A program made the translations under genes and the position numbers. From Hyphomicrobiales bacterium (GTDB lineage Bacteria > Pseudomonadota > Alphaproteobacteria > Rhizobiales > Aestuariivirgaceae), in NCBI GenBank assembly GCA_016792825.1, contig JAEUMI010000279.1, positions 1 through 34,378 of the forward strand: 34,378 bases of DNA, given 5' to 3'. Shown in pieces: positions 1 through 34,378 of the stretch (positions within the stretch are counted from its first letter, which is position 1; each line of letters opens with the position of its first letter). Under the pieces are notes generated by a model. That model saw only the letters and a program-made list of their open reading frames with translations, did no database searches and was not told the DNA's origin.

Positions 1-889
1 CGCCAATTTCCTGCAGCCAGCCGAACACCGGCAGGAACGGCACCACGTCCAGGTCGATTTCGGCAACGCAGCCCTTGGGCAAAACCCGCGGAATGTTTTC
101 AAGAAAGCCGCCGCCGGTGATATGGGCCAGCGCCTTGATCGATTTGCTTTTCTTAAACACCTTCAGCAGCGGCTTCACATAAATCCGTGTCGGTACCAGC
201 AGCGCCTCGCCAAGGGTCATGCCCTTGGCAAACGGGGCAGGGGCGTCATAGCCGAGTCCGCTGATCTCGACGATCTTGCGGACGAGGGAATAACCGTTGG
301 AATGAGTGCCCGATGAAGCCAGTCCCAGGATCACGTCTCCTGGCCCCACATCCTTCGCCGGCAGAATTTTCTTGCGCTCGACGGCGCCCACCGCAAACCC
401 CGCCAGGTCATAATCCTTGCCATGATACATGCCGGGCATTTCAGCGGTTTCCCCACCTATGAGGGCGCACCCCGCCTGCTTGCAGCCCTCGGCAATTCCG
501 GCGATCACCGCCCTGGCCTGCGCCACGTCAAGCTTGCCCGTGGCAAAGTAATCGAGAAAGAACAGCGGCTCGGCCCCCTGGACGATGAGGTCATTCACCG
601 ACATTGCCACCAGATCTATGCCAACCCCATGGTTCAGGCCGGTTTCGATGGCCACCCGCAATTTGGTGCCCACTCCGTCATTGGCGGCCACCAGCACCGG
701 GTCCTTGTAGCCGCAAGCCTTGAGGTCAAAGAGCCCGCCAAACCCGCCCAGGGCCGAATCAGTGCCCTTGCGCCGCGTCGCCCTGGCCAGGGGCTTGATC
801 GCTTCGACAAGGGCGTTTCCCGCACTTATATCCACGCCCGCGTCGGCATAGGTGACGCCATTTTGTGGTGCTTGTTTGCCGTCGCTCAT
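1..889 (-). CDS. purM: Phosphoribosylformylglycinamidine cyclo-ligase (AIR synthetase), 3' end beyond window
   Basis: PurM closes the imidazole ring of FGAM with ATP to give AIR, the fifth step of cytosolic purine synthesis. Reading leftward from the ATG at 887-889, the protein begins [20 protein letters not shown] and continues with PurM hallmarks: the [10 protein letters not shown] motif, a [17 protein letters not shown] segment, the [11 protein letters not shown] motif, and [15 protein letters not shown]. About 296 residues are in the window against a usual length near 350, so the C-terminus lies to the left of base 1. It is divergent from the DUF2066 gene, with about 110 bp between them. 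purN often follows purM in this group but would be outside the window. The shorter frames in this region are antisense shadows. Confidence 0.95.
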
Positions 890-998
890 GCCGCTAGTTT
901 GCCTCATTATTCGTGTTATGGGGCCTCATAGCCCAGAGCGGGCTTTGAATAAAGCGTGATGGTAGCTCATCACCAGAGGAAATGGAGCGGTTGACGGC

Positions 999-2096
999 AT
1001 GATCACTCACCGACTGTGGCTGGTATTTTTGGCCACGATGATCATGTTTGGCTTGCCCGTGGCCCATGCGGCAGGGCCGGTCGAAACCAATGTCTTCGCC
1101 GTCCAGGGCGTGGCCGCCGATGTCACCGACAAGGACGTGGCAAGCGCCAAGAACAAGGCCCTGTTCGAAGTCCAGATGAAGGCCATTGTCATGCTGGCGC
1201 AGCGCCTGGGCAATGAAACCTTCGCCGCCGAAATCGCCAAGCTTGGGCCCAAGGACGTGCTGCCCCTGCTGAAGTCGCTCTCCATCGAGGAAGAGGGCGC
1301 CGGGCCCGGGCACTACATCGGCAAGTTCACCGTCCGCTTCATCCCGGAGAAAGTCCAAAGGCTCTTTGAAAGCTATGGTGTTGCCGTCGTGTCCGAACAG
1401 GCCACCCCCATGCTGGTGCTCCCCATCTGGAAATCCGCCGAAGGCAGCCAGCTCTGGGAGGAAAACCTGTGGCGCACCGCCTGGCTCAATCTCCGCGCCG
1501 AACAGTCGCTCGTCCCCCTGATCATACCGATCGGCGACCTTGAGGACACGGCCGCGCTCACGGCGGAGGATGTGCTCAATCTCGATCCGATAAAGCTTGA
1601 GACGCTCCGCCGCCGCTATGGCACCAGAACCATCCTGGTGGCCATTGCCGAACCTGCCGAGGGCAACGGCGTGCGCGCCATGATGAACGGCGAGTCCGAA
1701 CTCGGCAAAATCACCTTCGACAAGATCTACACCGCCGATCCGGCAACCCTCGAGGCGTCCGCTGCACTTGCCGCCTCACGCTTTCATGCCGTCATGGTCG
1801 ACAAATACAAGTCGGACACCTCACGCGTGCGGCAGGTTGCTTCCGAAGCCATGGCTTCCCACTCGATTCCCGTGGCGGTGCCCTTTTCAAGCCCTTCCGA
1901 ATGGAACGCCATCCGCTCGCGCATCTTGTCTTCGCCCGGCATAATTGGTGTTGACGTATCAACGCTCGGCGGTGATGGCGCAGTCATCAGATTGATGTAT
2001 GTTGGCGACTTGCAGGTGGTGCAGACGTCAATGCAGGGAACCGGACTACAGATGTCGCAAATCGGGGGGAATTGGGTCATTCAGTCCCTCTTGTGA
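999..2096 (+). CDS. DUF2066 domain-containing exported protein
   Basis: This is a 365-residue protein of unknown biochemical role. The first 25 or so residues form a signal peptide: a basic start (MITHR), a hydrophobic core and an AHAAGP cleavage region. The mature part has the layout I know from DUF2066 proteins: an N-terminal segment (VFAVQGVAADVTDKDVASAK) with repeated Ala/Lys helices, then a section containing the MLVLPIWK stretch. The start at 999 has GGAG about 11 bp upstream. It is the first gene of a rightward run, and its TGA overlaps the ATG of the next gene by one base, so the two are probably translationally coupled. In alphaproteobacteria this family commonly sits just before a CDP-alcohol phosphatidyltransferase and a PerM-type permease, as here. 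The family name rests on recall, not a search. Confidence 0.8.
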   Translation: MITHRLWLVFLATMIMFGLPVAHAAGPVETNVFAVQGVAADVTDKDVASAKNKALFEVQMKAIVMLAQRLGNETFAAEIAKLGPKDVLPLLKSLSIEEEGAGPGHYIGKFTVRFIPEKVQRLFESYGVAVVSEQATPMLVLPIWKSAEGSQLWEENLWRTAWLNLRAEQSLVPLIIPIGDLEDTAALTAEDVLNLDPIKLETLRRRYGTRTILVAIAEPAEGNGVRAMMNGESELGKITFDKIYTADPATLEASAALAASRFHAVMVDKYKSDTSRVRQVASEAMASHSIPVAVPFSSPSEWNAIRSRILSSPGIIGVDVSTLGGDGAVIRLMYVGDLQVVQTSMQGTGLQMSQIGGNWVIQSLL

Positions 2097-2644
2097 TGCC
2101 CATGAACCTGCCGAACCTCATTACCATTGGCCGCATTCTGCTGGTCCCCATAACCGTCTGGCTGATCATCTCCAGCGAGTTTTCCTGGGCCTTCGCGGCC
2201 TTCGTGGCGGCCGGCATCAGCGATGGTGTCGATGGCTACATTGCCAGGAGGTTTAATCAGCGCTCCGAACTGGGCGCCTATCTCGATCCCATTGCCGACA
2301 AAGCCCTGCTGGTTTCCATCTACGTCTCGCTCGGTCTCCTGACGTTTCTGCCGGCCTGGCTGGTCATTCTCGTGGTCACCCGTGACGTGCTGATTGTGGG
2401 CGCCGTGGTTCTCGCCTGGGTGATCGGAAAGCCTATGGTGGTGGCCCCGTCCATGGCCAGCAAGGTGAATACCGTGGCGCAGATTGTTCTGGCCGGCCTG
2501 GTCCTCGGTCTTCTGGGATTGGATATCCGCCTGGAGCAGGCGCTGTTTGCCGGATATGCCTTTGTCGCGATTTTGACCTTCGGCTCCGGCGCATTATACA
2601 TGCGTGACTGGCTGCACCACATGGCCAATGGCAAGCAGGAGTAA
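2096..2644 (+). CDS. CDP-alcohol phosphatidyltransferase family protein (PgsA-like)
   Basis: This is an integral-membrane enzyme that transfers a phosphatidyl group from CDP-diacylglycerol to an alcohol, releasing CMP. The complete family signature D-x2-DG-x2-AR-x8-G-x3-D-x3-D is visible: SDGVDGYIARRFNQ, then G-AYL-D-PIA-D. The N-terminus (MNLPNLITIGRILLVPI) is typical of PgsA-type phosphatidylglycerophosphate synthases, but cardiolipin or other alcohol specificities cannot be excluded. I see several hydrophobic segments and a length of 182 residues, normal for the family. I chose the ATG at 2096 because it overlaps the upstream TGA. ATG 2102 is equally plausible, and a TTG at 2072 would give a longer form. 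The AI-2E-family gene follows after 9 bp. Confidence 0.88.
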   Translation: MPMNLPNLITIGRILLVPITVWLIISSEFSWAFAAFVAAGISDGVDGYIARRFNQRSELGAYLDPIADKALLVSIYVSLGLLTFLPAWLVILVVTRDVLIVGAVVLAWVIGKPMVVAPSMASKVNTVAQIVLAGLVLGLLGLDIRLEQALFAGYAFVAILTFGSGALYMRDWLHHMANGKQE

Positions 2645-2653
2645 GGCTTCCCG

Positions 2654-3763
2654 ATGACACTGCAAAGGCAAGTTACCTTCTGGATCATTGCGTTCCTGGT
2701 GCTCATTCTGGTGCTGTGGCTGCTCAGTCCGATCTTGCTGCCCTTTATCGCGGGGCTGGTGCTGGCTTATTTCCTTGATCCCGTCGCCGACGCGCTGGAG
2801 CGCCTCGGTCTGCCGCGCATTGCGGCAACTGCCGTCATTCTTCTCCTCAGCATACTGGCGTTGGTGCTGATTGTTCTGCTCATCGTTCCCATCCTTGGCG
2901 ACCAGATCGTGAAGTTTGCGGGCGACTTGCCCAGTCTGATGCAGTCCTTGCTGGCGCGCTTCAACGATGTGGCACCGCAATGGATGAAGGATGCCATCGC
3001 CAGGTCCGGAACCGATATTCAGGCTTCCATTTCCGATATCGCTGGCAGGGCTGCGGGCTGGACCGCAACCCTTTTGGCGTCGATCTGGTCCGGCGGCATG
3101 GCGCTCGTCAACATACTTTCGCTTATGATCGTGACGCCGATTGTGGCGTTTTATCTTCTGGCAGACTGGGACAGGCTGGTGGCCAAGGTTGATAGCTGGC
3201 TGCCGCGCGATCATGCCGAAGAAATCCGCGCCATTTTCAACGATATCAATGCGGCAATGGCCGGATTCATCCGTGGCCAGGGAACCGTATGCCTTCTGCT
3301 CGGCCTTTTCTATGCGCTGGCACTGACTGTTGCCGGATTGAAATTCGGCCTGGTGATCGGCATTGGCGCGGGACTCTTGAGTTTCATTCCCTATGTCGGT
3401 GCGCTGGTGGGCGGCGTGGTGGCAATCGGCGTGGGGCTCGTCCAGTTCTGGCCCGATTTTACCAGCATCGCGATCATCATCGGCATCTTTGCCGTGGGCC
3501 AGTTCATCGAGGGCAATTTCCTCTCGCCCAAGCTGGTGGGCAGCAGCATTGGCCTGCACCCCGTTTGGCTGATGTTTGCGCTCTTCGCCTTCGGCTACGT
3601 CTTTGGTTTTGTCGGGCTCTTGCTCGCCGTTCCGCTGGCCGCCGCCGCCGGCGTGCTCGTGCGCTTTGCCCTCAACAAATACCTGGGGAGCAAGCTCTAT
3701 CGTGGTGTTCCCCGGGAAATGCCAACACCCAGAAAAACCTCGGTGCGTAACCGCGCGAAATGA
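2654..3763 (+). CDS. AI-2E family transporter (PerM-type permease)
   Basis: This 369-residue polytopic membrane protein has the standard AI-2E/PerM layout. Two hydrophobic helices near the N-terminus (about 8-45) are followed by a third, a soluble stretch (about 90-150), and then a C-terminal bundle containing GLLSFIPYVGALVGG, GQFIEGNFLSPKLVG and LLLAVPLAAAAGVL, the most conserved family segments. Family members export autoinducer-2 or act in ion and osmotic homeostasis; the substrate here is unknown. Its TGA overlaps the ATG of hdaA by 4 bp (ATGA), so it is coupled to a replication regulator, an arrangement seen repeatedly in alphaproteobacteria. Confidence 0.9.
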   Translation: MTLQRQVTFWIIAFLVLILVLWLLSPILLPFIAGLVLAYFLDPVADALERLGLPRIAATAVILLLSILALVLIVLLIVPILGDQIVKFAGDLPSLMQSLLARFNDVAPQWMKDAIARSGTDIQASISDIAGRAAGWTATLLASIWSGGMALVNILSLMIVTPIVAFYLLADWDRLVAKVDSWLPRDHAEEIRAIFNDINAAMAGFIRGQGTVCLLLGLFYALALTVAGLKFGLVIGIGAGLLSFIPYVGALVGGVVAIGVGLVQFWPDFTSIAIIIGIFAVGQFIEGNFLSPKLVGSSIGLHPVWLMFALFAFGYVFGFVGLLLAVPLAAAAGVLVRFALNKYLGSKLYRGVPREMPTPRKTSVRNRAK

Positions 3764-4458
3764 AGGGCCAAGGCCGACAGCTTGTTCTGGACCTGCCCCT
3801 CCGGCAAGCCCTGGGCCGTGATGATTTCCTGGTGACCGCGTCCAACTCTGCCGCTGTTGCCCTGATTGACCACTGGCCGGACTGGCCCGCCCACGCCGCG
3901 GTGATTGTCGGCCCGCCGGGAAGCGGCAAGTCCCATCTTGTGGAGGTCTGGCGCCAGCGCTCAAAGGCGCTGCGGATTCAGGCAGTGGATGTAAGGGTTG
4001 AAGCCGCCCCCGAGATATTGCGCTCCGGCGCCGCGGCAATCGAGGATGCAGCACCGCCCCTCGATGAGCGCGGCCTTTTCCATCTTTTGAACCTTGCCAG
4101 GCAACAGGGAAGCAGCATTTTGCTGACGGCCCAGATGCGGCCGGAACACTGGAAAATTGCCTTGCCCGATCTGCTGTCGAGACTGAAAGCCTTCCCGGTT
4201 CTGGAAATATTGCCGCCCGATGACGCCCTGTTGCGCGGTGTGCTGGTGAAGCTGTTTTTTGACCGCCAGATCGCGGCCGCGGAATCAACCATCAGCTTCA
4301 TGCTGGCCCGCATGCCGCGCTCCCTTGGCGCGGCCCGCCTGCTTGTAGCGGAAATCGACCGCCGCGCCCTGGAAGAGCGCGCCGAGGTGACCCGCCCCTT
4401 TGTGGCCAAGGTTCTGGCCGATTTCTCCGCCCCGGGCCTCTTTGGCGCCGAGGACTAG
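3760..4458 (+). CDS. hdaA: HdaA, DnaA-like regulator of replication initiation
   Basis: This 232-residue protein resembles the AAA+ part of DnaA but lacks the DNA-binding domain IV, as expected for Hda/HdaA, which works with the DNA-loaded beta clamp to promote ATP hydrolysis by DnaA and shut off re-initiation. Visible support: an N-terminal clamp-binding motif (QLVLDLPL, residues 7-14), a Walker A (GPPGSGKS, residues 51-58), the LLTAQMRPEHW sensor-like region, and a C-terminal lid with LARMPRSLGAARLLVAEID. The Walker B position (EDAAPPLDE) is degenerate, as is common in HdaA. It is coupled by a 4-bp overlap to the upstream permease and is the last gene of this run; ppk1 starts 83 bp further on. 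Confidence 0.88.
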   Translation: MKGQGRQLVLDLPLRQALGRDDFLVTASNSAAVALIDHWPDWPAHAAVIVGPPGSGKSHLVEVWRQRSKALRIQAVDVRVEAAPEILRSGAAAIEDAAPPLDERGLFHLLNLARQQGSSILLTAQMRPEHWKIALPDLLSRLKAFPVLEILPPDDALLRGVLVKLFFDRQIAAAESTISFMLARMPRSLGAARLLVAEIDRRALEERAEVTRPFVAKVLADFSAPGLFGAED

Positions 4459-4489
4459 CACTTCGTTTACCCCCAGCGCATTCGCCGCT

Positions 4490-4518
4490 TTCACCAAACC
4501 GTCATATGGGCCTATTAT
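4490..4518 (+). promoter_or_regulatory. Candidate sigma70-type promoter for ppk1-ppx
   Basis: A -35-like TTCACC (4490-4495) and a -10-like TATTAT (4513-4518) are separated by 17 bp in the gap between hdaA and ppk1. A Shine-Dalgarno GAGGA lies a few bases before the ppk1 ATG. The match is by eye; no start site is known. Confidence 0.4.
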
Positions 4519-4541
4519 CCGTTGAATTTTGAGGATTCCCG

Positions 4542-6710
4542 ATGAACGAGATGCTGCCTCTCGAACCCGCCGCGGCGATTGGAATGGATAGCCCGCAGCG
4601 TTTTTTCAATCGCGAGCTGTCCTGGCTGGGCTTCAACATGAGGGTTCTCGAAGAGGCCCGCAACCGCAACCATCCCTTGCTGGAGCGCCTGCGCTTTCTC
4701 TCCATTTCCGGAAACAACCTCGATGAGTTCTTCATGGTGCGCGTGGCGGGCCTCGTGGGCCAGGTGCGCGAGCAGATGGTGGAGATCAGTCCCGACGGCT
4801 TGAGCCCGGAGGAGCAGCTTGAGAAAATCCGGAAATTTGCCCAGGAGCTGATGGCCGAGCAGGATCGGCGTTGGCTGCAGTTGAAAAGCGAACTGACTGA
4901 GAACGGCATCACTATTGTCAATGAGGAGCATCTGACAGCTGACGAGCACAAGTGGCTCGACAACCGCTTCCTCGAGCACATCCTCCCCATCGTCACGCCC
5001 ATTGCCATCGATCCCGCCCATCCCTTTCCCTTCATACTCAACCGGGGCTTCATTATCGCGCTGGAATTGAAGCGCCGGCGCGATGGCGGCATCATGAATG
5101 CGCTCCTTCCCATCCCGCCGCAGCTTGAGCGCTTTATCCGCCTGCCGGGAACGAGCCCGCGCTTCATCTCGCTGGAACACATGCTGCGGGTTTTCCTGCT
5201 GAAATTGTTCCCCGGCTACGATGTGCTGGGGCAGGGCCTGTTCCGCATCATCAGGGATAGCGATATCGAAATCGAGGAAGAGGCCGAGGATCTTGTCCGG
5301 GTGTTCGAGAGCGCCCTGAAGCGCCGCCGCCGCGGCGTGGTGATCCGCATGGAAGTCGATGCCGATTGCCCGCCGGGCATTCGCGGCTTCATTGCCGACC
5401 AGCTTGACGTGACTGAGGATGCGACGGTCACCTGCGAAGGCCTGGTTGGCTATGCCGACACCAAGCAGCTCATTCTGGATGAACGGCCTGACCTGAAATT
5501 CACGCCTTATCTGGCGCGCTTTCCCGAACGCGTCCGCGATCATGGCGGCGATTGCTTTGCGGCCATCCGGCAGAAGGATTTCGTCGTCCACCACCCCTAT
5601 GAGTCTTTCGACGTCGTGGTGCAATTCGTGCTCCAGGCCGCCAGCGACCCCAATGTCGTGGCCATCAAGCAGACGCTCTACCGAACCTCGAACAATTCCC
5701 CCATCGTTGCCGCACTCGCCAAGGCGGCCGAAGCGGGAAAGTCGGTCATGGCCTTGGTGGAGCTCAAGGCCCGCTTCGATGAAGAGGCCAACATCCAGTG
5801 GGCCCGCGATCTGGAGCGCGCCGGTGTGCAGGTCGTGTTTGGTTTCATTGAACTCAAGACCCACGCCAAGGTCTCCATGGTGGTGCGCCGCGAAGGCACC
5901 AACATGCGCAGCTACGTTCACTACGGCACCGGCAATTACCACCCGATCACCGCCAAGATCTATACCGACCTTTCCTTCTTCACCAGCGATCCGGCCCTCT
6001 GCCGCGATGCGGCGCGGCTGTTCAATTTCATCTCCGGTTATGCCCAGCCGGAAGACCTGGAAAAGCTCTCGCTCTCGCCGATCAATCTGAAACCCCGCCT
6101 GCTCAAGCATATTGACGATGAAATCGCCCATGCCAGGGCGGGCCGGCCCGCCCACATCTGGGGCAAGTTCAATTCGCTGGTTGACCCCGGTATTATTGAC
6201 GCGCTCTACAAGGCAAGCCAGGCAGGCGTCCAGGTGGATTTTGTCGTGCGCGGCATTTGCTGCCTGCGCCCCGGCGTTCCGGGCCTTTCCGACAACATCC
6301 GGGTGAAGAGCATTGTCGGCCGTTTCCTCGAGCATTCGCGCATCATCTGCTTCGGCGCAGGGCATGGGCTGCCCCACGCCAAGGCCCTGGTTTACATCGG
6401 CTCCGCCGATCTCATGCCGCGCAACCTCCACCGCCGCGTCGAAACCCTGATCCCCATTGAAAACCCCACCGTGCACGAGCAAATCCTCGACCAGATCATG
6501 GTAGTGAATTTCAAAGACAACCAGCAAAGCTGGAACCTGCTGGCCGATGGCTCCGCCCATCGCGTGGTCCCCGGGCCGAATGAGGCGCCGTTCAATGCCC
6601 ACGAATATTTCATGAACAATCCCTCGCTCTCTGGACGCGGCCGCTCGCTTAAAGCTAGTGTGGCGGGCGACAATTTCGCCTCGAAAAGAAAGCCCAGGAT
6701 TCGGAAGTGA
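4542..6710 (+). CDS. ppk1: Polyphosphate kinase 1
   Basis: PPK1 reversibly polymerises the gamma phosphate of ATP into inorganic polyphosphate. The 722-residue protein is full length and starts with the conserved [17 protein letters not shown] segment. The two histidines needed for catalysis are present in their usual contexts: H441 in THAK, and H598 in FLEHSR. These correspond to E. coli His435 and His592, both shifted by six. The YGTGNYHP motif around residues 461-468 and the [14 protein letters not shown] segment are also present. The start has a GAGGA ribosome-binding site. The downstream exopolyphosphatase overlaps by 4 bp (GTGA), so the synthetic and degradative enzymes are co-expressed, the classic ppk-ppx pairing. 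A long antisense frame over this gene is a codon-bias shadow. Confidence 0.97.
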
Positions 6711-8215
6711 GCTGGCACAAGGGGTTTAGGACAGAGCCGCCGACCTACCGCCCGGTGGCCGTTGTGGACATCGGCTCCAACTCTGTCCGCCTCGTCGTCT
6801 ATGACGGCCTTCGCCGCTCGCCCACCCCGGTTTTCAATGAAAAGATTCTCTGCGGCCTTGGCAAGGGCGTGGCCATTACCGGAAAGCTGGCCGACAGCGG
6901 CATTGCCCGGGCTCTCGCCGCACTCCGCCGCTTTCGCACCCTGGCCAAACAGATTGGCGTGAAGCAGGTGTTCGCTGTGGCAACTGCCGCCGCGCGCGAG
7001 GCCACAAATGGCCAGAGCTTTATTGAAAGCGCCGAAGAGGCAATCGGCGTTGGCATCAATGTGCTCTCGGGCAAGGAGGAGGCGCGCTACGCCGCCCTTG
7101 GCGTGATCGCCGGCATCCCGGAAGCCGATGGCGTGGTGGGCGACCTGGGCGGCGGCTCGCTTGAACTGATCGACGTGCAGGAAGGAAAGCTGCGCGACGG
7201 CATTACGCTTCCCATCGGCCCTTTGCGCCTCATTGACATGTCAGGCGGTTCCATCAAGCGGGCCCGGGAAATCGTCGATGACTATCTTGAGAAGGCAACG
7301 CTTCTGGCCAATCTGAAGGGCCGCTCCTTCTACGCGGTGGGCGGCACCTGGCGAAATCTGGCCAGGCTTCACATGGCGCAGAACAAGTATCCGCTCCATG
7401 TGCTGCACCACTACGCCATGACTCGTCAGCAGGCTTCCGCCGTGGCCGATCTCGTATCCGGCCTGTCATCGTCTTCGCTGCGCGACGTCCGCGAGGTTTC
7501 AAAAAGCCGTGCCGACACGCTGCCCTATGGCGCCCTGGTTCTGGATCGGCTGCTGGCCAGGGGAAAAGCCAGGGATGTCGTGTCGTCGGTCTACGGCGTG
7601 CGTGAAGGGCTTCTCTATTCGAAGCTGCCGCGCCGCAAGATGCAGGCCGATGCGCTTCTCTCATCCTGCTGGGATTTCGCCCGGCGCTATGCCCGTTCAC
7701 CCGAACATGAACTGGAACTTTGCGACTGGACCGACCAGCTTTTCGGCGGCCCGGGCTACAAGGAAACCGAAGTGGAAACGCGGCTTCGCTATGCCGCCTG
7801 CCTTCTGGCCGACATTGGCTGGCGGGCCCATCCGGATTACCGCGCCGAGCGTTCACTCGGCATGATTTCGCAGGCCGCCTTTGTGGGCATCGATCATCCC
7901 GGCCGAGTGTTTTTGGCCCTCACGGTTTTCTACCGCTACGAAGGCGAGGAGATGGGCGATGGCCTCGTGCATCTTCTCGATGACAACCAGATGATGCGGG
8001 CCCATCTGCTGAGCTCCATTTTCCGCCTCGCCTATATCCTGTCGGCCGCCATGCCCGGCATGCTGCCGCGCATTGGGCTGAAGCTGGCGGAGGGAAAAAC
8101 CATGCAGTTGACGCTGCCGAAAAAACTCCAGGACCTGATGGGCGAGCGCGTTGAAAAGCGCCTGGCTGGCCTCGCTTCGGAAATGGGCCGGGTTGCCAAG
8201 GTCGTGATTGATTAG
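6707..8215 (+). CDS. ppx: Exopolyphosphatase / Ppx-GppA family phosphatase
   Basis: This enzyme removes terminal phosphates from polyphosphate and may also act on pppGpp. The ASKHA-fold phosphate-binding motifs are present: [15 protein letters not shown] at the N-terminus and [13 protein letters not shown] near residue 145. The C-terminal half (about 310-500) is helical and includes [14 protein letters not shown], recalling the HD-like domain of alphaproteobacterial Ppx. At 502 residues it is normal for the group. Translation starts with GTG at 6707, inside the last codons of ppk1. The stop TAG overlaps the stop of the convergent rnd gene by 4 bp, with no terminator between them. Confidence 0.93.
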
Positions 8216-9369
8216 CCGCCGGCGGGCGCAATCACCACGCGCCCGTCCTTGAAGCCGATCATCGCCTGGCCGCGCTTCAGCTCCAGCGCCAGGTTGCCGA
8301 ACACTTCGCGCCGCCAGCCGTGCATCAGGGGCACATCGGCCTCATCGCTTTCCGCCACCGCTTCAATATCCGAGGTGTTCGCCACAAGCTTCGGCGCCAG
8401 CCCCTCGCGCTCGCAAACCACTTTCAGCGCAAGCTTCAAAATCTCCGCCGCCGCCTGGGTTGATTCAGAGCTTTCCTCGCGGCCCCAATTGGCGTGGGGC
8501 AGGGTGAGGGGATCGCGCCCCAGGCCGTCCTTGACGGCGCGCAGCAGGCCGTCGCCGGTCCGCGAAGTGGCCATGCCCCGCGGCAGCGCCCTGAGTTGCC
8601 CAAGGGCTTCCTTGCTTTGCGGCATCTGCATGGCAACTTCCGCCACCGCATCATCCTTGATCACCCGCGACCGCGGCACGTTTTTTTCCTGCGCCTCCAA
8701 TTCGCGCCACCCGGCAACTGCGATGAGAACCGCAAGCTGCTTCTTGGACTTGAGCCGCACCTTGATGCGCTTCCAGGCGTCCCCGGGTTCCGTCCGGTAG
8801 GTTTCAATCGCCATCAGGATCGCCATCTCCTGGGCCAGCCACGGCTCGCGGCCATTGGCATCGAGTTCGATCTTCAGCTTTTCATAAACCGTGCGCAGAT
8901 GCGTGACATCCGACAGCGCATAGGTCAGCTGCTTCTCGGTCAAGGGGCGGCGCGACCAGTCGGTGAAGCGCGATGACTTGTCGATCTGCGCCTTGGCCAG
9001 CTTGCGCACGATGGCCTCATAGCTCACCTGGTCGCCGAAGCCGCAAACCATGGCGGCAATCTGCGTATCGAAAATCGGATGCGGCACGGTGCCGGCAAGA
9101 TGCACCATGATCTCCACATCCTGCCGCGCCGCATGGAAAACCTTCAGCACCTTCTCGTTGTTCATGAGGGCGAAGAAGGGCTTGAGGTCAATGCCTTCCG
9201 CCATCGGATCGATCAGCCCGTTTATCTCCGCCCCGGCGATCTGGATGAGGCAGAGATCCGGCCAATAGGTCGTCTCGCGCATGAATTCCGTGTCAACGGT
9301 CACAAAAGTCTCGTGCGCCAACGCCTTGCACAGCGCCGTCAGCGCCTTTGTATCAGTAATGAGGTCCAT
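8212..9369 (-). CDS. rnd: Ribonuclease D
   Basis: RNase D is a 3'-5' exoribonuclease that trims tRNA and other structured RNA precursors. The DEDDy active site is visible with the start used here: D26 and E28 in VDTEFMRE (Exo I), D84 in HAARQDVEIM (Exo II), and Y150/D154 in YALSDVTHLR (Exo III). An HRDC-like helical domain covers roughly residues 205-285, and a second C-terminal helical region follows. I chose the ATG at 9367-9369 (MDLITDTKAL), which fits the family; a GTG at 9411 would add 14 residues but lacks a ribosome-binding site. The gene is convergent with ppx, and their stop codons overlap. Confidence 0.94.
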   Translation of the reverse strand: MDLITDTKALTALCKALAHETFVTVDTEFMRETTYWPDLCLIQIAGAEINGLIDPMAEGIDLKPFFALMNNEKVLKVFHAARQDVEIMVHLAGTVPHPIFDTQIAAMVCGFGDQVSYEAIVRKLAKAQIDKSSRFTDWSRRPLTEKQLTYALSDVTHLRTVYEKLKIELDANGREPWLAQEMAILMAIETYRTEPGDAWKRIKVRLKSKKQLAVLIAVAGWRELEAQEKNVPRSRVIKDDAVAEVAMQMPQSKEALGQLRALPRGMATSRTGDGLLRAVKDGLGRDPLTLPHANWGREESSESTQAAAEILKLALKVVCEREGLAPKLVANTSDIEAVAESDEADVPLMHGWRREVFGNLALELKRGQAMIGFKDGRVVIAPAGG

Positions 9370-9470
9370 GCGGGTTAACTCGCCAGAGTCGAGAGGCAAG
9401 GTCAACCTCACGAAGGGGATTTATTTTAAATAAGCAATATCAATACGTTATAGAGAATTACGGAGTCAAA

Positions 9471-10772
9471 TTATGAGAACACCCGCTTGAAGATCGTGTC
9501 CACGTGCTTGGTGTGATAGCCGAGGTCGAACAGGGCTTCGAGCTCGGCCGGCTTGAGATGCGCCGAAACTTCCTTGTCCTTCTTCAGAAGATCAAGAAAA
9601 TTGCCTTCGCCCCGCCACACCGGCATGGCGTTGCGCTGCACCGCCGCATAGGACGCCTCGCGGCTCATGCCCTTTTGCGTCAGCGCCAGCAGAATGCGCT
9701 GCGAATGAACCAGTCCGCCCAGCCGGTCCAGGTTGCGCTGCATGTTTTCCGGATAGACCAGCAACTTGTCGATGACGCCCGCCAGGCGCTTGAGGGCAAA
9801 ATCCAGATGCACCGTGGCGTCCGGGCCGATGCCGCGCTCCACCGATGAGTGGGAAATATCGCGCTCGTGCCAAAGGGCGACATTCTCCAGCGCCGGAATG
9901 GCCGCCGAACGCACCAGCCGCGCCAGCCCCGTGAGATTCTCGGTGAGCACCGGATTACGCTTGTGCGGCATCGCCGAAGAACCCTTCTGTCCCGGCGAGA
10001 AATACTCCTCAACCTCGAGCACTTCGGTCCGCTGCAGATGGCGGATTTCCGTGGCCAGTCTTTCGATGGAACTTGCCACGACTGCGAGGATCGAAAAATA
10101 CATGGCGTGCCGGTCCCGCGGGATCACCTGCGTCGACACCGGCTCCGGCGCAAGGCCCAGTTTCTTGGCGACATATTCCTCAACGCTGGGATCGATATTG
10201 GCGAAGGTGCCGACCGCACCCGAAATGGCGCAGGTTGACACTTCCTGCTTCGCCGCAACCAGCCGCGCCCGGCAGCGCGTGAATTCGGCAAAGGAATAGG
10301 CAAGCTTCACCCCGAATGTCGTGGGCTCCGCATGAATGCCGTGGCTGCGCCCGATGCAAATCGAGTTCTTGTGCTCCAGCGCCCGGCGCTTCAGGGCGGC
10401 AAGCAGGCCATCGATATCGCCAATGAGAATATCGGCGGCGCGCACCAGCTGGATATTGAAGCAGGTATCAAGCACATCCGACGAGGTCATGCCCTGATGC
10501 ACGAAGCGCGCCTCCGGTCCCACGATTTCCGAAAGATGCGTGAGAAAGGCGATCACGTCGTGCTTGGTTTCAGCCTCTATGGCGTCAATGCGCGCCACGT
10601 CAAAAATTGCGTCCTTGCCCATCGCCCAGATTTTCTTGGCCGCCGCTTTTGGCACGATGCCGGCCTCCGCCATGGCGTCTGCCGCATGGGCCTCGATTTC
10701 AAACCAGATACGGAAACGCGTTTGCGGTTCCCAGATGGCGGTCATCTCGGGTCGTGAATAGCGCGGGATCAT
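9471..10772 (-). CDS. purB: Adenylosuccinate lyase
   Basis: PurB eliminates fumarate from SAICAR and from adenylosuccinate, serving de novo purine synthesis and the AMP branch. The fumarase/aspartase superfamily motifs are all seen in 433 residues: TSSDVLDT (96-103), GRSHGIHAEPTT (141-152) and the signature loop GSSAMPHKRNP (264-274). It starts with MIPRYSRPEM, usual for alphaproteobacterial PurB. It lies 22 bp downstream of the AsnC-domain gene, which is itself overlapped with an amino-acid binding-protein gene, so purB is probably the last gene of that unit. No clear terminator follows; the AT-rich 100 bp to rnd may instead carry the rnd promoter. Confidence 0.96.
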   Translation of the reverse strand: MIPRYSRPEMTAIWEPQTRFRIWFEIEAHAADAMAEAGIVPKAAAKKIWAMGKDAIFDVARIDAIEAETKHDVIAFLTHLSEIVGPEARFVHQGMTSSDVLDTCFNIQLVRAADILIGDIDGLLAALKRRALEHKNSICIGRSHGIHAEPTTFGVKLAYSFAEFTRCRARLVAAKQEVSTCAISGAVGTFANIDPSVEEYVAKKLGLAPEPVSTQVIPRDRHAMYFSILAVVASSIERLATEIRHLQRTEVLEVEEYFSPGQKGSSAMPHKRNPVLTENLTGLARLVRSAAIPALENVALWHERDISHSSVERGIGPDATVHLDFALKRLAGVIDKLLVYPENMQRNLDRLGGLVHSQRILLALTQKGMSREASYAAVQRNAMPVWRGEGNFLDLLKKDKEVSAHLKPAELEALFDLGYHTKHVDTIFKRVFS

Positions 10773-10794
10773 CGGCTGCCTCTAAAAGTCATCT

Positions 10795-11031
10795 TCAGAA
10801 TGCCCGGAAGGTTATGATTGTCGTGGTGTCCCTGATCCCGGAAATGGGCTGCAGCTTCTCTGCCACAAAGTGGCCCACGTCTTCGCTTTCCTCCAGGTAG
10901 AACTTCACCAGGAGGTCATAAGGGCCCGCCGTGGAGTATATTTCCGACGCTATCTCCGCATCCGCAATGGCCGTGGCCACCTGGTAGGATTTTCCGAGCT
11001 CACATTTGATCTGGACAAAAAAAGCTTTCAT
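10795..11031 (-). CDS. Stand-alone Lrp/AsnC ligand-binding (RAM) domain protein
   Basis: This 78-residue protein consists only of the effector-binding and oligomerisation domain of Lrp/AsnC regulators; there is no helix-turn-helix. The pattern is typical: a first beta strand (MKAFFVQIKCELGKSYQVA), the AGPYDLLVKFYLEE segment that forms the dimer core, and a final strand with GIRDTTTIITFRAF. Such proteins form rings that bind amino acids and can act as sensors or modulate full-length Lrp proteins. Its ATG overlaps the TGA of the upstream substrate-binding protein by 4 bp, so it is translationally coupled to an amino-acid binding protein. What it binds is unknown. Confidence 0.85.
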   Translation of the reverse strand: MKAFFVQIKCELGKSYQVATAIADAEIASEIYSTAGPYDLLVKFYLEESEDVGHFVAEKLQPISGIRDTTTIITFRAF

Positions 11032-12158
11032 GGCGTGCTCACTGCTGCAGGGAAGGCTGGGACCTCAGCATAGGTGCCTTCCGACCACTTGTACCATGCG
11101 AAACTCGCATCCCGCACATCGCCCTTTGCATCAAGCGCAAGCGGCCCCAAAACCGTATTCACCGTGTTTCCGGCCCGCAGCCACTGGCTCAGGATGCGGC
11201 CATCCACGCTGCGGGTGGCCGTTGCCGCCTGGGCAAAGGCCTGCACCGCCGCATAGGCCTGCAGGGTGTAGCCTTCCGGATTGTAATCAGCCGCCCGGAA
11301 GGCTTCTACCACGGCCCGCGCCGAATTGAGTTTTTGCGCATCCGGCGCAAATGTGACCAGCGTGCCTTCGCTGGAGGTTCCCGATGTGGCCCAATACTGC
11401 TCAACCAGAAGCGCATCCCCGCCCACCAGGATGGCGGAGGAGGCAAAGTCGCGCATTTGCCGGATGATGGTTCCCGCCTCGAAGGCATAGCCGCCGAGAT
11501 AGATGAGATCGACATTGGCCGTCAGCATTTTTTGAACCAGGTCATTGTAGTCATTGGCCCCGGCCTTGTAGCTTTCGCGCACTTTTTCGGTGACCCCCGC
11601 GCCGTTGAGCGCGATCTTGAACCTGGTGGCGAGCCCCAGGCCATAGACTGAACTGTCATCGAGTATGGCAATGTTTTTCCCGGCATAGGATTTGGCAACG
11701 GCGCGGGCCGCAAAGGCTCCCTGCGCGTCATCGCGGCCGCACACCCGGTGCACATTCCAGCCGCCGCCGTCGGTGAGCTTCGGACTGGTGGAGGAGGGGC
11801 TGATCATGATGATGCCGGCGTCCTCATAGATCTTGGCCGCGGCAATGGAGGAGCCGGAGCAATAGTGCCCCGCCATGAACTTTACGCCCTTGGCTACCAG
11901 CTCATTGGCCACAGTCATCGCCTGTCTTGGATCACAGGCATCATCGGCAACCTCGAGAGCGAGCTGCTCGCCGTTGATCCCGCCTGCCGCATTGATGTCG
12001 GCCACCGCGCGGCTCGCGCCCTGGCGCAACTGTTCGCCAAGCGCTGCGTACTGGCCCTTCAACGGCCCTGCCGTTGCAATGAGGATCTCGGCACGGGCCG
12101 AAATGCTCATGGCGAAAAGCAACGCACCGCCGATGGCTATTTTTGCAAATTTTATCAC
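11028..12158 (-). CDS. Branched-chain amino-acid ABC transporter substrate-binding protein (SBP2)
   Basis: This is a periplasmic binding protein of the LivJ/LivK type (Peripla_BP_6), 376 residues. A signal peptide covers about residues 1-23 (MIKFAKIAIGG, then a hydrophobic core ending in SARAE). The mature N-terminus has the family pattern GPLKGQYAALGEQLRQGA, followed by ADINAAGGINGEQL, DDACDPRQA and AGHYCSGSSIAAA, with paired cysteines also found in SBP1. It is clearly a paralogue of SBP1 just upstream. Translation begins with GTG at 12156-12158, preceded by GAGG four bases away; the nearby ATG is out of frame. It lies behind the SBP1 terminator, so it needs its own promoter, and it leads a unit with the AsnC-domain gene and purB. 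Confidence 0.9.
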   Translation of the reverse strand: MIKFAKIAIGGALLFAMSISARAEILIATAGPLKGQYAALGEQLRQGASRAVADINAAGGINGEQLALEVADDACDPRQAMTVANELVAKGVKFMAGHYCSGSSIAAAKIYEDAGIIMISPSSTSPKLTDGGGWNVHRVCGRDDAQGAFAARAVAKSYAGKNIAILDDSSVYGLGLATRFKIALNGAGVTEKVRESYKAGANDYNDLVQKMLTANVDLIYLGGYAFEAGTIIRQMRDFASSAILVGGDALLVEQYWATSGTSSEGTLVTFAPDAQKLNSARAVVEAFRAADYNPEGYTLQAYAAVQAFAQAATATRSVDGRILSQWLRAGNTVNTVLGPLALDAKGDVRDASFAWYKWSEGTYAEVPAFPAAVSTP

Positions 12159-12178
12159 GCCGCCTCATGAGGTAGGTT

Positions 12179-12198
12179 CCCTCCCTTGGTGGGGAGGG
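12179..12198. repeat. GC-rich inverted repeat in the SBP2 leader
   Basis: Perfect 7-bp arms CCCTCCC (12179-12185) and GGGAGGG (12192-12198) enclose a 6-base loop, 20 bp before the SBP2 start codon. It may be a leader hairpin or a dispersed intergenic palindrome; hairpins of this sort are common in Hyphomicrobiales. Confidence 0.5.
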
Positions 12199-12237
12199 GC
12201 AGTCCGGCGACTATCGCCAGAACTTGGGCATTTCGCA

Positions 12238-12272
12238 ATAAAAAACCCGCGTGAAGCAAATCACGCGGGTTT
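12238..12272 (-). terminator. Rho-independent terminator after SBP1
   Basis: A 12-bp perfect stem (arms 12243-12254 and 12261-12272, loop AGCAAA) is followed, in leftward transcription, by an uninterrupted T run (the A run near 12239-12245 on the + strand). It sits about 20 bp after the SBP1 stop codon and should separate SBP1 from SBP2. Confidence 0.92.
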
Positions 12273-12291
12273 CCCTTAAACGTCGAACCGC

Positions 12292-13407
12292 TTATTGCAG
12301 CGAAGAATCTTCAGCGTACTTGCCCTTGGAGAACTTGTACCAGACGTACTTGGCATCCTTGACGTCGCCCTTTTCGTTGAGCGCCAGGTCACCAAGAACG
12401 GTCTTGATAGGATTGCCGGCGCGAAGCCACTCGGCAATCTTCTTGCCGTCGGTGCCGCCTGTAGCAGCAGCAGCCTGGGCCCAGGCCTGGATCGCCGCAT
12501 ACTCATAAAGCGTGTAGCCTTCCGGATCGTAGCCAGCGGCCTTGAACTTCTCGACCACATCCTTGGCAGCCGGGTTGTTGCGGGGCTCCGGAGCGAAGGT
12601 AAAGATCATGCCTTCACCGGCATCGCCGGTGATGGTCCAGAACTCTTCGGTGTTGAACGCATCACCGGAGACCATCTGGGCCGACATGCCCTGCTCGCGC
12701 ATCTGGCGCAGGATAAGTCCGCCTTCCGTGTGATAGCCGCCAACATAGACGGCTTCGATGCCGGCATCCTTCATCTTGGAGACGAGTGCCGTGTAGTCCT
12801 TTTCACCGGCGGTGTAGGACTCGTTCAGGGTTTCCGTCTGCCCGGCAGCATTGAGCGCCTTGCGGGTTTCGTCCGCGAGGCCTTTGCCATAGGGCGACTT
12901 GTCGTCAATGATGGCGATCTTCTTGCCTGCATAGTTTTTGGCAAGGAAATTGCCGGCAACAATGCCTTGGGCATCGTCACGGCCGCAGACACGATGGGTG
13001 TTCCACAGGCCTTTTTCGGTGAATACAGGGTTGGTCGAGGCGCCGCTGATCATCATGATGCCTTCCTCGGCATAGATATCAGCCGCCGGGATCGAAGAAC
13101 CCGAACAGAAATGGCCAGCCATGAACTTGATGCCCTTCGACACCATCTGGTTGGCAACCGCCACGGCCTGCTTCGGATCGCAGGCATCGTCACCGACTTC
13201 GAGAACGAGTTTTTCGCCATTGACTCCGCCGGCGGCGTTGATGTCAGCCACCGCCATTTCGGCTCCGCGCTTCAACTGCTCACCGAAAGCGGCATACTGG
13301 CCGGTGATCGGGCCGGCGACGGCGATGGTAACGTCCGCCAGGGCCGTGGAGGCCGAAAGCGCGGCAGCAAAGCCGAGGGCAATGCCCGACAACAGATACT
13401 TCTTCAT
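12292..13407 (-). CDS. Branched-chain amino-acid ABC transporter substrate-binding protein (SBP1, LivJ/LivK-like)
   Basis: This 371-residue periplasmic binding protein probably delivers substrate to the LivHMGF complex encoded just upstream. The signal peptide runs to about residue 24 (MKKYLLSGIALGFAAALS, then ASTALA before DVTI). The mature protein shows the Peripla_BP_6 pattern: GPITGQYAAFGEQLKRGAE, ADINAAGGVNGEKL, GDDACDPKQAV, GHFCSGSSIPAADIY and HRVCGRDDAQG. The start has a strong Shine-Dalgarno AGGGAG (13415-13420) 7 bases away. A strong terminator follows. The 118-bp gap upstream probably holds its own promoter, which would let the binding protein be made in excess of the membrane complex. 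Leucine/isoleucine/valine specificity is inferred from family and context only. Confidence 0.93.
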   Translation of the reverse strand: MKKYLLSGIALGFAAALSASTALADVTIAVAGPITGQYAAFGEQLKRGAEMAVADINAAGGVNGEKLVLEVGDDACDPKQAVAVANQMVSKGIKFMAGHFCSGSSIPAADIYAEEGIMMISGASTNPVFTEKGLWNTHRVCGRDDAQGIVAGNFLAKNYAGKKIAIIDDKSPYGKGLADETRKALNAAGQTETLNESYTAGEKDYTALVSKMKDAGIEAVYVGGYHTEGGLILRQMREQGMSAQMVSGDAFNTEEFWTITGDAGEGMIFTFAPEPRNNPAAKDVVEKFKAAGYDPEGYTLYEYAAIQAWAQAAAATGGTDGKKIAEWLRAGNPIKTVLGDLALNEKGDVKDAKYVWYKFSKGKYAEDSSLQ

Positions 13408-13430
13408 ATGGTAACTCCCTTGGGATTTAT

Positions 13431-13489
13431 GACCGTAAGGTCTTTCGGGGTTTCTTCACCCCTTGCAGGGAATATAGGCCCAAAGGCCT
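13431..13489 (-). promoter_or_regulatory. Candidate SBP1 promoter and leader with three small hairpins
   Basis: Read leftward, a -10-like TATATT (13471-13476) is flanked by short inverted repeats: AGGCC/GGCCT (13476-13489), GGGGT/ACCCC (13447-13462) and GACC/GGTC (13431-13442). The last two would lie in the 5' leader just before the Shine-Dalgarno. No good -35 match is visible, so the promoter call is tentative. Confidence 0.35.
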
Positions 13490-13525
13490 GTCATTGGGAA
13501 GGGCCGAAACAAGCCAATTCCAGCT

Positions 13526-13873
13526 TCAAGGGGCCGATTTGGCCCGCCAGGACAGTGGGCCGGACCGTTCATAGGCCCAGGGATACTGGCTGACCATCTG
13601 GTTAACCATCGTCAGCCGGTGACCCAACAAGGTGGCCGCAATGAGGACCGCCGTGTCGGTAATGAAATAGTGCAGCGAAAACAGTTCGCCGTCGAACAGG
13701 GCATAGTGGAAGAAGCGGAGCGCCAGCCCCAGCAGGATCATGTAGCCGGCCGGCATCCACCACGGTCGCCACCGCGAGGCCAGGTTGCGGCCCGCCAGGT
13801 AAGCCGCACCGCCACCCAGGATTACAGTCATTATGATGAAAACATGCAGCGTGTCTTCGACGAATAGTGACAT
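13526..13873 (-). CDS. Small three-helix membrane protein of the liv operon (possibly DUF6867)
   Basis: This 115-residue protein has three predicted membrane helices, at about residues 8-28 (VFIIMTVILGGGAAYLAG), 37-57 (MPAGYMILLGLALRFFHYAL) and 66-86 (ITDTAVLIAATLLGH), and a short polar tail with YPWAYERSGPLSWR. It starts 3 bp after the livF stop and is clearly the last gene of the livHMGF unit. From memory, a small protein of this kind occurs in liv operons of Hyphomicrobiales and is annotated DUF6867; I cannot confirm that without a search. Its function is unknown. Position and topology suggest an accessory subunit of, or assembly factor for, the importer. Confidence 0.75.
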   Translation of the reverse strand: MSLFVEDTLHVFIIMTVILGGGAAYLAGRNLASRWRPWWMPAGYMILLGLALRFFHYALFDGELFSLHYFITDTAVLIAATLLGHRLTMVNQMVSQYPWAYERSGPLSWRAKSAP

Positions 13874-13876
13874 TGT

Positions 13877-14599
13877 TCAATGGCTCCCTTCGAGATAGGC
13901 AGCGCGGATTTCTGGGCTGGCCAGGAGTTCCTTGCCCGTGCCCGACATGGCGATCTTGCCATTCACCATCACATAGGCACGGTGCGCGAGCTTGAGGGCA
14001 TGGAAGGCATTCTGCTCAACCAGGAAAACGGTCATGCCTTCCTTCTCGTTCAACTCCTTGATGGCAGTGAAGATCTGTTTGACCAGCAGGGGCGCCAGTC
14101 CCAGCGACGGCTCGTCGAGGAGCAGGAGCCGGGGCCTAGCCATCAAGGCGCGGGCAATTGCCAGCATCTGCTGCTCGCCGCCCGAAAGCGTGCCGCCGCG
14201 CTGATTGCGTCGCTTTTCGAGAATGGGGAACAGGGCAAAGGCGCGGGCCAGATCGGCTTCGAAAAACTTTGGATCGCTTACCGTGGCGCCCATCTGCAGG
14301 TTCTCTTCCACGGTCATGCGCGGGAAAATGCGGCGTCCCTCCGGCGATTGGGAAATGCCGAGCCGGACAATCTCGTGGACCGGCATGTGGGTGATGTCAT
14401 GGCCGTCGAAGGTGATGGTGCCGGCACGGGCCCGCGGCGTCCCGCAAATGGTCATCATCAGTGTTGATTTGCCGGCGCCGTTCGAGCCGATGAGCGTGGC
14501 GATTTCGCCCTTCTTCACATCGAGTTCAATGCCTCTCAGGGCCTGAATTTTGCCATAGAAGGTTTCGACGCCGCGTACCGAGAGGAGGGCTTCGCTCAT
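13877..14599 (-). CDS. livF: Branched-chain amino-acid ABC transporter ATP-binding protein LivF
   Basis: One of the two nucleotide-binding subunits that power LivHM. All ABC motifs are in place in 240 residues: Walker A GSNGAGKST (38-46), signature LSGGEQQM (138-145) and Walker B LLLLDEP (158-164), followed by the switch histidine region FLVEQNA. The LivF-specific GRRIFPRMTVEENLQMGA segment is present. Its start overlaps the livG stop by 4 bp (ATGA), and the small membrane gene follows after 3 bp. It lacks the tail extension seen on LivG. Confidence 0.96.
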   Translation of the reverse strand: MSEALLSVRGVETFYGKIQALRGIELDVKKGEIATLIGSNGAGKSTLMMTICGTPRARAGTITFDGHDITHMPVHEIVRLGISQSPEGRRIFPRMTVEENLQMGATVSDPKFFEADLARAFALFPILEKRRNQRGGTLSGGEQQMLAIARALMARPRLLLLDEPSLGLAPLLVKQIFTAIKELNEKEGMTVFLVEQNAFHALKLAHRAYVMVNGKIAMSGTGKELLASPEIRAAYLEGSH

Positions 14600-15519
14600 T
14601 TTCGCGCACCCTTCTTCCGGGCCGGCAATTTTTTTGCCGCCACCTTCGTCCGCGCTGGCTTCTTTGCGGCGGCTGCCACTGCGCTCTCCACCACTGCCTC
14701 AGCTTCTTCCTCATCTTCGACACCGAGATAGGCGCGGATGACGGCGGGATCGTTCCTGACTTCGGCCGGTGAGCCGTCAGAAATCTTTACGCCATAGTCG
14801 AGCACCACGATATGGTCGGAAATTCCCATGACGACGCTCATGTCATGTTCGATAAGGAGGATGGCGATTTCCTGCTCCTTGCGGATATCAAGCAGGAGGC
14901 GGTTCAGGTCTTCGGACTCGCGCGGATTGAGTCCTGCGGCTGGCTCATCGAGGCAGAGCAGCACGGGCTTGGTGCACATGGCGCGGGCGATCTCGAGGCG
15001 GCGCTGGTCGCCATAGGGCAATTCACCCGCAGGATCATCGGCGCGGTCGACGAGCCCCGCCTTTTCCAGCCAGTACTCGGAAAATTCAACGGCCTCACGG
15101 TTGGCGCGTACATAAGTCGGGGAGTTGAAGATGCCGGTGACAGTAAAACCCGAGGCGCGCATCAGGGTGTTGTGCTGTGCCACCATCAGATTTTCCAGAA
15201 CGGTCATGCCGGCAAACAGCCGGATGTTCTGGAAGGTGCGCGCCACCCTGGCACGCTGCGAAATGCGGAAATCGTCCATGCGTTCCAGCAGGAACTGCTT
15301 GCCATCTTCATGGGTGAGGATAACGCTGCCTTCGGTGGGTTTGTAGAAACCGGTTAGGCAATTGAACACCGTGGTCTTGCCGGCGCCGTTTGGGCCAATG
15401 ATCGCCGTTATGTCATTGCGGGCTGCGGTGAATGAGAGATCGCCGATGGCGGTGAGGCCACCAAAGCGCATGGTCAGGTGTTCGACGCGCAGAAGAACAT
15501 CTTGTCCGGCAGCACTCAT
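14596..15519 (-). CDS. livG: Branched-chain amino-acid ABC transporter ATP-binding protein LivG, with basic C-terminal tail
   Basis: This is the second nucleotide-binding subunit of the importer. Walker A GPNGAGKTT (42-50), the LivG-type signature region ELPYGDQRRLEIARA (166-180), Walker B LLCLDEPAAGLNPR (187-200) and the EHDMSVVM switch region are intact. The conserved LivG fold ends near residue 266 (AYLGVE). The protein continues for about 40 residues: an acidic stretch (268-279, EDEEEAEAVVES), then an Ala/Lys-rich segment (281-307) containing AAAAKKPARTK and KKLPARKKGARK. Family members usually end near 250-260, so this 307-residue form has an added tail resembling histone H1 tails. Its ATG overlaps the livM TGA by one base. 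Cytosolic, membrane-associated through LivHM. Confidence 0.95.
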   Translation of the reverse strand: MSAAGQDVLLRVEHLTMRFGGLTAIGDLSFTAARNDITAIIGPNGAGKTTVFNCLTGFYKPTEGSVILTHEDGKQFLLERMDDFRISQRARVARTFQNIRLFAGMTVLENLMVAQHNTLMRASGFTVTGIFNSPTYVRANREAVEFSEYWLEKAGLVDRADDPAGELPYGDQRRLEIARAMCTKPVLLCLDEPAAGLNPRESEDLNRLLLDIRKEQEIAILLIEHDMSVVMGISDHIVVLDYGVKISDGSPAEVRNDPAVIRAYLGVEDEEEAEAVVESAVAAAAKKPARTKVAAKKLPARKKGARK

Positions 15520-16913
15520 CAGCCATGCCCCTCGGCAACAAGATCAGTCGGTATGGCCTTCTTCTCCTTGAGGATGACTGAGGGTTCGCGCCGGGTAACG
15601 AAGCCGCGCGGCTTCCAGCGCATGATCAGCACCAGCGCGGCACCGACTGCGAGCATCCGGTATTGAACCGGATCAAAGCCCGCCGGCATGACGGCCTTGA
15701 GGAAATTCAGTTCCCGGAACACCTCGAAGGAGCCGATGATGACAATGGCGGCGATCACGACGCCGATCTGCGAGCCGAGGCCGCCGAGCACGACGATCGC
15801 AAGGATGATGAAGGATTCCAGGAACACGAAGGATTCAGGGCTGACAAAGCCCTGGCGCGTGGCAAAGAAGCTGCCGGCAAATCCTGCGAACATGGCGCCA
15901 ATCGCGAACGCCGTCAGTTTGGTGCTGGTGGTGTTGATGCCGAGCGACCGACAGGCAATCTCGTCTTCGCGCAGTGCTTCCCAGGCGCGCCCCACCGGCA
16001 GCCGGCGCAGCCGCATGGTCACGAAATTGGTGAAGAGGGCGAGCACCAGGATCACGTAATAGAGGAATATGATGCGGTGGATGGGTTTGAAATCCAGCCC
16101 GAAAAATGCCGCGAACCCGCCTTCGCCGTCGGTAAATGGCAGGCCAAAGAAGGAAGGGCGCGGGATGCCGCCGATGCCCGCTGGGCCGCCGGTGAAGTCG
16201 GACCAGTTGATAAGGACAACCCGGACGATTTCGCCGAAGGCGAGTGTCACGATGGCAAGATAGTCGCCGCGCAGGCGCAGCACCGGAAAACCAAGAATCA
16301 CGCCCCATAGGGCCGCGAGAATGCCTGCGATCGGCAGGGTAATGAAGAAGGCCCAGGGAACGATCCCGTCGCCGAACCAGGCCGGCAGGTAAATCGTCGC
16401 CAGCAGGGCATAGGCATAGGCGCCCACGGCATAAAATGCGACGTAGCCCAGGTCGAGCAATCCGGCCAGTCCCACGACGATGTTCAATCCCCAGCCGAGC
16501 ATGATGTAGGTGAGAATCAATATCGCCAGGTCGACGATGCGCCGGTCGACTCCCGGAAGGAACGGAAGGAAGATCGCGACGAGCAATACGACCGGGATAA
16601 TGTATTTGCCAAAACTCATGACCGGCAGGGTTGGCATCGAAATCGCCCGCGCTGGCTTGGCCTGCGGTTTGTTCCAGACCAGCAAATGGTAGGCGAGCCG
16701 GCCTCCAGCGACGATGGCGACAAACACCGATACCATGCCCCAGCGCTGCTCCAGCGCCAGGCTGCCGGTGATGGCGAAGGTCTTGAGGCCAAGAATAGGG
16801 CCGAGGATAAGGAAGGCGAGGATCGCAGTGAACAGGACGTCCTTGGCGATGGCGGCGATGTTGAGCGGCTGGGTCTCGGTCATGACATCGTTGGATTTCG
16901 GGACGATGGCCAT
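15519..16913 (-). CDS. livM: Branched-chain amino-acid ABC transporter permease LivM
   Basis: LivM is one of the two membrane permease subunits of the LIV importer. The 464-residue protein is the long form with an extra N-terminal membrane domain (about residues 20-100: a hydrophobic stretch ending LILGPILGLKTF, then another helix) ahead of the core permease. The core carries the family segments GLNIVVGLAGLLDLGYVAFYAVGAY (split by helices), the EAA-like loop GRAWEALREDEIACRSLGIN, and FAIGAMFAGFAGSFFA. The start at 16911-16913 is preceded by GAGG that overlaps the livH stop region; there are 6 bp between the two genes. A later Met (codon 11) is a less likely start. Confidence 0.95.
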   Translation of the reverse strand: MAIVPKSNDVMTETQPLNIAAIAKDVLFTAILAFLILGPILGLKTFAITGSLALEQRWGMVSVFVAIVAGGRLAYHLLVWNKPQAKPARAISMPTLPVMSFGKYIIPVVLLVAIFLPFLPGVDRRIVDLAILILTYIMLGWGLNIVVGLAGLLDLGYVAFYAVGAYAYALLATIYLPAWFGDGIVPWAFFITLPIAGILAALWGVILGFPVLRLRGDYLAIVTLAFGEIVRVVLINWSDFTGGPAGIGGIPRPSFFGLPFTDGEGGFAAFFGLDFKPIHRIIFLYYVILVLALFTNFVTMRLRRLPVGRAWEALREDEIACRSLGINTTSTKLTAFAIGAMFAGFAGSFFATRQGFVSPESFVFLESFIILAIVVLGGLGSQIGVVIAAIVIIGSFEVFRELNFLKAVMPAGFDPVQYRMLAVGAALVLIMRWKPRGFVTRREPSVILKEKKAIPTDLVAEGHG

Positions 16914-16919
16914 GCTGCC

Positions 16920-17855
16920 TCAGACCTTTTCAATTTCTGGTTTGCCGAGGATGCCCTGCGGCAGGAAGATCAACACTGCCGCCAGCATGGCGAAGGCTGC
17001 CACGTCCTTGTACTCGATGGAAAAATAGGCTGACCAGAAAACTTCGATCAGGCCGATGATCAGGCCGCCGATCATAGCACCAGGAATAGAGCCGATGCCG
17101 CCAAGAACCGCCGCAGTAAATGCCTTGATGCCGGCGAGGAAGCCCACGTAGAAGTCGGTGACGCCATAATAGAGAAAGAACATCAGGCCCGCGACGGCAG
17201 CCAGCGCTGCTCCCATGATGAAGGTGATCGAGATCGTCTTGTTGATGTCAATGCCGAGCAGGGAAGCCATCTTCATGTCCTGCTCGCAGGAACGCTGCGC
17301 CCGGCCAAGCGAAGTGCGGGTGATGATGGCGGTGAAGATGGCCATCAGGATGAGAGTTGTGATGATGATGAAGATTTGCATGTTCGACAGGCGGACGATG
17401 AATTCGCCTTGGGCGGCGGCGCGGCTCATGATTTCATAGCCGCCCGTGACGATGGGCTGGAGCGGCTTCGGCCGGCCATCCTGGGCGATGCGGACAAATT
17501 CCTGAAGCACGATCGACATGCCGATGGCTGAGATCAGGGGAGCCAGGCGGAAAGAGCCGCGCAGAGGCCGGTAGGCGACGCGTTCAACCGTCCAATTATA
17601 GGCCGATGCAATGATCATGGCGATGAAAACGACCAGGACCAGAGCCAGAATGATTGGGAAGAAACCGCTTCCTCCAGTGATTCCCAAGGCCACGATGGCA
17701 ATGAGCGACACAAAGCCACCCACCATGAATACATCGCCATGAGCGAAGTTGATCATGCCGATAATGCCATAAACCATCGTGTAACCGATGGCGATGAGAC
17801 CGTAAATTGAACCGAGAGTAATGCCGTTAATGAGCTGCTGGAGAAAATACTCCAT
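16920..17855 (-). CDS. livH: Branched-chain amino-acid ABC transporter permease LivH
   Basis: LivH is the partner permease of LivM. The 311-residue protein begins MEYFLQQLINGITLGSIYGL and continues with IGYTMVYGIIGMINFAHGDV, the standard LivH N-terminus. The cytoplasmic loop GRAQRSCEQDMKMASLLGID that contacts the ATPases is present, as is the C-terminal GGIGSIPGAMIGGLIIGL motif. It is the first gene of the leftward livHMGF operon. A G-rich Shine-Dalgarno lies just before the ATG (17853-17855). The 346-bp region upstream, shared with the divergent padR, holds a candidate promoter and an inverted repeat. Confidence 0.96.
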   Translation of the reverse strand: MEYFLQQLINGITLGSIYGLIAIGYTMVYGIIGMINFAHGDVFMVGGFVSLIAIVALGITGGSGFFPIILALVLVVFIAMIIASAYNWTVERVAYRPLRGSFRLAPLISAIGMSIVLQEFVRIAQDGRPKPLQPIVTGGYEIMSRAAAQGEFIVRLSNMQIFIIITTLILMAIFTAIITRTSLGRAQRSCEQDMKMASLLGIDINKTISITFIMGAALAAVAGLMFFLYYGVTDFYVGFLAGIKAFTAAVLGGIGSIPGAMIGGLIIGLIEVFWSAYFSIEYKDVAAFAMLAAVLIFLPQGILGKPEIEKV

Positions 17856-17940
17856 TGCCCCCCCTATGTTTCTGCCTGCCCAGGTCGCAGCACGTTTGAA
17901 GGCTGCGTACTTGGAGTCGGTAATTAAAGACTTCCAAAAT

Positions 17941-17985
17941 TTTATACAAGCTGCATTTACAACTTGAATTTCATTTTAAATTCAA
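17941..17985 (-). promoter_or_regulatory. Candidate livH promoter with overlapping operator-like inverted repeat
   Basis: On the minus strand a -10-like TATAAA (17941-17946) is 16 bp from a weak -35 TTCAAG (17963-17968). Overlapping the -35 is a perfect inverted repeat with arms TTGAATTT (17964-17971) and AAATTCAA (17978-17985) and a 6-base AT-rich spacer. The AT-rich dyad would suit an Lrp-like or other winged-helix regulator; which protein binds is unknown. Confidence 0.5.
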
Positions 17986-18131
17986 TAGGTTCCAGCAGTG
18001 TGTCAAAGGCCGGCGCGACGCCTGCCTAAAAATTATGCGCAAAAAACTCCGAAACAGGGGCTTGGAACCGCGCGCTCCAGCCCCCATATTTCCCTAAATC
18101 GGGTTTTTCCCCCTCACCGAAAAATTTGGCC

Positions 18132-18159
18132 TTGACGATATATCGATTTGATATATATG
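18132..18159 (+). promoter_or_regulatory. padR promoter with embedded palindrome (candidate autoregulatory operator)
   Basis: TTGACG (18132-18137) and TATATG (18154-18159) are spaced by 16 bp. The spacer and -10 are covered by a perfect palindrome, ATATATC-N5-GATATAT (18138-18156). A repressor bound there would block RNA polymerase, so autorepression by the PadR protein, also affecting the RND genes, is the simplest reading. Confidence 0.6.
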
Positions 18160-18167
18160 CGGGACCT

Positions 18168-18197
18168 ATATCAAATTGCCATATATCGGATTGCCAT
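18168..18197 (+). repeat. Tandem 15-bp direct repeat before padR
   Basis: Two adjacent 15-bp copies (18168-18182 and 18183-18197) share ATATC, two variable purines, then ATTGCCAT; 13 of 15 positions match. They lie between the predicted transcription start and the padR ATG at 18202 and repeat the ATATC half-site of the upstream palindrome. Confidence 0.65.
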
Positions 18198-18201
18198 AAT
18201 A

Positions 18202-18738
18202 ATGAACGTACGCACCCTATGCCTTGGAATCCTGTCCCTCAAGGAGGCCTCGGGTTACGAGATCAAGAAGGGCGTGGAAGACGGTGTTTTCTGCCATTTC
18301 ATTGACGCGAGCTTCGGCTCCATATATCCGGCCCTGACGCAACTGGCGGGCGAAGGCTTTGTGACCGTCCGCGAGGAGGAGCAAACCGGAAAACCCGACA
18401 AAAAGGTTTACGCCATAACCGAAGCCGGAAGGCAGGCGCTGGCGAAGGCTATTTCGGTGGTGCCGGCCAAGGACAAATACCGCTCCGAGTTTCTCTTCCA
18501 AATGCTGTTGCAGGATTACCTGTCACCGGAAATGATGCTTGTGGCCATTCAAAAGCAGCTGAATGATCTCAATGAAGACCTTGGACGTATAGCTGAATGC
18601 AGCCAAAAGACCCCGGTTGGCCATGGGTCGCACTTTGTTGCCGATTATGGCAACGCCGTGCTGACAGCTGCTGTCAAATGCCTGGAGTATAAAAAAGCCG
18701 AACTTGTGCAGCATATGGCTGCCCGCGCCGCCGAATGA
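18202..18738 (+). CDS. PadR-family transcriptional regulator
   Basis: This 178-residue protein has an N-terminal winged helix of the PadR type (MNVRTLCLGILSLKEASGYEIKK, FGSIYPALTQLAGEGFVTVRE, KKVYAITEAGRQAL; residues 1-80) and a helical C-terminal dimerisation region (about 95-178, FLFQMLLQDYLSPEMMLVAIQKQL). PadR proteins usually repress stress or efflux genes and are released by small aromatic or lipophilic ligands. I chose ATG 18202, where the family homology starts; a TTG at 18148 would add 18 residues that overlap the palindrome. There is no obvious Shine-Dalgarno. The RND adaptor gene starts 16 bp after its stop, so it is probably the local regulator of that efflux system. Confidence 0.9.
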   Translation: MNVRTLCLGILSLKEASGYEIKKGVEDGVFCHFIDASFGSIYPALTQLAGEGFVTVREEEQTGKPDKKVYAITEAGRQALAKAISVVPAKDKYRSEFLFQMLLQDYLSPEMMLVAIQKQLNDLNEDLGRIAECSQKTPVGHGSHFVADYGNAVLTAAVKCLEYKKAELVQHMAARAAE

Positions 18739-18754
18739 TTTGGAGACTGTTGTC

Positions 18755-19897
18755 ATGATACGCCGCTCGTTTTATTTTCTTCTCGTCACCGTCATCCTGG
18801 GCGGTCTCGCCGGCGGTATCGCCTGGTGGTCGTTCTATGCCTTGCCGGCCTTCATTGCCCAATCCATCCAGAGCACGCCGGCTCCGGTTCAGACAGTGTC
18901 CGCCGAAGAAGCCAAAGCTGAAAGCTGGCAGCCTGAGATTGCCGGCATCGGCACGCTTACCGCGTCAGAGGGCATCGACATCGCTCCGCAGGTCGGCGGC
19001 GTGATTACTGAAGTCCTGTTCGAATCCGGCGCAAGCGTGAAAAAGGGCGACAAACTCGTGCAGCTCGATACGGCAACCGACGAAGCCGATCTCAAGAACC
19101 TGCAGGTGCAACTGGCAAACGCCGAAGAAGAACTCAATCGCAAGCAGCAGATTTTCGACCGCGGTTTCGCCGCCAAGGCCGACCTCGATGGCCTTCGCAC
19201 GGCGCGCGACCAGCTGCTGGCGAACATTGAGCGCATCCAGGCGCAGATTGCCCAGAAATCCATTTACGCGCCGTGGGACGGCAAGCTTGGCCTGCGCAGC
19301 ATTTCGGTGGGCAGCTATGTGGCGCCCGGCCAGAAAGTTGTGTGGCTGCAGAAGGTTGATCCCATTTATGCCGATTTCGATGTGACCGAAGAGGACTACG
19401 GCCGGATCGCCGACGGGTTGAAAGTAACAGCGCGGTTCAACGCCTGGCCCGATACCCCGTTCCAGGGCTCCGTCACGACGACGGATTCGCGGATGTCGGA
19501 ATCAAGCCGGATGATCACGGTCCGTGCCAAACTCGACAACCCGGATGGCCGGTTGTTGCCTGGAATGTATGCCAATGTCCTGGTTGAGGCTGGCGCCCCG
19601 CAGGACGTCATTACCGTGCCGCAGACCGCCGTGACCTACACGCTCTATGGCGACAATGTTTTCGTTGTCGTGCCCGACAAGAAGCCCGACCCCAACAACA
19701 AGGGAGAGCAGCTCGAAATCGAGCGCCGGTTTGTCAAGGCTGGCTCCATGCGTAACGGGCGGGTGCAGATTACCGAAGGCCTCAAGCCGGGCGACCGGGT
19801 GGTGACCGCCGGCCACAACAAGATCGACCAGGGCGCGAAGGTCAGAATTGACAACTCGGTTGCGCTCCGGGAAGCCGACAGCGCGACGATACAGTAA
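18755..19897 (+). CDS. RND efflux system periplasmic adaptor (membrane fusion protein)
   Basis: This 380-residue adaptor bridges the inner-membrane RND pump and an outer-membrane channel. It has an N-terminal membrane anchor (residues 6-28, FYFLLVTVILGGLAGGI), a lipoyl/barrel-sandwich domain (GTLTASEGIDIAPQVGG and KSIYAPWDGKLGLR), a coiled-coil hairpin (about 105-165, rich in Glu/Gln/Arg), and beta-barrel and membrane-proximal domains (VDPIYADFDVTEEDYG, LDNPDGRLLPGMYANV, EGLKPGDRVVTAG). It has no lipobox, so it is membrane-anchored, not lipidated. The ATG at 18755 has a TGGAG Shine-Dalgarno; an upstream in-frame start at 18704 would overlap padR. No outer-membrane channel gene is present nearby. 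Confidence 0.93.
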   Translation: MIRRSFYFLLVTVILGGLAGGIAWWSFYALPAFIAQSIQSTPAPVQTVSAEEAKAESWQPEIAGIGTLTASEGIDIAPQVGGVITEVLFESGASVKKGDKLVQLDTATDEADLKNLQVQLANAEEELNRKQQIFDRGFAAKADLDGLRTARDQLLANIERIQAQIAQKSIYAPWDGKLGLRSISVGSYVAPGQKVVWLQKVDPIYADFDVTEEDYGRIADGLKVTARFNAWPDTPFQGSVTTTDSRMSESSRMITVRAKLDNPDGRLLPGMYANVLVEAGAPQDVITVPQTAVTYTLYGDNVFVVVPDKKPDPNNKGEQLEIERRFVKAGSMRNGRVQITEGLKPGDRVVTAGHNKIDQGAKVRIDNSVALREADSATIQ

Positions 19898-19906
19898 GGC
19901 AGGGTC

Positions 19907-22900
19907 ATGCATTTCACCGATATTTTCGTAAAACGGCCCGTATTGGCTACGGTGGTGAGCCTGCTCATCCTGCTGGCAGGCCTGCAGGCGTTTTTCCAGC
20001 TGCCGATCCGCCAGTTTCCCGAGGTCGCCGATACCAAGATCGAGATCACCACCACCTATCCCGGCGCCAACGCCGATCAGATCAAGGGGTTCATTACAAC
20101 GCCGCTGCAGCAGGCTGTTGCCTCGACGGAAGGTGTAGAGACGATCGAGTCAAGCTCAGGGCAGAGCAGTTCGACAATCACGCTCAAGCTCCGCCTTGAT
20201 GCCGACGGCGACCGCGCGCTTGCCGACGTGCTTTCGAAGGTGAACGAGGTCAAGGGCGTGCTCCCGGAAGCGGCCAACGATCCGGTGGTGAAGCGCACCA
20301 CGGGAGCCGGCTTTGCGCTGATGTACATCAGCTTCAAGAGCGAGCAGATGACCCCGCCGCAAATCAGCGATTATCTTGACCGCGTGATACGGCCGAGGCT
20401 GCAGGCGATCAATGGCGTGGCCTCCGCTGAAATTCTCGGCGGCTCGACCTTCGCCATGCGCGCCTGGCTCGACCCCGACAAAATGGCCGCGCTCGGCATC
20501 ACGCCGCTCGACGTGCGAAACGCCCTGGCCGCAAACAACTTCACCACCGCCGCCGGCGAGGTGAAAGCCGAATTCACGCAGAAGAACATCAATGCGCAGA
20601 CCTCGCTGGAAAAGCCCGAAGAGTTTCAACAGCTCGTTGTGGCCACACGCGGTGATACGATCATCCGGCTCGGCCAGATTGCCCAATTGGAGCTTGGCCC
20701 CGAGAATAATAATTTTGCCGCTGCATTCGACGGGGTCAAGGCCGTGTTCATGGGCATCACCGCAACGCCCGATGCCAATCCTCTGACCGTGATCGCGGAT
20801 GTTCGCAAGGCGATGCCTGAACTGCAGCGCGGCTTGCCGCAGGGGCTGGATTCCAATATCGCCTATGACGCGACCGAATTCATCAACGAGTCAATCTGGG
20901 AAGTTGGCAAGACGCTGCTCGAAGCGGGCCTGATCGTCATCGTGGTCATCTTCCTGTTCCTCGGCAATTTGCGCTCAACCTTCATTCCGGTCGTCACCAT
21001 TCCCCTGTCGCTCGTGGGTGTGGCGCTGGTGCTGGTGGCCTTCGGCTACTCGATCAACCTGCTGACCCTGCTGGCGCTGGTGCTTGCCATCGGCCTGGTG
21101 GTCGACGACGCCATCGTGGTGGTTGAAAACATTCACCGCCATATCGAAGAGGGCATGTTGCCCTTCGACGCGGCCATCAGGGGCGCACGCGAGATTACCG
21201 GCCCGGTCATCGCCATGACCATCACGCTGGCGGCGGTCTATGCGCCGATCGGCTTTACGGCGGGCCTGACGGGAGCGCTCTTCCGGGAATTCGCCTTCAC
21301 GCTGGCCGGCGCCGTGGTCGTTTCGGGTGTCGTTGCCTTGACCCTATCGCCGATGATGACCTCAAAGTTGCTGAAGCCGCACGAAGAGCTGAGCTGGTTC
21401 GGGCGGCTGGTGGAGCGTGTATTCGGCTCACTCCAGCGCTTCTATCGCCGCCGTCTCGATGGTACGATCCGGCAGCGTTCGGTTTTTGCCTGGGTCGCCG
21501 TGCTGACCGTTGTCCTGTCCGGCGTTCTTTATAACGCCATCAACCGCGAACTCGCGCCCGCCGAAGACCAGGGCGTGCTGTTTGCCTTCATCAACGCGCC
21601 GGAACATACCAACCTCGACTATCTCACGACCTATACCGATCAGCTCACCGGCATCTTCATGGATGTGCCGGAGCGCCAGAACCTGTTTGCCATCAATGGT
21701 TTCCCAACCCCGCATGGCGCTTTCATGGGCCTCATCCTCAAGCCCTGGGGCGATCGTGAGCGGTCCGACCTCTCGGTCATGGGTGAACTGCAAGGCAAGT
21801 TCATGGGCGTGGCTGGCGTCAATGCCTTTGCCACTGCTCCTTCGGCCATTCCTGTCGGCGCCGGTGAAATGCCGGTGGAGTTCGTCATCACCTATCCCGG
21901 TGACTATGCGCAGCTTGCCACCACGCTTGACGCGATCGATGCGGAAGCAAAGAAAAGCGGGCTGTTCATCTTCACCAACGCCGATCTGCGTTTCTCGACA
22001 CCGCAGGCTGAACTCATCGTGGACAAGGACCGGGCAAACAAGCTCGGCGTGACCATGCAGGACGTGGGCGCCACGCTCTCGACCTTGCTCGGCGGCAACA
22101 ATGTGAACCGCTTTGCGGTCGAAGGCCGCAGCTATCAGGTCATCCCGCAGGTGCCGCGCGGCGAACGCGCCACGACGGAACAGATCCTGAAGTACCATGT
22201 GCGCGCCACAAACGGCGATATGGTGCCATTGAGTTCTTTCATGACTCTCGGCCAGACGGTGCAGCCAAACAGCCTCAAGACCTTCCAGCAGCTCAATTCC
22301 GCGACCCTGCAGGGCGTGCCGTTCCCCGGCCGCACCGTTGGCGAAGCGGTGACCTTTCTGCAACAGAAGGCAGATGAGATCTTCCCGCACGGCATGGCCT
22401 ATGACTTCAAGGGCGAAAGCCGGCAATTCGTGCAGGAAGGCAATGCCCTTGCTGTCACCTTTGCCTTCTCGCTGTTGCTGATCTACCTGGTGCTGGCGGC
22501 GCAGTTTGAAAGCTTCCGCGATCCCTTCATCATTCTGATCGGCTTGCCGGCCACGCTGTTCGGCGCACTCTTCGTGTTGTGGATTCTTGGCCAGGTGAAC
22601 GGCATGATGCAGAACAATCCGCCGTTCAATATCGGCTCCGGCACGATCAACATCTATACCCAGATCGGCCTTGTGACACTCATCGGCCTCATCGCCAAGC
22701 ACGGCATCCTGATGGTGGAATTCGCCAACAAGCTGCAGGAAACGCAAGGCATGGACAAGAACTCGGCCATCAAGGAGGCCGCCGCCGTGCGCTTGCGGCC
22801 CATCCTGATGACTACGGCAGCCATGGTGATCGGTGTTGTCCCACTGCTCATCGCCGATGGCGCCGGCGCCAAAAGCCGCTTCGACATCGGCGTCGTGATT

Positions 22901-23092
22901 GCCGCCGGCATGACCATCGGCACCATGTTCACCCTGTTCATCACGCCTGCGATCTATTCCTTCGTGGCGCGCGACCGGCATGGCAAGGCGGTAGCCATCG
23001 CTTCAGAAGGTGAAGCAGTTTCGCTGCCGGTGAACCAGAATTCGAAAAAGAAGCGCCTGGCGCCACCGCCGCGGCAGGAAGCGGCGGAGTAG
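19907..23092 (+). CDS. RND multidrug efflux permease (HAE1/AcrB family)
   Basis: This 1061-residue proton-driven pump has the full two-repeat RND architecture: an N-terminal helix (FVKRPVLATVVSLLILLAGL), two large periplasmic porter loops (about 35-330 and 555-865), and twelve membrane helices. The proton-relay acidic pair in helix 4 is present (GLVVDDAIVVVENI, around residue 400), as is the conserved Lys in helix 10 (LIGLIAKHGILMVEFAN). GxxxP-type family segments such as TTYPGANADQIKG and PAATLFGALF-like stretches also fit. The C-terminus is basic and proline-rich (KKKRLAPPPRQEAAE). It begins 9 bp after the adaptor stop, and a palindromic terminator follows. It is closest in layout to MexF/AcrB-type drug pumps; the substrate is unknown. 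Confidence 0.95.
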   Translation: MHFTDIFVKRPVLATVVSLLILLAGLQAFFQLPIRQFPEVADTKIEITTTYPGANADQIKGFITTPLQQAVASTEGVETIESSSGQSSSTITLKLRLDADGDRALADVLSKVNEVKGVLPEAANDPVVKRTTGAGFALMYISFKSEQMTPPQISDYLDRVIRPRLQAINGVASAEILGGSTFAMRAWLDPDKMAALGITPLDVRNALAANNFTTAAGEVKAEFTQKNINAQTSLEKPEEFQQLVVATRGDTIIRLGQIAQLELGPENNNFAAAFDGVKAVFMGITATPDANPLTVIADVRKAMPELQRGLPQGLDSNIAYDATEFINESIWEVGKTLLEAGLIVIVVIFLFLGNLRSTFIPVVTIPLSLVGVALVLVAFGYSINLLTLLALVLAIGLVVDDAIVVVENIHRHIEEGMLPFDAAIRGAREITGPVIAMTITLAAVYAPIGFTAGLTGALFREFAFTLAGAVVVSGVVALTLSPMMTSKLLKPHEELSWFGRLVERVFGSLQRFYRRRLDGTIRQRSVFAWVAVLTVVLSGVLYNAINRELAPAEDQGVLFAFINAPEHTNLDYLTTYTDQLTGIFMDVPERQNLFAINGFPTPHGAFMGLILKPWGDRERSDLSVMGELQGKFMGVAGVNAFATAPSAIPVGAGEMPVEFVITYPGDYAQLATTLDAIDAEAKKSGLFIFTNADLRFSTPQAELIVDKDRANKLGVTMQDVGATLSTLLGGNNVNRFAVEGRSYQVIPQVPRGERATTEQILKYHVRATNGDMVPLSSFMTLGQTVQPNSLKTFQQLNSATLQGVPFPGRTVGEAVTFLQQKADEIFPHGMAYDFKGESRQFVQEGNALAVTFAFSLLLIYLVLAAQFESFRDPFIILIGLPATLFGALFVLWILGQVNGMMQNNPPFNIGSGTINIYTQIGLVTLIGLIAKHGILMVEFANKLQETQGMDKNSAIKEAAAVRLRPILMTTAAMVIGVVPLLIADGAGAKSRFDIGVVIAAGMTIGTMFTLFITPAIYSFVARDRHGKAVAIASEGEAVSLPVNQNSKKKRLAPPPRQEAAE

Positions 23093-23107
23093 GGGACGCT
23101 AAATCAA

Positions 23108-23150
23108 TCTCATCATGCCCGCGCTCGACGCGGGCATCTTCTTTTTTGGC
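23108..23150 (+). terminator. Palindromic repeat copy A, terminator of the RND operon
   Basis: Nine-base arms ATGCCCGCG (23115-23123) and CGCGGGCAT (23129-23137) with loop CTCGA are followed by CTTC and six Ts. It lies 20 bp after the pump stop and reads as a rho-independent terminator. It belongs to a repeat family with two more copies near 28,750, sharing the flanks CTCATC and CTTCT. Confidence 0.85.
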
Positions 23151-23203
23151 AGGGAAGGAGATGACCGGGTGAAGCCTGGTCAAGATGAGAAGTGGAGGAA
23201 GTG

Positions 23204-24415
23204 TTAGGCGAGACTGTTCAGCGCCATGGCAATACGCCCCAAAGCCTTTTCCAAATCGGCTTCACTGGCGGCAAATGACAGCCTGATTGACGTCGCGGCA
23301 CCAAAGGCTGTGCCCGGCACCGTGGCCACACCGTGGCTTTCCAGCAGCCAGTCGCATAGCGCTTCGGGCGTATCCAGAACATGGTTGCCCGACTTCTTGC
23401 CAAGCACCGCCGAGACATCCGGCAGCGCATAGAAAGTCGCTGGAATGGGCGAGATGGCCACGCCTTTGATTTTTTTCAGGGCGGCCATCACCATGTCGCG
23501 CCGCGCCTTGTAGCACAGGCGCATGGCTTCAACTGCATCTCTGGGGCCTTCCAGCGCTTCGATGGCGGCGCGCTGCACGAACTGGTTGGCCCCGGTAGTG
23601 ATTGTGCTCTGAATGCGCGTAATCGCCTTGCTGATCGGCTCAACGGCGGCGGTATAGCCCAGCCGCCATCCCGTCATGGCGAAGCTCTTGGAAAAGCCAT
23701 TGACCGTAATGGTGCGCTCACGCATGCCGGGCAATGCTCCGATCGACGTCATGGCCCCTTCGAAAATGATGTACTCATAGATCTCATCGGACAGCACCAT
23801 CATCTGCGGATGGGCCAGCACAATGGCAGCGATTTCTGCAAGCTCGGCTGGCGACCATACGGCCCCGCTCGGATTGCATGGCGAATTCAGGATGAGCAGC
23901 TTGGTGCGCGGCGTCACCGCCGCCGCGATGCGCGATGCCGGAACCTTGTAGCCTTCACTGATGCCGGAATGCAGCACAACCGGCGTTCCGCCGGCAAAGC
24001 GGACAGTTGTCTCGTAGGATACCCAGAAGGGCGCCAGCATGATGACTTCGTCGCCCGCATCGATGATCGAAAACACCGCATTGGCGATGGCCTGCTTGGC
24101 CCCATTGGCGAGAACGATTTCGCCTGGCCTGTAGTCGAGATTGTTTTCGGCCTTGAGCTTCTTCGAAATCGCCGCCCGCAGTTCCGGAATGCCTGCCACC
24201 GGCGAATAGTGGGTGAAGCCCGCCTTCATGGCCCGGGTAGCGGCCTGCTGAATGTTCTCAGGCGTGTCGAAATCCGGCTCGCCCACCGTGAGGCTCACCA
24301 CATCATGGCCGAGCGCGCGGAGATCACGCGATTTCTGCGCCATGCGGATGATGGCGCCTTCATCGGCGGCATTCGTGCGGGCTACAAGGAGCGAGGCGGG
24401 GTCAAATTTTTTCAT
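23204..24415 (-). CDS. aatA: Class I/II pyridoxal-phosphate aminotransferase, aspartate aminotransferase type
   Basis: This enzyme probably interconverts aspartate/2-oxoglutarate and oxaloacetate/glutamate in the cytosol. The 403-residue protein has the fold-type I landmarks: SPVAGIPELR, the NSPCNPSG motif (177-184), the D210/Y213 pair in SDEIYEYI, the PLP-binding K243 in GFSKSFAMTGWRLGY, and R251. The N-terminal VSLTVGEPDFDTPENI is typical of the Ib (prokaryotic) AspAT subgroup, which often also accepts prephenate or aromatic substrates. I chose the ATG at 24413-24415; an upstream TTG would add 7 residues. It is divergent from the small lipoprotein gene, with 59 bp between them. Confidence 0.92.
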   Translation of the reverse strand: MKKFDPASLLVARTNAADEGAIIRMAQKSRDLRALGHDVVSLTVGEPDFDTPENIQQAATRAMKAGFTHYSPVAGIPELRAAISKKLKAENNLDYRPGEIVLANGAKQAIANAVFSIIDAGDEVIMLAPFWVSYETTVRFAGGTPVVLHSGISEGYKVPASRIAAAVTPRTKLLILNSPCNPSGAVWSPAELAEIAAIVLAHPQMMVLSDEIYEYIIFEGAMTSIGALPGMRERTITVNGFSKSFAMTGWRLGYTAAVEPISKAITRIQSTITTGANQFVQRAAIEALEGPRDAVEAMRLCYKARRDMVMAALKKIKGVAISPIPATFYALPDVSAVLGKKSGNHVLDTPEALCDWLLESHGVATVPGTAFGAATSIRLSFAASEADLEKALGRIAMALNSLA

Positions 24416-24474
24416 CGGTGCTGATATGCCATGCAAGCCTTGCCGCGTCGAGGGTTCACGGGCATAACGGCGCC

Positions 24475-24822
24475 ATGAAAAAAATCGCTCTGGTGATTTG
24501 CGGATTCGCTCTGCTGGCAGGCTGCACCACGGGGTCCAAGGTGACCTTCAACCGGGGGGCAGCGACGGTGCAAACCGCGTCGCGCTCGGAGCCGATCTTT
24601 TACAACGGCAAGACCTACCAGCTGGATTACAATTACATCGAAGGCAAGGCCGCCTTCGACATGAAAGTGTCGGGACTTGGTCCCAAGCAGCAGCAGGATG
24701 CCATGAAGATCTCCACCTCGGCGCTGAGCTATTTCGCCTGTCCTGACGGCCAGCGCGGCAAACTCATGGGCATGCCAATCTATGTCGGCAAGAAATGGAC
24801 CGCCTACGCCCAGTGCGGCTAG
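24475..24822 (+). CDS. Small predicted lipoprotein
   Basis: This 115-residue protein has a lipoprotein signal peptide: MKKIALVICGFALLAGC, with lipobox LAGC and the lipidated Cys at 17. The mature part (about 99 residues) includes TYQLDYNYIEGKAAFDMKV, a helical segment KQQQDAMKISTSALSYF, and three later residues of note: a Cys in FACPDGQRG, a Trp in KKWTAY, and the C-terminal AQCG. The two mature cysteines could form a disulfide in the periplasm. I do not recognise a family. ATG 24475 is the start that gives the signal peptide. Its TAG directly abuts the stop codon of the convergent FAD oxidoreductase gene. Confidence 0.82.
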   Translation: MKKIALVICGFALLAGCTTGSKVTFNRGAATVQTASRSEPIFYNGKTYQLDYNYIEGKAAFDMKVSGLGPKQQQDAMKISTSALSYFACPDGQRGKLMGMPIYVGKKWTAYAQCG

Positions 24823-26130
24823 CTAGCCGAGCCGCCGGTCGATCCAGTCGCGCGCCCTGAAATAACGTCCGACGATGGGCAGAAACCACGTCGAGCCATT
24901 ATAGAGCGGGTGATCGGGAAACTCCGGCCGGTCAAAGGCGCAGACGCGGTTTGCCTTGCCGGCCACTTTCCGCGCCGTCTGCTGTCCCAGATAGGTCATC
25001 ATGGCGATTCCCGAGCCATTGCAGCCCAGCGCGTAGTGCAGGTTGTCGAATTTCCCCATGTGGGGCATTTCATCGAGCGTGAAGGCCACATTGCCGGTCC
25101 AGGCATGAGTGATCTTGACGCCTTTCAGTTGCGGGTAACGGTCGGTCATGAACTGATAGAGGATAGGCGCCGTCTCCACCGGATCCGTATGGCCGAACTT
25201 GGCGCGCCCGCCGAAGATCAGCCGCTTGCCGTCCGGCGACATGCGGTAATAGGTGAGAACCCGGCGCGTGTCGGCAAAAGAGCGGTTCTTGGGGCTGAGT
25301 GTGGCGGCGAGATCAGACGGCAATTCTTCCGTGGCGATGATGTAGGACCCGACCGGCACGACGCGGCGCTTGAGCTGCGGGGTGACATCGCCCGTATAGC
25401 CATTGGTGGCAATGATCACGTCGCCCGCCGTGATGCTGCCGCGCGGCGTTTCAACCGACCAGCCGGTGGCGGATTGCGTAAGTTTGGTGACTGGCGTGTT
25501 GGAAGCGATTTTCACCCCGCGGGTCTGGCATAATTCCAGCAGTCCCTTGAAAAACATGGCCGGGTGAAGATGCGCAGCGCGCCCCACCACCATGCCGCCG
25601 CGGTAGTAGTCCGAACCGATTTCCTCGCGCTGGCGTTCCTGCGGCACCAGGTAGGAATCGGATTTCGCCGCGGCATTGAGGTTCTCAACCTTCTTGGCCA
25701 TGTCATCATAATGGCTCTTGCACCAGGCGCCGAGAAAATACCCGGCCTTGGTCCAGGCGCAGTCGATGTTCTCCCGGGTGATCAGGTCTTCAATGAGCGT
25801 GAAGGCATCCGCCGCATCGTTCATGAAGGGGGCCGCTTCGTCCGCGGGCATGGGCTTGGACATATAGCGCTTGCCCACATTGACGCCGCCGGAAACCATG
25901 CCGCCGTTGCGCGATGATGCGCCAAAGCCCGGCTCATTGGCGTCCAGCACCAGGCAGTCCAGGCCAAGGGCCGTAAGCTCCAGCGCTGCCGACAACCCCG
26001 CATAGCCCGCGCCCACAATGACAACCCGTTTTTCGCGGGGCAGGGCGATTTCGGGAAGGGGGACCGGCCTGTGGGCTTCCCACCAGAAAGGTGCTGCCTT
26101 GAAGTCCTTATGGAAAATTTCCGTGTTCAT
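24823..26130 (-). CDS. FAD-dependent amine/amino-acid oxidoreductase (DadA/PuuB-like)
   Basis: This 435-residue flavoprotein is of the DAO superfamily. The dinucleotide-binding motif VVIVGAGYAGLSAALEL (around residues 36-52) follows a short N-terminal arm with PFWWEAHRPVPLP, which is typical of gamma-glutamylputrescine oxidase-like proteins. Later family segments include NGGMVSGGVNVGKRYM, VIIATNGYTGDVTPQLKRRVVPVGSYIIATE and GGRAKFGHTDPV, with HAWTGNVAFTLDEMPHMG near the C-terminus. It likely oxidises a secondary amine or D-amino acid; the substrate cannot be told from sequence. I start at ATG 26128-26130, which has an AGGA site 7 bases away. No PuuA or PuuC partner is nearby. Confidence 0.87.
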   Translation of the reverse strand: MNTEIFHKDFKAAPFWWEAHRPVPLPEIALPREKRVVIVGAGYAGLSAALELTALGLDCLVLDANEPGFGASSRNGGMVSGGVNVGKRYMSKPMPADEAAPFMNDAADAFTLIEDLITRENIDCAWTKAGYFLGAWCKSHYDDMAKKVENLNAAAKSDSYLVPQERQREEIGSDYYRGGMVVGRAAHLHPAMFFKGLLELCQTRGVKIASNTPVTKLTQSATGWSVETPRGSITAGDVIIATNGYTGDVTPQLKRRVVPVGSYIIATEELPSDLAATLSPKNRSFADTRRVLTYYRMSPDGKRLIFGGRAKFGHTDPVETAPILYQFMTDRYPQLKGVKITHAWTGNVAFTLDEMPHMGKFDNLHYALGCNGSGIAMMTYLGQQTARKVAGKANRVCAFDRPEFPDHPLYNGSTWFLPIVGRYFRARDWIDRRLG

Positions 26131-26295
26131 GGGCAAATCCTAGGTGGGTTGGCCCCCGGAACACAAGTGAGCCGGCTGCAATGCAGCCTGCCTTCACAAT
26201 CTCTTGACAGCCACCGGCATACTTATACTTTGCCTGGGACTCGGGAATGCTCTAGCTTTCGTGAATTGAGTCTGGATTTGGGGAAAGTTTCGGTA

Positions 26296-26847
26296 ATGCG
26301 TGTCCATCTGATGCTTGCAGCACTTGTCATGGGCCTGTTTGCGCTGTCCGGTGCCGCATTTGCCACCACGGTCCATATCACCATCAACAAGGTCTCCCAG
26401 AAAATGACCGTCAAGGTGGATGGCGAGACCGAATATGTCTGGCCCGTGTCGACCGGGGCCCGCGGCTATGAAACCCCCAGCGGCAAATACCGCCCGTTCC
26501 GCATGGAAAAGGATCATTTTTCCAAGGAATGGGACGATGCGCCCATGCCCCACTCGATCTTCTTTACCACGCGCGGCCATGCCATCCATGGCAGCTTCTA
26601 TGTCAAAAGCCTGGGCCGCCGGGCATCCCACGGCTGCGTGCGCCTCGCCCCCGATAATGCCGCCAAGCTCTATGGCCTCGTGCAGAAGGCCGGCATGCAG
26701 AACACCACCGTGGTCCTGCGCGGCGGCTTCTTTGACGGCGGTTTCGCTGAATTTGAGAAGGACGTGACCACAACCACCAAGAAACTGCAGAAAAAGGCCA
26801 AGCGCCGCCTTTTCATCCTGGGGCGGACCCTCGACAACACCGATTAA
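26296..26847 (+). CDS. L,D-transpeptidase (YkuD domain), short form
   Basis: This 183-residue exported enzyme probably makes 3-3 peptidoglycan cross-links or attaches proteins to the wall. A signal peptide spans residues 1-23 (MRVHLMLAALVMGLFALSG, AAFA before TTVH). The YkuD catalytic motif is complete: H98 in HAIHGSF, then S111-HGCVR with nucleophile C114 and R116. The typical substrate-side segment VSTGARGYETPSGKY is also present. After the domain, a short basic tail (about 160-172, KKLQKKAKRR) may bind the cell envelope. I chose ATG 26296, which gives the signal peptide and has GGGGAAAG upstream; the longer upstream frame overlaps the divergent oxidoreductase gene. aspS follows after 78 bp. 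Confidence 0.93.
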   Translation: MRVHLMLAALVMGLFALSGAAFATTVHITINKVSQKMTVKVDGETEYVWPVSTGARGYETPSGKYRPFRMEKDHFSKEWDDAPMPHSIFFTTRGHAIHGSFYVKSLGRRASHGCVRLAPDNAAKLYGLVQKAGMQNTTVVLRGGFFDGGFAEFEKDVTTTTKKLQKKAKRRLFILGRTLDNTD

Positions 26848-28707
<1,860 letters not shown>

Positions 28708-28720
28708 CGCTCCCAGGGTT

Positions 28721-28755
28721 TCTCATCATGGTCGGACTCGATCCGGCCATCTTCT
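28721..28755 (+). repeat. Palindromic repeat copy B, after aspS
   Basis: Arms ATGGTCGGA (28728-28736) and TCCGGCCAT (28742-28750) pair with one G-T wobble around loop CTCGA, flanked by CTCATC and CTTCT exactly as in copy A. It has no T run, so it is a poor terminator. It is the + oriented half of a head-to-head pair with copy C. Confidence 0.75.
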
Positions 28756-28765
28756 GCGGTCCTCC

Positions 28766-28805
28766 AAAAAAGAAGATGCCCGCGTCAAGCGCGGGCATGA
28801 TGAGT
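28766..28805 (-). terminator. Palindromic repeat copy C, terminator for the secreted-protein gene
   Basis: Arms ATGCCCGCG (28776-28784) and CGCGGGCAT (28790-28798) on the + strand. Read leftward, the hairpin ends in CTTC and six Ts. It is the near-exact reverse complement of copy A, differing at one loop base over about 40 bp. It lies 20-60 bp after the stop of the leftward gene ending at 28826. Confidence 0.8.
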
Positions 28806-28825
28806 GTTTTGTGTTCAGGTATTAC

Positions 28826-30034
28826 TCAGTCGTTCGCCGTGACGGCAACCCCGAGCACATCTACTGCGGCGCCCGGATTGGCCGGATCAAGCGCCATGAC
28901 CTGCTCGACCTTCACCGGCGCCGCGGGCTTGAAGGACACGGTAAATGACTTGGGGTCCTTCAGGAAGGAGTTGACCGCCGCCACCACCTGGTCGGTAAAG
29001 GCCTGGTTCCTCAGTTGCATGAGGCTGAGCTGCATCATGGCCCCGGCATTGGCAACCATGGCCGCCTGATCCATGCCCTGCATCTGGGCGATGATCGGCA
29101 GTACTTTCTTGGTGATCGAGGCATCCTCGAAACGAACCGTGAAGCCGCTCAGCGACACATTCATCAGCTGTGGCATGAGCATGTTGAAGTCCGGCGGCCG
29201 TCCCGATTTCTGCGCCGCCTGCATTTCGGCCATCACCGCGATTGGAATGTCACTCGCTCCGTAGGAGAAGGTCAGGCCGGCCATGTCCTTGCTCGCGATG
29301 TTGATCGTGCCTGACATGCCGAAGCTCTCGCCGGTGACCGTGAATTCGCCTTCCCCGCCGGCATTCAAGGTGAGGCCGCTGTAGCCCAAGGCTTTCAGCT
29401 GGCCCGCCGGATCCAGCAATGCGATGGCGGATTCCGGGATGACCAGGTCATTGAAGCTCATGGTGGTCTTGCCGGCCCCCGTGACCGGATCACCGCTCCA
29501 CGCCGATTCAATTCCCTTTGCCGTGAAGGTCTGGCCCTCCGCCGTGATCTTGATTTCGCCCGAGGTCATTTTCTTGGCGATGCCCATGGAGCCGCGGAAG
29601 ACCTGCAGAGGCGTGGGGTTGGCGCCGAGGACCGCGACATACCAGTCTTCCGCCGAGGCTTTGGGGATATCAATGACAAAGCTCTTGTTTTGAGGCCCGG
29701 TGAATTCCAGCTTTGTGTCAGAGAAGGTTGCCGCCCCCACCGCGATGAGCCCCTCCGCTTCCGTGGCGACATTCTCCAGGGCAATGGAGCCGATGCTCAG
29801 CTTCATCGTCGTGCCGGGATCCTGGGCCGAGGCCGTGGCGGCCACGTTGCTGATGGTCACGTTGCCGGAACTGTCGGTTTCAATCTTGTCATAGGCGGGC
29901 GTGGCCTTGAGCTGGGTTTCCCAGCTTTTGAAAATGGCTGTGACGACCGGCGGCACATCCTGCGCCCGGGCCGGAACCGTCAGGGCCGTGGCGGCAAGCA
30001 GAAGGAATAGGGCGGCGCGGGGCGAATTTTTCAT
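28826..30034 (-). CDS. Secreted or periplasmic protein of unknown function
   Basis: I do not recognise this 402-residue protein. It has a clear signal peptide (MKNSPRAALFLLLAATALTV, cleavage after PARAQ near residue 25). The rest is rich in Ala, Gly, Ser and Thr with alternating hydrophobic residues, suggesting beta structure: repeated strand-like stretches such as NVTISNVAATAS, GEFTVTGESFGMSGTIN and VSLSGFTVRFED, then an Ala/Gln/Met-rich helix (about 315-350, MQGMDQAAMVANAGAMMQL). There are no cysteines in the mature part and no lipobox. The layout recalls DUF945-like periplasmic proteins, but I see no motif that proves it. It is divergent from the second L,D-transpeptidase gene and ends at a strong palindromic terminator. 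Confidence 0.8.
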   Translation of the reverse strand: MKNSPRAALFLLLAATALTVPARAQDVPPVVTAIFKSWETQLKATPAYDKIETDSSGNVTISNVAATASAQDPGTTMKLSIGSIALENVATEAEGLIAVGAATFSDTKLEFTGPQNKSFVIDIPKASAEDWYVAVLGANPTPLQVFRGSMGIAKKMTSGEIKITAEGQTFTAKGIESAWSGDPVTGAGKTTMSFNDLVIPESAIALLDPAGQLKALGYSGLTLNAGGEGEFTVTGESFGMSGTINIASKDMAGLTFSYGASDIPIAVMAEMQAAQKSGRPPDFNMLMPQLMNVSLSGFTVRFEDASITKKVLPIIAQMQGMDQAAMVANAGAMMQLSLMQLRNQAFTDQVVAAVNSFLKDPKSFTVSFKPAAPVKVEQVMALDPANPGAAVDVLGVAVTAND

Positions 30035-30170
30035 GGGTTTTGCCTTCTTAGGAGGTTGTCAACGGGAATGCTCTATGCCCGAGCATAAGTGAACCGCAGG
30101 TGAACTCAACCCACTTGCTGAATCACCCTTAAATGACTACTTTTCGCGCTCTTCTTCTTAGGGAAAAATC

Positions 30171-30947
30171 ATGATGCGCAAACTACTTACGGCGGTGTTA
30201 TTTGTTTTGCTGAGCCTGTCGGTCGCCCCGGCCCAGGCCAATGTCCCGGCCAATACCAGCCAGGATGAAGTACTTTTGATTCAAAAGAAGAAGAAACTGG
30301 CTGCCCTGAAGGCGGCCGAGGAAAAGAAGAAGGCGGCTCGCGCCGCCGAAAAAGCCAAGCTAAAGGCGGCCAGGCTCAAGGCCGACAAGCTGAAAAAGAC
30401 CCGGACCGCCGCGAGGCGCGATTGCGGTGGGTTTATGCAATGCCTGTTCGGCAAGCCCCGGCGCAGCGGCTCCAACGCCGGCATGAGCAACCGCTCCAAG
30501 CGCAAACAGGTAGCCTGGAACGAAACCAAATATGCCCCCGGCACCCTGATCGTGAAGACCCCGGAAAGGGCCCTTTACTATGTGATGGGTGATGGCGAGG
30601 CCATGCGCTATTCAATCGGCGTGGGCCGCGAAGGCTTCCAGTGGAGCGGCAATTCCAGGATCGTTGCCAAGGCCGAGTGGCCCTCATGGACGCCGCCGCA
30701 AACCATGATCAAGCGGGAAGCCGCAAAGGGCCACATCCTTCCGCCCTTCATGAAAGGCGGGCCAGGCAACCCCCTGGGCGCCCGCGCCATGTATATCGGC
30801 GGCACGATTTACCGCGTTCATGGCACCAATGCCGAATCCTCCATCGGCGGGGCAGTCTCTTCCGGCTGCATCCGCATGATGAACGCCGACGTGATTGACC
30901 TCTATGAACGTGTCAGCGTCGGCTCGCCCATCTACGTCTACCAGTAA
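30171..30947 (+). CDS. L,D-transpeptidase (YkuD domain) with Lys/Ala-rich N-terminal helix
   Basis: This is the second exported L,D-transpeptidase in the window, 258 residues and only distantly like the first. It has a signal peptide (residues 1-23, ending APAQA), then a long charged helix (about 36-83) built from Lys, Ala, Glu and Arg (QKKKKLAALKAAEEKKKAAR and onward), a Cys pair at 85 and 91, and a basic linker. The YkuD domain follows from about 124 (GTLIVKTPERALYYVM) with catalytic H217 in HGTN and S231-GCIR with nucleophile C233 and R235. The Lys/Ala-rich part may bind peptidoglycan or another anionic envelope polymer. An AGGGA site lies 6 bases from ATG 30171; ATG 30174 is an alternative. 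A strong terminator follows. Confidence 0.93.
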   Translation: MMRKLLTAVLFVLLSLSVAPAQANVPANTSQDEVLLIQKKKKLAALKAAEEKKKAARAAEKAKLKAARLKADKLKKTRTAARRDCGGFMQCLFGKPRRSGSNAGMSNRSKRKQVAWNETKYAPGTLIVKTPERALYYVMGDGEAMRYSIGVGREGFQWSGNSRIVAKAEWPSWTPPQTMIKREAAKGHILPPFMKGGPGNPLGARAMYIGGTIYRVHGTNAESSIGGAVSSGCIRMMNADVIDLYERVSVGSPIYVYQ

Positions 30948-30966
30948 GCCAGGCGTTGAAATGATT

Positions 30967-30996
30967 AAGGCCGCGGTTTTCGCGGCCTTTTTTATT
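30967..30996 (+). terminator. Rho-independent terminator after the second L,D-transpeptidase
   Basis: Nine-base perfect arms AAGGCCGCG (30967-30975) and CGCGGCCTT (30981-30989) enclose loop GTTTT and run into a T tract (30988-30996), 20 bp after the stop codon. Confidence 0.93.
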
Positions 30997-31025
30997 AGCA
31001 GGTGGGTGCTCCCCGCCAAAGAATT

Positions 31026-31053
31026 GACCCCGGAGGCATTGCCGTCCGGGGTC
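31026..31053 (-). terminator. Strong hairpin downstream of the histone-like gene
   Basis: Nine-base perfect arms GACCCCGGA (31026-31034) and TCCGGGGTC (31045-31053) hold an inner GGC/GCC stem. Leftward it follows the small gene's stop by about 30 bp. The T tract is short and interrupted, so it may be a weak terminator or an mRNA-stabilising hairpin. Confidence 0.5.
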
Positions 31054-31082
31054 CAATCCTAAAGTCTATGCTAGCAGAAGAA

Positions 31083-31154
31083 TTAGATCTTCTTCTTGGC
31101 TGACTTCTTCTTGGCAGCTTTCTTAGCAGGCTTCTTAGCAGCTTTCTTAGCCAT
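31083..31154 (-). CDS. Tiny Lys/Ala-rich histone H1-like protein (23 residues)
   Basis: Read leftward from the ATG at 31152-31154, 23 codons encode a peptide beginning MAKKAAKKPAKK and ending SAKKKI, made almost only of Lys and Ala with one Pro, one Ser and a final Ile. Such AKKPAKKA repeats match the C-terminal tails of histone H1 and of bacterial H1-like proteins (the HC1/AlgP type), which bind DNA or other polyanions. Support for a real gene: a strong Shine-Dalgarno (AGGAG, spacing 8), a clean TAA stop, a hairpin after the stop, mixed codon use for Lys and Ala (not a simple repeat), and its own intergenic space. It likely binds nucleic acid, or possibly polyphosphate. Without conservation or expression data the call stays tentative. 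Confidence 0.72.
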   Translation of the reverse strand: MAKKAAKKPAKKAAKKKSAKKKI

Positions 31155-31208
31155 AGTGTATTCTCCTAGGAGTTAGATGTTAGTGCCCCACAACGCAGGC
31201 AAGTCTTA

Positions 31209-31255
31209 CAACAACGATTGCGCATACCTGTCGTCCGTATTCGTAATCGTTGTTG
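31209..31255. repeat. 11-bp perfect inverted repeat
   Basis: Arms CAACAACGATT (31209-31219) and AATCGTTGTTG (31245-31255) are separated by 25 bp, 55-100 bp upstream of the histone-like gene. It could be a leader stem-loop or a bipartite binding site. Confidence 0.7.
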
Positions 31256-31363
31256 ACGTCCCTTTTGGACCCGATTGTGTGATTCGGCAATATGCCGTCA
31301 ACATCTGGTGTATCGCCCGCAAGTCCTTAAGGCCAGGTAAACGCGCGAGGCGCCGCCCTGACC

Positions 31364-31377
31364 GTCCGTATACGGAC
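31364..31377. repeat. 14-bp perfect palindrome
   Basis: GTCCGTATACGGAC is fully symmetric. A related half, GTCCGTATTCG, occurs near 31232. The pair suggests binding sites for a dimeric regulator in this gap. Confidence 0.6.
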
Positions 31378-31693
31378 AGATTATTTGATTCAGCGGAATT
31401 TTTCAGCAAATACGCTTGAATCGCAGCTGCTCCGTGGACGGACAGACAGGCAATTTTTTTGTGCTGCGCCGGAATTTTTCTCGGTTCGAGAGATTTTTTC
31501 AGTCCGGACGCCGAAAAAATAATTGTTAATAAAATGTCATCTGTTGCCGATTCAACACGGTGCGCGATGGAATTCGCGCCGATGAAAATCCGATTCCGTA
31601 TCACAATGAGACACCTTCGCAGAGATGGAGATCACAAAAATTGAACCCCGCATCGCCAAAAAAATCGGTGGCGACACTTCAAGACAACTGGAA

Positions 31694-31728
31694 AACAAAA
31701 AAATGGCCGGAGAAATCCTCCGGCCATT
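31694..31728 (-). terminator. Rho-independent terminator of nrdJ
   Basis: An 11-bp perfect stem (arms 31702-31712 and 31718-31728, loop of five) is followed leftward by a T tract (the A-rich run 31694-31703 on the + strand). It lies about 20 bp after the nrdJ stop codon. Confidence 0.93.
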
Positions 31729-31749
31729 CTCCATTTCATCGCATGCCGA

Positions 31750-34378
31750 TCACGAACAGCCGCTCGTGCCGCCGCAGGTGTTGCACTTCAGGCAGGTGCC
31801 GTTGCGCACCAGTGTGAAGTTTCCGCATTCACCGCAGCTGTCGCCCTCATATCCTTGCAGGCGTGCCTTGGCGCGCAGGTCGGCTTCCGGCAGCGGCTCT
31901 TCATAGGTGTAGGCGATTGTGGTCTCGGCCAGCGCAAGCGCCCCCATCGACACCGATTCCGCCGCGCGCATTTGCAGCGCATGGGCCGGCGATTGCGCCG
32001 AAGTGGCGGCACCCTGCGGCATCACCACGACGTTGGACAGGTTCTGATTGCGCACGAAGCCCGATGACAGGAACTTCTGCGCCGGAACCGAAGCGGGGGC
32101 CTTGGGTTCGGCGCTGCCCGTGCCCTTGCCCAGCGCATCAAAGCCCATTTCGGAGGCTTCCACATGGGCGAGATCATTGCGCCCGAGATAGGAGACGGCG
32201 AGTTCGCGGAACACATAGTCCAGGATGGACGTGGCGTTCTTGATCGACTCGTTGCCCTGCACCTGGCCCGCGGGCTCGAACTTGGTGAAGGTGAAGGCAT
32301 CGACATATTCCTCCAGCGGCACGCCATATTGCAGGCCCACCGACACGGAAATGGCGAAGTTGTTCATCATCGCACGGAGCGCTGCGCCCTCCTTGTGCAT
32401 GTCGATGAAGATCTCGCCCAGCTTGCCGTCATCATATTCGCCGGTGCGGAGATAGACCTTGTGGCCTCCAACAACCGCCTTCTGGGTATAACCCTTGCGC
32501 CGGCCCGGCAGCTTGTCGCGGCCGCGGGCAATCTCGACGATCTTCTCGACGATGGTCTCGACGCGCTGGATCATGGGCTTGGCCATCAGGCCTTCGACCA
32601 AGTCCTCAGCCTCGTCCTCGTCATCGGCGATGAGCTGGGTGGAGAGCGGCTGTGAAAGCTTCGAGCCGTCACGATACAGCGCATTGGCCTTCACGCCGAG
32701 CTTCCACGACAGCATGTAGGCCGCGTTGCATTCCTCAACCGTGGCCTCATTCGGCATGTTGATGGTCTTGGAAATCGCCCCTGAGATAAAGGGCTGGCTT
32801 GCCGCCATCATGCGGATGTGGCTTTCCACCGAAAGATAGCGCTTGCCCAGGCGGCCGCAGGCATTGGCGCAGTCGAACACCGGGAGATGCTCGTCCTTAA
32901 GACCCGGAGCGCCTTCCAGCGTCATGGCTCCGCAGACATGGATATTGGCCCTGTCGATATCGGCCTTTGAGAAGCCGATGAACGAGAGCAGGTCAAAGCC
33001 GTAGTCTGCGAGCTGATCGTCGCTGATTTTCAGCACCGACTTGCAGAACTCTTCGCCGAGCGTCCACTTGTTGAACACGAACTTGATGTCGAAGGCCGAT
33101 GCAAGGCCCGCTTCAATCGTCGCGATCTGCTCGTCGCCAAAGCCCTTGGCGCGAAGCTGGGCATGGTTGAGGGCAGGGGCATCCTGCAGGGTGCCGAGGC
33201 CAACCGCATAGTTGATGATCTTCTCGATCTGGGTGGCATCATAGCCCAGGGTGCGGAGCGCTTCCGGAACCGCCTGGTTGATGATCTTGAAGTAGCCGCC
33301 GCCGGCCAGCTTCTTGAACTTGACCAAAGCAAAGTCCGGCTCGATGCCCGTCGTATCGCAATCCATCACCAGGCCGATGGTGCCGGTGGGGGCAACAACC
33401 GTGGCCTGCGCATTGCGGTAGCCATGGGCCTCGCCCAGTTCAACCGCCAGATCCCAGGCCTTGCGGGCATGGAGAATGAGATCCCGGTCAGGGCAATCCG
33501 TTTCATCGAGCGGCACCGGCGCAATGTGCACCGCTTCGTAACCTACCGCCGCGCCATAAGCGGCCCGGCGATGGTTGCGCATCACCCGCAGCATGTGGTC
33601 CTTGTTCTTGCCATAGCCGGGGAAGGGGCCGAGCTCCTTTGCCATTTCAGCCGAGGTGGCATAGGAAACGCCCGTCATGATCGCCGAGAGCGCTCCGCAG
33701 ATGGCGCGGCCCTCGTGGCTGTCATAGGCAATGCCGTTGGTCATCAGCAGACCGCCGATATTGGCAAAGCCCAGGCCCAGTGTGCGGTACTCATAGGAGA
33801 GCTTGGCGATTTCCCTGGAGGGGAACTGCGCCATCAGCACGCTGATTTCCAGGACCATGGTCCACAGCCGCACCGCATGCTCGTAAGCCTCCACGTCAAA
33901 CTTCGCCGTTTCCGGATTGCGGAACTGCAGCAGGTTGAGCGAAGCGAGATTGCAGGCCGTGTCGTCGAGGAACATGTATTCCGAGCAGGGGTTGGAGGCG
34001 CGGATGTCGCCCGATGCCGGGCAGGTGTGCCAGTCATTGATCGTAGTGTGATACTGGATGCCGGGATCAGCCGAGGCCCAGGCCGCATGGCCGATCTTGT
34101 CCCAAAGGTCGCGGGCCTGCAGGGTCTTGGTCACCTTGTTCGACATGCGGGCATTGAGGTTCCAGGTGCCATTGGTTTCAACCGCGCGCAGGAACGCATC
34201 GGTGACGCGCACCGAGTTGTTGGAGTTCTGCCCCGATACGGTGCGGTAGGCCTCGCCATCCCAGTCCGTGTCATAGGCGTCGAATTCAAGTTCCGTGTAG
34301 CCCTGCTTGGCGAACTGGATCACCCGCTTGATGTAGTTGTCGGGCACCATGTTGCGCCGCGCCTCTTTCACGGCGCGC
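31750..34378 (-). CDS. nrdJ: Vitamin B12-dependent (class II) ribonucleotide reductase, C-terminal part
   Basis: This enzyme reduces ribonucleotides to deoxyribonucleotides using adenosylcobalamin, so it works with or without oxygen. About 875 residues are in the window; the family is usually near 1200, so the N-terminus (ATP-cone region and first active-site segment) is beyond base 34378 and the start cannot be given. Class II hallmarks: [23 protein letters not shown], with the radical-site region, the [22 protein letters not shown] barrel-loop segment, and [21 protein letters not shown] near the end. The C-terminus carries a zinc-type cysteine cluster ([18 protein letters not shown], ending SGCS) characteristic of NrdJ, thought to serve thiol relay. 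No cobalamin riboswitch is visible; any would be outside the window. A strong terminator follows. Confidence 0.96.

Follow-up and report, generated by a model that had tools for sequence, protein, structure and literature searches.

Introduction

AlgP of Pseudomonas aeruginosa binds DNA and is associated with polyphosphate granules, and Hc2 of Chlamydia binds both DNA and RNA and represses translation (PMC9239181; PMC2848022). The locus described here shares with AlgP the Lys/Ala/Pro repeats and the composition of a histone H1 tail, and with Hc2 and the BpH1 protein of Bordetella the Lys-rich Ala/Pro/Thr/Val repeats with evenly spread charge, as these are described in the cited accounts (PMC9239181; PMC2848022). 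It differs from AlgP in that the repeats of AlgP form a C-terminal domain of 154 amino acids on a longer protein, while the microprotein is the tail alone, 22–55 aa (PMC9239181), without the further domains of AlgP and Hc1; no AlgP-type domain was encountered ahead of the repeat tail when reading from the Shine-Dalgarno-served ATG in any of the 39 loci. We propose that the gene encodes a lineage-restricted, "tail-only" H1-like microprotein preceded by a new structured leader, its function being what we infer from sequence. The gene is short enough for routine annotation to miss, and the proposed leader RNA was found by following it.

A Lys/Ala microprotein gene and its surroundings

The window, that is, the whole stretch of 34,378 nucleotides analysed, carries the gene between nrdJ and a convergent L,D-transpeptidase gene (ldt), as detailed in Table 1. 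The sequence-only reading had described a small gene with a strong Shine-Dalgarno sequence, a TAA stop and a downstream hairpin, all of which were confirmed, the frame running from an ATG at 31154..31083 on the minus strand; the putative promoter box, the structured leader and the terminator hairpin are additions to that reading.

Table 1. Features of the microprotein locus, with positions numbered from the first letter of the window.
Feature	Position	Strand	Basis and remarks
L,D-transpeptidase (YkuD), convergent	30171..30947	+	PF03734, E 1.8e-18
Terminator-like hairpin of the microprotein transcript	31015..31061 (about)	-	Folding, conservation
Lys/Ala microprotein gene	31083..31154	-	23 codons and TAA; ATG start; product MAKKAAKKPAKKAAKKKSAKKKI; orthologues and codon-position counts
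Proposed structured 5' leader	31155..31297	-	P0, P1 and inner stem; covariance model match at these coordinates (training sequence)
Shine-Dalgarno region CTAGGAGA	31163..31170	-	GGAG ends 8 nt before the ATG
Box TTTACCTGGCCTTAA (TTTA-N7-TTAA; CtrA-like)	31327..31341	-	29 nt before the leader
Terminator-like hairpin following nrdJ, which sets the microprotein unit apart from it	31698..31732	-	Terminator scan
nrdJ, B12-dependent ribonucleotide reductase, cut by the window end	31750..34377	-	NF005736, E = 0, 1546.5 bits (whole-protein cut-off 1737)

The combined Lys and Ala share of the window peptide is 0.83, the sole value above 0.40 among the 181 ATG-initiated ORFs of 20–60 aa in the window, and the maximum across 200 mononucleotide shuffles of the window was 0.42. 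We judge the gene to be real from its sequence features, with the conservation of its orthologues as stronger evidence than these chance statistics. The histone H1-like character proposed by the sequence-only reading stood in part: the Lys/Ala composition is real and the repeat number varies as in Hc2, but profile searches with the window peptide and a 43-aa relative returned no Pfam family at E up to 10 and, in NCBIfam, only a hit of E 8.2 to a valine--tRNA ligase model, so that the match to a curated profile that Hc1/Hc2-type proteins would give was not found in either collection. A short, low-complexity Lys/Ala peptide could hardly score against curated profiles. Within the literature searches made, no description of this Lys/Ala peptide was found.

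The hairpin that follows the gene has a predicted energy of -28.0 kcal/mol (z -4.57, with 0 of 200 shuffles as good) and a weak U-run after it. It is conserved in relatives, and in some of the 37 loci aligned both sides of its stem change, from CCCC/GGGG to CTCC/GGAG. A simple terminator scan of the window missed this hairpin, probably on account of bulges in its stem. By its box, its leader and the hairpins at both ends, the microprotein gene is predicted to be a transcription unit of its own, apart from nrdJ.

Of the 39 orthologous loci, 34 have nrdJ upstream in the same orientation; of the five others, L005 and L006 have less than 1 kb of upstream sequence, and L008, L031 and L171 have about 1.5 kb in which nrdJ is absent. 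The convergent ldt gene lies downstream in 36 of 39. In G041 the unit stands without nrdJ and ldt in the available sequence, and a homologue of the ORF at window positions 26926-28707 is found there instead. Two further observations concern this neighbourhood: the L,D-transpeptidase carries a Lys/Ala/Glu-rich, weakly TolA-like stretch ahead of its YkuD domain, and a 402-aa ORF at 28826-30034 on the minus strand, for which neither Pfam nor NCBIfam gave a match at E up to 10, has relatives near ldt in several genus members.

Distribution and variation of the orthologues

A DNA search of 100 genomes (the window's own and 99 relatives) gave matches in 50, many of them merely Lys/Ala-coding stretches of other genes. 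The orthologous peptide was read at 39 loci in 39 genomes, which were chosen by a MAK/MAAK/MAAAK/MAVAK-type start and belong to four genera of one Hyphomicrobiales family (32 in genus g1, five in g7, and one each in g5 and g6). Read from the Shine-Dalgarno-served ATG, all 39 begin with MAK, MAAK, MAAAK or MAVAK, and GGAG lies 6–9 nt upstream of the ATG in each of the 38 loci measured. The gene thus passed the check under which a lack of conservation of frame, start and Shine-Dalgarno sequence in relatives would have spoken against it. The short frames that the sequence-only reading expected downstream of nrdJ in related genomes were present in relatives within the family, but were seen only in this Hyphomicrobiales family: among 80 nrdJ loci surveyed, one (L033, genus g7) has the peptide, and 13 have fewer than 700 bases after nrdJ and cannot tell.

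The 38 complete peptides have 19 different lengths, from 22 to 55 aa, with the frame intact in all, and are composed of eight residue types (K 617, A 481, P 62, M 38, V 19, T 17, I 5 and S 4), none of them acidic. In five loci (L017, L018, L019, L021 and L031) the open frame also extends back through the leader to an earlier ATG. Two copies are imperfect: in G033 the frame runs into undetermined bases, and in G008 (L214) the leader and start are kept, the Lys/Ala repeat is lost after about 15 codons and the 3' end is disrupted, by decay or by assembly error. With both included, 33 of the 37 g1 genomes have the leader, the four without it being incomplete MAGs (74, 79, 82 and 90% complete).

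The pattern ATGGCNNCNAARAARNCNNCNAARAAR, which is blind to MAKKAAKK starts, the window peptide's included, matched in 7 of 297 genomes of the order, all in the family, with one match for the reversed control. With one mismatch allowed, GGCATATTGCCGAATC adjoins the gene in 33 of 37 g1 genomes; a further one-mismatch match occurs away from the gene in G017 and in G028, and one of 24 other genomes of the order (G061) has such a match. With up to three mismatches, ACCTGCGTTGTGGGGCACTAAC was found in 14 of 397 genomes: ten of these are among the 13 genus members that the search covered, and the other four are scattered three-mismatch matches elsewhere (reversed control, 3). A 29-aa protein query against 51 genomes gave zero matches, which is uninformative, the set having contained no genome known to match fully. 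In addition, a free-standing 23-aa Lys/Ala ORF (MAKAAKKPAAKKAAKKPAAKKKK) was observed at 1557-1628 of L179 (G060), in another family of the order and in a different gene context; it may be an independent instance of such a microprotein.

Codon-level evidence

In 17 nearest-neighbour pairs of equal length, 62, 54 and 125 changes were counted at codon positions 1, 2 and 3; 62 codons differed synonymously and 71 non-synonymously. For all 52 same-length pairs, in which equal length is no guarantee of codon-by-codon homology within repeat arrays, the corresponding counts were 293, 313 and 469, and non-synonymous codons (359) exceeded synonymous ones (166). A filtered subset of 15 of the 52 pairs had looked mostly synonymous, whereas the unfiltered count does not. 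The third-position preference is present and not overwhelming, which makes the codon evidence moderate, and the pattern across these sequences is weaker than classic purifying selection. Because the unfiltered count is not mostly synonymous, we slightly lowered our confidence in the explanation preferred below and raised, by a similarly small step, the weight given to an RNA as the main product.

A proposed structured leader

The roughly 140 nt before the ATG consist of invariant blocks and a middle whose sequence varies while its pairing is kept. The proposed leader comprises a hairpin P0 (CGGCA-TAT-TGCCG), a closing helix P1 (CACAA..GGGT with GCCTGCGTTGTG) and an inner stem of variable sequence. 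Covariation was counted for 24 named pairs in 39 leaders, 37 of them distinct, that had been aligned by sequence; the inner stem had been added by hand after inspection of single folds and pair columns and was then counted, so the count was not blind. The named pairs form in 88.3% of cells, compared with 82.5% in shuffles; cells changed on both sides number 77, where shuffles average 32.3 (sd 6.3) and no slid version exceeds 29; and the covariation score is 0.260, compared with 0.158 for shuffles and at most 0.102 for slid versions. Two measures are weaker, namely the number of pairs showing double changes (8 compared with 6.0, with 35 of 500 shuffles as high and one slid version reaching 9) and the number of further pair types (31 compared with 29.8 expected in shuffles, 171 of 500 being as high). 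Of the eight pairs with double changes, seven belong to the inner stem and one to P1, with none in P0. Pair 25-124 fails in 11 of 37 sequences and pair 47-103 in 16 of 37, and RNAalifold applied to the sequence alignment gave only 13 pairs, one of them covarying. Covariation across these sequences supports the inner stem, while P0 and the outer part of P1, which hardly vary, could instead be promoter DNA.

Folding energy does not identify the strand of the leader: the mean z was -1.87 for the inner part, -1.85 for the longer part, -1.58 for the reverse complement of the inner part and -0.20 for upstream DNA (29 of 39 loci), in a set where L020 is represented by 26 nt only and the upstream control is missing for two loci.

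The leader covariance model gave one match each in 40 of 69 genomes of the family (33/37 in g1, 1/1 in g5, 1/1 in g6 and 5/5 in g7) and none in the 25 genomes of the family's six other genera; 39 of the 40 matches are training sequences, and G008 is the only new one. All 40 places (the 39 peptide loci and G008) precede the microprotein start codon. Among 249 genomes of the order, with strict filters that lose weak matches, the model matched in eight, all of the family. A search of Rfam over 29800-32400 found no family at gathering score and none overlapping the leader at E up to 1. The shape of 6S RNA is a closing helix, an open middle and an inner stem, all of which the leader shares, but unlike 6S RNA (RF00013) it precedes an ORF. 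An identity with 6S RNA was tested and found unlikely, as RF00013 had no match in 29800-32400 at E up to 1 and the 6S RNA of this genome lies elsewhere (G000:C323).

An upstream box and the question of CtrA

Every one of the 38 loci whose upstream DNA reaches far enough has a box 29-30 nt ahead of the proposed leader, as an exact TTTA-N7-TTAR in 33 and as near variants in five. GAATC is present in all 39 loci; the block that bears it also served as an anchor for cutting leaders, and no locus was dropped. GAATC is the form of site methylated by CcrM.

A promoter scan gave another candidate at 31301-31274, a sigma-70-like pair (TTGACG-16-CACAAT) that falls within the proposed leader. Should this pair be the promoter, the invariant block containing P0 and CACAA would be promoter DNA and the transcript would begin further down.

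The consensus of CtrA is TTAA-N7-TTAA, and one such site stands at -35 in most CtrA-induced promoters of Caulobacter, according to the cited account (PMC11264516). CtrA is encoded in the window's own genome (417.8 bits against a cut-off of 350). The same genome has a perfect TTAA-N7-TTAA site around position 1501 of L218 (G000:C317:3143-3158), between divergent hemE and maf-like genes, an arrangement reminiscent of the hemE promoter of Caulobacter, which CtrA binds (PMC11264516). A stricter pattern, TTWACC-N4-GTTARC, gave five sites in four genomes, compared with three for the reversed control. That CtrA controls the microprotein gene is a guess from the sequence of the box.

Discussion

The explanation we favour, though only somewhat, on the basis of sequence and analogy, is a free microprotein of the H1-tail type that binds polyanions, most likely DNA, and that is expressed from its own promoter with translation set by the leader. 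The product, 22–55 aa long, would be an unfolded, strongly basic, free-standing histone-H1-type tail, whose regularly spaced Lys pairs, with Ala/Pro between them, would bind polyanions without sequence specificity. DNA would be the likeliest target, with nucleoid compaction as the outcome, and RNA or polyphosphate would be possible ones; both nucleoid compaction and polyphosphate binding are plausible by composition and by the analogues AlgP and Hc2. Peptides of 22–25 aa may not be long enough to remain bound to DNA. The gene would be transcribed alone from its own promoter, perhaps timed to the cell cycle via CtrA, and the folded leader would set the amount of translation. The strong Shine-Dalgarno sequence, the dedicated control region and the structured leader suggest expression that is high and controlled, and translation, abundance, DNA binding, CtrA control and a regulatory role of the leader are what we infer for this gene.

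The most serious competitor is a dual-function sRNA, in which the main product would be the RNA itself, present in single copy and some 280 nt long, with a short ORF carried on it; we regard it as fairly unlikely. The invariant blocks, the covarying stem, the single leader copy per genome and a third-position excess of only about twofold in the ORF would suit it. The frame, the start, the Shine-Dalgarno spacing and the Lys/Ala composition, however, are kept while the inner stem changes its sequence, and every place found by the leader model stands before the start codon. It is unlikely, too, that the peptide acts on ribosomes or RNA, as an RNA chaperone or a ribosome-bound stress peptide, rather than on DNA; Hc2, which binds RNA and represses translation, offers a precedent (PMC2848022), but the sequence does not distinguish RNA from DNA as the target, and DNA is preferred here only by analogy.

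Two other readings were tested and found improbable to a far greater degree. A Lys-codon leader peptide of a transcription attenuator, with the 3' hairpin as the attenuator, would account for a Lys-rich peptide followed directly by a conserved hairpin, but gene order contradicts it: no same-strand gene was found after the terminator, and there is none to attenuate because in 36 of 39 loci the first gene recognised beyond it is ldt, which runs convergently, so we consider it very improbable. Scarcely credible is a real gene on the other strand, encoding a Phe/Leu/Ala-rich hydrophobic mini-protein. In each of the 38 loci its frame stays open across more than 90% of the gene, and, at least in the window, the sense third positions are third positions there as well; yet ATG is the first start in only four of 38, an SD-like motif precedes the start in one of 38, and the Shine-Dalgarno sequence, the leader and the hairpin suit the sense strand.

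Returning to the H1-tail microprotein, its confirmation would mean that an H1-like protein has been reduced to its tail, far shorter than the H1-like proteins compared. A bolder and rather unlikely extension is that the leader is a cis-regulatory RNA of a new class, which would sense either the peptide itself or some signal and meter the polycation through the cell cycle, with nucleoid compaction in this lineage of Hyphomicrobiales being tuned by a minimal, naked H1 tail under CtrA and RNA control. The 19 lengths under one conserved control region offer a natural test bed.

Compared with known systems, the putative promoter box of the microprotein resembles the CtrA-activated promoters of Caulobacter in having two TTAA-like halves 7 bp apart; in 32 of the 38 loci, each half is one base away from the CtrA consensus. 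The microprotein has a structured leader, whereas none is mentioned for Hc2 and BpH1 in the cited account, and these proteins are larger, at 165-237 aa for Hc2 and 182-206 aa for BpH1 (PMC2848022). A likeness lies in how size changes: Hc2 and BpH1 vary by the in-frame number of their repeats (PMC2848022), and the same in-frame variation of Lys/Ala/Pro repeat number was found among the complete microproteins.
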